DNA of 64,000 bases from Neofusicoccum parvum (taxonomy: Eukaryota; Ascomycota; Dothideomycetes; Botryosphaeriales; Botryosphaeriaceae). The stretch spans positions 1,612,001 to 1,676,000 of the forward strand of contig CP087206.1 in NCBI GenBank assembly GCA_020912385.1, read 5' to 3'. The notes under the pieces were generated by a model. It worked only from the letters and a program-made list of their open reading frames with translations, had not been told where the DNA came from and made no database searches. The translations under genes were made by a program, and so were the position numbers. Of the stretch, positions 1 through 64,000 are shown piece after piece (position 1 is the first letter of the stretch; each line of letters opens with the position of its first letter).

Positions 1-736
1 CTCTGCTTCACTTTACGTCACGGACGTCCGTATCCGACCGCCCTCGGCACCGCGGATAGCGCCCACAGTGACCTGCAACAGGGTCGGAGGTCAAGAGCCC
101 GAGACCGAAGCGTCACCGGCGTGGAAATACTTTTGAGCGGAGCAATTTGTATATTCACGTGGGATTATGCCTATGAATAATCCACCCGCAGCCCCAGCCT
201 TTTTTTCAGCCATGAAGAGAAGAGAGGACTTGGCCCCCAAAGAGACAACAAAGCGCCACTATGCAAAGTGATCGAATCCGAAGGAATGGAAAGAAGAGGG
301 CTGCAACAGCCCACGAGTACCGCCGTTGTTCTCCCAAACCCCGTCCGCCCTTCGTGTTGCCGCCGTATTTTTTGAATGTTCGTACCGAGCCTCCCGTGAA
401 TTCTCACATGACCTTTTGGAATGTCCCAGCCAATCCGAAAGAAAGGCTGGTTGTCGAGTTCTATTTTCGTCATCGAAAAAGAGCATTCAGAAAGCAATCA
501 TGCAACCAACCCCATATGCCCGCATCGAACGCCGATTACTTTTGTTAGAAGAAATTCAGAACGCAGCCAGGGAATGCAAAGGGGAAAACTGTGCCAGCGA
601 GAAAGAAGCAAAAACTAGAAGAAAGCCTTCAAGCAAGCAAGCGCTATGAGTCGCTTGGGAATAATGGTGTACAGGTGCTAAAACGACCAAGTTGTCGAGA
701 ATTGTACGCGACTTAGCAGGCGCGAGAGGGAGAATA
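1..736. other. Intergenic, no gene seen
   Basis: This is the 3' flank of the LARP1-like gene that ends at 737. The open frames here are short, overlap on both strands and show no recognisable motif or splice pattern. The part nearest 737 is presumably 3' UTR of that gene. I see no tRNA or repeat. Confidence 0.6.
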
Positions 737-3700
737 TTACTGCTCAAGGGAGGCTTGGAGTTCGCTATCAACGAAAGAACTAATCGTCAAGCGGTTTCCC
801 TCATTTAGAGAGCCATCTCGCCATGCCGTCTTCAGTTGCGTGAATGCCGGACGGTCATGGTCGGGGCCCTCAGTCATGACGAGATCGACGTAATGTCGAG
901 CAACTCGCTGCCGGATGTCGCTCTGACTTGACAGCGCCTCGCCGTAATACTTGAGCAGGCACTTCATGCCCATATCGGAAGAACGCTGAGCAAAATCCTC
1001 AAACGCAAGTCGCCGGAATTCGTCGTACATGCCGGTGTTGAAGTTTCGAATTAGAAAATGTGACCAGAATTGATAAAGGACGACCAGGTCGTAAGGGCAG
1101 TTGCCGACCGGCACAGCGTCGCGTTGTTTTAGCGCCGACTTGTACAGCTCGGTGTAGAGAACGACGTTGGCATCGGCAGGAAGAGATTCAGACTGGACCG
1201 GGCTTTCCTGATCCTTGACCCAGAAAAGCCGCATAGCAGAATTACTAGATTGTGAAGAGGGACTTTTTGATCTCGTGAGGACGTCTGATCGGCGACCCTC
1301 ATTCCTGATCGTGCCGTTAGCACGAAACAGCTCCCTTGGCGCTTGCACGGTAGAGCTTACGCTTCTACAGGGCCGTGACCATTGGTCTGCGGTCCAGTCT
1401 GCTTGGCGTCGACTTTGTGCAGCTCGTCCGCAATGGATCTGCTGTCGATCGAGCCATCGGAGAAGGTACGGGATGCCTCGGAGTGGAAAGCCGGCTTTTC
1501 GGCTGCTTGCTCGCGCTTCCGAACAATGACGGTCAAGCCCTTGCTCTGCGCATCCGAGAAGGAGTCTGCCTCAGGGTTGATACCATTCGGAGACGGATTG
1601 GGAGCGAATGCGGGAACAGCACCGACATTCATGGACGAGAACTGAGACGCACCACCCTCGGGATAGTGACCGCCGTTGGGCAGGTCAGAGCCAGCTGGGC
1701 CTCCATTGACGGGAGAGACGCCCTGTGCAATGCCATTGAGGGGCTGGAATGCACCGCCATGGCTGGGGCTGGTGGGCATGTCCACCGGGGATCCAGGGTA
1801 CTGCATTATGTACCGAGGGTCAAACGGCGACGGCGGTGCCACGGACGGTTGGTGAAGTTCATCGGGACCATCGTTCTGTGCAGACGGATCTCTCTCACTC
1901 GTCGTCAAGACCCACTGCTCCCAACCCTCGCGGCGACGCAGCCTATCCTTGCCATCGGAGCCGGACTTGTAGTCGATGATACTCGACTGAGTGCAGACGT
2001 ATTTGAGGAAAGAGATGTCGGTTGTCAGGGCCTTGACACGGTTGAAGCCAGCAATGAAGTCGAGGAACACGAAGCCTTGCGAGTCCATGTGCTTGCGCAT
2101 GAACATGTCCTTGCAGAGGTTGTCGACAGAGAAGTAGTACTCCCTGGGATCAAGTCAGAATTGGGTATTGTTGAGGTGGGGGGTGACAGTGCTTACAGCT
2201 GCATCGACACGGTCCGAAGGAGGTGCCACGGGTCAGCAACATAAGGCGGATATGGCACCGCGCTCATGGGCTGCATCGAGTAATCATATACACCATTCAT
2301 GTAGGTCTGCAGCGGCGGCAGCGCCTGGCCGTTCGCATAACCAGGGTGAGGGCGACCATACATCGAGTCGGTCTGAAGTGACTGGGAGCGGTTGCCGCGA
2401 TAACCGCGTTGCTGTTGCTGTGTACCCTGGCCGAAGAAAGGCGCATGCTGCTCGAAGGAGGGTGGCGATCTTGGAAGAGAGAATGAGGCGTGGCCGTTGG
2501 CAAAGCTGCCGTGATGGCCATTCTGGTAGCCGTGGTTGCCATTGCGTCCACGCATACTTCCACGTCCACGGTTTTCACCACGCTCACGGCCAGATCCTGA
2601 GCCGTACTGGCCATTACGACGCTCAGATCCGCTGGAGCGTGCCGGAAGGGGCTGGCCATCGCCTTGGGAGAATGACCTCCGGCGGCCTTGTTCTGAAAAA
2701 TAGGACTCAGTGTATTGTTCTCCAGCCTGAAAAAAAGGGAAAAAAAGATTGGAAAATTGTTGCATGACTAACCTTCTGGCTGCTGAAAAGCTGTTGAGCC
2801 TCGCCGACCGCTGCCGGTGGCGTCTGACGGCGACACTGAATCATCATCCTTGCGCCTATCAGATCCTGCGTGGTCAAATTTGCGATTCGCTTTCTGGCGA
2901 GGGCCAGCATTGTTGCGTTGAGCAGGGCCGGTGGTAGCATCGCCATTTGCGGGCCGTGCTGCCTGCGCACTTGCCTCGGTTCTCTGGTTCTCACCCACCG
3001 GGCCAGCAGCTGAGCCAGTGCTAGACGCTCTCTTGGCCTTAGCGGACGATGCGTCTTGAGCGCCGTCAGCCCTGCTACGCCGAGGCTGGTCACCAGCAGT
3101 CGAAGCAGAGTCTTTCTCGGCACTGGAAACGCCATTTGTAGTTCCAGGGTTGGGACGGCCTCCAACCTGAGCGCCACCACGCCCACCACCGCGGCCTCCC
3201 CTCCTCGCGCCTGTGTTGGGCATGGGGGTGTTGAAAACGACTGTCGGCGTGTAAGGGAGCGAGACCCATTCATTCTTGCCCTTGGGCGCAGCGACTGGAC
3301 GGTCCTTGTCCGACTTCTCGGTCTTCTCTTGAGCCTTCCTTCGGTCCTCGCCTTGGACAACGTCAGGCGTCGGCCATGACTCCTGGTCTTTCACAGGAGG
3401 CGGATGCTGCAGGCTGGCATTCTGAGGCCCTCTCCGTGCCCTCGGAGCATCGCCCTGCGCCCGGCGGCCAGACTGATCCTCGTCCCTGCTCCTGCCGCCG
3501 ACAGCCTTGCCACCATCGTTATCGTCAGCGCCATCCTTGCCCTTCTTTGCCGCACTGGTCTTCGTCGAATCGCTGGCCTTGGTAGCAGGCGCCTGCGTAG
3601 ACGGCTTAGCCGCGGACGTGACCGGCTTAACAGCAGGAGCGGTGGGGTTGGCCTTAGCCTTGGCGGCGTTAGCCTCTGCCCTCTGTTTCCAGATGTTGAC

Positions 3701-4192
3701 ATGAGGGATTGGTGCTTCTTGGAGGGGCTTGGGCGGGATCTTCTCCTTCTTCTCCTTCTTTTCCTTGCCCTGCTTCTTCTCTGAGGCGGCTTCTGCCTGG
3801 TCGTTGGACCGCTCAGCGTTGGAGGCTTGCGACTTGTTGTCCCACGTGGACTCGGACGAGGCATTGGGGATCGAAGAGGCGTCATCCTCCTTCGTAGTAG
3901 TCGACGATGCAGCGACGCTGGGTGATGAGATGCCAGACTCGCCTGGCTGATGCGCACTCACAGCGTGCTTCTGAACGCCGTTCGCAACGGCTTCATCCAT
4001 CTTGGCCGCAGCCTCTGCGCCATTCTCAAGCACGTGGCTGGGAGCCTCGCCGTCGTCCGCCCAATTTATGCCCGTGGGTTCCGCGGTGAGGGCGGGGGTG
4101 GTAGCACCGGACGGCGCCTTGGACTGTGTTGCCGGGGTGGCAGTCGTGGACATGCCCTTGGCCGCTTGCGCGTATGAAAACGAGGATGCCAT
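737..4192 (-). CDS. LARP1-like La-motif RNA-binding protein (Sro9/Slr1 type)
   Basis: Spliced gene, exons 4192-2773, 2692-2197, 2143-1361 and 1304-737, giving 1088 residues in frame. The N-terminal 600 residues are low-complexity, rich in Ala/Ser/Lys, and open with the MASSFSYAQAAKG start usual for fungal members. Next comes an RG/RGG-like patch (exon 2), then the La motif spanning exons 2-3 (about residues 630-715), readable as EYYFSVDNLCKDMFMRKH and ending in WEQWVL. The C-terminal region (about 975-1020) has the DM15-type block with FWSHFLIRNFNTGMYDEFR. By family knowledge these are cytoplasmic proteins that bind mRNA and ribosomes and influence translation, for example of TOP-like mRNAs. 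Intron 1 uses the TTTTTCAG acceptor at 2693; the nearer CAG at 2727 would break the frame. Identification is strong; the length of the disordered N-terminus is as read. Confidence 0.88.
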
Positions 4193-5618
4193 GCTGAACG
4201 CCGGTGATCTCGCACGGGCGCGAAGGGGTATTTTCAGTCAGTAGCGGAAGAAAGAAATCCTAGAAGCACCTGGGCGCTTCCTGCCAGTCCGCGGCTGTGA
4301 GAGCGTCCGGAGAGGTTGCTGCGCTTGACCTCCCCGCACCGGGCACACGTGTGCAATGGGACCAGGCAGGTGGCGTTTGCTGCGTGGAGCCTGCGCGGGA
4401 CGCGGGCTGCGCGGGGCAGATGCGATGCAGGCGGCGACGCTGGAATTCCCGCAGGTGCGCTGGAGCGCGGGCGAGACAAAGTCAGCGAAAATGGAGAGTG
4501 CGAGCGGCGTGGGCGGCGCTGGGCTCGAGACGACGGGCGGGGCTGGGTGCGGAGCAGGCTCGCGGGGTCTTGGATGGAGGTCGCCACGAACCTGGGGCTG
4601 GGGCAAAATTGTCGTGTGGTGGTGAATTGGCAGCGTGCTGGCTGGCGGAGCGGGCGACGATGACGGTGCTCCAGGCACGACCGATGAGATCAGCCGCGGC
4701 GGGTCAGCAGCAGGACGAGCAGCAAAGGAAACGTCGGCGACGCCTTGGACGGCCGGTGAGCGCGGACTCTGGCAGCCTGCAGGCGGGTGGGAGAGAGTGA
4801 GGTTGAAAGGTACGGGCAGCAGCGTAATTTGCACAGTGAACGAAAGTTTTAGGCCTCAGCCGAGAAAGGCCCATGGAGCCATTCCTGCTGGACCAACGCC
4901 CGCCGCCCTGCCGCACCACAGCGCATCCGCTCCGCCCACCGCGCGGCGCCCATGTGCTGGTCCACGATGGCGGCCCTGCTGCCTGCTGGCCGCGCTGCTG
5001 GCCGCTGCTCCCTCCACGCTGCCTCCGCTGGCGCGCGCCGGCCCGCGCGCGATTGCAGGCGCGACGCTCTCGCACAACGCTCGTCAGCACGCTCTTCCGG
5101 CTTTCCGGCGCCCCCATGCCGGGCGTGGCCGAACGATTCACGGCTCCCGCTCAGCTAATTTGTCGCGGGAACCGAGGCCGCGGGGCCGTTTATTTTCTGC
5201 GGCCGCACGTGAACACTGGCGGCGCGGACGCGTCTGATGCCAGGCGCTGCGCAGCGAGGCAGCTCCATCCGGGAGTCGGCCGACGGTCGTGCCCGCGCGC
5301 TGCCTGGCTGCTCACGCCGCCGCCGACGCGCTGAAACCATGACTCCTCCATTCGTGAAGCTTATTACCCCTCCCGCTCTATTTATTGCCCCGGCCCGCGC
5401 GCGGTGCGCAGCCCACCGCCGTGGCAGCGCGTGCAGGATCGCGGCCGGCCGGGCTGGGAACATGACCTCATTGCTGGCCGCCAAGCCAAGAATGCGATGC
5501 GCTGCAGCGGTTGACGCCGGCAGACGCGTGCCTCCGCCCACGACAAAAATATTTACCCGACCGGGCCAATGCCTTCGAGAGCAAATGCCTCCATTCTCCG
5601 CAACCCCATTCTTCGTCA
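4193..5618. other. GC-rich intergenic region with the LARP1-like promoter
   Basis: About 1.4 kb between the LARP1-like start and the tail-on esterase gene. It is GC-rich and CpG-rich, so many spurious open frames cross it on both strands; none has a family motif or a credible splice pattern. The part next to 4192 should hold the promoter and 5' UTR of the LARP1-like gene. Confidence 0.5.
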
Positions 5619-7363
5619 TTAGTTGAGGATGCTAACGCGCCCAGCGGCTAGCGCGGCGAATACGGCTCCAATCTTGCTGGGCTCCACGCGCTCCAGCGTC
5701 TCCATCTGCAGCGTCCTCCTTCGAGCAGCAAGCCCGCCCGCGTCCAGCGCTCTGCAGTCGCCGTGCGGCCCAAAGGCGAAGGTCGTGTCCGCCGCCCAGG
5801 GGGCTTCCCCATTGACGAACGCGATCCACCTCCGCCTCATCTCCTCTCCGACGGCCGCTGCCGGCGGATTAAACGACAGATCCAGCCCACCAAACAGCAG
5901 CAGGAGATCGACGGCGTGGTGTGCTCTGCTGCTTGCCTGCCATGGATTGGCCTGGTCGACTGCGTAGCCGTACACAGCCCGCCCGTCCGCCCGCCACGCC
6001 TGGCTGAGCTTCCTGATCGGCCACGAAAACCGGACGTCGTTGATGAAGTCGAGCGCCCCTGTCTTACTCGGCGTCGCCCGCGTTCCAGATATGCTGTACG
6101 CCCGCCGCAGCTCTCCGCTGTGCTCGCCTGCCAAGTTGAACGCATCGACAATCGTCTGCGCCGTCAATGCCTCGATGCCGTTTCTCCATAGGATTGACTA
6201 AGACGCGTTAATGTGGCTCCCGCTGTGCACCGAACTTCTGTCTTGTCCTCACCTCATACTCAACGTCCCCGATAAGCAGGCTCTCGACCTGGCCAGTCTT
6301 CGTCCAATCACTTAAGTCCGGTTCATCAGGATCCTGTTGGATCCACATGCTCACGAGGTTCACCTCTGCGAGCGCCTTGATGATCTCCGCTGCAGACGCG
6401 GTCCTAAGCGATGACCCGACACTGGCCAGCTTTGCCTCCAATGGGGCAACGATCGTCCCTTCTTGCGAGAGCGGCCGTGGTGGTGACATTTCGAGCGTTC
6501 CGGACATCAGAATGGCCCTCTTGGCTGGCGCATTCTGTACCACATGCGCGTGCGCATAAACAGCCCCAGCGCTTTCGCCGGCAATCGTGACATTCTCCTG
6601 CTCCACCATCAGCAACAGTGCAAGTGAAATATGGAAAGCAGCGCCTGACCGGGTCTCCGCCAAACGCAGCAACATGTTTTCGAACCCATTCGATGGCGAG
6701 TCTCTGGTCTTTCAAGGCGAGGTTCTTCGGCCCCTTTCCATCTCCAAAAGCGAAAATGTTCAAGCGGTACTGCATGGCAACGACGACGATAGGCTTTGAT
6801 TGCTTGATGGAGTCCTCGACCATCTTTGAGGTGTCTTTCCGCCGAATCAGCCACAAGACATGTATCTTCCACATTATTCCACTTACCGCAAATTCCAGAG
6901 GATGCGGGGGCGAATGTCATGACTTGAGAACCACCTGCAAAACCTCAGCCTCGAATTCAACAGAGATACCACACCGCCTCATCAACCCCGGCGCAAGACA
7001 CCCACGATCCCCCAACTCACCATGAATCCAAACCATAACCGGCAGCAACCCATTCCTCTTGTCCGCAATCGCCGGAATCGTGACATCCAGGTTCAAGCAC
7101 TCGAACTCGTCTTCCTCGTCCCGCGGCACCTCCACCTCCTCCGGCAGCCTCAGCAAATGCCCCACATCGAAGTACTGCTGCGGACACTTGGGACCGTACT
7201 GCTTGGCATCCACCTCCTTACCATCCCAACCATCCACCGCCTCTGGCGCCGCGAACCGCTCAGGCACGCGGCCATACTTGATGCCGCGGAACTGGGCGAC
7301 TGAGCCGCGGACGATGCCGTGGAAGGTCGCATTGAGGGAGTCGTGCTTGACGGTTGCCATCAT
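5619..7363 (-). CDS. Type-B carboxylesterase / lipase (alpha/beta hydrolase)
   Basis: Five exons: 7363-7021, 6934-6887, 6834-6650, 6597-6253 and 6197-5619, giving 499 residues in frame. The start is the ATG pair before ATVKHD; an upstream in-frame ATG at 7699 would add a non-conserved leader. The order of motifs is that of cholinesterase/carboxylesterase-like proteins: FRGIKYGRVPERF near the N-terminus, VMVWIHGGSQ oxyanion region across intron 1, MQYRLN, then nucleophile motif VTIAGESAGAV across intron 3. The catalytic serine is therefore present. The C-terminal exon carries the SILWRNGIEAL and RFSWPI segments. No signal peptide is visible, so an intracellular esterase is likely. Intron 3 uses a weaker GTCAGG donor but joins the nucleophile elbow correctly. 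The substrate cannot be told from sequence. Confidence 0.88.
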
Positions 7364-8840
7364 TTGGTCACGTATTTTTGAAAATAAAATAATGATGGGA
7401 GAAGCGAGATAAAGGGTTGGGCACAGGGGAGGTTTTAAATGGGGCCTCAGGCTTGCTCGGCAGTTGTCGTTGGTGCTTAGCATCTGCCCACTCTTCACCG
7501 TCAGGCTCTCGCTTAATGGTACGAAGCTACGTGCAAGCCGTGGTTCGACAGTGAAAAGAAAAACCGAACGGAGGGGTTGGGGTCGCGTGTGGGTGGGCGT
7601 GTTGGTGGGGTAGCGTTTTTGTGGGGTAATAAAGGGAGGACCAGGGAATGCAAGCGACCCATGCCTCGTCGTCTTCCGACAGTGGTTGGGGTATGTCATT
7701 GCTCATGCTGAGGATACCAGGTTGACGGGATAGGATTTTAGAGTACTCTACACTACACTACTACTAGGCGAGCATGCTTGGCTTTGCTGTCGGCCGTACG
7801 TCACCCCTCCTCACACAGCCCGTCCTGTTCCCTCTACGTGTTCAGTTCGTGAACTATTTCAGAAACGTACTCTTCACATATGAGCAGTCGAAAACTTTTC
7901 TGTCCGGACTCAAATGTGCAGTGAAAAGAAATGTACGCTTCATATGCATCGAGCTATGCGGCCTATCAGCCACATGGAAAGAGCTTGGGAAACATAGGGT
8001 CGCAGGTAAAAATACATTCTCGAACATCTTGATGCACACGAAGGCCGCCATCAGAGCATCCCGGTGTTCGGCGCTGATGGATAATCCACTTGAAGCCACG
8101 GACAATGCTCGGCGGCTTCGTCAAATTGTAAGTCTTAGTCTCCAGGACTGCCGGGCAACGCCTACGACGTCACCGGCCGGATCGGTCTGGAGCGGCGCCT
8201 GAACTTCCTCCACAGAATTGTTGTGCATCGCGGTAATGTCTCCGATGCGAAATGCAAAAAATGCACAACGCCAAAGCCTTGCCTCCCCACTCAACATCGT
8301 CCCATGGTCTTTTAAAGAGCACATTTTCGCCTCCTAAGCCACTACCAGAGGAATATAAAGTAGTCTGGGCTGGTTGACTCATCAAGACTTCGCAGCCTGC
8401 CTGGCTGTAGCCTGGACTACTCTGTGGAATTGACTTGCTAATTTGCCGGGCTTTTTTGCGTAATGCCTTTTGTTTTGTATCGTGAAAATGCATGCTATCC
8501 TTGCCCGAACGCCTGTTGATTAAAGCAGATGGCTAAATACTCCTTTTGCATGTCTTTGGAGACAGTGAAGAGGGTAAAGGAAAGAAAAAGGAAAAGGAAA
8601 AGAGTAAGCCTGCCCGTCCGGAAGAGCCGGAAAATCAAAGCAAGCACTTCCTGTGGGTGAGATTACGAGGCTAAAGAAACCCTGTGCAATCGAATTGAGA
8701 CCGCTGCCATCCACCAGTAGCCCGAAATCACCATCCCCATCCACCTCGGCCATGTTTGAATCAATCCTGAATCTATGGTAACGCCATGCCAACAATACAC
8801 CAATCTGTTTCTGAGAAGATCCGCCGCTGTCTGTTCGTCC
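7364..8840. other. Intergenic, no gene seen
   Basis: Lies between the starts of the esterase (transcribed leftward) and the end of the methyltransferase gene. It holds the esterase promoter. Open frames such as 7774-8202 (plus) and 8170-8493 (minus) have no recognisable domain, no signal peptide and no splice logic, and I do not call them. Confidence 0.5.
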
Positions 8841-10343
8841 CTAAAGCCAGAGGTACTTCCTGCATTTCGAAGCGCCGCAAAGGCACTTGATTGGCTTCAT
8901 GCCGCTCTCGTTCCTTTCATTCGGATGAACTTCTTCCTCTTCCTCTTCGTCTTTGTCAAGGTAATCGAAGGTAAGCTCCTCGTTGGGCTCAATGTCACGG
9001 ATGGCGAAGAACGCGATCTCATAGACTTTCGGGTCATGGCGATTGTACGAGACCACGTATTGGCGGCAGTTGGGCTCGCAGGAGTGGTTTATGAACCGCG
9101 TGGGGCCGCCTTTAAATTCGCCATCGATGACGTACAGCTCCTCCTGCGGGATGTCCTCGGCTTCAGCGAACTTGTCCAACGAGTAAAGGTACGAGTCCTT
9201 CGTGCCATGGCGAGCGCCCTTTTCACGGCGGGTTGCTTCTGTATCTGTAATGATCTCGCCGCGGTAGGTGTCGATGAACTGGCCTTGCCTGAGCGCCTCC
9301 TTACAGCGGAGACCCCAACCACGTCCGTTCGGCGTCTTGAAGATCTCAAGCCTGACTTGCCTGCCTTTTTGAACAACGCGAGTCTTGCAGTTCGGACCAC
9401 AACGGCAATTTTCGTTGCACTCATAGATGGGATAGCGCCGCTCCAGGTAGAAGCTGACGAGGCAGCCGGCTTTTGAGCCGCTCGAGAAGTAAGGGAACTT
9501 TTTGGGTAAGCCGGCGGTGTCGCCATACCCACCACCAGCCGCCTTGATGGCTTCCCATCTGTCTCGCTCCTCCGGTAGCATGCGGACGGTGTCGTTGACG
9601 GCGGCGTACTCCAGGCAGTCGCAAACTTTACTGTATTCACAACCAATACCTTGGCCCATGTCTGCCCGGCATTTCGAGCATCCTGTCCGGGTTTGCGGAT
9701 CCGCCGCGAAGACACCTTCACCCAGAATGTTCTGGCGAATGAACTCGAAGTTGAGCGGCGGAGAAGTGTTGTCAACCGTGTTAACCAATGATATCCTGGG
9801 CCCTGGTAAGCTGTCGAGCCGTCGCCTCACCTCCATGCGTATTGCAGCCGCGGCCGCTGCCGTGCTGGCCGTCTGGGAAGCGGTGATCATGGCGGGAGTC
9901 GGGATGTGGCGAACATCAACACGAGGAATGTTTGGTTGTGAGAATGACGGGGCTGGGACTGCGACGGTGAGGCCATTCCGCGTCGTCAGAATTCCGTTGT
10001 AGACCTGGATGTTGTCTGCTTCTTGATCACGTGATGCAGACGTTGAGGTGGAAGATGTAGCTTGGGAGATGGCTGGGGAGTTCAGGCGCGAATTGGAAGA
10101 AGCAGAGGAGTCGTCGTGGAGACGCTCTGCTGGCGATGCGCGGGGTTCGTGGTCGCTGCCGCCGCCGGGGTTGCGCTTGCGTTTCTTGCGCGGAGGCCTG
10201 TCACGTGAGTGAGACGCCAACGGGAAACAAAGAGAGGGTAGAAACAGCGCAGCAGCAGCATACCGGAGCAGGCTCTCTAGGTATGTCTGGAGGTGGAGGA
10301 GGCAAGTCTGCAGCTCTGAGAGGTGGTGCCAGCTGAAGGGCAC
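8841..10343 (-). CDS. Histone H3 lysine-9 methyltransferase (DIM-5/Clr4/SUV39 family)
   Basis: One open frame of 500 residues. After a low-complexity N-terminus with a basic patch PPRKKRKRN comes the cysteine-rich pre-SET zinc cluster (C222, C225, C235, C241, C243 and the later YECNENCRCGPNC). The SET core follows with GWGLRC, RFINHSCEPNC (416-426) and ELTFDY. The post-SET CLCGASKCRKYLW (487-499) supplies the last zinc cysteines. All three elements needed for activity are present. In the family this enzyme trimethylates H3K9 in the nucleus, directing HP1 and DNA methylation; in Neurospora it is essential for methylation of RIP-mutated DNA. No chromodomain is visible. The true N-terminus is uncertain: a 5' exon from 10482 or an intron around 10200-10270 is possible. 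Confidence 0.9.
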   Translation of the reverse strand: MPFSWHHLSELQTCLLHLQTYLESLLRYAAAALFLPSLCFPLASHSRDRPPRKKRKRNPGGGSDHEPRASPAERLHDDSSASSNSRLNSPAISQATSSTSTSASRDQEADNIQVYNGILTTRNGLTVAVPAPSFSQPNIPRVDVRHIPTPAMITASQTASTAAAAAAIRMEVRRRLDSLPGPRISLVNTVDNTSPPLNFEFIRQNILGEGVFAADPQTRTGCSKCRADMGQGIGCEYSKVCDCLEYAAVNDTVRMLPEERDRWEAIKAAGGGYGDTAGLPKKFPYFSSGSKAGCLVSFYLERRYPIYECNENCRCGPNCKTRVVQKGRQVRLEIFKTPNGRGWGLRCKEALRQGQFIDTYRGEIITDTEATRREKGARHGTKDSYLYSLDKFAEAEDIPQEELYVIDGEFKGGPTRFINHSCEPNCRQYVVSYNRHDPKVYEIAFFAIRDIEPNEELTFDYLDKDEEEEEEVHPNERNESGMKPIKCLCGASKCRKYLWL

Positions 10344-10599
10344 GTCGCTTGCACCCGCTGTTGCGTCCGCCGTCCATCTTAGGAAATACTCCTCTTCCAG
10401 GCCCTAGCTTTGTCAATACCGCCGCTATGGCATCCCAGGTGAAGAGCTGTAACTTACATCTTGACTGACTTCCCGGTGACACACGATTTCAGCCACCTAG
10501 GGAAGCGCCGGGCCGTTAGCGACGCGTTAGACGCGTAGAGGGGGTACGCGTGTAATGGATTCGAACGAACCTCCTCTCCCGAGACCGGCCTTCCGATCA

Positions 10600-11140
10600 C
10601 GACGTGAGGCCGCATCTATAAACGTGGGTAGAGCCATTAGCATTGAATATCCAATAGGATCGTAGACGTATCGTGAGTAAACAGTACAAAGACTAAGAGA
10701 CCTAGACGTTCTCTTATATCACGCGTTATTTAGTAGAAATAGAGCTAGATCCAAGTAAAAAAATAATTAGACTTACTTTAAAAGCGTAATATTAGATTAA
10801 ACCGGAATTTAAAGCTTTTAAAGGAGAAGAAAAAGAAAGAAAGATCTAAATCTCTACGTAAGCGAGTTACGCTTATTAAGTAATATCTTAGTAAGCTAGT
10901 CTTAAAGTAGTCTAGTTTATTAAATTCTTACTTTTTAAATTCTGTCTTTTTAAAGAAGAAAAAAAACGAGAATTTTTTTAAAGCTATATCTAGTTCTAAT
11001 TAAAAATTCGTTTTCTAGTAGTTAAATTATCTTTTAAATCTTTTATTATTAAAGATAACGTAGAAAAGAAGAAATTATTTAAGAGAACTTATAAGATTCT
11101 ATCTATAGGAAGAATAAAGCTCTAGAATAATAAGACTAGA
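10600..11140. repeat. AT-rich, TpA-rich block resembling a RIP-degraded repeat relic
   Basis: Base composition changes abruptly from GC-balanced flanks to long A/T runs with very many TA dinucleotides and almost no CA or TG between about 10730 and 11120. This is the footprint expected of repeat-induced point mutation (C to T in CpA on both strands). No frame is open for any length. The parent repeat cannot be recognised. The neighbouring H3K9 methyltransferase gene belongs to the pathway that silences such DNA, though proximity is probably chance. Confidence 0.65.
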
Positions 11141-12085
11141 TGAGTGTAAAGGAAGATGGGAGCTTGGTAATCAACGTAAATATAGGACCGGCGAAACGTT
11201 AACAAGTGGTTGCTTATACGGCGAGACAATTGGTACAGTGCGTTGCATAAGCGAAGAACATCGCACTGGAGAAAGTGCATGCGAATTGGCGAAGACCCGA
11301 GAACCAAAACAAAGAAGCGGAACGGCTCGATGTTGTGGATTGGGACAAGTGGGGTGATTTTATTGCATTGTGTTGCAACACTGCGCTGAAGACCTAGATG
11401 TAGACTTATCCATGACGTGGCGTAACCCTTGCTTTCTTGTGTTGGGCAACAAGTCCGTTGCTGACCATCCTGGACCCCACAGCAAACGCGCCGCTCGGCA
11501 AACAGTTATCTTGCAGCAACCACCTTCTCCTGGAGCAACTGCAAGACGGCCATGGCAAAGAAGCGCCCAGCAGAAGCTGATCGCGGAGCACAGAATGCGC
11601 CAGAGCCGTGTCAGAAATAGCTGACCGAATATCAAAGCGATCAAGAGCAAGAGTGAACGCGAGCCATTGTGACGGAGCAGCGGTCCAGTCTCGCAGGATT
11701 CGAGGGCCCGTGCACGGTTCCGCAACTGGCTAAACGTCCTGTGGCGTCGGAGCTGGTCAGACGATGCGCGGTCCAAGGGCCCTGTCAGCTTTCCAGCCAA
11801 CAGTGCGCACCCTTTTACCCATCAACAGGCACCAGCTAAAAACCTCGTCCTGGGCGCTGACCGAGGCCCTTTCGGCTTTTCCTGGCGTGCCCGTGATCGT
11901 TCCCGGAGCCTTGAGCATATTACGGCACCGCTCTCGGTTGTCTGTCGCCGTTGCATTTGAGTTCGGTCGGCTGTCGTCATCTAGAAGAAAGAACAAGGTC
12001 AAGGGTTGTTCGAATCAGCACCAGACACACTCCCCGGCGGGAACAACCAGGACAGGGGAAACGCGACAGAAAGAACACTCAGAAG
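11141..12085. other. Intergenic region, promoter of the oxygenase gene
   Basis: From the end of the AT-rich block to the start of the mpaB-like gene. Short open frames on both strands have no recognisable domain. The last few hundred bases should contain the promoter and 5' UTR of the gene starting at 12086. Confidence 0.5.
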
Positions 12086-13656
12086 ATGGGTATCGAAGAA
12101 ACGCTCAAGTCTCTTGGGAGCAACCTCAACATGGCCGGCCTGTGCGACGCCGCCCAAAGTTTCGCAGAGTCTCACCCGAAGCTGGCAATCGGCGGATCCG
12201 CCCTGCTCTGCTATACGCTGCTGTGCCGGGCGCTGCGCTACCAGCGCTTGCGGCAGATGCGCTCCAAGTGCTCATCCAAGACGCGCGACAACATCGCGCA
12301 AATGACAACTGAGGAGGCCTTCGAGATCCAGCGCCAGCTGATGCAGAGCGAATTTCCGTTCACCATGAACAAGGCGTTGCAATTCGCGCTGTTTAAAACA
12401 TACGGCATCCCGTCCATCAGCAAGCTGCTCGTGCAGACGAACCAGCTGGCCGACCAGAAGAACGCGCCAAGGGTATGTACAATAATTCACAACGGCGAGC
12501 CCCTCCTCCCAGTTTCCCCGCCGCAACACTTCAGAATCCGCTTGTGGAGAAGTAAAGAAAGTCCCGGGGAGACGATCGGCAAATACGCTGACACGGTATA
12601 TAGCGCTACGTCGACACTGAAGTCATCATCCAAGAGTTCATTGCAAACCACCCGGAATCCGAGCGCGCCACTGCCGCCATCGCGCGCATGAACTACCTTC
12701 ATAGCTTGTACCGCAACTCTGGTAAAATATCCAACGATGACCTGCTGTACACGCTGGCGCTATTTGCTCTCGAGCCCATGAACTGGGTGAATCGCTACGA
12801 ATGGCGCAAGCTTACTGACCTCGAAGTCTGCGCGCTCGGCACCTTCTGGATGTCCTTGGGTGATGCCATGGAGATCTCGTTCGCGGAGCTTCCTGGATCC
12901 CAGAGCAAATGGGAGAAGGGAGGAGGAATTCAATGGATGGAGGAGATTGAAAAATGGAGCTCGGAGTATGAAGAGAAGTACATGGTGCCAGATGAGTACA
13001 ACAAGAAGACTGCCGATGAAACAACAGCAATGTTGCTCTATGATGCTCCGAAGTCCTTGCATCCGCTCGGCTTCAAGGTCGTCTCGGCATTGATGAGTGA
13101 CCGCTTGAGGAAGGCAATGATGTAAGCTCAGTCCTGGCTGGAGCGAGCCTGCCCGCAAGAACTTCTGCTGACTCCCTTTTCAGGTACCCTGACCCTCCGG
13201 CAGGCTATATTGGGACTATCGACATTGCGTTCAAGATCCGAGCATTCTTGCTGAGGCATTTTGCACTGCCGCGGCCACACTACTTACGGAGCCAGAGGAT
13301 GTCCGATGAGCCGACTAAGGACGGAAGATACTATCAGCTCTCATATGACGTCGATCCTTGGTGAGTTGATCACCGTTTGGCTGGTACAAATGCCAGTATA
13401 CACGCAGCTACTGACGCCAATGAACAGGTATGTCGAGGCGAGCTTCGGCAATCGCTGGGCCCTGAAGTCCTGGCTCAAGTGGTTGATCGGAAAACCATAC
13501 CCTGGAAGCGCAGGGTTCAAGTCTGAAGGCTACGTGATTGAGGAGATCGGGCCCAAGAACCTCGAAGGCAAGGGCAAGGAATACTCCACGCAGGTGAAGG
13601 AACGTCTGATGGCACAAGGCCGCGGTGGCTGTCCTTTCGCTGTGTCGAAGAGCTGA
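12086..13656 (+). CDS. ER-bound oxygenase, mpaB / DUF2236 family
   Basis: Four exons, 12086-12472, 12604-13121, 13184-13360 and 13428-13656, give 436 residues in frame. The N-terminus has a short hydrophobic segment around LAIGGSALLCYTLLC, suiting a membrane anchor. The body reads like the fungal mpaB/rubber-oxygenase-like family, with AIARMNYLHSLYRNSGKI, LYTLALFALEPMNWVNRYEWR and a C-terminal GNRWALKSWLKW. In mycophenolic acid biosynthesis MpaB is an ER oxygenase that cleaves a prenyl side chain; most relatives have unknown substrates, and no biosynthetic cluster is visible here. The start at 12086 gives MGIEETLKSL and precedes the anchor. Intron 1 (131 bp) contains a stretch that could be a mini-exon, but including it breaks the frame. 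Confidence 0.8.
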
Positions 13657-13772
13657 TCGTTGTGAGCATTCAATTATTGCCAGGGACAAGCTCGTCCTCG
13701 AGGTCGTCAGCACCCTCCCAGCGTCTTTGCCCCCTTCTGGTGACGCGGCGGTGCGTTCGAGTTGTTTCCCTC

Positions 13773-14982
13773 CTAGTTCTTTGCATGGACAAACGTGCCT
13801 TTGGGGCCGTTAGTATGCTGTCGGTCTCTTTTGCGAGGCGGCGGTCCATTCGACTTGTATCCCCCCCACCTGAACCACCAATTCACCTATGGACATAATT
13901 AGCATTATATGAAGATCTCTGTACAATTCTGCGCAAGACCTCCTGCTTACCGATGCTGTAATACCACTTCCGTGCCCTTTCACGCTGTGCCACCAACCTT
14001 CCGGAATATATAGCCCGCTACCTCTTTCCAGTTTAGCCTCCAATCCTCCCGACTCTGGATCATATGAGCTGCTACCCCACACTTCCTCCTCCAATGCCTC
14101 CCTTTCCTTCCCCAACATCATCTCCTCGCCCCTTATCTTCCCGCTCAGATCGCCTTCGCCTTCGCCAATGCTCTTCTTCACCCTCTGGAATATCTCCAGT
14201 CCCTTCTCCGGAGGAAGGAGCCTGATTGTCTTCTTGCCAGCCATCTGGAAAAAGCAGTTCGGGTTGGGGTCGCGGTGCAGCGGCGTGTATGTAGGCGGCA
14301 GTCCCATCCAAATCGACGTGTCGTAAATCTGAAGCCCTTTATCTCGATCCCACTTCCGCCTTCCGGACTTTGGCTCCTGGTCCTTGTACAAACCGTGGTG
14401 CCGCACGAACGGCGGAGCTGAAAGCTGGCGCCGCAGCAGGGTGGGCAGGTCGTCGATCTTGCATTGCGCGAGATAGAGGCGCATGTGTTTGGGTGGCTGT
14501 TCGAGGTAGTCGAGGAAGACGCCGAGCGGTGCATCGAAGCGTTTGAATGTCGTCTTGGAGGAGTCGGCCGGATCGGGCCCGGTGTACTCGAGCGGCAGGA
14601 TGATTTCAGCGTAGGGACGGAACTTCTCGGTCTTGAGGCTGTGCACATTTGCTTTGCTATCAATGGGCTTGAACCAGTCATATATCGCGTTAATGTTGCT
14701 GAACTGGTCGTGGGAGAGAAAGCACGGTTCGTCCATCCGAGAATCTTGAATCGAGGCGTTGCCGGGCACCTGTTCCATGGCCCTGACGACGGGCCATTTG
14801 GTTCTGGTGGCATAGGCACGACGGCAGGACTGCAGCGCCTTGCGAGAACCAGGCTGTGGGCGAGCGAGCATTGGCTGCGGGAGGGATTGGCGGAGGCAAT
14901 GGGATGATGAAGTGAGATCGGAGAGAACGAGGCGATGATGCGCGCCGAGAAAAGACCTGCGAGTCATGCAGCCCGCCTCCAT
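13773..14982 (-). CDS. JmjC / cupin-like domain protein
   Basis: Two exons, 14982-13951 and 13886-13773, 381 residues. The double-stranded beta-helix iron site is visible: H236 and D238 in TPLHRDPN, then H332 in EGWWHSV. Iron(II)/2-oxoglutarate oxygenase activity is therefore plausible. The 13887-13950 intron joins ITAS to VNWWFRWG, the usual end of the cupin-like JmjC fold; ignoring it produces an unrelated tail. The N-terminus is basic and Ser-rich and could be a mitochondrial leader; ATGs at 14967 and 14865 are alternative starts. The gene is head-to-head with the prefoldin gene, with only 72 bp between the start codons, so a shared bidirectional promoter is likely. Substrate unknown. Confidence 0.8.
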
Positions 14983-15054
14983 GACTCGGCCAAAAACTCA
15001 ACACCACGCGCAGCATCGTCATTGCCCGCACCACCACACACGAGCTACCCCGCA

Positions 15055-16068
15055 ATGGCTTCCTCCGGCGACCGTGGCGGCCAGACGCGTGAGTCTCTCC
15101 CTCCGGGTGGCCAGACGCGTTTCGGAAAGAGAAGCTGACCCTGCGGCGCCTACAGTCGACCTTACGACCCTTTCGGTCCCGCAGCTCAGCCAGCTCAAGA
15201 AGCAGCTCGACTCGGAGCTTGAGCACCTGACCTCCTCCTTCCAGTCGCTACGTAGCGCCCAGAGCCGCTTCCGCGACTGCCTCAAGTCCATCAACACCGG
15301 CCTGTCGTCCGGCTCGACCGGTACGCGCCCTACCCCTCCGCCTCCTGCACCCCGCCACGCCCTTTCCCCCAGAGCCTATCCATCGGGCGCCCGTGGTCGC
15401 AAACATCGAAACATGCTGACCCGACACATCTGCGCAACACAGACAAGCCCATTCTTGTCCCCCTCACCTCCTCCCTCTACGTGACTGGCACCCTCGCCGA
15501 TGTCAAGACGGTGCTGGTCGATGTTGGCACCGGCTTCTACGTCGAGAAGACCACCGATGACGCCAAGGACTTCTACGACCGCAAAATCAAGGACTTGGAG
15601 GCGAACTTGAAGGATCTCGAGGCCATCGTCACCGGCAAGAGCAACAACCTGAGAGTTATTGAGGATGGTGAGTGAGAGCTATTCCTGCTACACCATTTCC
15701 ATGGAAACAAGGGCTGGCATATTGGAGAGATGCTCTGCAGATGTACAGCGGAGGAGGTACCCTGGCAAGGATACAAGTGGTATAGCAGGAAGCATATCTT
15801 CTGAGGTTTGGAGAGCCACCTTGCCAATGGCCTCCTTTTCCTGGATCGAAAGCTTCCTCTATGGACACGAGATGTTTTCTTGCCGTCACTCTTCTCCTCT
15901 TAGCCATAGCTCAGACTACAGTGAGGGGAGAAGTTCGAGGCTCCGTTGTCACAGCGCAGCGCTACTGATGCTGACTTCTCTCTCTTTCTAGTCCTGAGAC
16001 AAAAGGTCCTCGCGCAGCAACAAGACCAAGCCGCTGGCTCCTCCCAGGCAGCTGCGACAGCATCATGA
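15055..16068 (+). CDS. GIM5: Prefoldin subunit 5 (alpha-class)
   Basis: Four exons, 15055-15088, 15156-15320, 15443-15667 and 15992-16068, 166 residues. The alpha-prefoldin layout is clear: N-terminal helix VPQLSQLKKQLDSELEHL, a central beta-hairpin region PILVPLTSSLYVTG with DVGTGFYVEK, then a C-terminal coiled coil DFYDRKIKDLEANLKDL. Known role: one of two alpha subunits of the cytosolic hexameric prefoldin that hands unfolded actin and tubulin to the CCT chaperonin. Exon 1 codes only 11 residues, as is common for this gene in fungi. The last intron is long (324 bp). Head-to-head with the JmjC-like gene. Confidence 0.92.
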
Positions 16069-17331
16069 GATGGTCGATGAATGGCCCCTTTCGTGTTGCT
16101 GTTGTGGGATCCGCCAGCCCAATGCGGTCTCCAACTCTTTCGAGCCCGTTAGGATATGGCTGGACGTCTATGAGTGCTGAGATGCACTCACAATGCAGGG
16201 AGGGTTTCCGGTCGATCTGGTGGAACAAATAGGCGGACCTAATGGAACCAAGCCGGGACAATGTGAGGGAAAAGTTTATTTGAAATCCAAAAGCATAGGC
16301 TAGATGGGTTAAGCAGTGAGGCCCAATAACAACGCGCATATTACATCGCCTTGTCATGTTTGCAGAAGTGAGTACAGGTATGTGTAAACCCGTCAATGGT
16401 CGGATTAACAAGCTATAGGTCACAGCACCACTACCACTCGTTTCACAGAGTATCACAACCGAAGACAGCCATCCCCATTCTTCGCAGATCAAAGCCCTCT
16501 GATGCCCTTTCACGAAGCTAGGAAGTTCAGTGTAGTGTCTCTTGAAGCTAGCGGTGGTCGTGAAACTCGTGGCTTGAAAACCGATCCACTCTTTTGGCCA
16601 GGGCGTATGGTGGTTATCTCGGTGCTCTGCCCACATTCCGCCGAGTAAATGCTCGCGAGAATATGCTTGAGCCTGTCCGTCTTCCCTCACTCTTCTACAT
16701 AGAACTCTTTTGCCAGTACAGCTTTTATCAAAATGAAACCCATTGCATGCTTATGGGTCGCAAAGTTGCTTCGCCAAGAGCTTCGTTGATTGGAAAGACC
16801 GTATTCGATGGCCACATTGCGTAGCACCAGCCCAGTACATTTGCCACGGAAGCATGGCATTGCAAGGGCCTGTGTAACAAAACCCCGATTAGGCGAGATG
16901 CATTATGATGTATATGGTAAACGCTTCCGGTGGAGAGATTCACGCCACCGCATCGGAACTCTGCCCAACTTTTTCCAAGACCAAGGCCTAAGTTCCGAGA
17001 ATCAAATCTGCAAATGACAGTGGTTTTGGGCCCTAACGCCATTCTTAGTCCATGCATTTTTAGGTGATGTACACAGTAGGTGTGTGGTGGCAGATCGGAG
17101 GCGAATTGACGGATAGCATTAGCGGAAGAAGGCAGACGGAATGATGAGCTTGGGTCCGTAGGAGCTTCCGGTGGGATCAGGTTCAGGTTCCCTGGCCCCT
17201 GTCTCCTCCCGAGTTGCCGATTTTTGGAGGTTAGCGCACACGTATTTGAAGATTCTTGTGTGATACTTGTTCCCAACGAAAATGCGTTGCGTTCTTTCAA
17301 CAGCTACCCTACTTGTGAGGTAAAGCACTAC
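16069..17331. other. Intergenic, no gene seen
   Basis: Contains the 3' flank of prefoldin and the promoter of the dehydrogenase gene. Two minus-strand open frames of 190-242 codons (16690-15962, 17300-16728) cross it. Neither has a domain, a signal peptide or compositional character of a protein, and I do not call them. Confidence 0.5.
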
Positions 17332-18593
17332 ATGGATGCTCCAGAACCTTTACCGAACACCTGCAAGGCCGGTGTTGTGACGAAACATGGCTCTGACTTC
17401 AAAGTCGAGGTCCAAGATGTCCCAATTCCTGAGCCAGGTTTGTCACAAAACGCGGACACATCAAAGCCACCAGGACTAATCAACACAGGCCCGGGAGAGC
17501 TTCTGATCAAGCTGAATGCCACTGGAATATGTTACAGTGATATCCATTACATGTTGGAAGACTTGCTCCTACCTCGCATGGGCGATTATGGAGTTCGGTC
17601 TCCCGGTCACGAGGGAGCTGGGGTGGTGGTGAGAGTCGGAAGCCACGTGCGCGGTTGGAAGATTGGCGACCGAGCCGGGGTAAAACCAACCTGGGACACA
17701 TGCTTGGCTTGCGATCTATGCCGGAGCTCTCTGGAATGCCACTGTCCCGAGGCGATACCAACTGGTCTGAAGGTTCCAGGTGAGGAAGTACCGGATAAAG
17801 GAGCAACGTTGGTGATGCTGATTTTCGGTTCTCCTTTCAGGAACTTATCAACAGTACATTGTCAGTCCAGCAAGATATACGACGCGGATCCCCGACGGTG
17901 TGGACGACTTCTGCGCTGGCCCCATCATGTGCAGTGGTTCAACCGTTTACCGATCTGTATGTGATTTTTTTCCCGGCATTCTGATTTCCACAAAACTACT
18001 GTTTAACTAACGAGGGGACATAGCTTATGGAATCTGGACTTCGTCCTGGCGACTGGGCCGTGTTCCTGGGAGCCGGTGGCGGCGTTGGCCACATGGGTGT
18101 TCAACTTGCCAAAGCAATGGGGTTACGCGTTATCGGTGTTGATGGTGGTGTTCGGAAACGGGACCTTTGCATGCGCCTTGGATGCGAAGCATACGTTGAT
18201 TTCACGGTGACCCCTTGTGTTGAGGAAGAGGTGAACCGAATTTCGGGTGGGGATGGTGTTGATGGGGTTTTCGTTGCTGCAACATCTGCCAGCGCCTACA
18301 AATCAGCTACCAAGATGGCCCGCATTGGAGGTAGGGTCATGTGTATAGGCATGCCTCCAGCAGGAACGGTATTCGTGGGCGATGATCCGATGTTTCTGAT
18401 ACTCAGGAATTTGAAGATCGTCGGCACACTGACAGGTTCCCTGAAAGACACTTCCGACGCCCTGGAATTTGCTGCGAGAGGTTTGCTGAGGCCAATGTAC
18501 GAATGCTTCAGCATTGATCGCTTGCCAGAGGCAGTACTAAAGTTGAAAGCAGGTAAGGTAAGCGGTCGATGTGTGGTTGACTTCAATTCATAA
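17332..18593 (+). CDS. Zinc-dependent alcohol dehydrogenase (MDR family)
   Basis: Three exons, 17332-17779, 17841-17956 and 18024-18593, 377 residues. Active-site zinc ligands are C67 in GICYSDIHY and H93/E94 in GHEGAG. The structural zinc site is C124, C127, C130 and C138 (spacing 2, 2, 7). The third catalytic cysteine falls in GPIMCSGSTVYRS. The Rossmann nucleotide site is GAGGGVGHMGVQLA followed by VIGVDGG, which suits NAD(H). Known reaction of the family: reversible oxidation of a primary or secondary alcohol. An ATG at 17224 in the same frame would add a leader not expected for the family. Next to an MFS carrier and a Zn2Cys6 regulator, a role in a small catabolic pathway is possible but is inference. 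Confidence 0.9.
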
Positions 18594-19225
18594 TTACTGT
18601 GACCAAGCAATCCACATTCCATCGCTTACTCCTAACATAAGAGGACGGGTCTTGCAAATCAAAAGATAGCAACAGTAAATAATAAATAATGTCATTGGAG
18701 AACGGCATGGAGGTATATTTGGGGCAAATTGCTCGTGCGTTCGTCTGGACAGAAAGGGCGCCGCTGATCTCACAGACCAATCGACGAGCTAACCCCTGTC
18801 ATGTGGAACTCTCTGAATAAAACCTAGGGAAGCGAGTTCTAAACACATGGTAAACGATACTATTGGATTATCAACCCTTCTGGGGTTCATTTCCCCATGT
18901 AGGTGCATGCCGATTCTGCGGTCAGGGGCATGGCATACGAGTGGCGTATGTCGACATATATGTGGGCCAAAATCCGCCACAAGGGACGTGACACTGATAC
19001 GTATGGCCGAGGTAAACTCAGATGACCGCAGTAAGCGTTATCAGGCCTAAGACCGAGTTGCCATGTCTCCCGTCGTCCACATTCTCCACAGCCTTCATCA
19101 TCCTACCATCATCCACATGTGCTAAGGTAGTAACCCCATTCCGCGAGTTGTTGCAAGATCAGCTAACTATAGAGGTCGCAGGAATACCTTCCTCTGTGCT
19201 CGCTCCTTTTCAGCTGAACCGCAGC
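18594..19225. other. Intergenic, promoter of the MFS gene
   Basis: No gene recognised. The frame of the downstream transporter stays open back to an ATG at 19022, so the real start could lie up to 200 bp upstream of the one I chose. Confidence 0.5.
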
Positions 19226-20604
19226 ATGTCTCAAGTACCCAGCTTCGAGAAACCCGCCGTCCATCGAGTGGTTCCAACGCTCTCCTTTTCGGGTCGCGAT
19301 ATGGGAACTTGTGCCCACGATGCCCAAAACTGGACAACCGAAGATGAAATCGACTACCCGGACGGGGGATGGACAGCGTGGTTGCAGGTCGTGGCTGGTA
19401 ATATGCTCAACGCACTTGCCTGGGGTTTGCCTGCCTCATTTGGTGTTTACCAGCTATACTACACGGAGAACATGCAACTACCCTCGTCCCAAGTCTCTTG
19501 GATCGGATCGATACAAGTATTCCTGACCTTTGCAATCTGTACAGCCTCTGGCCGACTGGCAGATGCTGGCTACTCCCGGCAAGCCGTCTTTGGGGGGTGC
19601 TTGATGATCGTGTCGGGCATATTCATGACCAGCCTCTGTACCCAATACTGGCAAATACTGTTGGCGCAGGGCATATACACGGGACTCGGACTTGGGATAG
19701 TGTTCATGCCTAGTGTGGCTATTATTGGCTGCTACTTCAAAAAGAGGCGATCTCTGGCACTTTCTCTTTCGGCGACAGGAGGCGGGATTGGCAGCTTGAT
19801 GTTCCCATCAGCACTCCAATATCTTATCCCCAAGGTCGGGTTCCCTTGGGCAGTGCGGTGCTCTGGATTTCTGGCACTGATTGTTGCAACCATCGCAAAC
19901 TTGCTTCTTCGGCCACGCCGTCTTCCCCGAAGGTCCGGCCCTCTGGTCGAGCTGGCAGCATTCAGGGAAGGTCCTTATCTCCTCTTCGCCACTGGCGTTT
20001 TCCTCTATTTCACAGCGCTTTATTTCGGTTTCTTCTACGTGAGTTCTAAAAAAGCGCACCCTGCTGCTGCTATTCCATGCTGATTGGATAGATTAACACG
20101 TATGCGCGCAATGTTGTCGGTTTCTCGACAACCGAGGCCGTATCACTCCTTCTGATCAGCAATGCTACTGGTGTACCATGGCGACCGGTGGTCGGCTATG
20201 TTGCGGACCACTACCTTGGTCCAATAAACACGTTTGTCGTCGCAACATCTCTTCTGGGTTGCATGGAGTTTGCTTGGATTGGTGTGAAAACCAGAGCCAG
20301 CATGTATGTTTTCAGCGCTGTATTTGGCATGTCGAACGGCGCAGCACAGGGCATATTTGTCGGGGCGCTCACAAGCCTTACAACAGAACCGCAGAAGATT
20401 GGCACCCGATTTGGAATGATAGCTACGCTTTCGGGGTTCGCAACGCTGGCCGGTCCGCCAGTAGCTGGTGCGATAATTGACAGGATGGACGGGAGGTATC
20501 TCTGGGCACAGATATGGGCTGGGACATCGGTGCTGTTGGGATCATTGACTATCATGGCAGCGCGAATCGCGCAGTCTGGAGCAGTGTTGCGAGCCAAGCT
20601 GTGA
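19226..20604 (+). CDS. MFS transporter, monocarboxylate (MCT/SLC16-like) type
   Basis: Two exons, 19226-20038 and 20092-20604, 441 residues. After a polar N-terminus comes DYPDGGWTAWLQVVAG, the conserved opening of fungal monocarboxylate-transporter homologues, followed by about twelve hydrophobic segments. Further family segments are GLGLGIVFMPSVAIIGCYFKKRRSLALSL and the C-terminal half starting INTYARNVVGFS. Members sit in the plasma membrane and carry monocarboxylates, riboflavin or related small acids; the substrate cannot be read from sequence. Same strand and close to the alcohol dehydrogenase. An earlier ATG (19022) would give 509 residues. Confidence 0.87.
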
Positions 20605-21216
20605 TGGAGGTGAGGACAATGATCGGGACAAGAGACCTTCTGGCTGTCAGCCGAGGCGCGGCAGTGAACGAGGATAGTCAAAGTTGCAGCAAGCACATGA
20701 TTGAAAAAGCCCATGATGCATTTGGACAGAGGAGATCTGTTCCGTGTGTATCCACGTGCCTCATCCAAGCCAAGTGACCCGCATCCGAACAATTGCTTGG
20801 TGGAAGTGTGTTCGTGAGGACCACAACAAACGACGGCGACCGGAGCGGAGGTCGGCAGACCAGTGCTCCCGCCAAATGCCCATGACCCAACAAGCCACGT
20901 CCGTCGTTCTCAGCCCCGGTGGGTGTAGTTGCCAAAAAAGGCACTTCATTCAGCGGTCCACCGGCTTGGTACCCACTGGTTCCCCAGGTAGCCAGAAAGA
21001 CATCCCCCGCCTACTCATTAGCGGGACTGTCCTGAAAGGACAGTAGCCGGTGCATGTGGCTGTATTGCCGCTTTTGGGATCCCACCCGCGGCCCTAGAGA
21101 GATTTCTCTTTCACTTGTACATTGAAGGCATTGGCATTGCAGCACCTGTTTGAGCCATATTTCATCATCTCCGGACAGTGGTTGTGAGAGCTACCCGACG
21201 ACAAATTTCTGACAAG
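20605..21216. other. Intergenic, no gene seen
   Basis: Between the MFS gene and the YdcF-like gene. Overlapping short frames on both strands lack any motif. Confidence 0.5.
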
Positions 21217-22023
21217 ATGGACATTACAGAGGTCACTCAGGACGTCAATGCCATTTCGACATTCATCTCCCGCGAAGACATCCCTGATATCTCCAAGGCA
21301 GAGCCGGTCGACTGCATCATCCTCTGCGTGTGCTCCGTCCTCCACAGCGCCGAGACGGTGTTTACAGCTCTCCAAGCACGCCCTGGTCTCACCAAGACCT
21401 TAGTCCTTTGCGGCGGCATCGGCCACTCCACGAGATACATCTACGAAGCGGTGGCCCAACACCCGAAATTCAAAGAAATTGCCGCAGACGTCCAGGGGCT
21501 GCCTGAGGCCCAGGTGCTTCATGTCCTGTTCAACCGCTTCTTCGCCTCGCCGTCTCTGACAGCGTCTGGCCCGCGAATCCTCCTCGAAGACCGCTCCACC
21601 ACCTGCGCCACCAACGCAACCGAAGCGCGCAGGCTCCTCGAGTCTCACGGCATCGCGGCTCCAACCTCCGTCCTCGTCGTCCAAGACCCGACCATGTCCC
21701 GCCGCACGGTCGCGTGTTTCGACAAGGTGTACTCAGACGTACTCAATCCGCCGCGCTTCGTCGGATGTCCGATCTTCGTCCCTCTCGTCCGGCCGGGGAG
21801 GGACGGAGAGCTTGCGTACGATGTGCCGGCGGTGGATCCGGATAGCATGTGGAACACGGACCGCTTCCTGGAGCTGGTGATGGGCGAGGTTCCGCGTTTG
21901 CGGGACGACGAGAGGGGCTACGGGCCGAGCGGCAAGGGCCACATCGTTCACGTTGACATCCCGCTCGACGTTGAACGGGCCTGGACGCGGCTGCACAGCG
22001 CGATTCCTCATCGCAGGTACTAG
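21217..22023 (+). CDS. YdcF-like (DUF218/ElyC-SanA-YdcF) protein
   Basis: Intronless, 268 residues from MDITEVTQDVN; an ATG at 21178 in frame would add 13. It follows bacterial YdcF along its whole length: CGGIGHSTRYIYEAVAQHP near residue 75, LEDRSTTCATNA, VVQDPTMSRRTVACF, and the C-terminal EVPRLRDDERGYGPSGKGHIVHVD. E. coli YdcF has a Rossmann-like fold and has been reported to bind S-adenosylmethionine; its cellular function is not established. The even match to a bacterial family in an intronless gene could reflect old horizontal transfer, but many fungi carry such genes. It lies inside the accessory metabolic stretch. Confidence 0.85.
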   Translation: MDITEVTQDVNAISTFISREDIPDISKAEPVDCIILCVCSVLHSAETVFTALQARPGLTKTLVLCGGIGHSTRYIYEAVAQHPKFKEIAADVQGLPEAQVLHVLFNRFFASPSLTASGPRILLEDRSTTCATNATEARRLLESHGIAAPTSVLVVQDPTMSRRTVACFDKVYSDVLNPPRFVGCPIFVPLVRPGRDGELAYDVPAVDPDSMWNTDRFLELVMGEVPRLRDDERGYGPSGKGHIVHVDIPLDVERAWTRLHSAIPHRRY

Positions 22024-22470
22024 TGCTTTGCCGGAGGCAAGGGGGCGGGAGGATTTCCGCTTCGGAAGATCAAAGGGAGATGTCAGGACTGTTGACTAGT
22101 GCACGAGTCTACCCAGCAGTGCTCAGAGAAGGACAGATGCTCCCGCCAGGGATGAAGCGAGCAAAAACCGGCTGGGTTCGGCCGCATCTTCCACTCACAT
22201 TAACTCAGAACCATGTATCTCCAATCGTACCACGTCCACATGCCACCAGATCCGTGGAGCCATGTAAAAATGCAGCTGTCACGGGCCTTGCAATTTGGCC
22301 GCAATGTTGGTTCCACCGGAAACGCTTTCCTGTTGCGGCATGGCGTGCCGCAGCCGTCCCGCCGGAACACATGCTAGAAAGGTGGTGCACACCCAGGCCC
22401 TCAACAGCCTCCTCCACTTTTCACCGTCTAGCGGAGCTCCGATACGCGGACACACAGATGCCCAGATGAC
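22024..22470. other. Intergenic, promoter of the Zn2Cys6 regulator
   Basis: A 148-codon plus-strand frame from 22023 overlaps this region but has no recognisable features. It is most likely chance in GC-rich DNA. Confidence 0.5.
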
Positions 22471-25159
22471 ATGGACTCATCTCTCTCGGTTCCGCAGCCA
22501 CCGGCACAACCTACTCCAAGAAAGGTTCCGAGCGCCTGCCAGCGATGCCGGCGGCAAAAGCTCAAGGCAAGCTGTCTCCCGTCTTCCGCCCGGGCATGCT
22601 AACTAAGCTCTGCGCGCAAAGTGCGACGTCCAACGCCCATGCACTCTTTGCGTAAGGGCTGGAGTTCACTGCTCCGCTGGCGACGCGCGGATCGTGTGGA
22701 AGACCCATCAGCCGGGACAACCTTCCAACAAAGCACGAAAGAGTGAAAGCACTGCCAATGCCCCGGTGGCGAAGCGGGCACGTAGAGCTACTCCCTTGGA
22801 AGATGGGAGTCCTACAGCCCCGTCGCCCGAGCTGATCGCCATTACGCCAGCCGAGGAAGCCCCAGTCTCGACCACCCCGGCCGAGGAGGGCAGCCCCACC
22901 CCGCAGGAAGTCGACACGCCCTGGACCTCGAGCTCGGCAGCCATCAATTTCATGGAGGAGGTATGATAAAGGGCCTTAACAGCATGCCGATTTTGGAAGT
23001 CGCTGATGCAGACCGAAGGCGTTCCATCACCACGACACCGCTACCCTGGAAAGGCCAGAGACTTCGGCGTTTTCTGCGAGACAGTGGATGCAGCCAGAGA
23101 CGCTAGCCGCAGCCGAGAACGAGAGACCTTCCACCTCTGGTAGTGCGCAGAAGCTCCTTCGAACGTACATGTGCGATGGAGCCCAGAAAAGAGCCCAGAG
23201 CCTCAGACAGCCCAGTGCAGCCGAGCTCGAGCTCTTGTCCCTCTTGCCTCGACGTGAGGCTGCCACCGTACTTGTCGATAATTATTTCGATCGTATTCAT
23301 TGGTTCATGCTGGTATTCCACCAGAGCGACTTCAGGGAGGGCTTCCACCAGCTGTATTCCGCCCTTGGTCGCCACCCAACAGAGATCAGTGCCCGCCTCG
23401 GCTTCCTCAGTGTGTTTGCGGCCGTTTGTGTTGTCAGCATACGGTACACGAATGCGCATCAGAAGACAGTGCTGGCCAGTTGCGGTGTCCAGTCGGAGGC
23501 CCTGCAACAGAGGTTGCTTACCACTTTGAGGCTCAGGCTCCTCGATGTCGTTTCCCTGGGTTCCATTGAGGCGGTTCAGACCTGCATTCTGCTAGGGAGT
23601 TTCTACCTGTATCATGGCGAGCCTGAGTTGGCTTGGCCCATATGCGGATGCGGACTGCGCATAGCTCAGGCCCTGAACCTGCACCGGCGAGTGCCATCAC
23701 ATGACTCTTGCTCACCGGACCTGGACGACCCAGTCCAGCGAACTGTCGAGACCCGGAAACGGTGCTGGTGGGCCGTATATGAGATGGAAACTTTCTGCTC
23801 CATGCTCTACGGCTTTCCTTTGAGTATAACGGATGATGACTGCGACATCGAGCTTCTCGATCCATATGCAGTGAGGTCGAGTGATCCCGCCTGGGATTCT
23901 GCCGCTTGGCGGACGAACGGCGAAGCCACGCTTCTTTCTTACAAGTACTCCATGGCGCAGCTGTCCATCATTGTCAAGTCAGCATTGACCGACCTCTATG
24001 GTTTACGCCAGAGCCGACCCGAGAAGATCAGCCCTGCTGTGGGCAAGGGGTCTCGATTGCAGAAGTTGATTGCGACTGTGGCGAGCCTGGAAGACGGGCT
24101 TCAGAGATGGTACAAGAGCCTTCCGAAGCAACTCCAGTCAAAAGACAGCATCAATCCCGATCCCAGCCAGCGTACCGAAGCCCCCGAAAATTCTCTACGA
24201 GACCACCTTTTCCGGCTTCAAGCGCTCGCTCTCAAACTAGCATTCGAAAATGCGAGAATCTTAGTACACAGGCCGCTTCTCTCGTACAAGATGGTTGCAT
24301 CCTCCAACTCGCCGGGTGGGCGAGGTCATTCTCACACGCCGCAGGCACCCGATCCGTTTCGCTCTTCCATTCAAGCATGTCGGGATGCCGCCCTAAAGTT
24401 ATCAAACATTGGATCTACACCCATTTTCAAAGAAGCAGCCGATACATACGCGGTTTCATTTGCCTCCCTGCATCTGTTCACCGCAGCTGTTGCGCTCTCC
24501 ATCATGACGAGTCTGGAACCTCTGAGCCCAGAGTCGTACGAGTCCAAAATGGGGATCCGCCGGCTGATGGAGATGCAGTCACGGTTGAAGACCAAGTCCA
24601 TCGTTGCCGAGCAAGGTCTCGAGGTTTTGAAGAAATTAATGTCGCTTGTGCTGGCCAAAGAGATGGAAAAGATGTTCGAGTTTCAAGACAAGAACGATGA
24701 GGCAGGACAGGAACCAGAGCCTGTTCAACGGGCGTTTAGGGACCTGTCATCTGTTGGGGGAGAGAGCCATCAAGTGGAAAATGAGCGAGCCCGAACGAAC
24801 ACGGCTGATGGCGGTGCGGCTAATATTCCATCGAGAAGCGTGGGTGAAGTTGCTCGACCTGGTGCAGATTTAACGCAGGCGGCGAGTCATGATACGGCAA
24901 CAGCTCCAACCTTTGACTTTTGCGAAGATCCCATGATGACTCAAGCACTTCTTGACTTTGAACAAGGTATCTGCCTCCTGCATCTGTCAATACTCCCCCG
25001 AAAAATGTGACTCCTGACAGCCTTTTAGCTATGAATTACGTACCTGATGATCCTTCAGGAGATGGCCCACTGCTTTTCTCGAACGGCGAGTATCTGGCAG
25101 GAAGCTGTTTTAGTGGCCAGGATCAAAGCTGGATATGGGGCACAAACCATCGTATTTGA
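22471..25159 (+). CDS. Zn2Cys6 fungal-specific transcription factor
   Basis: Four exons, 22471-22566, 22622-22960, 23019-24966 and 25029-25159, 837 residues. The binuclear zinc cluster is split by intron 1: ACQRCRRQKLK joins CDVQRPCTLCVRAGVHC, giving C23, C26, C33, C39, C42 and C49. Intron 1 has a GC donor (GCAAGC) with a good GCTAAC branch site, a GC-AG intron. A basic segment VAKRARR follows. The middle-homology region (fungal_trans) starts near VDNYFDRIHWFMLVFHQSDF and includes GLRIAQALNLHR and RCWWAVYEMETFCSMLYGFP. The short last exon adds MNYVPDDPSG and ends after GTNHRI. These are nuclear regulators of catabolism or secondary metabolism, binding CGG-type sites. Neighbouring dehydrogenase, carrier and aldolase genes are candidate targets by position only. 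The acceptor of intron 2 (CGAAG, 23018) is chosen because it alone keeps the frame. Confidence 0.85.
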
Positions 25160-26384
25160 GCTATCAGAAGTTGTACTCGTGGTATTACACCTCGCTAAAT
25201 GTGCGTCTAACTTCTCTTTAGGTTAAAAACTTAAAACTGTCGGATGGAGGGATTGGATTAGACAACAGGCGTCTGTCCGCACTTCATCCCGCTTGTACCA
25301 ACATTGATAAAGGAGAAATGGTTTGATCACGCGTCGTAATTATCGAGGAATGCCATATGAATTCTCTACATTTATCTACAACTCCGCATCAGTATTACAC
25401 CAACCAGTACCATTCAGCTCGCTTGCATTTTCTCAACTCTACGTGAAGAAGTGAAGAAATCCGCCATAGGAGACGAGCACAATCTCGGGATCCTCTACTC
25501 CTGCACTGACAAGACTACGAATGAGTTGAAGGACGTGTCTGCAACAGCCCCGAGTCCGAGTCTTGATCGCTTTGCTGGCAAGGAAGTAACAGAAGCTGAC
25601 CGTCTTGGTATTCCAGAGGTCGCTGATGAGGGCTGATTCGGTAGGCCAATCATTTGCCGAGCAATTAAAGTGCCTGGAGCGTAGGGTGTGGCATTGCTGT
25701 TGCCTCGAGGAGAAAAGCTCGGGATCTGCAACTTGACGGTGCCTGATTCCAGTATCGTGCTAGTCTTCAGCGTGGTGAATACAATAGATTGTTGGTGGCA
25801 TAGTGGCTTAATCAGGAGGAGCGATGTGAAGACGTTCACGAGATGGATGTGGCGGAAGAAAGGTAGGGAGAGCGAGGCGAAGACATCGATCGCCATGAAG
25901 GGAATTATTGACTGTCTGCAGCGGCATGGAGACCACCGATAGTCTCGGCAACTCCCAGGTGGATCGATTGCATCAGCGCCATAAAAGCTGTCACGATTAC
26001 CTTCCGGTGGTCAAACTTGCTTCCGTAGTCTCGGCTGTTCTCGTCTCTTGAGGGTAGCGGTACTCTCAACAGCATGACACTACCGTTCGAAACGTCCGTA
26101 AGTTTGTCGGATGAGATACATAGAAGCTAGTGGGCCCGATTTCATCGGAGGGAGGTACGGCATCTCGGGAGAATCCTAATGTGGCAAGAGGTTCCACCGG
26201 GACCGTCGCTCGTCGGGCGGCTGTTAGCGTCCCTGCTAGCTAGTTGTCTACTTTGTAGTTAGTATCACAGTATAGCTATAAGGCCGTGAGACTGAAACTC
26301 ATCTGAATTCTTCTCTGGCCAAACTCATTTTCCGTTGGAATCCTGCCACTTGCTCAAAATCATTTCTGCGCATCAAACGATACG
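25160..26384. other. Intergenic, no gene seen
   Basis: Between the regulator and the aldolase. A 133-codon minus frame (25896-25495) and a few short plus frames have no recognisable domain. The last 200 bp should contain the aldolase promoter and leader. Confidence 0.5.
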
Positions 26385-27182
26385 ATGGCCGACTCCCCAT
26401 CCTCAAACTCAATCACAGTGACCTTGAAACAGGTTGCGAAGATGATTGACCATTCCCTGCTACATCCAACAATGACCGACGCCGACATCCTGGAAGGCCT
26501 CTCCATCTCCAAAAAATACGGCGTTGCTACCGCATGTGTAAAGCCGTACCTCATTCCGCTGGCGAAAAAGGAACTGGAAGGCACAGATGTGCTTGTCTGC
26601 CCCGTCATCGGATTCCCTCATGGAAATGGCACCACCGAGGTCAAGGTCTTCGAAGCCACTCGCGCTGCGTCCGCAGGAGGGAAAGAGGTCGACATGGTCA
26701 TCAACATCGGCAAGGCCTTGGGCGGCGATTGGGACTACATTGCCGACGAAATCAGACAGATCAACGAAGCAGTGGTCAAAAACGGCGCGATCTTGAAGGT
26801 CATATTCGAGAATGACTTCCTGAAGGAGGAACATATCATTCGTCTCTGCCAGATCTGTTCCGATATTGGCGTTGGGTTCGTCAAGACATCCACTGGCTAC
26901 GGCTTCGTGAAGCAGCCCAACGGACTGTACACGTACTCTGGGGCCACAATTCCTCATCTGAAGCTCATGAGGAAGCATTCGAAGCCGGAGGTCCAGGTCA
27001 AGGCGGCAGGAGGCGTGCGAACCCTGGACGATCTGCTTCATGTCATGTCTCTTGGAGTAACTCGGATCGGTGCAACCGCCACGGTGGCCATCATGGAAGA
27101 GGCTGTCTCGAGAGGCATTACCGATCAACCTTCCGCTGTTGAGTTCAAGCCTATGACTACCCAATCGCATGGAGGATACTAG
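26385..27182 (+). CDS. deoC: Deoxyribose-phosphate aldolase (DERA)
   Basis: Intronless, 265 residues, the usual length. Cleaves 2-deoxyribose-5-phosphate to glyceraldehyde-3-phosphate and acetaldehyde in the cytosol (deoxynucleoside breakdown). The class I aldolase signature is complete: MIDHSLLHPTMTD, CPVIGFPHG, D103 in EVDMVINIG, the Schiff-base lysine K167 in VGFVKTSTGYG, and the relay lysine K206 in VKAAGGVR. Acetaldehyde produced here could be handled by an alcohol dehydrogenase such as the one at 17332, but that link is inference. Start is the first ATG of the frame, followed by the short Ser-rich stretch usual for fungal members. Confidence 0.95.
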   Translation: MADSPSSNSITVTLKQVAKMIDHSLLHPTMTDADILEGLSISKKYGVATACVKPYLIPLAKKELEGTDVLVCPVIGFPHGNGTTEVKVFEATRAASAGGKEVDMVINIGKALGGDWDYIADEIRQINEAVVKNGAILKVIFENDFLKEEHIIRLCQICSDIGVGFVKTSTGYGFVKQPNGLYTYSGATIPHLKLMRKHSKPEVQVKAAGGVRTLDDLLHVMSLGVTRIGATATVAIMEEAVSRGITDQPSAVEFKPMTTQSHGGY

Positions 27183-27345
27183 GAGAGGTGTGAGTTACAG
27201 GAGTATTCCCAGTACCACAGCATCCAACATATTGCTCGGGAATTTTTGGAAAGTACTCGTTTCGATATTCATAAAGTTACTGTGTATATAGAAGTAGAGA
27301 CAAATTGCCTCCTATCCCACTTCTTATGCATGTTTCAAATTACTC

Positions 27346-29728
27346 TTAATGGTCTTCCTGATTATAAATTTCGGGTTCTGTAGTCTCGTCGTAATTCACC
27401 CTCCTGTATCTTTGATGCACAGTGGTTACCTTAGTGCTTTTACCATCTTCCGCGATGGTAATTCCAACGTGAATATCCTTAAGTCCGTCTGCCTTCATCC
27501 ATTCTTCTATCTTAGAGTCTTCCGCCAGCGCCGCGTGTGCGAGATACTCCCTCGTCAGCTCAGACTGAATTTGGGCAACGCCTTGCCAGGAGGAGTTTGA
27601 TATTGTGGATAAGGAAGTTCCTGAGAAGGTTGTTAGCATATTGCAAGTTGGTATTTTGAGGATTATGTACCGAGAAAGAACCAAATGCTGATCATCACCA
27701 TCAAGATGCAGTGCAAAGCTACGGTGATCATCACGGCAACGTACCCTGGCTTCATACCAGCACAGGATCCGGTGTAGGAGGAGTTACCACCGGGGATTAA
27801 GGCTCCGACGAAGAAAGTCTGGTTGACTGTGGTCCCATTGTCGAACAAAATGATCTGATCGTAATACTCCATTCCGGCGATCGTGGTTAGAATTGCCTGC
27901 AAAGCTTCCGCTAAAGTTCCACCAAAGCGAAGTGTGTCAAGGAAAATTGTGCGGAGGCTGTAATCCATAAGTGTTGAGTTTGGCTGAGGTTTTCCGTACT
28001 GCGTAAAGTGGATAGTTTGATCGTAGAGACTGCTTAGATACGCGGACTCCGCGAGATAGTTGTTCCATGAGGCATTGACACTTCTCAGGATCCAGTCCTC
28101 CTCTGAAAGCTCAAGGACTCCGCGTTCCTCTAGAGAGTGAGTTTCAGATACCATCAGCTGTGCACGTACGTCGTCCATACGATATTTTCCATCGAAATTC
28201 CTTGGCAATGGCTCTGTCCTATTGTTACTCCCGATTGCACGGATTTGCATTTCGGTAGAGTTGAAGCTTGGAATACAGAGACTGAAGCGGAACATGGCAC
28301 TTTGTTCCGTATATCCACCGTCTTCACTGTAGATATCGAGCCATTCTTTACTGTTTCTCATCTTGAGGCCGTTTTCAGATGAGTTGAAAAGCTGTTCGAG
28401 TACGTGATATGAGGTGGTGTTTGAAAAACGTGCATCTGAAATACTGAGGACCCCAGTATAATTGATTGCCAGGTAATTTGTCTGATTTACTGACCATTGG
28501 TAATCGTTGTCAAAGAATTCAGGAACAAGGATTCCAGGAGAGTTGCGCAGCTGACAGAGCGTAATTCTCCAGTCATCAGGATGGTAGACCGCATTGATGT
28601 CCAGTAAGTTCTCAGATATCTCGCATTCGAAGCTTGTTTGTTGGCTAGCATAGAATCGCGATGATACGGTAGAATTTTTGGAAGGACGAGGGGTGAGCTC
28701 TGAGGGAACCGAAATCCTCCCGGTGAGAAGAGGAAGATAATCCGTAGGCACAAACCTGACATCCGTAATATTCGGTCTGATACAGAGCACTCTTGCATCA
28801 ACCACAGCAGCAGGGCCTTCATACCGGTGGATAGAACACCGGGTCTGCTGATCATTGATAGGAAGGAATGCCCTGATAGTGACTCCAGTGTCTACCACGC
28901 CATCTTGTAGGTATGGAGAGCTCTTAGTGCTGTACTCGGCAAATGTTGGATAGAAGTGCGGTCTCATCCCCCATCTCGAGCTCCCTGAAGCTGAATAATG
29001 GCCGCTGCCAATGTTCGTACTAACTTCTGAAGCAGATGTATGACTGTTGTTAGCGATATATTGTTAGCGCGTGTGAATCCATGCACAAGGAAATTACTCT
29101 GGATGTTTACCCGATGATATAACCTGATCCTACATCCATGAGGAGCAGAGTTGACGTGAACTGGAGTAATAAGGTCGTAATGGAAAACACCACAACAAGG
29201 CCTGGGAGGATACCTGTCTTGCTAAACCAAGGACTGAAACGGACGCCGGCGAGCAGGTGCCAAGCAAGAGAGTAAAGATTTGAGCCACCACTGCGCATGG
29301 TGGAAATAGTGGGAAGATGGATCAAGAGGACTTCCGTATGTTCCAATGCCAAGCTAGCGAGCATGGAAGTAGCAATACTGGCTTGTACACCAGTAGAGGC
29401 CCGGAGGATGACGGAGGTCAAAGCTATAGCTCTAGTCATCCATGCCTTGTTGGCGAGAAGATTCCAAATATCGTTTCTGTCATCGGAAAACCAAAGGAAG
29501 GTGATGGAACAGATTGAAATGATAAGGCCAATTGTTGTCCCAATGAGTAAGAACAGCGACAGCCATCCAACCTTTTTAATTCCACACTAATGCAAAAAGA
29601 CGTCAGCCGTCTCCGCAACGATACAGCATTGGTGTTTGAGATAAGGGCTCTATGAAGCAACGAAAATTACGGGACTAACTTTAGAATTATCTTTGTGTGC
29701 TAAAATTTTCGGCTCTTCGAGATCCGGG
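27346..29728 (-). pseudogene. Fungal multi-pass membrane protein with large glycosylated ectodomain, cut off from its N-terminus by the retrotransposon
   Basis: Downstream part of a gene whose first exon is split by the element at 29729-37717. Pieces on this side: rest of exon 1 (29728-29680), then exons 29586-29111, 29043-27671 and 27620-27346. With the N-terminal piece at 37829-37723 they form one unbroken 759-residue frame with consistent intron phases. Exon 2 encodes three membrane segments (KKVGWLSLFLLIGTTIGLII; a helix around ASIATSMLASLAL; GLVVVFSITTLLLQFTS). Exon 3 is an ectodomain of about 430 residues with roughly a dozen N-glycosylation sequons, closing with a fourth membrane helix near ALHCILMVMISIWFFLG. 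The cytosolic tail is about 90 residues. This layout belongs to a large uncharacterised fungal family; function unknown. The intact remainder shows the damage is recent. Confidence 0.8.
29724..29728. repeat. Left target-site duplication CCGGG
   Basis: The five bases directly before the 5' LTR (TG start at 29729) match 37718-37722, directly after the 3' LTR. A 5-bp duplication is usual for Ty3/gypsy integrases. It lies inside exon 1 of the split membrane-protein gene. Confidence 0.93.
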
Positions 29729-29847
29729 TGTTACGGCACAGCCTCCATGAGGTGAGGAAGTTGGGGGATTGCCCCGCAGTAGGCGAAGAACACAAAGAGA
29801 TGTGGGTCAAGAGTCACGTGACTCCCGCGATCAGCTAGGACCCACCC

Positions 29848-29936
29848 GCTCAGTAACTGAGCCGGCGGTCTTAACTGAGCCACCCGCTCAGTTGGAGCCA
29901 GGCGCTCAGGGCGTGAGCATCACCAACTCACTGAGC
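29848..29936. promoter_or_regulatory. Palindromic CTGAGC/GCTCAG cluster in U3
   Basis: Six copies of the core GCTCAG or its complement CTGAGC start at 29848, 29857, 29875, 29886, 29904 and 29931. Two pairs form perfect palindromes: GCTCAGTAACTGAGC (29848-29862) and AACTGAGC-N5-GCTCAGTT (29873-29893). They lie 30-115 bp upstream of the TATA box, where enhancers or operators are expected. The same cluster is at 37379-37467 in the 3' LTR. The factor that binds is unknown. Confidence 0.6.
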
Positions 29937-29963
29937 GTATAGATTGATAGAACTTTCCTACAG

Positions 29964-29970
29964 TATATAA
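29964..29970 (+). promoter_or_regulatory. TATA box of the retrotransposon promoter
   Basis: TATATAA followed by ACTACACTCC. Transcription is expected to start roughly 30 bases downstream, near 29994-30005, making everything up to there U3. The copy in the 3' LTR is at 37495-37501. Confidence 0.7.
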
Positions 29971-30186
29971 ACTACACTCCTTAGTATAGCTTTGACCTTC
30001 GTGGTCAACTTCAATAATCAATCTACACCATTGATTAGTAACACGGCCTTCGCACGCAGTGCTCAGTCACGTGTATTCGTTCACACTTGTTCTCTCCCCC
30101 TACCTTGTACCCACTCAAGGTAAACCCTACACGGCTTACCACCCTCTTTGGTGTTTGATCCTTGGAGGCAGAGGCCCGCCGTTACA

Positions 30187-30200
30187 CTTTGACCACCATC
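30187..30200 (+). other. Candidate primer-binding site (self-priming type)
   Basis: The bases right after the 5' LTR do not begin TGG, as a tRNA-primed site would. TTGACCAC (30189-30196) is the exact reverse complement of GTGGTCAA at 30001-30008, which lies where the transcript should begin (about 31-37 bp past the TATA box). In Tf1 of fission yeast the 5' end of the RNA folds back and primes reverse transcription; this arrangement fits that model. The match is only 8 nt, so a tRNA-fragment primer is not excluded. Confidence 0.45.
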
Positions 30201-30265
30201 CTTGCAAGGAAGGGTAAGAGAACATCGGGTAAGGTATCACCCCCTAACGAGTTTAGGAAACAGCA

Positions 30266-32239
30266 ATGAGTACGGTCAATATGGAGGACGTTAGCGCAGG
30301 ACAGGATCGTCTAGCGATTCCTCAGACACCGGCTCAAGAGGCCGCTCAGCCTGCTCACCAGGAGCAAACGGAGCCTACCATGAGAGAACTCATGCAGATG
30401 ATCCAGGAGCTGCGAGACGAGAACCGCATCCTGAAGAACCGACAGGATCAGGCCACCGGGCCAGATGCCGCAAAGAAACCATCCACCCAGGTCAAGGTGC
30501 CGAAGCCGGACCTTTACCATGGAGAGCGTACCAAGACGCAAAGCTTCCTCATGCAGCTAGAGGACTATCTACACTTCGCCAAAGGACAGTTCGGCAACGA
30601 CGCAGATAAGGTTCGCTACGCTAGCACCTTCCTCCGAGGAGCAGCAGAGAAGTGGTTCAGGCCCCACAAGAGAGAGACTCAGGAGAAGCCGCACTGGCAA
30701 TGGTCGCCTCAGACTCAGGCCATCTTCTCCGACTACAGGACCTTCGCCAAGCAGCTCCAGGAAGCGTTCAACGCCATTGACGAGGCCAAGCGTGCCAACC
30801 AAATCCTCTTCAGGATCCAGCAGAAGAAGTCAGTACTCGACTACACGGCTGAATTCCAGGAAGCAGCCTACGTCGCCGGAGAGCACTCAGACTACACACT
30901 CCGACAGCTGTACTACCGAGGCCTGAAGGACGAAATCAAAGAGGCTATGTCTTACCACGACGAACCCGAAACGCTCTCGGAACTAGTCCGCCTAGCCACC
31001 GATATGGATAGGAGGCGCACCAACAGGTGGTTCGAGAAGAAGGGTGGCTACCAAGCAAACACGAACAAGCCACGCCGCGAACGTACCACGCTGGAAGGAG
31101 GAGACGCCATGGCTCTCGACGCCGCCAACCGTCAGGACAAGAAAAAGGATAACAAGGGCCGGAACAACTACAACAAGAAGCCTAAAGGCCCGAATCCGAA
31201 CTGGACAGACGAACAGAAGCAACGCTACAAGGATCGACTCTGCATTACCTGCGGTAGCGACAAGCATTTCTCGCCTACGTGCCCGCAGAACCCTCGTAGG
31301 AAAGAAGGGAAGCAGACCTCAAGCGCTCAACGCGAAGCATCGGCCGTATCTCGCCAGGAGGACCACGACGCGCTAAGCTGGACGGCCTGCTTCAATGACG
31401 ACTGTCGAACCCATCAAAGCGACAAAGACGCTACAGGATGGTACCCGAAGAAGCCAAGAGGCATCGCCATGCTTACCAGGAACGAGGAAGTACTCGACCT
31501 CGACGATATCATCGAGTCATTCCCGCACGACGACGAGATTGTCAACAGTGAGAATGGCGAATTCTACGATAGTACAGAAGCCGAAGAAGACAGCTCCGAC
31601 GAAAAGGACCTCGCACAAGTGGAGGAGAGCCCATTGGCAGGCGCTATTAATAGGCTCCTTGAGAAAGTAGAGGAACACGGCATCATCGCTAAGATTCCCT
31701 TCCACCACGGCGAGTCGGAGCAAGGCATTTGGATCCCAGACAACCAGCCAGGACTCGCGTTAGTCACCTGGCAGGTACAGGAGGATCAGCTGTGGGAGAC
31801 GCGTGTCTATGAGGATCGTCACACGGAGACAGACGAAGTCACTCCTGAAGATAATCTAGCGACCCAGAGGACACTCGCCCAAGAGGAAGAAAGGGCAAGG
31901 ATGTTTCCTAGTATGGAAATAGCTGTTCCAGGCCTTAAGTGGAAAGCCCTCCGACAGATCCCAAGGCCGAGTCACCAGATCCTCCCAGAAGACGACGAAC
32001 GCCTCAACCCCCGGCATAAGAAGCATCGGCAGATTGCATGGATCTCATGCATCGACCATCAGTGCAGGACGCACAGGCGTCAGAAGAATGAAAACCATTG
32101 GTTTCCGGTACGCGTACAGCAAGATGGGACGCACCGAGTTATCGAGGAATGGGAAATAGAGGGATGGGGACCAAGCGGATGGACTCGCAACAACCTCTTC
32201 CTACTCTGGGAAGGCCAAAGGCACCAGTCAAAAAACTAG
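30266..32239 (+). CDS. gag: Retrotransposon Gag polyprotein
   Basis: 657 residues. An N-terminal coiled coil (TMRELMQMIQELRDENRILKN) precedes the capsid-like retrotrans_gag region (PKPDLYHGERTKTQSFLMQL to RLATDMDRRR). A zinc knuckle CX2CX4HX4C has C326, C329, H334 and C339. The C-terminal 300 residues are unusual. They hold an acidic stretch and two copies of a small Cys/His motif: WTACFNDDCRTH with GWYP from residue 372, and WISCIDHQCRTH with HWFP from residue 592. Gag forms the virus-like particle and the knuckle packages RNA. The stop TAG at 32237 follows the slippery heptamer directly, so Gag is the default product and Gag-Pol the frameshift product. Confidence 0.93.
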   Translation: MSTVNMEDVSAGQDRLAIPQTPAQEAAQPAHQEQTEPTMRELMQMIQELRDENRILKNRQDQATGPDAAKKPSTQVKVPKPDLYHGERTKTQSFLMQLEDYLHFAKGQFGNDADKVRYASTFLRGAAEKWFRPHKRETQEKPHWQWSPQTQAIFSDYRTFAKQLQEAFNAIDEAKRANQILFRIQQKKSVLDYTAEFQEAAYVAGEHSDYTLRQLYYRGLKDEIKEAMSYHDEPETLSELVRLATDMDRRRTNRWFEKKGGYQANTNKPRRERTTLEGGDAMALDAANRQDKKKDNKGRNNYNKKPKGPNPNWTDEQKQRYKDRLCITCGSDKHFSPTCPQNPRRKEGKQTSSAQREASAVSRQEDHDALSWTACFNDDCRTHQSDKDATGWYPKKPRGIAMLTRNEEVLDLDDIIESFPHDDEIVNSENGEFYDSTEAEEDSSDEKDLAQVEESPLAGAINRLLEKVEEHGIIAKIPFHHGESEQGIWIPDNQPGLALVTWQVQEDQLWETRVYEDRHTETDEVTPEDNLATQRTLAQEEERARMFPSMEIAVPGLKWKALRQIPRPSHQILPEDDERLNPRHKKHRQIAWISCIDHQCRTHRRQKNENHWFPVRVQQDGTHRVIEEWEIEGWGPSGWTRNNLFLLWEGQRHQSKN

Positions 32240-32288
32240 ACGGCCCTGCAGCCAAGGGACAACAGCAGGGGCCGCAGTCTAGGTCCCT
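32230..32288 (+). promoter_or_regulatory. Programmed -1 ribosomal frameshift signal (slippery heptamer plus pseudoknot)
   Basis: A AAA AAC at 32230-32236 lies in the correct gag register (TCA AAA AAC TAG), and pol is open in the -1 frame across it. After a 4-nt spacer, CGGCCCTGC (32241-32249) pairs with GCAGGGGCCG (32265-32274), nine pairs with one bulged G. The loop bases AGGGAC (32255-32260) pair with GTCCCT (32283-32288) to close an H-type pseudoknot. Heptamer, spacer and pseudoknot together are the classic -1 frameshift arrangement. The spacer is slightly short of the usual 5-9 nt. Confidence 0.8.
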
Positions 32289-35200
32289 CAATATGGTATC
32301 ACGCACCTCGAACACGGAAGCTCTCACCGGACCAAACCTATGGAAACAATTCAAGACACAAGGGACACTTAACGGAGTGTCTATCAGGATCCTGATCGAT
32401 ACAGGATCATGCGGGAACTTCATTCACAACGAGCTTGTACAGAAAATGAACATCCCCTACCATAAGAAACAGGAGCCCTACCCTCTTAGCGGGTTTGATG
32501 GCTCCCAAGCAGCCTATGGAGAAGGCTGGGTAAATATAGAAACGGAGGAAGCAACCCTCCAGATAGGGAACCATCAGGAACGGATTTCCCTCGACGTCCA
32601 ACGCGTCCCCGGGCATGATATCATTCTAGGAATGCCCTGGATTAGGACACAGAAACCAATCTTCGACTTTGGAAGAGGAGACTCCATCATCTTTCAAGAG
32701 GACCTTGAAAACCTCTTACGAAAACAAGGGCTGGAGAAAGAAAACGGGTTGTTGGATACCCTAAGGAAACTCCTAGCAACATCAACACGGGAAGTAGCCA
32801 GTGTAAGGCCTGAATGTGGCAACTGTGTAGGCAACTCCGACAGCGGTATAAGTCAGGACCAGGACTGCGACGCAAGTAGCGAAGCCTCCTCGGTAAAATG
32901 CAGCCCATCGGCGGGAATAAGCCCTACTGAGCGAAACGATACCCCCACCAGTACGGTCAATCAGGATGGCATAAGACCCGGCGACGGCAACATCAACGGC
33001 CACCTCGAGGACGGAATAAGTCAGAACCAGGATAGCAATGAGGCCTCCTCGGTAAAATGCAACACCTCGAGCGGAGTAAGACCAACCAGGACCGACACTT
33101 CTCAGGAACTAGAAGTACAACACACGACACGAAGGACTACGAGGAAGCGGCGTAAGGCTAAAAGTAAGGCTTCGCGGAAGCAATTAGCAGCCCTAGAACC
33201 TCAAACCGACGTCCAGATAATCTCAGGAGAGGCATTTAAGCGTATGAGACGCCAAGGACATCAAGTCTGCCTCCTATACATCAAACCCTCACCGGCAGCA
33301 CAACAGAGAGCACTGGCCAAAGCCCAAAGAGAAAGGCTAAAGAATGAGGACACTCCCGCTCCTCTAGGAGGAGATGATCCCGCGAGGGTCGTAAAGGGAC
33401 AACACGGCAGTCTGGAAATATGGAACAACCCGTATGGATATCCTCCGATACCCGAAATGGAAACGGTACCCAGCGAGTACTGGGATCTACAGGCCGTTTG
33501 CCAGGAAAGAGGAAAAGGAGACTTGCCTAAGCATCAGCCGTGGGACCACGAAATCCCACTCAAACCAGGCACGAAGCCAGCCTACAAACCCATCTACTCC
33601 TTATCAGAGAAGGAGATGACAGCACTCAGGGACTATATCGAGAAGAACCTTGAACGAGGATATATCCGACCTTCGACGTCATCAGCCGGATACCCAATCC
33701 TCTTTGTCCCGAAAAAGAATGGCAAGCTACGCCTATGTGTCGATTACCGACAGCTAAACGATATCACGATCAAGAACCGGTACCCTCTCCCTCGCATCGA
33801 CGAGCTCCAGGACAAGTTAAGGAAAGCAAAGTACTTTACGAAGCTGGACCTCCGGGAGGGATACCATCTAGTTAGGATCAAAGAAGGGGAAGAATGGAAA
33901 ACAGCCTTTAGAACGAGGCTAGGACTCTACGAGTACACGGTAATGCCATTTGGGCTTACTAACGCTCCAGCAACATTCCAGAATCTCGTCAACGACACAC
34001 TGCGAGAATACCTGGATATCTTCTGCATGGCCTACCTTGATGACATCCTCATCTTTTCAGAAACCCTTGAGGAACATAAGAAGCATGTAAGAAAGGTCCT
34101 AGAAGCCCTCCAAGCAAAGAACCTCTCCATCGCACCCGAGAAGTGTGAATGGCACGTCCAAAGAACGGAATTCTTAGGCTTCATCATCACCCCAGGTCAC
34201 GTCGGCATGGACGACTCGAAACTGGATTCCATTAGAGAATGGCCAGTACCAAAGACGATCAAGGAAGTACAGTCCTTCCTAGGATTCGCGAACTTCTACA
34301 GGAAGTTCATCTGGAACTACTCCGGAGTCACGGAACCTTTAACTAGGCTTACGCGAAAGGAGCATGGCTTTAAATGGGAAGACGATCAGCAACGGGCATT
34401 TGACTCGCTCAAGCGGATGTTTTGCGAAGCCCCAGTGCTCGGGATATACGATCCCGACAAGCCCACTGAAGTGGAAACTGATGCGTCAGGATTCGCCCTT
34501 GGAGCATGTCTCAGCCAGCCTGATGAAGAAGGCAGATGGCACCCAGTCGCGTTCTACTCCAGGAAGTTCACCCCGGCAGAGCTCAACTACGACATTCACG
34601 ATAAGGAGCTTCTAGCCATTGTCGCAGCTTTCAAGCAATGGAGGCATTACCTCGAAGGAGCAAGCCACCAGGTGGTAGTACGCTGTGATCATCAGAATCT
34701 CACACGCTTCACCACGACCAAAGAATTGAACCGACGGCAGGTTCGCTGGTCAGAAGAAATGGCCTCCTATGACTTCAAGATCACCTACAGAAAGGGATCT
34801 GATAACGCCGCAGCTGACGCGCTCAGCCGAAGAGTGGATTATATGGAAGGGAAAACCAAGCCGCACCCTGCAATCTTTGCAGAGGATAGCGATGGATCGC
34901 TCCTCCTTGCCAGACAAACACTACCCATGCTACGCATCGAGCCGAACCCATGGCACCAGAAGATCCGAGAAGCATACGCCCAGGACTCCTTCGCGCAGGA
35001 ACTTTTAGCGCTTGAGGACGATCCGCGTATTGCTCGAGACAGAGAAGGAACGCTTCTCTTCAAAGGACTCATCTATGTCCCAACACGGTTACGAGAAGCA
35101 CTGGTAAAAGATATCCACGAAGCCCCAGCACACGGACATCAGGGCATCGACAGGACAACAGAAAGAATCACGAGGAACTACTACTTCCCAGGACTAAGGA

Positions 35201-37080
35201 AAACCGTACAGCGTGTAGTCTCGCAGTGCGATCTTTGCATCAGAAGCAAGGCCGCGACACATGCACCTTATGGCCTCCTACAGCCGCTGGAAGCACCAAA
35301 GCGACCATGGCAGTCCATCACACTGGACTTCGTCACCAAGTTACCCAGGTCGAAAGATCCCCTTACAGGAGTCTCGTACGACTCGATTCTCGTCTTCGTC
35401 GACCGACTCACGAAGTATGCGTACTTCCTGCCCTACCTCGAGGCATCCAACGCAGAACAGCTCGCCTACACGTTCCTCCGAACCATCTTCGCGGACCACG
35501 GAATGCCGGAAGAAATGGTGTCGGACAGAGACAAGCTCATGGCCTCCGAATTCTGGCAAACAGTTATGCGCCAACTAGGAACGAAGAGTAAGCTTGCTAC
35601 CACAGCACACGCGCAAACAGATGGTCAAACGGAACGAATGAACCGGACTCTTGAACAATACCTCCGCTGTTATATCAACTACCCACAGGAAAACTGGGCA
35701 GAACTATTACCCATGGCCCAATTCGCTTACAACAGCTCCAAACAGGAATCCACGAACGAGTCACCGTTCTTCGCCAACTACGGGTTCGAACCGGAAGCCT
35801 ACAGGGAAACGATCCCAAGTAGAAAGCTAGCGCAAAGTGGTATCCTTAAAGCCGAGCAGCTGAAGGAACTCCACAAGGCTATCAGCCTTGACCTCGAATA
35901 CGTCCGAATCATGATGTCCAAATACTACAACAGACGGCACCAGGCGGCACCGAACCTGAAGAGGGGGGATAAGGTCTATCTCCTCAGGAAAAACATCAAG
36001 ACCAAACGACCAAACGATAAATTGGATTTCAAAAAAATTGGCCCATTCAAGATTGAAGAGAAACTCGGAGAAGTCACCTATCGACTCAAACTATCAAACA
36101 CGAGGATGAACTCCACTTTCCACGTCTCACTGCTCGAGCCAGCACCCGAGAACGCCAACATCCCAGAAACTCAAGAAGAAATTGTACCAGAGAACCCGGA
36201 CGCCGAGGAAAAACAGTACCCGGTAGAGAAAATCCTAGACTGCAAACGGTTCGGTCATCAGCTTAAGTACCTGGTCAAATGGGAAGGATACGGGAATGAG
36301 GATAACCAGTGGATACCCAAGGACGACATACATCCAGAACTGGTCACAGAGTTCCATCGCCAGAACCCTGACCTCCCACGGAAACGAGGTCGCCCTCGAA
36401 AACAAACAACGGCAAACCCTCAAGAAGCACAGGATCGAGAACCAAGCGAGCGGAATCCACCAACTCAGAGGAATGAGGAGACCTTGCACCCGTCACGGGC
36501 TCACCGGCAGACCCGGCAGACTCAGCCGACTGCGGCACAGCAGGACCCACCGCCTCGTGACGTGGCCGTTTTGACGCGGACGGACCCTCAGAACTCTCAG
36601 GGTCAGGAGCGTACCCCTCATCCTCGGCCAACGCCGCCAGCAGCTCCTCCGCCTCTCGACGATCATGCTCATCCAACGCGGCCAAGCTACCAGACTCAGC
36701 GAGAAGAGCCTTGTAGCCACGCTCCTCTAATAAACGCTGATTCTTGCGTATCCGCTCCAGGCGAGCCGCGGCGGTTCCCAGCTCTTTCTGTTGCAACCGC
36801 AATGCCTCTTGCAGACGATCCATCTCCGCTAACGACGCCCGAAATCTCTCTTGAGCCTCTACCTCCTTCGCCTTCAACTTCTCCTGTTCCCGTCGCAAGC
36901 TTTGGGCTAAAACCAGTCAATAAAGGAACCTTGGAAAGAAGCCGCCACATACCTCCGGCTAAAGACAAACCCTTAGCGTCACACATCGTGGACCCCTTCA
37001 AAATACAAGAACCACAGCGCTCCCGACCAGGAACTACCTTGCAGACACTTCCGTTCAAGTCGCAATCGAAACAAGGATGA
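32237..37080 (+). CDS. pol: Retrotransposon Pol polyprotein (PR-RT-RNaseH-IN-chromodomain), reached by -1 frameshift
   Basis: The -1 frame is open from before 32098 to 37080; translation is expected to enter at about 32236. Aspartic protease: IRILIDTGSCGNF near 32390. Reverse transcriptase: LCVDYRQLNDITIKNRYPLP (33730-33790), MPFGLTNAPATFQ, and catalytic YLDD near 34034. RNase H: ETDASGFALGACLS (34477). Integrase: HHCC zinc region HEAPAHGHQG with CDLC (35116-35240), then D in ITLDFVTKLP, D in MVSDRD and E in GQTERMNRTLEQ. Chromodomain: YPVEKILDCKRFGHQLKYLV with WEGYG (36218-36300), then an AT-hook-like KRGRPRK. The last 230 codons are Pro/Ser/Thr/Gln-rich, have no domain, and lie exactly opposite the antisense gene. 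Confidence 0.93.
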
Positions 37081-37160
37081 ACAGCGGGTAGAGGAACTGA
37101 CTCTACCAAGGCCGCTAAACGATGGCGCTCCTTAGTCGTATCCCGCTTACGCTTCGACAT
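36344..37160 (-). CDS. Antisense spliced gene inside the retrotransposon: six-cysteine (Gal4-like) cluster plus coiled-coil protein
   Basis: Two exons, 37160-36953 and 36906-36344, with a 46-bp intron (GTATGT donor, TTGAC branch-like site, TTTTAG acceptor). They join in phase to 256 residues; without splicing the coiled coil is out of frame. N-terminus MSKRKRDTTKERHR is strongly basic, NLS-like. Six cysteines follow at 30, 33, 40, 49, 52 and 60, spacing 2-6-8-2-7, within the Zn2Cys6 pattern. A long charged heptad region (about 72-135, LRREQEKLKAKEVEAQERF onward) should form a coiled coil. The tail is acidic with a basic SKRPRHE. I recall similar uncharacterised predicted proteins in many fungal genomes, but cannot confirm that they too lie antisense in retroelements. 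The gene starts 100 bp inside the 3' LTR, so an antisense LTR promoter is likely. DNA binding is inference. Confidence 0.75.
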
Positions 37161-37244
37161 GATGAACTTACGGGGAAGGAATGTATCCAGGTAGCAAGAC
37201 TTAAGAAATAAGCTGCACGGAAGAATCTTCGGGCCGAAGATCCT

Positions 37245-37256
37245 AAAAGGGGGGGA
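37245..37256 (+). other. Polypurine tract
   Basis: Twelve purines (AAAAGGGGGGGA) three bases before the TG of the 3' LTR; this is the plus-strand primer site. On the opposite strand the same bases read as a pyrimidine tract ending in TTTTAG, which resembles a 3' splice site. Confidence 0.85.
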
Positions 37257-37259
37257 TAG

Positions 37260-37717
37260 TGTTACGGCACAGCCTCCATGAGGTGAGGAAGTTGGGGGAT
37301 TGCCCCGCAGTAGGCGAAGAACACAAAGAGATGTGGGTCAAGAGTCACGTGACTCCCGCGATCAGCTAGGACCCACCCGCTCAGTAACTGAGCCGGCGGT
37401 CTTAACTGAGCCACCCGCTCAGTTGGAGCCAGGCGCTCAGGGCGTGAGCATCACCAACTCACTGAGCGTATAGATTGATAGAACTTTCCTACAGTATATA
37501 AACTACACTCCTTAGTATAGCTTTGACCTTCGTGGTCAACTTCAATAATCAATCTACACCATTGATTAGTAACACGGCCTTCGCACGCAGTGCTCAGTCA
37601 CGTGTATTCGTTCACACTTGTTCTCTCCCCCTACCTTGTACCCACTCAAGGTAAACCCTACACGGCTTACCACCCTCTTTGGTGTTTGATCCTTGGAGGC
37701 AGAGGCCCGCCGTTACA
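37260..37717 (+). repeat. 3' long terminal repeat
   Basis: 458 bp, the same sequence as 29729-30186 as far as I can see, ending CCGTTACA before the CCGGG target copy. It supplies the polyadenylation region of the sense transcript and may drive the antisense gene at 37160. Confidence 0.95.
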
Positions 37718-37722
37718 CCGGG
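37718..37722. repeat. Right target-site duplication CCGGG
   Basis: Matches 29724-29728. Dropping one copy together with the element rejoins exon 1 of the membrane-protein gene in frame. Confidence 0.93.
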
Positions 37723-37829
37723 CTGCAGATTTGTGCAATTTTCTTTTGGATGCTTTGTTCGTCTTCAGTCCCAGGAATTCGCATTTGTTGTGCTTCCAGT
37801 GAGAATTCAACCGGGTATGTGGTAGCCAT
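37723..37829 (-). pseudogene. N-terminal exon fragment of the split membrane-protein gene
   Basis: The ATG at 37829-37827 starts MATTYPVEFSLEAQQMRIPG and continues as a soluble, charged leader to the insertion point. The frame picks up at 29728 (LEEPKILAHKD) on the far side of the element and runs to the GTTAGT donor at 29679. That the two ends match in frame and that a plausible donor follows is the evidence this is one exon. In the present allele the fragment would read into the retrotransposon, in antisense, and soon stop. Confidence 0.78.
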
Positions 37830-38375
37830 ATTGGTCCGCGGGCCCGTATGGTGATCGTTGATTAGAGCCTGGATTGCAGTGTCTATTTGAAATGGAATGA
37901 TCTGCGCTCGAAGATGAAATGAGGTCTAGAATGTCTTGCCCATCAGCTCATGTCGCCGTGCACGACATTGCAACAGTTGTAAAAATCTCAAATGTTCAGC
38001 CTTGGCCCAGAATAGTAGCAATGCAAACTTTCTATTCTTAGAACCATCTAAAACACTGCATAAGACGACGTATGTAACCAGTAAGCAGCCTTTGTTTAGC
38101 AACATAAACCTCTGGCCACTAAATTTTAGAGACATCGGGACCACGGAAGCAGCCAATACTTGGCGAAGTCATCTTTGTGATACCTTGGAGACCCGATTGG
38201 CGGCTGAGGGCGCACAAGGCGCGGCCAGGCAGCGTGTTAAAAGGGGAATCGCTCATTTAGGCATACTCCCCACCCATCAAAGATCCGTTGCAACCAGCAC
38301 TCCTCAACCTCATCCTGAGAGGTTATCAAAGCAGCACTCTACCAAAAAAAATATCACAGAGAGTACACGATAAAA
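37830..38375. other. Intergenic region between divergent genes
   Basis: About 550 bp between the original start of the split membrane gene (leftward) and the gene at 38376 (rightward); probably a shared promoter before the insertion. A 145-codon plus frame (37936-38373) has no recognisable features. Confidence 0.5.
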
Positions 38376-39071
38376 ATGATTGAGCAACCTCCCTGCACAC
38401 TTCCGAACGGGTCTTATAATCCACTATTGAACGACGGAGAAGCTCCACGACCTTCTCCGCGGTACAATCCATGGCATAATCCATATTGGAACACTCCAGA
38501 CTTTCACACAATATGGACACCTGGCTCAAAACAGACTGCAATATGGTCAGGTTTCGTCATACTGAATTCAACGTACGAGTTGGCTTTGACAAATATCGAT
38601 CGCGGTTACGGGCCTGGAAAGGACATCTTCCTTTTTCGTGAGAATTCCAGCAAGGACTGTTCGAAGTAATTCGAGCATCTTCGCTTACTTTTGAAAGATC
38701 TGGAGAACGGTACCTTGAACGACGAGTACAAATTCATCATCCAAGACAGTGGTGATGTTGGATGTGGCTTCGCAGGCTTAAAGTTCAACTGGACAATTCC
38801 AAACGACTTTTGCCCCTCAGACCCTCTGTTTCGAATTCATGTCCGTGGCACCAACGAAGCTGGCACCTTTCAGTCCCACAGTCCAGGGGTTCTCTTCAAC
38901 GTACAAAATTGCCCAACCCACGAGTCACAAGTAGGGTTGAAGGGAGGAAGTTCTGGAATTGGACAAAAAATTGGAATCGGTGTTGGCAGTTTTTTTGTCC
39001 TGGTTCTCTTCATTTTGATCCTGGTTCACTTCCGTTGGAGACACGATCGTAATGAATGTTTCAGTACATAG
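38376..39071 (+). CDS. Small single-pass membrane protein with extracellular Ig/Kre9-like domain
   Basis: Two exons, 38376-38637 and 38698-39071, 211 residues. The unspliced frame hits a TAA at 38667; removing the 60-bp intron (GTGAGA donor, CTTAC branch, GAAAG acceptor) joins DIFLF to HLENGTLNDEYKF in frame. The extracellular part has the HTIWTPGSKQTAIWSGF pattern of fungal Kre9/KNH-like domains, several cysteines and at least four N-glycosylation sites (NGSY, NSTY, NGTL, NWTI). One membrane helix near IGIGVGSFFVLVLFILILVHF is followed by RWRHDRN, a stop-transfer. No signal peptide is visible at this ATG, so an upstream exon may be missing. Function unknown. Confidence 0.6.
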
Positions 39072-40090
39072 TCTTCAAAACATCTTGCCTCTCAGATCAT
39101 ATATTCCTTCCTCACAATCAACTTAACAATCTCAAATGTCGCTATTCAGATTGCGTCAGGTAAGAATGTAAATGGTAATAGTATTTCCTAAGTATGCAGC
39201 GCTAAATATGCTCCTCGCTCTACGGAATCAACTGCGGACTTACCTTTTCATCGCATCTGGACTGTAAGGAACGCTCGGCGACTCGATCAAAGCCAGCCGC
39301 AGCAGTTGCAGTAGGTATGGCACCTGCAGCCAGTGCAGGTCTTATTGTATGAATTAAGACCATAGCATTGGCAACAAGTCCAACTGCTCGGCGCTGAGTC
39401 AGGGACCGGCGCAGTCAGTGCTTCAGCTTCAGTAGAGTGAGTGTTACACATACTGGATGTGTTGGTACTGGCAAGCGAATGTTATGTGGAATGCGTTGTG
39501 GGGAGCTTGATATGTTGTAGAGAGGAGTCTGTAGGCTGTGGATTGTAAGCAAGTGCTTGGATGATGAGTTTCTCTGGGAGGTTTCGGGGTGCCGATATAT
39601 GTTAAGGCCTTGAAATACAATGAATTTGTTTGATCGGTGGCATCAAAGACTCCTCATACAATGCTTTCATTGGTATCTCTATTATCAATACGGGGCATAT
39701 GCAACAACGTAGTCTGTGACATTGTACAGGCCTACGCCGAAATTCTCTACCAGGCCCAGTAATTAGCAAAGCAATTCTAAGAGAAACCTAAGGCTTCAGA
39801 GGCCTGTGGTAAGACTGATATCTTTGTCTGATCGCATTCACTCTTTGTCACAACGGCGTTGCATCCTTCTCTCACAATACGTAGCAAGAACACAATAGAG
39901 AGTCCGGGCGACTACCACACACCCGACGAAGCATGCACATTTGCAAACCACGCGAGAGGGAGGAGTGATCTATTCAAGCTGGCGCCGAACCGCCCGAGAC
40001 AGCGCACGAGGAAACGTGTTCACCGAACACCCCAAACTCCCCGCAAAACCCCCATCTCCCCCCTCCATCGCTTCCCCAACCCAACCCACC
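39072..40090. other. Intergenic, no gene seen
   Basis: Between the small membrane protein and the convergent MFS gene. I see no coding frame, tRNA or repeat of note. Plus frames overlapping 39941-40597 are shadows of the MFS gene's last exon. Confidence 0.55.
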
Positions 40091-41849
40091 TCACAAAATA
40101 TACCTGAACCCCACGGCCCTGACCTCCCCCTCACCCGCATGCTCGGCCACGCCCTCCGCATCCGCCAGCTCGCGCTCCTCCATCTTCCGGTTGTCCCGGG
40201 CCAGCAGCAGGCGGATCGCGAAGGCCAGCAGCGTGACGGCCAGGGCGGTGGCGGCGGTGGCGCTGCCGCCCGGAATGTAGCGCGGGGTGTCGGTCTTGGG
40301 GTACATGTAGGGCCCGTAGATGTTGGCCGAGTTGCCGATCATGTTCGCGAACGAGATGCAGGCGCTGCGCTTGACGAGCGGGCGCGGGAACGAGTTGGCC
40401 ACCCAGGTGATGATGATCTGGTAGCCGGCCACGGCGCCCATCTGCGCGGAGGTGGTCAGTGGGTTGGAGGGGGAAAGGGGAGCGGGGGACGTACCGGCAT
40501 CAGGAAGATGGCGAAGAAGCGCGCGGGGATGTTGAGCGTGGAGATGCAGATGATGTTGCCGACGCACGAGATCATGGACAGGCACATGATGTGGTAACTG
40601 CGGTCGCCAGTCTTGCCCGAAGTCCAGGTTACGAGTAGGCCGACGAGGAAGGTTAAGATCCAGACGGGTGCGGTGATGAGAAGTGTCTCGATCTTACCGT
40701 AACCAAGAGTTTCAATGACGGTGGGAAAGAAATATTGAAAGGTCTGAGTCAACAAACTGAGGTGCTGGAGGAGTGTGAAGATATAGAGGCGCGGGTCCTT
40801 CAACGCCAACTTGACGCCTTCCATGACGGTGGATGCTCCGGCGTGGTCAGCCTCGCCCGTGTCATCGAGGAGACGCCACTGTGCGTAGCTGCGCTCTTCG
40901 TCAGTCAGCCAACGCGTGTTAGCTGGGTAATCCGGCAGCACAACGGCGGCCACGATGGCAACGCCGACAGTGATGACACCTGCAATTTTTATCAGCATTC
41001 ATTCACCCCAATACGCTTCAGGACTCACCTTCGATGATGAAAAGCCACCTCCATCCGGAGATCCCATGCACCATGTGCAAATTTCCGAGACACCCCGCGC
41101 CCAGCAGTCCACCAAACGCGTTCGCCAGAGCGCTACCGGCATAGAACCGGGAGATGCGGTGAGCCAGCTCAGCGCGTGTGTACCATGAACTCATGAGAAA
41201 GACGGCGCCGGCGAAGAAAGGGGCTTCGGCGAACCCAAGCATGAAGCGCGCCGCAACCAGTCCACCGAAGCTGTGCGCCGCAGCTTGCGCGGCGGAGATA
41301 GCGCCCCAGATGCCCATAACAGTGCCCAGGTACATCGAGGGGCGGATGCGCGTAAGAAGGAGGTTCGAGGGCAGTTGCATGAGGAGGTAGCCCTGGGCAG
41401 GAGTGTCAGTTCCTCAGAGTTCAACGAAGGGTATGAGAATGGGCGGCTCCTTACGACGAAGAGGATACTGGTGGCAAGGTTGTAGTCTGTGCCTTTCATG
41501 TTCAAGTCTTCCTCGAGTGTCCCAAGGCGGGCTTGTGCGAGGTTGCTGCTCGCTGGTCAGTTTATGACTTTGAATGCTTGGTTGGATTCACCGACCTCCG
41601 GTCCAAAAAGTTGAGCAGGTACATCAAGATGAGCAGCGGGAGCAGGTGCCAGTCGACCTTCCGCATCAGTTTCTTTTGCATGTAGTGATGCCACTCTTCG
41701 TCCTTGCTCTCAAACTCTCGGTATAGAGCAGCCTGCTCCTCATCTACGCCCTTCTGCGGCGTCGGAAGTGCGCCATGGTCCTTATCGGGGTCGGGGTACT
41801 CGATGAAGTCCGCGGTTGGCTTGTTCTCCTCGTCGTGGTGCGGCGCCAT
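40091..41849 (-). CDS. MFS transporter, anion:cation symporter type (Dal5/TNA1-like)
   Basis: Five exons, 41849-41596, 41545-41455, 41392-41029, 40979-40495 and 40441-40091, 514 residues. Typical order: acidic N-terminus with KLMRKVDWHLLPLL and LNFLDRSNLAQAR (the LDR-N motif is rebuilt by intron 1), GYLLMQLPSNLLL, GFAEAPFFAGAVFLMSSWY, the 'WRWLFIIEG' loop, LPDYPANTRWLTDEER, and the tail ending GFRYIL. About twelve membrane helices. Family members take up allantoate, nicotinate, pantothenate or similar organic anions with protons. Introns 1 (GTCGGT donor) and 4 were chosen because they alone restore family motifs. An ATG at 41882 is an alternative start. Substrate not predictable. Confidence 0.88.
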
Positions 41850-44141
41850 TGTTACTACCCCGGTGGTTGACGCAGCCCTCAAGCAGCTTTAAGCGGAGCG
41901 ACGGGTGCAGGGGCGGGGAGTCGGAAGGAAGAAGGAGGCCAGGAAAAGTTGCGCAAGATCAAATGCCGGCAGCCGATGCCAGTTTTATGAGATGACATGT
42001 GGTCGGAAGCCATTCTCCATGCTCAGTGGGCGCGCGGAAACTAATCCGCCAAGAGGTCTGCATCCCCACAATAAGTGTTCATATGCAGGCTGGCCGCAGT
42101 CCGGTCTTCGGCAGCGATCGTACGAGATAAGCGTGAGGGTGGTAAACGGGTAAGCCGTTCGGGATTGCTGCGTCGGGAAGCGGTTCAGGGAGCGCTCGAG
42201 CGGGAGTGTGGGTCTTCTTCTGGCTGGTTGAGGGTGTGACGTTGACAGTTGGTTGGCGCGGGGAGGAGCAATCCAAGCTCAATGCGGGAAGCTTGTTGTG
42301 GGGCAGGACGCGGGGAAGGAGCTGGAGGAAGCTGGGGCGGCGCTGCAGATCACCCCAAACTTTGCCTCGCGGGGTCTTTGCCCCGAACCCCGCGACGCGC
42401 GGCTTTCTTTCCGTTGCATGTCTGTCGGGTAACCGCTTCGCTGAGGCCCTGTGTAGCATCCTGTCGTCGGCAAATGTCGGTGTTGCCGATGTATCTGCCC
42501 GGCCGCTCGTGACTCCTGTTGGGGCCAGGGGACGGCAGGTATTACCTATAAGAGGCGCCGAACTGCCGTTCCGTCCTAGTGAGTACACACCGCCAAAAGC
42601 AACGTCCAACTTGCTTGGCTCTATTGTATCAGCAGCGCCATTGAAAAGGCGGTTTGCGCAGGCGTTCTTCCAAGGACTTTCGCCCGCAACAGGCCTCAAC
42701 GTGATAAAATCGTTTCCAACAGAACACCCGACCCCTCACTTTTGCTGGAAGAACATGCACACAATTCAATTAATTAATCTTTTGGAACGATTTGAATGTA
42801 TTGGTCAAGTGTGCGCATCACAGTGGCAAGCCGCAGATGGAAACCGTTTTCAAGGAGTGCGGCGAGGGTCTTCCACAGCACAAATTGCAGGATGAGTTGA
42901 ATAAAAATTCCCCTGATTACACAAGCAAATCATCTCGCTGTCTACTCTGATGAAGCTCCTTTCTTCGCACATTCGTCTTATTCGGCCTACTCTGAGTACA
43001 ACCACGACGCTTCGAAAACACCTTCTAAGAAAGCTCTCCGCAAGATCACAAACTCTATCTCGGCTTCTTAAGACTGTGGAAAGGCCAAAGTGAGACGGTT
43101 TAGGCAATCAATTGAGTGTATAAGCCTTGAGGGAGGTGCGGAGACTAGATTTATGGTGGGCTCGAGACTCCATATGTTGCGCTGATATAATCAGGCTGTC
43201 AGCAAAGCATCAGGCCGGCATCAGCAGGACTTGGTGTCAAGCGATACGAACAGTGCTTGAGCGTCTTGGCTCGTGGTCTGTCCGTTTTGAGAGATCGACA
43301 GGCGTCTTGAATCGCGGCTCACCATTGAGATGTTCTCGAGATGTCCGGATGGAGGCACGTTCATCTTACTTGGCTCCCGTTGGCCCTCATTCTTATCTAT
43401 TTAAAGCCGTCAGACAGAGCTTTGGCGATGTCAGCAAGACGTTCTTCTGTTCACCGCCCGAGTCGCGTCGCATTCAATCCGGTCTCATACAAGGCTCGAA
43501 TCGAGTCATGCAAGCAGGCCTTCTCCAATAGCACACGAAAGTTATGCAGTGCCATAGCACTGTTTGACTTTGATATTCCTTCGAAGCTTGAATGATCTAG
43601 CTGTTATAACCTTCTCTCACAAGGCCACTTGCATTTGCAAGAGGGAGAGAGCGGCCGTCGGTTCATGTTCAGACCAGGCTGGATGATACTGGCACGGGCC
43701 ACGGCATCTTCCTTACTTGGATCGCCTTGTTTGTTCGGCCAAAATGTCACTCTAGTGCTTCAACAAGAAATGATTGACAGACGAGGCATCCGGCCCTAGA
43801 CTGTGTTCTGTTCAACAAGTGGTCCAGGCCCGACGTGGACAGCAGTGGTGGATGTCAACTCAACACCGAGTTTCGCTGAGAATCATCAGCATTACCAGCC
43901 GTATAACGCCGCAGTCAGATAAGGACACCCGATTGCGTAGTGTAGTGTAGAATCTGACAGACTCTAAGGCATACCGAAGCTTCGAATTGAATCAGTGACT
44001 GCACTGCCTTTCAGCATATAAAGTCAACGACAGCTGCCGCCAGAACCAACCCATCAACCACCGCCCTCTTCGCATTTGTTCACCTACCAGCCCACAGCTT
44101 CCACAAGTCCAATACTTCCCCAACCCCTCACAACCATCAAA
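41850..44141. other. 2.3-kb intergenic region, no gene seen
   Basis: Holds the promoters of the MFS gene (left) and the small secreted protein (right). Long frames at 42206-42895 (plus) and 42699-42079 (minus) overlap each other on opposite strands and have no motif; the frame at 43127-43531 is likewise featureless. No RIP pattern. Confidence 0.5.
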
Positions 44142-44642
44142 ATGCGCTTCTCCACCGTCACCGTCTCCCTCCTGGCCGCCAGCGCCTCCGCCCTCCCCGC
44201 CGTCAACTCCGCCGGCGTCTACGAGGGCGAGCTGGTCACCCTCGAGCCGCTCGGCGTCACCATCCCGCAGGAGATCATCGACTACTTCGAGCGCCACCTC
44301 CCGGGCACCGAGAACGCCACCTGCGGCGCCGGCGCCGTCGCCACCATCGAGAAGCGCGATGGCTGCAACTGGGTCCAGTGCCTCGGCACCGCCGCGTCTC
44401 TGGCGACCAGCTGCGCCAAGGCCCTCATCACTCGCAGTAAGTTCTGTTTCCCCGAGCGTGCAGGAAGATTGGAAGGTGGTTGCTGATTCGTGCGCCGACA
44501 GAGGGCTCGGACGAGGCTTCGTGCGCCGCTTCGCTGGTAACTTATGGCAGCAACATCGTGAGTGGAGTCTTCTCTCATTGTTAAGACGGTATAGGCTAAC
44601 GGTCTGGCACAGCCTGCTCCCTGCAAGGCTTGCGTGCAGTAA
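44142..44642 (+). CDS. Small secreted cysteine-rich protein with Kex2 site
   Basis: Three exons, 44142-44436, 44502-44557 and 44613-44642, 126 residues. Signal peptide MRFSTVTVSLLAASASALPA. A propeptide of about 50 residues with one N-glycosylation site (NATC) ends in the Kex2-type dibasic EKR. The predicted mature peptide, about 54 residues, starts DGCNWVQCLG and ends PAPCKACVQ with six cysteines. The Ala-rich body with paired terminal cysteines recalls the fungal calcium-binding (CBP1-like) domain; that is tentative. Exons 2 and 3 are very short but each donor and acceptor is near consensus and the frame closes exactly. Isolated between long non-coding stretches, as effector-like genes often are. 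Confidence 0.72.
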
Positions 44643-46238
44643 ATTTTATGGGTCGGTGACGAGTAAGGGCTGCAGGTGCGCGTGGATCAGTAACATCGAC
44701 CACTGTTCTTCCTTTCAGGGGCGGTGTTGATATGGGACCCGGCTTTCTCAAGGCTTGTGGGCACAAAGATATTTCTGCGATGTATTCTTGTTTATTAATT
44801 GAAGATTTACCTCACCCGCTACAAGGATGACATATTATCAAGTGTGGCCTCGATCGCTCTCGCAGCCCGTCTCCCCCCAATAGCCAAAATCATCATTACA
44901 CTCGTCGAGTCTGATGAGGGAGACCAGGAAGGGAAGGTCGTCTAACCCCTGAAGACGGCTGCAAGGGACAGTAGCAGGCTCTTAAATTGTTTACCCCGCA
45001 GCAAAACATATATCTAGGCCAGTTCTCATGGAAGCTTGAATTAACTCTTCACGACGTCCCAGTCCCTCCCGGGTACCGCTTTAGTGGCGGAAAAGCTAGA
45101 ATGGCAGCCCCGACAACGCCCTTCAGTCCCTCTGGCACCGAAAATTTCTTCGGCCAATTCCTTAACTGCTGGATTCAGCTATCGCCATCGTGCCTCAATT
45201 GAAGGTGTCAGCACATTTTGACGGTCTTTGCAACATGGCCAATGGCTCTATCTTCATGCTGTACCTCTTCCTTCATAGTAGAGAAGTGGAAGAGCGGGCA
45301 CTGTGCGCATGTAGTTGAGATTGTAATCTCTCATCTCTGACGAAGCCCTCGTCCTTTTACGCTCAGAAATAATTATCGACCTTTATCTAGGGCACCAAAG
45401 AGCCGGCAGATAACGAATCTGTCCTTGAAAGTCTGCCAGTATACGGCTCTGAGGCGTTGAGTTCGGAACGGCAATTCCACGAACGGCTACTCGCCCATCC
45501 GCATGATCGTTTCAGAAGTAGAGAACTGCCCTCCGACCCACTACTCCGACAGGATTACATTGTTGCGATTGGTTGCCTATCAGATAAATGTAGAGACCAA
45601 CGTGTTGTTCCTCAAAGTAGGCGTTATGCCGACGTCCGGAATACTCAGCCGAGAGCCCCGGAAATCCCGATTTCGCCGGGAGCTCCGTTCTGAGCATACT
45701 ACGTACGCATTTCCAACGAGGTCATCAGACGGGCAGACACGTATGCGTTATGTATTGAAATTCTCAGACAAATATTTGGACGTCTCGCTGTTCTCAGGCA
45801 TAGAGTTCGGCTCGAATTAGTGCTACTGAAGCCACACGACTACAAGGGCAAGTAAGCCTGTTCGTTGCGAAGTTCCAGACTTCCCTCCGCTCCATCCCCA
45901 ATGTGTAACTCCACACGATAGAGACTCCAACTGTCTCTTTACGTAAGTAAAATGCCAACTCCCCAGTGTTCACCGACACGGCTGGCCTTCCTGACTCCAC
46001 TTTTCCCACCCGGATATAAGCTCTCCACGCCACCGGCTCTAAACCTACGTTGATCCACCTCCGACCATTTCACCCGCATGTCAACCCAGCTCTTAAAACA
46101 TGAGTTTGTTCCCTCGCCCCAATTATTGACCTTCCGGTTATCTCAAAGCTTCCGGTAAGACACCGGCTGCCAACGAGCCGAAAAAAGTGGGTCCGCGCCC
46201 CATGTCCGCACAAACCAGCTGAAAAGCAAAACAAAAAA
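44643..46238. other. Intergenic, no gene seen
   Basis: 1.6 kb between the small secreted protein and the 5S gene. Several frames of 60-105 codons around 45450-46030 overlap on both strands and have no recognisable features. Confidence 0.5.
46233..46238 (-). terminator. RNA polymerase III terminator (T run)
   Basis: Six T on the transcribed sense, directly after the 3' end of the 5S rRNA gene and followed by a second T run. Confidence 0.8.
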
Positions 46239-46357
46239 CATACAACAGCCGGGATTCCCCAATGGTCACCCACTTGAGTACTAATCGGCCGGTTCGCAGC
46301 TTGAGTATCGGCTGAGCGGACGGGAAGCCCTATATTCTGCGACCTATGGTCGTATGT
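46239..46357 (-). rRNA. 5S ribosomal RNA
   Basis: 119 nt on the minus strand, starting ACATACGACCATAGG and ending TGTTGTATG. Shared with other ascomycete 5S genes are GGGCTTCCCGTCCGCTCAGC, the internal control region (TACTCAAGC, then GTGGGTGACCA) and GGAATCCC. The two ends pair to form helix I. A single dispersed 5S gene between protein genes is normal for filamentous ascomycetes, where 5S is not in the rDNA repeat. The variable arms differ from the Neurospora form I remember, but the core is intact, so it is probably functional. Confidence 0.93.
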
Positions 46358-46647
46358 GCTTGGGGTTGGGAAGTGAGAAGCTTATGAATGCAGGGGGCCG
46401 ATGTCTGGAGCGGACGTTGGCAAGGGGGTGAATCGAGGTTGATTGCAAGGAAGCAGGATGGTTTGTTGTTATTTGCTGCTACAATCGTCGTCTCTCGTAA
46501 GGTGGATGGCGTGGTGATGCTTCGGGAAAGGGTAGTCGAAATGAAAAGATCCAAACTTCCGCGAGTAAGAACTTCCGGGACTCCATATATTTAGGACGTT
46601 AAGCTAGATCTAGCCATGAATGTGTGCTGCATCACCTCCGGAATTCT
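46358..46647. other. Short intergenic region
   Basis: Upstream flank of the 5S gene and 3' flank of the 640-residue protein gene. Polymerase III transcription of 5S runs the same way as that gene, away from it. Nothing else seen. Confidence 0.5.
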
Positions 46648-48798
46648 TCAAGGACGGTCGTATCTGACAGTGGAATCCAGCTCTGGCGGCATTCTGGGCG
46701 ACGGCATCGGCGAAATCGAGTCGAACTCCGCTCTTGCCCTAATGGTTGGAGAAGTCAACAGCAGTGCCTCCAGCTCTGCTGCTTCACGTTCAGCAGGTAA
46801 CTCGCCGGTTAAAGAAGTGTTTTCGAGCTCAGCAGTGATGTCGGCGAGGGAGAAGTTAGGGCGGGCTTCGTCGGTGGTGCGGGTTTCTTGGAAGGCTTTT
46901 GTGAAACGGTCAAAGTCTGAAAGAGTTCATCACGTTAGACTCTGCAATAGAAAGTCTTGAAAGGTAGTTTCAAAGGATAGATGGTCTGGCTTGCCTTCAA
47001 AGGTATCAAAACGTAGCTCGAGGAATTTCAGTTCGTTCATGAGAAGAGTCATCTCGTTCGGTGCTTCCGATATGTCAGATATCTGGTCTGCCACCGGGGT
47101 CGAGGCTTCACTCTTTGAAGAGCGCCTCATAAAACCCCTGAAGGAGCTTTTCTTTTCATTTGATCTCCTCGGTAACGTGAAAGAGAGTTTCACTCTCTTC
47201 TCAGGTCTCTTGGGAATAGTCTGACTGGAGAAGCGGAGAAGCGGAAACTCCAAGTCTCTCCTGAGGTTGTTGCCGAAGAAGGATATTGAGTGGTGGAAAG
47301 GTGGTTCGCGGTCCCGCCAAATTTTGACGTGGCCATGAATGGCCTCGCCGTAAGTGCTGTGCCCGCTTCGGTTGCTCAATATTTGATGAAAATCGAATAC
47401 GTCGACGAGATGTTTGTGACGGATGTCCTCTTGGAAACAAATAAAGGACTCGTCCTGCACGAACTCGTACACGACTCGCGTTGCGGAGAAGAAGCGCTCG
47501 GAGTTTCCAGAGCGGAGAGCTACTTTGTGAAGGGTGTTGAACTGAACTGTTGATCCTTCGTTATGGTCTTTGTGCAGCGTGAGTGGGAAGGCGTTGAAGG
47601 GCACTGTGCAGACAGTCAAAATCCAGAAGTTGATGCTCAGCGGATCATCCCTTACGGTAGTGCACAAGCTCCTCATCAGATCCCTGGATGGACCAGGTCA
47701 TCACACTCCCGTCTGCATGGTGGCTTCTTCTCCAGCCCAATAGTTGCGTGTCTCTCGGCAAGTGGTGGTCCTCCGTCGTGTAAAGACGGCTTTCAAAAGT
47801 CAGAAACGAGCACAAATAACCGGCATCTGAAACTCACAGGACTGCCACATGGGCAGGCAGAGAAGCTGGGCCGAGAGAGAGAGATGGGAGTCTCTTGCGG
47901 ATTGGGGTAGTGCTCGGCGCCTTGATGGAGGAGTTATAGCTTGTGATGGAGCTCTGCTGCAGGCTGGGAGACGAGGTGAGCCCGGAAATGCCGGGGGACG
48001 GCGAACATGTGGAACCCAGAGAGGAGGGCTGGATGGATGGTGTTACTTGCGCGGGCGGGGTTTCAGGCGATTGGTGGGTCTGGGGACGGTTTCGCGACAC
48101 AGCGAACGTCCTCTTGATCTGGTAGTACTTGCGCACGTCCAGGCCCCGCTGGTACTCGTCGGTCATGGACAGAGCCGGCACGGAGCTTTGAGCACTGTCT
48201 TCATTCTGGGCGGGCAAGCTCGAAACAGTCGCGGTGTACGCCCTGCGCATGTCCGGGCTGGCTGGCTGGGGCTCGAGGATTGGTGTTCCTCGCGCTGGCC
48301 CACTGCCGGCAGAGCGGCCAGGCGGGCCAGACTCAGTGCAACCTCCGTCTCTTCCAGCGGGGTTAGTGCGAGGGAGCAGTGCTGACAGCGCAGTACTCAC
48401 GGGAATTCACGGAGGGAGGCCTCGAGCTGCTCGACCTGCATGAGCAGCTCGCCGCTCAGCAGCAGGGCGCGTCCGGTGGGGAAGTCATTGCGGTCAACGC
48501 TCAGGGCAGCCACGCCGGCCGACAGGACAGAGTCGCGGCGGAATGAGATGCACTCGTCTATGAAGCTCACGCACTCGTCCAGCTTGCGGTTGCAGGCGTC
48601 CACGGCGGCGCGGTTGGCATGGTGGGCGGGCGGCACGGCGCGCAGGCGCACGAGGCCCTGGTTCAGGCGGCGCGAGTAGCGCACGAGCTGCTTGATGGCG
48701 AAGTGGGTGGTGGCCGAGCTGGCCCAGATGATCTTGGAGAGCTGCGCCGACTTTGCGATGGCCGAGTCAAGAGACGCCGTCGCGGGAGGCGGTGGCAT
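46648..48798 (-). CDS. Hypothetical protein, 640 residues, no recognised domain
   Basis: Five exons, 48798-48401, 48350-47838, 47789-47656, 47603-46995 and 46916-46648, all phases consistent. I do not recognise the family. The N-terminal 130 residues (MPPPPATASLDSAIAKSAQL onward) look helical and contain LDECVSFIDECISFRRDSV. A Ser/Pro-rich linker follows. Next is a globular block from YLPFNAFPLTLHKDHNEGS through FFSATRVVYEFVQDES and HGHVKIWRDREPPFHH. The tail is basic then acidic (FTLPRRSNEKKSS; AELEALL). No signal peptide or membrane segment, so intracellular. The last intron has a GC donor (GCAAGC at 46994), forced by frame. The domain order is reminiscent of fungal signalling-type proteins with an N-terminal helical bundle, but I assign no function. 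Confidence 0.7.
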
Positions 48799-49263
48799 GG
48801 CCGAGGGTTGGGGAGCGGGGAGGAGCGGGTGCGCGCGGCAGCATGGACGGAAGCGAGGACATGAAGAAATACAGGCGAGCGGGTCATCGCGTGAGAGGCA
48901 GGCGGCGATGCGCAAGATGCGAGACTGAACGAGGCGCGGCCGGCGGCACGCGGCGGTGGGGACCGTGGGATCCTCCCGCGCTGGCGGCGGCGTTTGGGGG
49001 CGGGAGCGGTGCCAGCCAATGCCGGCCGCACATGCCTCGTGCCTCCGCCAGCCGCGCCCGTCTTGCACCTGCCCGGCTGCTGTGCGAGCGTCGACACACC
49101 CACGGCCAAGGCAATACAGGTCCCAATCCGCGCCCGCGCCCTCACAGCCACCGCCCTCTCTCTTGACCGCGCCCGGAGGATGCGTCTGCCTTGCCCGCCG
49201 CTGTCTATATGAGCAGCGCCCGAGGCCGCCGCGGCCAGCCCATGCCACCCGCAGCGCCGCACC
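48799..49263. other. GC-rich bidirectional promoter region
   Basis: 465 bp between the start of the 640-residue protein (minus) and the transporter (plus). GC-rich, so frames are open by chance on both strands. Probably drives both genes. Confidence 0.5.
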
Positions 49264-51282
49264 ATGAACTCGATCCACAACATCCCCGATGCGTCTGCTT
49301 TTGTATGTCGCCATCCGCACGTCCCTCGCTTATGCCCGCCGCCGTTAGCCCTCGCGCGCCCGCAGAGCCGCTGCTGATCTGCTCTAGACCCGCACCCAGC
49401 AGCTCCACATCATCCGGCGCACCATCGACGGCAATGCGTTCAATTGGCTCGTGTGGGCTGTGGCCGCTTCCGGCTTCTTTACTGACGCCTACAATCTCTT
49501 CTCCACGAACGTCATCATCCAGGCCATCTACTTCGTGTACTGGCCCGATGACATTACCACCAGCAAGGAGTTCCTGATCAACATGGCCACCCTCGTTGGC
49601 TCCATTGTCGGCATGATCCTGTTCGGCGTGCTTGCCGACAAGTTCGGCCGGACACGCCTGTACGGAGTCGAGTTGGTCATTGTCATCTTCTCCACTTTGG
49701 GCGTGGCCTCGGCATCCACCGGGGTGCACTCGTCTCTCACCGGCGACAACACCATGAACATCCTCTCATGGCTCCTGGTGTGGCGCTTTGTCATGGGCAT
49801 AGGGATAGGAGCTGAGTATCCTTTAAGTGCCGTCATTACCGCTGAGTAAGTTGCTTCGTATGTCGGAAGTGATTGCGCAGAACATGCGTTGAAGCACTCT
49901 CCCTCACGTCAGAGTTCGATGTACAGTGCTAACATCGCCTCAGATGGGCACCCACCCAAGCCCGCACGCGCATGATGGGCGCAGTCTTCCTCATGCAGCC
50001 GCTCGGTCAGCTCGTCGCCAACCTCGTTAGTCTTGGCGTTGTCATGGGCTACAACCGGACGGGCGAACTCGAAAAGTGCCCAGATCCCAGCGTCGACTGC
50101 GACAGAATCGTGGACGGAATCTGGAGATGGGTGACGGGCGTCGGGGCCATCCCAGCCCTCCTCGCCATCGTCTTCCGCTTCATGATCAAAGACCCTGGCC
50201 TCTACGAGCTCGAGGTCAACAACGACGGCGACAGCGCCATCAAGAACACCGACCAGGTCTACCGCCGCGGCGCGCCCACCACCACCGACCACATTCCGCT
50301 CCGTGACCGCCGCCGCGGCAGCTCCCACAACATGCTGGACATGGGCGACCCGCCCCTCCCGGTCCAGTTCTCCCGCCAAGATCTCCACTCCTACTTCATC
50401 ACCCAGGGCAACATCTGGTACCTGGTCGGCACGTCGGCCACCTGGTTCCTGGTCGACTTCGCCTTCTACGGGCTCGGCATGGGCAACCCACGCACGCTCG
50501 CCAAGCTGTGGATGAAGAAGTCGGACCGGCTCGCGCGATGGCACGCGCTGTCGGAGTGGGTGCCGACGTGGAACATCCTGCCGCCGCGCGGCGACTACAT
50601 CTACGACACGCTGGTCGAGGGCGCCAAGCGCAACATCATCACCGTCTCTGCCGGCTCGATCCTGGGGTCGTGCGTGTTCGTCCTAGCCGGTGACTACGTG
50701 CCGCGGCGGCAGGCCATGTCGGCGTCGTTCGCGCTGCTGGCCGTCCTGTTCGCCGCCACCGGCGCCGTCATCTTCGCCACCGCCGACACCGCCCTCCACA
50801 GCGCCAGCATCGTCCTCGTCGCCCTGGTCTACCTCGTCTTCAACCTCGGCGCAAACACCCTGACCTTCATCGTCCCGGCCGAGATCTTCCCGACCCGCTA
50901 CCGCTGCACCTGCCACGGCGTCGCCGCCGCCTGCGGGAAGCTGGGCAGCGTGCTCGTGCAGTGCATCCTCCGGGAGGCGAGGTTCGCGGGCGCGAAGGCG
51001 GACAGCCTGTCCAAGGACAACCTGGGCTTCGTGTTCGTGGTGTTTGGCTGCGTGATGCTGACCGGCGCGCTGTTCTCGTGGTGGTGGACGCCCGAGGTGC
51101 AGAAGAGGCGGGATGAGCGGAATGGGTTGAGGTTGCCGAGCAAGACGCTGGAGGAGCTGGGGAGGGGGATGGAGGCGGCCAGGGCGGCGAAAGAGGAGGA
51201 GGCTGGGTTGGCGGCGGCGGAGGGTGGTGAGGGGGTGGTGAGGAGGAGGAGAGGGTGGGTGGGGTGGGTGAGGAGGGTTTGA
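49264..51282 (+). CDS. MFS phosphate / glycerophosphoinositol transporter (PHS family, GIT1-like)
   Basis: Three exons, 49264-49302, 49388-49845 and 49944-51282, 611 residues. Exon 1 encodes only 13 residues. Family landmarks: FNWLVWAVAASGFFTDAYNLF, the LADKFGRTRLYG loop, GIGIGAEYPLSAVITAE completed across intron 2 by WAPTQARTRMMG, MQPLGQLVANL, and in the second half FFATAD-like helices and PAEIFPTRYRCTCHGVAAACGKLGSVLVQ. About twelve membrane helices with a central loop of roughly 120 residues. The family imports inorganic phosphate or glycerophosphodiesters with protons at the plasma membrane; YRCTCHG is closer to the GIT1 branch than to Pho84 as I remember them. The C-terminal tail is Gly/Arg-rich and poorly conserved. 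Confidence 0.85.
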
Positions 51283-51519
51283 TGCGTGAATTTGGGCTTG
51301 ATTGCCTGCACGTTATTTTGAAGGATGGAAGAAATTTCACTTGTAGTTTTTGATGGAACTATTGAACAGAACAATTTCAGGGCAAAGAAACCATGCGAGT
51401 AGTGCGTAAGGAAATGTTAGACGTACAAGCTCCCCATGGAGGAGTAGTACCGTACAAAAAAAAACATCCGCCCCCTATCCAACCCCAGATGCTCAATGAA
51501 ATCAATCCAAGCTTCCCAA

Positions 51520-53697
51520 TCATACAATTTTGACCTCTACCTTAGGTTGTCCTTGATCAAGAAGGGGTTTCCCGAGAAGTGCCCTAGCGCGGTAGTAGCC
51601 GACTCGTTCGTATCTACCCTCGAATTGACGACTCTTTTTGATGACCAATCCGTCAGATGCCGGATGCGGCTGACCGTCAGGAACCGGTTTTAAGTAGAGG
51701 GAGATATTCTCGCGCTCTTGGAAGCGTTCGTAAATTGGCAGAGCAAACAGCCGCCCCTGATGTTCCGAAAACGCCTTGAGGTCGTCCAGAAAGAAGCTGA
51801 TTGTGATAGAACCTTTTGCTGGTGGTTCCGTAGGGACAGATAGAGATTCCGGGTTGCTGTATTGACGGACGGTGAGCTCGATCCCATAGTCTCTGTAGGA
51901 CTCGTTCTCGAAATTTTTTGAGAACTGCTCCCAGTCGAACCTCCCTTCGAACTCCCAATCGATCTTTCCCCTCTGGATCTCTGGAGTACAAGGCAGAAGG
52001 ACGCTATGGAGTGTCAGTTCCCCGAAGCTTACTTGCCCATACTTGTCTGCTTTGTCAACGAGCTCTACATGCACTCCATCCACATCTGTAAGTAGCTCCA
52101 TCGAGATGAGATACATGTCCTGTTGCAAAAGAATCTCCACCAAAAAGTTGGTGCTTGCCCAACTCCAACTTGGCGCCTGGTATTCATTGGGTCCTTTGAT
52201 GTCTAGGTCCCGGCGATGTCGGTACGGTACCCACCAAAGCAATGCCCACGGAAACTGCTGACGGAAAAGCCCTGCAAAGTAATCATCGCCAAATAACTGG
52301 CTGAAGCGCTTGGAGATCCCACTAAATGCAACTAGTTTATCTTTCCCGGGATACGTCAGTCGAGTCGCGCTATACCAAAACACCAGCAGCTGCCAATGAC
52401 GTATTATTTCCGGACGCAGGCCATTAAGCTCATTTTTCCTCGCTGGGCGATTTCGGTTGACCAGTGGACTATCCGAAAGTCCCGAAAGTGTAAACAGCAA
52501 TAGAGGATAAGGTTCGAAATAGTGCACAGTTCTTCCATAACTGTTGGAAGTATATTCGCTAGTCGGAACTTCTGACGTATCTGTACATTCCCACCAAATA
52601 CGGTGGAGGCCGAAGTGAAGAATCCTGGGTGAAAACAGCCTTTCTTGCAGAACCCAACTGCGTTTCGAAAGCGGAGTCATAATGTAGGATATATATGCTG
52701 AGTCTAGTAGTTGGTATACCGTCCAAGAAACCTCTTCAGATCCCGAGTACTTCCATTGCACGTGGCATGGTTGAAGAGCATCGGTATTCCGCTCGGTAAA
52801 GGCTCCCTCATCAGGATTATGTGCGCGGTCGATTGATATGTTGAGGACGCAGTTGAGGTATACTGTCTGCATTTCTGATGCATGGTGCAACCAGTCTTCT
52901 GTGGACCCTTCTCCAGATTGAATGATACAGAGGCAATCAATCCATAAGTAGTCAATTTCTAGGCGGCGGCAGGTGGTGATTGCGTCTTGGAAGCTTCGTG
53001 GTAGCCGTTCTTCGGGTATCCTTCTTCGGAGCGATTCCAAGTTGCCCGAGTGAAGGGTCAAGAACGACCGTTTGTTGCCCCAACAGTGACTGAGGGTGGC
53101 GTATCTGCTCTTTGGCTTCTCCAAACTACTTAGAATGAGACGAGGCGGGGAATTGGGCTGGCTGAGATCTATCAAACGCCTGGGGTACCAGGGAGAGCAG
53201 TTGTCGAATGTGTCGCAATTTTGGTGCGACTGTTGACAAGACAGAAGCCACCCCAAGGCAACTTTCGCAACGTCTGGATGGCCTGTTGATGATGGGATAG
53301 AATCCCGGAGGAATCCATCATCTCTTACACGCCACGGTTCCTCTGCTAGATCGGTTCGTGCTGCATCAAGGAGTTCAAGGTAGCTTTTCGACGTACATGG
53401 AGGTCCGGCGCAATTGAGGAACACTTCACTGCCGGAATTAATCCAGGATGCGGCAGAATGAAATTGGATATACCAGTAACGTCGCCCAGTATTGTTATGC
53501 ACAAACTGATAGGACATGAATGGCTCAGCCGCCACCTCACTTAGCTGGTCAGGCCCAAAATAGATGCGTTCTTGGATCAAAGCGAGGCATATCTTGCAGC
53601 CTGACTCAGCAGCCCTCCCCAAGTCCGCGAAACTCCGGTGGTGGCTCCCTTTCCGATTCGGATTCTGGAACATGGAAATGCACATTGCGCAGAGCAT
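51520..53697 (-). CDS. HET-domain protein (heterokaryon incompatibility type)
   Basis: Single exon, 725 residues. The HET domain is read in order: SRYATLSHCWGNKRSFLTL near residue 200, RSFQDAITTCRRLEIDYLWI with DCLCIIQ near 245-265, then MQTVYLNCVLNISID and the later RSWVLQERLFSPRILHFG. Cysteine-containing N-terminal segment CAMCISMFQNPNRKGSHH with CKICLALIQ is common in this group. By family knowledge, HET domains act in non-self recognition, causing cell death when incompatible strains fuse; most members are untested. No NACHT/WD repeat partner is present. Lies with a second HET gene 4 kb away (59589-57499). Confidence 0.88.
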   Translation of the reverse strand: MLCAMCISMFQNPNRKGSHHRSFADLGRAAESGCKICLALIQERIYFGPDQLSEVAAEPFMSYQFVHNNTGRRYWYIQFHSAASWINSGSEVFLNCAGPPCTSKSYLELLDAARTDLAEEPWRVRDDGFLRDSIPSSTGHPDVAKVALGWLLSCQQSHQNCDTFDNCSPWYPRRLIDLSQPNSPPRLILSSLEKPKSRYATLSHCWGNKRSFLTLHSGNLESLRRRIPEERLPRSFQDAITTCRRLEIDYLWIDCLCIIQSGEGSTEDWLHHASEMQTVYLNCVLNISIDRAHNPDEGAFTERNTDALQPCHVQWKYSGSEEVSWTVYQLLDSAYISYIMTPLSKRSWVLQERLFSPRILHFGLHRIWWECTDTSEVPTSEYTSNSYGRTVHYFEPYPLLLFTLSGLSDSPLVNRNRPARKNELNGLRPEIIRHWQLLVFWYSATRLTYPGKDKLVAFSGISKRFSQLFGDDYFAGLFRQQFPWALLWWVPYRHRRDLDIKGPNEYQAPSWSWASTNFLVEILLQQDMYLISMELLTDVDGVHVELVDKADKYGQVSFGELTLHSVLLPCTPEIQRGKIDWEFEGRFDWEQFSKNFENESYRDYGIELTVRQYSNPESLSVPTEPPAKGSITISFFLDDLKAFSEHQGRLFALPIYERFQERENISLYLKPVPDGQPHPASDGLVIKKSRQFEGRYERVGYYRARALLGKPLLDQGQPKVEVKIV

Positions 53698-54255
53698 CTT
53701 GAATGAGTTGAGACAACGGGGGTGAGTGGTAGCGGAAGAGTGAAGGAGTTGCTCTACGGCTTATCAGCGGGAGGACACACATGGGCGCAGTCACGGGAAG
53801 CTGTACTTGTATCTCTGCTTCCATGAGCTTCGGATAGACTGTTGATGAGGAGTCGGGATTGAAGGAGGGAAGTCAATAGAAGGCTGAAGGACATTACACC
53901 AACTTATAATCACATTTTGGTTTCCGACATGTGACAGCTGACGTGGCCTTGGTTGCACAACTGACGATTGGATCTACAGCCTGACGATTCCTGCTGGTTG
54001 ACCGGCAGAAAAGACTGCAGCCACTCAGCTTCATTGGACGATGACGAGCGATGAGCTCGATAAGCGATGCGAGGCTATGACCCCACGCCTACTACTCCGC
54101 ATCAGCCAGGCATCCAAATTCTCAACACGCAGAGCAATTCTCGAGCCCTCTTCTGGCGAACGTCTTGTGCTTGACTCCGCGATAGTCAGCGCCAGAGTTC
54201 ACGCGCAGTTCCTGCTGTCCGCAACACCCCAGCCAGACCCCCAACAACCTCACCA
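53698..54255. other. Intergenic, HET gene promoter
   Basis: 558 bp upstream of the HET gene and downstream of the damaged esterase. No gene recognised. Confidence 0.5.
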
Positions 54256-55392
54256 TCAAACCCCATGCACCACCAACCCCCCCTCCTCCCCCTCCCTCAA
54301 CACCCACCTCACGCCCTCCGCCACATCCGCCAAAAACCCCTCCGTCCGCGCCAGCTGCGGAAAGAACCAAAAATAATGCGGCAACCCCGCGTAATGCTCC
54401 CTCCGCACCGCGGCCCCCACCTCCGCCAACGCCCTCTCCAGCACCACCCCATCATCCCTCATCAAGTCCATCCCGGCCGTCGCGATCCACGCGCGCGGCA
54501 GCCGCGCCAGCGCCGCCTCGTCGTACGCGAACCGCACCGCCAGCAGCGGGTCGTCGGGCGGCGCGCGCCGCTCGGCCAGGCGCAGCACGTCGAGCTGGTC
54601 GGCGCCGCGCACGACCGGCGCCGTCGCCTCCAGCTGCGCGAAGCTGCGGTGCAGCTCCGCGTACCGCGCCGCCGGCCGAGCCGCCGAGGACGACGAGCTG
54701 GTCGGCGGAGCCGCCGTGCGTGGCGGCGTGGGCGCGCGCCCAGTCGAGGCCGGCGAGGCAGTCGGCGAGGAGGCCGGGGGTGGTGTTTTCGGGCAGCAGG
54801 CCGTAGCCGACGGAGACGATGAGGCAGGGCGTGCGGACGGCGATGAGACGGCACTGCACGTCTTCGCTGTCGAGCGTGCCGCAGGTCCAGCCGCCGCCGT
54901 GGTACCAGACAACGGTCGGGAGGGGTTTGGTGGTGGTGGCGGTGGGCTTGTAGATGCGTAGGGGGAGGTCCTTCGTTTCGGAGTCCTCCGGGCCGGGGAT
55001 GGTGATGTCTGCGGCGCTTTTGGCTCAGCATCTCGCGTGTCTTGGGGCGTAATGAAGGGGAGGCGGAGATGAGGGTCCGGCGCAAGGAGAGAGATGAATA
55101 GGCGAGGTGGATGTGCATTCACGTACTCTCAACATCTACGCCCTCAACTGGCGGCCACAGCTGCTGAAGCCCGGCAGCCATGCCGTCAAACTGCGCACGC
55201 TTGTCCTCATAGTTGCCCTCGAGGTGCTTGCGACCACCCATTGCGGCCTCGAGCTGCTCGACATCAGCAACCCGTCCGGTCATCCGTTTGCGCGACGGTG
55301 AAAACGATTGGTGAGCGAACCTCAAGCCATGCCGGATCATAACCCTCTTCCGCTGCCGCTCCTGGGGCTGAGGCTGGAGCTGAAGACGTCAT
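54256..55392 (-). pseudogene. Alpha/beta-hydrolase esterase (HSL / AB_hydrolase_3 type) with internal deletion and frameshift
   Basis: Exons 55392-55321, 55253-55127 and 55008 onward give a good N-terminal half: LEAAMGGRKHLEGNYEDKRAQ, ITIPGPEDSE, oxyanion motif WYHGGGW and nucleophile motif VVLGGSAGG. Directly after GGSAGG (near 54668) the frame changes. The rest continues in another frame as RYAELHRSFAQLE, then the acid and histidine regions AGMDLMRDDGV and GLPHYFWFFPQL to a stop at 54256. Compared with intact relatives, about 30 residues that normally follow the nucleophile are missing and the frame is shifted by one. The junction lies in a run of GGC/GCG, where a deletion or an assembly error is easy. 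If real, the enzyme is dead. The GTTCGC donor of intron 1 is weak. Confidence 0.65.
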
Positions 55393-55850
55393 TATCGTGA
55401 CTGCCGCGTCGTGGACCTGCACAGAATATCCCAAGCTCTTTTGCTCTCGCAAAGTTGAGAAGATGTCTGATGTGATAAGAGAATAGCGGGGCACGAACGT
55501 GAGGTACTTATACCTGTTCTCCATGGAGGTGGGGTTAGTGTAACCCAGTCTGCTCGTGCATGGTAAGCGCTATAGCTCTGCTGGCCAATCAGCATCCTTG
55601 ACTCCGACGCCAGAACAAAGCCACTCCAATCAGCGCTGGTATTCCGCTGCCTTGACGGAAGCACTGCTGGTAAAGGCTTGGGTAAGATGCCGGACCTGGA
55701 GAGTCGCATGAAGGTAGAGAGCTGGCTGAGCTGTGACTCGTTGCTAACATGTGAATTTTCCTTTTGGGTATTTATTAAATAATCGTTGTTGATGGTATTG
55801 TGGCCCTTATCTTGAGTTTATTTCCACTTTTTCAAATCGAATAGTTCTCC
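55393..55850. other. Intergenic, no gene seen
   Basis: 458 bp between the esterase start and the end of ORC6. Contains esterase promoter and ORC6 3' flank. Confidence 0.5.
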
Positions 55851-57060
55851 TTACCCAGAGACATCCATATCCTGACCGTTAGTCTCTCTCTCGATCTCCT
55901 CCACCCTTTTCATAATCTGTTCCTTCCATCTCAAGAAACCTACCCTCCTCGGTTCACTCAAGTAATCCACCTTGTCCTGCATCATAGTTCCCAGCCCACC
56001 TTGCGAGACCGCCGTCTGCACGCCCTCCCCTGTCCTCCGTCTCTTGACCGGCGTATTTGCAGCCGACCGCGCATCCTCCATCTCCACATCCTCATCCTCA
56101 TCACCCGCACCCTCCACCCCGAGCCCGGACCCCTCCACCACATTCCCAAACCATTCCATCTCCAACCACCCCCTCTCCCTCCCCACCGCCAACAACCCCT
56201 CCACCTCCTCCGCCAGCTCATCCTCCCCCCTCCCCGCGCACGCCTCGCACCCCGCCAGCACCTCCACCGCCCTTGCCCTCCTCTCCCTATGCTCCCTCCC
56301 AGACGTCGGCGTCCCAGCCAACCGCACCATCGTATACAGCAGCACCACCACCACCGTCGCCGGCACCGCCGCCTCCCCTTCCACCGCCCCCACCCGCCTC
56401 TTCCGCACCGACCGCGTCGCCGACGGCGACGGCGACGACGCCGCGCCCCCCGCCCGCAGCACCGAGCACACGCCCGCGTACGCGTGCGGCGCCGCCGCCG
56501 GCGCCCCCAGCGCCCGGCACAGCTGCCGGATCAGCGGCATCGTCCAGGCCGGCGCGTCGTCCTCGCCCTTGCGGCCGGCGGCGGTCCTGCGCGCGGACGC
56601 CGGGGTGCGCGCGCCGGGGCCGGGCGGGGCTTTGGACGGCGTGGGCTTCGCGGCGGCGGGAGACGGATCGGCGGCGCGGGCGCGCTTGCTGGGGGTCTGG
56701 GGGGCGGAGGAGGAGGAGGCGGTGAGGGCGCTGTCGAAGTAGGTGTAGACTTTCTTGTAGGCGCGCGGAGGGATGGGCGGGCGGGCGACGATGGGGGGCA
56801 GGTTGAGGCGCTGTTTTAGCCTGGTGCGGCGGGGCGGTTAGCGAGTGTGGGAGGGGGGATTGGGGATGCGGCGCTCACCTCTCGCATGCCAGATGCGCGC
56901 ACGCGTAGGTCCGGGCGATCTCCTCGTCGGGCTTGAGGCTGCTGGCTTTGCTGCGGGATTGGGCGAGGAGCGAGACGGCGACGTTGAGGAGTTCCGGGGG
57001 GAGGGGCGCGTTGAGGGAGGGCACGAGGCCGGTGAGGGCCTGTTCGACGGGTTTGCTCAT
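55851..57060 (-). CDS. ORC6: Origin recognition complex subunit 6
   Basis: Two exons, 57060-56879 and 56820-55851, 383 residues. The N-terminal cyclin-like/TFIIB-like fold is conserved: MSKPVEQALTGLVPSLNAPL, PPELLNVAVSLLAQSRSKAS, EEIARTYACAHLACERLKQR, NLPPIVARPPIPPRAYKKVY. A long Ala/Pro/Ser linker with basic TPSKRARA and SPSKA-like sites follows (possible CDK targets and NLS). The C-terminal helix DKVDYLSEPRRVGFLRWKEQ is the Orc1-contact helix usual in fungi. Orc6 is part of the nuclear six-subunit origin recognition complex that loads MCM helicase. The second half is very GC-rich, with open frames on all strands that I treat as shadows. Confidence 0.9.
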
Positions 57061-57498
57061 GGTTGGCGTGGCTGTCGTGGTGGAGTGGAGCGGTTGACGT
57101 TCGGGCGGAGGAGAGAAGGCTGAGCTGATTCGTCGCGCGCGCGTCAGAGCTCGTCGCGCTATCACATGACTGGCTGCGCGTGTCCCGAAAAGGCAGGACC
57201 GGGGAATGAGGACCCTCCAACGTCTTGAACGAACGGGAGGCTTGGCGTGCGCTGGTCAGCTGCAGAGTTGTGTGGCACAGGCTGCGGGAAAATATGCTGC
57301 TGCTCTGTGGATCGATTCTCAGCTATCACAATACAGAAAGAGGAGACAAGGCCGTTAGGTGCGATGGAGTTGCTGGGAAATTCATAATCTCAAAGTGAAG
57401 AACGTGACAACTATACAATCTACGGGACGAGATTGGGAACATGGCAAAAAGCGGGGTGCGCAAGTAGCAGCCCCCAGCATGACAGGCCACTCTGCCAA
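57061..57498. other. Intergenic, ORC6 promoter
   Basis: 438 bp between the ORC6 start and the end of the second HET gene. No gene recognised. Confidence 0.5.
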
Positions 57499-59589
57499 TC
57501 ACCGGATCTCAAACTCAATGTCCTGACTGTCCGCGGGACTTGGAACCACTGGGACCAAATAGCAGGCGCCAACCAAGACATAGTGACTGCCCTTTTTTCG
57601 AAGCAAGAATGGAAACCGGCTTCCATTTATGGCGCAGATCAGGTCATTATCTCGAGCCCCGCCTGGCACCAGACCCACACGGTCGTTGTCCACAAACAAG
57701 CGCCGGCCTTTGCAGCAAGTGGAGATTTTCTTCGCGTCATCCCAGTCATGCTTCCGAGGCGTCATTATAACTCGGGTGTACCAGGTGCTATCAGCCATGG
57801 CATCCTTGAATGTTGGTTTTGCCGGCACACTGTATTCCTCCGCCGGTGAGCTACCACGTGAAAGCTTCCCATCCCTTTCGAGCGATTGGACGACTTCCTT
57901 GAACAGATTCCTTGCAAGGTTGCCGACAGCCTCAACCTCCTCGGAGGTAGGACTCACTGGAAGTAGCCGCAACACTGATCTCTCCAGACCTCTTTTGAAA
58001 GCACGCATCAAACTTGGAACGAGCTTTTGAGTGTCCTTAGTCTTTGCACGACAGCGCATCCTCCAGCGTCCTTCGTCAAGCTCTCTCTGTGCGGAAGCCG
58101 TTGTCTCAGGTCTTTGAAGCCCCAGGAACTTCCGGTTGCCGATCTCCCGGAGAATCACACTTCTGATTTTCTCCATGGCCCGTGTGTACGTGGTTTCCGT
58201 AATCGAGTCTCCATGGGGCTCATCCTGCAATCGAGCTTCGTTACCTCGCGGATGCGCGACCCTTGCCTCGATCATGTCCTGGAATCGGCCTTCTTTCTGT
58301 TGAACGTAGGCCCTTCCGTTTTTCCGGGGCGGAGAGAACAAGTCCACCAATGATCCCTTGAGTGACATGGATAGAATCTTTTCCAGTTCTGCACGCGTGC
58401 AGTCGGGATAGTGTTCCCCGAAGAGCTCGCACCATTCCATCATACAGGTCTGGTCCCACCCTGTGTTTCTGGAGTCAAAGACACCGCCAAGGTTCTTGAC
58501 ACCAGGGTTCGTGACAGGAGGGTTCCCCACAGTCGCTACGTAGCGGCCTCGCAGTTTCAATATACTGCCCTCAGGCTTCGAAAATGAACCGCGGCTGTAG
58601 TGATAGGACGACCTCGCCGATTTTGTGATTGGAGTGCAGCCCCGAAGAGTTCTCCAGTCAGTGACCCACGAAGGGAGCTTTCTGTCTCTCCCTTGACGCC
58701 TGTCGACGGAGTAGATGGCATCGAGATGACCGTGTCGTAAGAACTGAGTAGCCGCAAGACTGTAGAGATCTTCCACATTAGATCCGTAGTCCACTTTCAG
58801 GCCGCTCCTTGAGCTGGTAGTGCTCATCTGAAGCAGGGCGAAGATCCGATCACGAGGGTCCATAGAGTCACAGAATCGACTTTCCAGCAGAAGATCGATC
58901 AACTTCCGAGAGGGCGAGGGCAGGTTGTGCGAGCCGTCTCGAATCAACAGCACTCGGGGATGATCACCATTCGGAAATTCCCTAGCAAGCCTGTCCTTCC
59001 ACAGTTGAGCATTCAAGCTCCATCCCACGCTCTTGTCACGGCAGAGAACCTTCACAGATCCAGCATTGTACATCTCTTGTAGCACCCATATGCTGCTGAA
59101 CCAGGGATGTTTTACAAGATCCTTCAGGGCGGTCGGAAAGCCGTCACGTTCTCCCGTCAGACACTCCATGGCCTCGTCGCTGCTGTTTCGACCTTGCCCG
59201 AGGTAAACGAGGACCCTCTCTGCGTTCTTGAAGACTTTAGGCATAATTTTGACCTGTTGATTCCGTTCCGAGATGTCGTCTCGATTGATGCACACAGCGT
59301 CGATCCAAACAGTCCTTGCACTATTGGCTCGCCGAAGCCGTTTGATTGCGCTGTAGCAGCTCTCCGTTACCGGAAAGTTGTAGTCATCTCCGGAGATGAT
59401 CGTGATGTTGCGAACCGTACTTTCACTGCCACACGTGTAGGATACAGCTTCATATTTCGCTTCTTCAAGAGAGTGGACGCGAATGATTTTGCATCGGAGT
59501 TCTGGTCCTTCCCCCTTCTCGATGCGCAAGAGGCGCGCTTCATAACTGAGAGGCTCGTAGTGAAGCATTCTGGAATGCGATGCTGGCAC
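57499..59589 (-). CDS. HET-domain protein (second)
   Basis: Single exon, 696 residues. HET motifs: KYEAVSYTCGSES near residue 45-57 (the usual W is C here), CYSAIKRLRRANSARTVWID with AVCINRDDISERNQQV near 80-112, VFKNAERVLVYLGQ, then HPWFSSIWVLQEMY. The C-terminal half resembles the regulatory tail of many Pezizomycotina HET proteins, including RGRRLFVDNDRVGLVP with GGARDNDLICAINGSRFPF near the end, the common 'tail' that closes the fold. Role by family: non-self recognition and programmed cell death after hyphal fusion, mostly untested. It is a different subgroup from the HET gene at 51520, with little likeness outside the motifs. Confidence 0.9.
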   Translation of the reverse strand: MPASHSRMLHYEPLSYEARLLRIEKGEGPELRCKIIRVHSLEEAKYEAVSYTCGSESTVRNITIISGDDYNFPVTESCYSAIKRLRRANSARTVWIDAVCINRDDISERNQQVKIMPKVFKNAERVLVYLGQGRNSSDEAMECLTGERDGFPTALKDLVKHPWFSSIWVLQEMYNAGSVKVLCRDKSVGWSLNAQLWKDRLAREFPNGDHPRVLLIRDGSHNLPSPSRKLIDLLLESRFCDSMDPRDRIFALLQMSTTSSRSGLKVDYGSNVEDLYSLAATQFLRHGHLDAIYSVDRRQGRDRKLPSWVTDWRTLRGCTPITKSARSSYHYSRGSFSKPEGSILKLRGRYVATVGNPPVTNPGVKNLGGVFDSRNTGWDQTCMMEWCELFGEHYPDCTRAELEKILSMSLKGSLVDLFSPPRKNGRAYVQQKEGRFQDMIEARVAHPRGNEARLQDEPHGDSITETTYTRAMEKIRSVILREIGNRKFLGLQRPETTASAQRELDEGRWRMRCRAKTKDTQKLVPSLMRAFKRGLERSVLRLLPVSPTSEEVEAVGNLARNLFKEVVQSLERDGKLSRGSSPAEEYSVPAKPTFKDAMADSTWYTRVIMTPRKHDWDDAKKISTCCKGRRLFVDNDRVGLVPGGARDNDLICAINGSRFPFLLRKKGSHYVLVGACYLVPVVPSPADSQDIEFEIR

Positions 59590-60305
59590 TTTTGGTGAGA
59601 TGGCCGTTCGAGAGCGTGGAAGTGAAGGATGAGATTCCGTCCGGCCTGACCTTCCCAGGCATGCTGTTTATAAAGCATGCCGCAGGTGCTGACACCAAGA
59701 GTTTCCCCGCACAGTAAGATCCCAAGCATCGGGACAGCGGCAAGGCAAGGCTGTGCAAAGATTACGAAGCCTGAACCACTATAGTGGGGTCAACCCATGC
59801 AGACGAATGATGCATTGGGCGATTATGCGCGGACAACACGAGGCCTCTGCACAGGGGCTAACCGAGCTTGTTTCTGCAGGTATGATCGGTCAGCCAGCCT
59901 CTGTTACACAACAAAGTGATTTCTCGCTGATTGTCCGATGCAGAAATCGGACGAGAATTCGATGGCGTATCCCAGCCTTACGGAGACGAAGTCCTGTATC
60001 TGCAAGCCAGACCAGGAAAAGGATGTCATGCGTGCAGAATTGGAAGGACTGGTTACGATAAGAACTTACCAAGAAATTCCTCAAAGACCTCCTCCAGCTC
60101 CACTCCACGATGCAGGCATGCAGGTGCTCCGACCAGGATTCCACTCATCAGGGAACCATCTCCAATGCTCATCCACCAAATATCAGCACCGAGATGAAAA
60201 AAAAAAAGTAAAAATTGGTATTATGCAAACCACCAACCCAAGAACAATGCCGCCACCCACCCATACCAACCACTGCATCTCACCTCACCCAGTTGCCACA
60301 CCCTC
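59590..60305. other. Intergenic, no gene seen
   Basis: 716 bp, promoter of the HET gene and 3' flank of the SCY1-like gene. Short overlapping frames only. A run of eleven A occurs near 60198. Confidence 0.5.
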
Positions 60306-63300
60306 CTACAACAAACTCTCATACTGATCCAACCCCTTACTCTGCTGCGGTTGTTGCCGTTGCTGTTGCTGCTGCTGCTGCCGCCCCGCCATCCCCACCA
60401 CCCCACCCATCGCCAACCCGCCCAGCCCACCACTCCCCTGCGCCGGCGGCGGCGCGATCCCAAAGCCCGCGTACGGGCTGCCCGCAGCGCCGCCACTCTG
60501 CTGCCCAAAACTCCCCAACCCTGTGTTCTGCGGCCTCGCGGCCGCGGACCAGTTGAGCGCCGTTCCGCCCGTCGACGACGACGACTGCGGCGACAAGATG
60601 CCCATGTTCATGAGTCCGGGGCCGGTGCTCTGCTGCTGCTGCTGTGCTGGCCGCGACGGCTGCAGCGGCAGCGAGAACGCCGACGAGTTGGACGTGACGG
60701 ACGAGTTGCCCCAGCCGTTTGTGCCGCCCGTGCTCTGCGGCTTGAGGGACGCGAAGCTGTTGAGCGAGGAGCTGTCCGGGGTGCGGGAGCGGGCCTGGGG
60801 CTGGAGGGAGGTGTTCATGCCGAGGCGGGGCGGAGGGGTGGAGGTCTGCTGTGGGGGCGGGGTGCTCCAGCTGAAGGCAGGGGCGGCGGTGGAGGACTGA
60901 GCGCGCTGGTTGGACGGGCGGGGGAGGCCGGCCGAGACGGGCGGGCTGGTTGTGTTTGACGACGAGCCCCAGCCGCCGTCGAAGCCGGAGTCGGCGGGGA
61001 AGCCGGACGAGGCGCGGCCAGTGACGAGGCTTTCGAAGTCGGCGTCCTCGCCGTTGGAGGCGCCGTTGATGCCTGGGCTGATGCCGCCGAAGGACATGAA
61101 GTCGTGGGCGCTGGTGGCGGCGGTGGTGTTGCTTGCGGAGAGCTCTTGAAGCTTGCGGGTTTGTTCCTGCTCGATGCGGGTGGAGAGCTGTTTGATGAGA
61201 GCCATGAAGCCTTGAAATTGCTGTAGATTTAGGAGCGGGCCCAAGCTGAAGTTCCACAAGATTGGAAGAACATCCATGGCGAGAAAGTCCGAGTCGGCAA
61301 CCTTGCCAACTTCCTTGAAAACGTCGAGTGACGCCATCTATGCTAGTTAGCAGTGAATAAATAGGGGGTAAGTCAATATTAGCCTCACCATGACTGCCGG
61401 CTCTTTCGTCTTGATTGCCTTGAGTAGCGGGACGACCTTCTCCTGAATCGTATACTTGTCAAGCACGGCTGCATTTTGCCTCTGCTTCGGCTTATCCGCG
61501 CTAAATCCATCCAATCCATCACCTTGGTCTTCCGAGGATGAACCTCCGCAAAGCGTGTAGAAAGCCTGGAGTCCACGAATCTTGATGCCCATGCTGGTCG
61601 TCTTGGCGAAGACGTTCGCCACAATCGGGAAGAATTCATTCTTGATGGTAGAAAAGTCAAGGACGTAGATAATGGTAGGTAGTGTCCTCAATGCAGCGTC
61701 GACCAGCGAGTGAGTTGGTGATTCAAGAGCCAGCACGATGAGCGGGAGGATGTCTGTATACTGTTAGTAAGCAGTAATGGCGTGCTTGACAGTTCACACT
61801 CGCCATCTTTGAACTCCTTCCCGGAACAGTTCTCCGACATGAGGGTCATATTCTCCAGTATGATCATGAGACCCGCTTCCTTGGCAGAGTCTCGATCAGC
61901 CTGCACAGGTTTCCCACCAGCACCACCGTTCAAGAACACCTCTCTTAGCCGTGGGATGACCTTGTCACAGAATGACCGCTTTCCTGAAGGTACCATGGAG
62001 ATGATTTTGAAAATGTTCTGCAGCACGATGGACAACAATTCCCGGTCCTTCAACTCTTCCAATAATGCTGGGAGCACCTTCTTTTCCAGCACACTCTTTG
62101 GGAATTGGTTCAGCACACGGGGCAGACCACGCATAAATTGCGACTTCTCAGCCGGGGTCTTGGCAGGTAGACTGTCAAGAAAGCGGATGGTGGAGACGAG
62201 GATGTTGTCGAAGTACTGCGCTTCCTGGAATTCGCGAGCGTTGAGTCTCTGCGCCGGCCGTCTGGTAATCAGACGGGGGAGCAGACCAGAAGTAATCTCA
62301 CGCGGCAGTTTCCCCTTGCAGAGATAGTTGTTGTTCTGCGTTGGTATTGATGACGAGGAAGCAAACAGTCGCTTATAACTGGAAGGGCTCTGATTTGTCT
62401 CAAGTGGACTATGATGCGGGGAGTTGTAAAGGGCAATGATCAGCAGGCCCAACGAGAACATGTCTGCCGCAGTGGTGATGTTGGTGTCCATGACGAAGTC
62501 AGGAGAGGCGTAGTCGATGTTAAGCTGCACCGTACGTGGCAGGCGGGGGTCGTGGTTGAGAACCTCAGAGAGCGAAATGGGAGTAACAGAGGTGGGCTTG
62601 GTAGAGTTCTCGGGCGGGCTGCAGAAGCCCAGGCCGGATATTTTCCAATCAGACTATGGCAAACTACATCAGCACTGCTACAATACAGACGGACGACGAA
62701 AGCTTGGCTTCCTACTTTTGCGTTGATGAAGATGGCCTCGGGCGTCAAGTTCGCATGCACAAGGCCAGCACTCTCATGCAAGAAATCAAGACCTTTGGCG
62801 ATCTGCAAGAGACCCTTCTGGATCTCCAGCTCGTCAATCTCCAGCTCTCGCCGGCGTCTGGTGCCGTCCTCTTCGACTACGTAGCGGCTGCTGCGACCAC
62901 CTGGTCCGCCGCTGCGCTCCTGCTCGTCCTTCTCTTGCAGCAGCCCCGCCAGCGATGCAGTCACAGGCTCGGTCGCGAACATAAGGCCACCGCTACGTGT
63001 CTCCTCCACCGGCTCTGCCAGCTCGAGGATGCTAGGGTGTCGCAGCCGCGCAAGCGAGCTGGCCTCTTTCTTCAAGCGCTCCAGTACCTCCTCGTGCGCC
63101 CTCTTCACAGTGCCGCTGGTCGAGCGCGGCCCAAACCCTCCCCCCTGCGGCTCCAGCGACTTTTTCTCGAAGACGAACACCGAGGCAGGCTTGCCGGTTG
63201 ACTTCTTCTTCGCATCGTAGATTTTCCACGGCCCCGAGGTCGATGACGGCGACGAGCTGATTGTGTAATTGGAGCCGATGTTGGAGGTGAACGACTTCAC

Positions 63301-63327
63301 GGCGGACGAGAAGAATTGCGCAGCCAT
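60306..63327 (-). CDS. SCY1-like pseudokinase (SCYL2 type)
   Basis: Four exons, 63327-62716, 62653-61804, 61753-61389 and 61337-60306, 952 residues. N-terminal pseudokinase domain starts MAAQFFSSAVKSFTSNIGSN. The catalytic loop reads GLVHANLTPEAIFIN (no HRD) and the DFG is replaced by DWKISGLGF, so catalysis is unlikely. HEAT-like repeats follow (LPAKTPAEKSQFMRGLPRVL to LDVFKEVGKVADSD). The C-terminal 250 residues are Ser/Gln/Gly-rich, with a polyQ run near the end (about 60354-60382) and a closing GLDQYESLL. Relatives act in clathrin-coated vesicle and endosome/Golgi traffic. Intron 2 appears to use a GC donor (GCGAGT at 61803), the only choice that keeps FKD|DILPL in frame. Confidence 0.88.
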
Positions 63328-63843
63328 GGCGGCAGCTGGGGCAGCCGGGGCAGCTCAAGGCGCGGCGGGCGGGATGCGGTGATCAGCGAGTGTGGGTTCG
63401 GGGAGCAGCAGCGGCGGCGGCGAAAGGGCGACAGCGGCGATCAAGCAAGGGCACGCATGCCAGTGACGACGGAGCGGGGATGCGCAGGCAGGCTGGCGCG
63501 CGCGGAGACGGCGACGGATTGCACGGAGAGGCCAGGTGTCGCAGGCGAAGCGGCGGGCGTAATAATAGCTGGCGGACTGAGCGTTTTGTCGAGGTGTCGC
63601 GCCCAAGCTGGTGCTGGTGCTCTGCCCCCGGAGCCAGATCAGCCCTGAGTCGCGGCCGCCCGCACGGGCCACCGTCTCCAGCGGCCAGCCAGCCGGTCGG
63701 CATCGGCGCGCGCACACCGAGAGCCGCTCGTAGGGCGCGTGTAGTCATACACATTTCTGGCAACCCCATCTTTCCCCCGACACTGCCCAATTGCTCCTCC
63801 ACCACCCCGTCCCCGGCCCCAATTCGCAGGCCTCTCATCCGCC
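63328..63843. other. GC-rich divergent promoter region
   Basis: 516 bp between two divergent starts (63327 minus and 63844 plus). Open frames here are on both strands and featureless. Confidence 0.5.
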
Positions 63844-64000
63844 ATGCTTCAACAGCGGTCCCAGCGGCTGCTATCGGCCTTCAGCACCCTCTCTGCCCGC
63901 GCCCAGTCGCCGTCGCTCGCATGTCTCGCCGCCCAGCGATGTCGGAGAGCATACAGCGCTCAACCCAAGCTGGCCGAGCTCGACCCTGCGAAGCTGTCCG
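63844..64000 (+). CDS. Mitochondrial protein, N-terminal part only; probably branched-chain aminotransferase
   Basis: 52 codons to the window edge. The N-terminus MLQQRSQRLLSAFSTLSARA onward is rich in Arg, Ser, Leu and Ala and lacks acidic residues for 40 residues, a mitochondrial targeting signal, with a likely cleavage before YSAQPK. The sequence then reads LAELDPAKLS, like the start of fungal mitochondrial branched-chain aminotransferases (LD-x-SKL), which transfer the amino group of Leu, Ile and Val. The identification rests on about ten residues. The gene is cut by the window end, in frame and without an intron so far. Confidence 0.5.
   Translation, partial: MLQQRSQRLLSAFSTLSARAQSPSLACLAAQRCRRAYSAQPKLAELDPAKLS

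What the first reader, a model, noticed from the sequence alone, without database searches (positions are those of the whole stretch)
36344..37160. A spliced antisense gene for a Gal4-like cysteine-cluster, coiled-coil protein inside a chromovirus
Seen: on the strand opposite pol, two frames join through a 46-bp intron with proper GTATGT...TTTTAG ends into a 256-residue protein. It has a basic start, six cysteines in 2-6-8-2-7 spacing, and a long coiled coil. A chance shadow of pol would not be expected to give a phase-correct intron plus a cysteine cluster plus heptads. Known: HTLV-1 makes an antisense bZIP regulator (HBZ) from its 3' LTR, so antisense regulators exist in retroelements; Gal4-type clusters plus coiled coil are DNA-binding dimers in fungi. 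Inference: the element may encode its own transcription or silencing regulator.
Basis: partly seen in the sequence, partly recalled or inferred. Interest (0 to 1): 0.88.

Follow-up and report, generated by a model that had tools for sequence, protein, structure and literature searches.

The report
Retrotransposon antisense gene with matching promoter
A fungal jumping gene carries, on its opposite strand, a real spliced gene for a cysteine-cluster coiled-coil protein that comes in interchangeable versions, each travelling with its own set of evenly spaced promoter sites, which suggests that the element makes a private switch for its own promoter.

Summary
Antisense to the 3' end of a chromovirus, exons 37160-36953 and 36906-36344 encode 256 residues with Cys spacing 2-6-8-2-7 and a 46-nt phase-1 intron. 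Seven divergent versions in this genome keep all six cysteines. Antisense dN/dS between versions A and B is 0.14 (exon 1) and 0.04 (exon 2), the lowest of six frames. A and most copies of B share gag-pol at 98-100% identity and R-U5 at 98.8%, yet their antisense genes differ at dS about 1.3 and their U3s are diverged. Seven of eight U3 types hold an array of 5-9 short half-sites with recurrent spacing (A: 5,13,5,13,5,13); the eighth is not significant. Antisense type and U3 type agree at 30 of 30 typed places. Best reading: the protein binds its own LTR array and controls the element's transcription. Transcription, binding and sign are not shown. Gal4-family membership is inconclusive. Antisense genes here are known (brtn, Grande), and VANC proteins coevolve with target repeats; my searches found no report of a swappable regulator-operator cassette in an LTR element.

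The parts
29729..30186 (+). 5' LTR; 5-bp target duplication CCGGG at 29724-29728 and 37718-37722
   Evidence: the two LTRs lie within an identical 460-base run; ends TGTTAC...GTTACA
29848..29936 (.). half-site array (7 x GCTCA/TGAGC, spacers 5,13,5,13,5,13) in U3 of the 5' LTR
   Evidence: array scored on the identical 3' LTR
30266..32239 (+). gag ORF
   Evidence: PF19259, PF03732, on the piece 30266-31300
32290..36360 (+). pol domains: protease, RT, RNase H, integrase, chromodomain (chromodomain 36217-36360)
   Evidence: searched in pieces: PF13650, PF00078, PF17917, PF17921, PF24626, PF00385; rve PF00665 only below its cut-off
36344..36906 (-). antisense gene exon 2: coiled coil (about 36620-36904) and acidic/hydrophobic tail (about 36347-36604), the tail shared with versions B, C, E
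36907..36952 (-). 46-nt phase-1 intron GTATGT...TTTTAG
   Evidence: same junction removed in annotated relatives P0001, P0003, P0006
36953..37160 (-). antisense gene exon 1: basic N-terminus and six-Cys cluster (36981-37073)
36361..37080 (+). open sense frame running on from pol; read as a shadow of the antisense gene
   Evidence: no Pfam match for 36499-37077
37217..37278 (+). constant block with polypurine tract and LTR start, between the two variable stretches
37260..37717 (+). 3' LTR
37346..37351 (.). CACGTG palindrome in U3, present in 7 of 8 U3 types (not in E); possible host-factor site (recalled, not tested)
37379..37467 (.). half-site array, 3' LTR: 7 x GCTCA/TGAGC, spacers 5,13,5,13,5,13; proposed binding array of the antisense protein
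37472..37717 (+). constant part of the LTR: TATA box (37495-37501), R, U5

Best explanation
The antisense gene encodes a DNA-binding, coiled-coil regulator of the element's own LTR. Shown: a conserved reading frame under purifying selection; six invariant cysteines; a version-specific N-terminal/coiled-coil part followed by an acidic, hydrophobic tail (the same tail in A, B, C, E; other tails of like composition in F, G, D); an array of short, evenly spaced half-sites in U3 upstream of a constant TATA box; and exchange of antisense gene plus U3 as a unit between nearly identical gag-pol backbones. Inferred: splicing as modelled; the Cys cluster binds the half-sites as a dimer or higher oligomer held by the coiled coil; the tail contacts host transcription machinery; the 3' LTR U3 drives the antisense transcript and the 5' LTR U3 drives gag-pol, so that one protein controls both. 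Sign, my guess: activator 0.5, repressor or self-limiter 0.3, anti-silencer 0.2. Exchange would follow from reverse transcription of two co-packaged RNAs: the obligatory strand transfer at R, plus one template switch in the shared tail, gives this mosaic.
For: Selection: antisense dN/dS 0.14/0.04 (A-B), 0.16/0.45 (F-G), 0.38/0.36 (A-E) for exon 1/exon 2, lowest of six frames in each of the 6 tests. Six Cys kept in 7 of 7 modelled versions. Module: A versus C, C10b or E has no blastn match over 36610-37202 nor over 37291-37468, but matches before, after and in the polypurine block. A versus the C14 copy of B: gag 100% over 1135 bp, next 4501 bp 98%, 35900-36400 100%, antisense body mostly 65-80%, U3 bins 54-77%, R-U5 98.8% over 248 bp. 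Arrays: recurring-spacer score 6, 5, 5, 7, 4 for A, B, C, E, D, each reached by 0 of 1000 shuffles; G 3 (0.006), F 2 (0.035); best of 1038 background windows 3. Motif matrix near-diagonal except the related A/B pair. A-B half-site columns 30 of 35 identical, other columns 3' of CACGTG 45 of 85. Array patterns of A, C, D, E: 43, 99, 100, 26 matches genome-wide, reversed-pattern controls 0; 42 of the 43 A matches lie in LTRs listed. Type agreement 30 of 30. A full six-Cys plus helix relative outside this genome: P0014, Thermoascus crustaceus, and P0011, unnamed source. Helix 54-122 in P0014, pLDDT above 90 over about 61-120. Tail net charge -4 to -8 in 8 of 8 proteins.
Against: No RNA, binding or phenotype data. 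Antisense gene and U3 are neighbours, so their agreement also follows from linkage; 8 of the 30 places are the reference versions themselves and one (L030) is typed on weak scores. C10b's U3 has 3 half-site copies and no significant array; by plain 6-mer counts against 1038 window stretches the signal is weaker (fraction reaching it: A and E 0.001, B, F, D 0.012, C and G 0.046, C10b 0.37), and a second F-type U3 (L066) is not unusual for 6- or 7-mers (0.27, 0.87). Half-site motifs were chosen after seeing the sequences. No member passes a Zn-cluster model. Several annotated relatives lack the cluster: P0001, P0003 and P0006 start after it, P0013 lacks most of it, P0008 has most cysteines changed. 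Whether the relatives in other species lie antisense in elements was not tested. F/G and C/C10b have related proteins but different half-sites.
Confidence: 0.7

Rival explanations
1. The protein acts elsewhere (for example in particle assembly, nuclear import or targeting of integration), and the U3 arrays bind host transcription factors; the two travel together only because they are neighbours.
For: The parts are about 0.1 kb apart, so linkage alone can give the 30 of 30 agreement. Seven of eight U3 types also hold CACGTG sites, which may be host sites.
Against: The matches of four array patterns, judged by eye on the printed letters, carry the elements' own or closely similar spacers, so no unrelated host promoter with such an array was seen. 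Between A and most B copies gag and pol are 98-100% alike, so the antisense gene is the main version-specific gene.
Confidence: 0.17
2. The antisense RNA, not the protein, is the agent: it pairs with the gag-pol RNA and feeds RNA silencing.
For: Proposed as one possibility for antisense transcripts of retroelements (PMC7264820, passages seen).
Against: Codon-level selection in the antisense frame with conserved Cys needs a protein; it does not exclude an added RNA role.
Confidence: 0.07
3. A special case of the best explanation: the protein is a sequence-specific anti-silencing factor, like VANC of Arabidopsis VANDAL elements, rather than an activator or repressor.
For: Same pattern: element-encoded protein, repeated short targets in its own noncoding DNA, targets changing between related elements (PMC5735166, abstract and passages). 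D-type arrays vary in length by a 13-bp period.
Against: No homology test to VANC was made; the arrays sit directly upstream of TATA, as promoter sites would; the acidic tail suggests transcription.
Confidence: 0.15
4. Coincidence: a conserved but cryptic frame with simple repeats in U3.
For: C10b has no significant array, F only 0.035; plain 6-mer counts are less striking.
Against: Antisense dN/dS 0.04-0.45 across six tests, seven versions with invariant cysteines, five U3 types at 0 of 1000 shuffles.
Confidence: 0.03

Closest known systems
brtn, antisense gene of Boty-like Ty3 elements in Botrytis cinerea (Zhao et al. 2011, Virology 417:248; only its title seen, as a citation in PMC8365987, PMC4227169 and PMC7264820)
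   Same: Fungal gag-pol element with chromodomain and an additional antisense gene.
   Different: Its sequence and paper are not held, so homology, cysteines, intron and U3 coupling could not be compared.
aORF-3R antisense genes of plant LTR elements (Grande gene23, RIRE2, Retand, PvRetro13; PMC7264820, abstract and passages seen)
   Same: Antisense gene between pol and 3' LTR; own promoter in Grande; function undetermined.
   Different: The passages seen report no clear similarity to other proteins, and no version-specific U3 array or module exchange.
VANC proteins of VANDAL elements in Arabidopsis (PMC5735166, abstract and passages seen)
   Same: Element-encoded sequence-specific protein; repeated short targets in its own noncoding DNA; protein and target evolve together.
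   Different: Not an LTR element; anti-silencing and binding shown by experiment; no exchange of protein plus target between constant backbones in the passages seen.
HBZ and Tax of HTLV-1
   Same: Retroelement-encoded regulator; HBZ is antisense from the 3' LTR.
   Different: No bZIP here; different protein class.
Phage immunity regions (repressor plus operators), recalled
   Same: Discrete, exchangeable specificity modules on shared backbones.
   Different: Analogy only; no immunity or incompatibility was tested.
Ty1 p22/p18 self-restriction (PMC4599808, PMC8458377: search listing; PMC12530519: abstract)
   Same: Retrotransposon-encoded, subfamily-specific self-control in fungi.
   Different: Acts on the capsid and derives from Gag; not DNA binding.

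Membership tests
Zn(II)2Cys6 (Gal4-type) regulators, PF00172 | C-x2-C-x6-C-x(5-12)-C-x2-C-x(6-8)-C spacing (consensus recalled) | tested here: met
   Met by A, B, C, E, F, G (6 of 7 modelled versions); D has 15 residues between Cys 2 and 3.
Zn(II)2Cys6 (Gal4-type) regulators, PF00172 | passes the curated Pfam model | tested here: not met
   Best E 0.2, 3 of 7 members touched; window protein not hit. PDB profile search: LEU3 E 0.42 with the whole protein; PUT3 0.79 and LEU3 1.6 with the N-terminal part, beside p300/CBP fingers at 0.44-1.2.
Zn(II)2Cys6 (Gal4-type) regulators, PF00172 | basic DNA-contact residues between Cys 2 and Cys 3 (recalled) | tested here: not met
   Window protein has DLNGSV, C has LEHESE: none; B, E, F, G have one Arg each; D's longer loop has three basic residues.
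Zn(II)2Cys6 (Gal4-type) regulators, PF00172 | coiled-coil dimer helix after the cluster | tested here: met
   Continuous helix 54-122 in homologue P0014, pLDDT above 90 over about 61-120; heptad-like stretches in the 8 proteins examined. Not predicted for the window protein itself.
Zn(II)2Cys6 (Gal4-type) regulators, PF00172 | two-zinc cluster fold | tested here: inconclusive
   Cys part at mean pLDDT 52-76 per block and 41-55; second look at 4 Foldseek chains matched the long helix only.
Chromovirus (Ty3/gypsy with chromodomain) | gag, PR, RT, RNase H, IN, chromodomain, LTRs | tested here: met
   the integrase core rve is listed below its cut-off, the other domains named in parts pass.
Antisense aORF between pol and 3' LTR (plant aORF-3R, fungal brtn) | position and orientation | tested here: met
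   the end of exon 2 overlaps the chromodomain end by 17 bases.
Antisense aORF between pol and 3' LTR (plant aORF-3R, fungal brtn) | sequence homology to brtn | not testable with these tools
   Paper and sequence not held; three protein searches listed no protein named as Botrytis, though most hits from metagenomes are unnamed.
VANC-type anti-silencing protein | repeated version-specific targets in own noncoding DNA | tested here: inconclusive
   Repeats are there; that they are the protein's targets is inferred.
VANC-type anti-silencing protein | loss of DNA methylation on expression; homology to VANC | not tested
   -
HBZ-like bZIP regulator | bZIP domain | tested here: not met
   No bZIP listed in Pfam scans with max E 10.

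The most novel reading that the evidence does not exclude
LTR retrotransposons can be sorted by exchangeable self-recognition cassettes: an antisense DNA-binding regulator and its cognate operator array in U3 travel as one unit between constant gag-pol backbones during reverse transcription, and diversify under frequency-dependent selection, as phage immunity regions do, so that a genome holds several mutually blind transcription groups of one element.
Probability: 0.35. Interest if true: 0.93.

Novelty: new variant of a known kind. Interest (0 to 1): 0.85.

Why it matters
The function of antisense genes at the 3' end of plant LTR retrotransposons is described as not yet determined (PMC7264820, abstract). 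Here one comes with its likely target: a version-specific, regularly spaced array in the same element's promoter. That turns an open question into a simple binding and reporter test with eight U3 types as built-in specificity controls. If true, retrotransposons own private promoter switches, which would shape which copies cross-activate or cross-repress each other, how new families invade occupied genomes, and how defective copies parasitise active ones. The pairs would also be a natural set of matched cysteine-cluster proteins and sites.

Tried and rejected
Chance shadow of pol: rejected; in exon 2 the reverse holds, in exon 1 the sense frame cannot be told apart by this test alone because it shares third positions, but its stop lies at a different point in each version. 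bZIP/HBZ relation: no domain support. Fold of the Cys part: models not confident; the second look at Foldseek matches listed helix matches and no Zn2Cys6 chain, which says nothing either way. Homologue searches reached, among named sources, Botryosphaeriales and one Eurotiales protein. I ran no Mantel-type test of protein against motif similarity; eight types seemed too few. The A/B pair shows a 22-residue coiled-coil insertion beside 11- and 12-bp gaps between inverted half-sites; one pair only, so left as a curiosity. I first thought the A and B backbones identical throughout; one search shows 98% over the middle 4501 bp for four of the seven B places, 94%, 89% and a partial 80% for the others.

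Literature: searches for an antisense zinc-cluster regulator or gene in fungal LTR elements gave papers citing brtn, plant aORFs, retroviral antisense genes and reviews; one search gave none. None of the listings showed U3 coupling; I did not read the listed papers beyond the passages and abstracts named, and most subscription papers are not held.

Full report
WHAT IS THERE. The window lies at C1:1612001-1676000 of a 43.99-Mb, 18-contig genome. A Ty3/gypsy element spans 29729-37717: two identical LTRs, a CCGGG target duplication, gag, protease, RT, RNase H, integrase and a chromodomain (in pieces; the integrase core scores below its cut-off).

IT IS A GENE. The genome holds further versions at the same place: A (this element, five near-identical copies, plus one decayed), B (seven places), C (five) and a relative C10b, E, F, G, and D in a separate lineage with 71-72% pol identity. 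I modelled seven versions. All keep the six cysteines, and each can be given a phase-1 GT-AG intron of 40-48 nt just behind them, although much of the surrounding DNA does not align. The models differ in strength: E, F and G have one clear best; A and C have the best donor but two tied acceptors; D's donor ties with another and its intron has no stop; B's (donor GTCGGT) was set by homology to A. Decayed copies (C10b, the C18 copy of A, L066) gave no complete model. Independent annotation supports the junction: P0001, P0003 and P0006 join the same residues, and P0014 of Thermoascus crustaceus joins the cluster to the helix at nearly the same point.

SELECTION. On trimmed codon blocks of A and B the antisense frame has dN/dS 0.14 (exon 1) and 0.04 (exon 2, variable part, dS near saturation); on the fuller alignment 0.15 and 0.08. 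The five other frames range from 0.16 to 3.3. The lowest rival in each exon is the sense frame that shares third positions with the gene. Pol's own long frame is that rival in exon 1 (0.31, with a stop) but not in exon 2, where it gives 3.3. Its stop falls in exon 1 in A and G, in exon 2 in F and D, and beyond the gene in B, C and E, so I read it as a shadow. F-G (0.16, 0.45) and A-E (0.38, 0.36) agree. Codons with stops were dropped. Many copies are decayed: the C18 copy of A has 4 TAG and 3 TAA in exon 2.

MODULES. BLAST of the 3' end of A against other elements: conserved to about 36609, no match for C, C10b or E over 36610-37202, a conserved polypurine block near 37217-37278, no match in most of U3, conserved again from about 37472 (TATA, R, U5). 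The C14 copy of B is the clearest case. Against A, its gag is 100% identical over 1135 bp (so are five of the seven B places), the next 4501 bp 98% (four of seven), the end of pol 100% over 35900-36400, and R-U5 98.8% over 248 bp. But the antisense body falls to 65-80% (46% in the bin over the intron) and U3 to 54-77%; dS in the exons is about 1.3. A place on C7 whose gag scores 2025 of 2048 bits against A's carries version G, with the next 4501 bp at 97%. Hence a unit made of the antisense N-half plus U3 has been exchanged between backbones. Reverse transcription offers a direct route: strand transfer at R between two co-packaged RNAs, then one template switch in the shared tail. This is inference.

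ARRAYS. Reading the U3s side by side, each has a repeated half-site, which I chose after seeing them: A and B GCTCA, C GGCAC, C10b GGCGACA, E GTTCA, F GATCYG, G GAGCA, D ATCCA. Counts in the own U3 are 3-9, elsewhere 0-2 apart from the A/B pair. Spacings: A 5,13,5,13,5,13; C 10,8,10,8,10 after a first outlying site; D 8,8,8,8; B 13,16,13,6,12,17,13; E 3,16,3,4,4,15,4 before a last outlying site. A blind recurring-spacer score over all 5-mers is reached by 0 of 1000 shuffles for A, B, C, D and E, by 0.006 for G and 0.035 for F (there on ATCTG); C10b scores nothing. Of 1038 background windows the best score 3, against 6 for A and 3 for G. Plain 6-mer counts are less telling: the fraction of background windows reaching them is 0.001 for A and E, 0.012 for B, F and D, 0.046 for C and G, 0.37 for C10b; a second F-type U3 is unremarkable for 6- and 7-mers. 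Between A and B the half-site columns are 30 of 35 identical, other columns 3' of CACGTG 45 of 85, with gaps of 11 and 12 bp between inverted sites. Genome-wide searches for the A, C, D and E array patterns gave 43, 99, 100 and 26 matches, reversed controls none. By eye, the printed matches carry the elements' own or closely similar spacers. I checked places for A only: 42 of 43 lie in LTRs listed, C1:4274750 does not appear there. Ten further LTR stretches were fetched; 9 gave a U3 nearest to a known type (84-100% identity), 1 gave none.

PAIRING. Antisense type and U3 type agree at 30 of 30 places where both could be typed (44 loci given, many overlapping; L006 and L066 hold two units and were resolved by position). 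One more place (L029) had no typable protein, and the second unit in L066 had its U3 outside the stretch. Eight of the 30 are the references, and L030 rests on weak scores. The parts are adjacent, so this is linkage as well as possible selection.

HOW IT LIKELY WORKS. A basic N-terminus and Cys cluster, a coiled coil (one 69-residue helix in P0014, pLDDT above 90 over most of it), and an acidic, hydrophobic tail (net charge -4 to -8 in 8 of 8 proteins) make the outline of a transcription factor with a version-specific reading head. The A array ends 27 bp upstream of TATA. I think the protein binds it and controls the LTR promoter, most likely as an activator; repression or anti-silencing remain open. 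Why types diversify: escape from self-limitation, from parasitic defective copies, or from host control; none tested.

RELATIVES. Outside this genome the complete six-Cys plus helix form was seen in P0014 and in P0011 (unnamed source); P0019 has the Cys part. Other relatives lack or have lost it: P0001, P0003 and P0006 start behind it, P0013 (Aplosporella) lacks most, P0008 (Macrophomina) has most cysteines changed. Whether they lie antisense in elements was not tested.

KNOWN OR NEW. Antisense genes here are a known kind (PMC7264820; brtn, known to me from its title as cited in PMC8365987 and PMC4227169). Element proteins coevolving with target repeats are known from VANC (PMC5735166). The coupling of an antisense gene to its own U3 array, and exchange of both as a cassette, I did not find in the searches. 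Gal4-type membership stays open: spacing fits in 6 of 7, the Pfam model does not pass, and the window's protein has no basic residue between Cys 2 and 3.

Noticed in passing
window 36361-37080, + strand: Pol's frame stays open over most of the antisense gene, so automatic annotation would give a 1660-aa pol; 36499-37077 has no Pfam match, and exon 2 shows no sign of constraint in that frame.
   Followed up: yes
G000:C2:3805820-3805902 and similar places: Some D-type arrays are longer, with pattern matches every 13 bp, which looks like tandem expansion of sites.
   Followed up: partly
P0005 (Botryosphaeria dothidea SLS57_006002): A gene model with NmrA-type Pfam domains is fused to sequence like exon 2 of the antisense gene; either an insertion into a host gene or a prediction error.
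   Followed up: no
L006 (C18:218490-222304): A decayed A-type copy lies directly beside a D-type element.
   Followed up: no
A versus B, exon 2 and U3: B has 22 extra coiled-coil residues and 11-12 bp longer gaps between inverted half-sites; might reflect reach of the dimer, one pair only.
   Followed up: partly
window 37346 and 37599; other U3 types: CACGTG palindromes recur in 7 of 8 U3 types (not E), and once in the R-U5 part of the window's LTR; possibly sites of a host factor.
   Followed up: no
G000:C1:4274750-4274782: One match of the A array pattern outside the LTRs listed, with spacers like those of the LTR at C5:3164377-3164830; probably a further diverged LTR.
   Followed up: no
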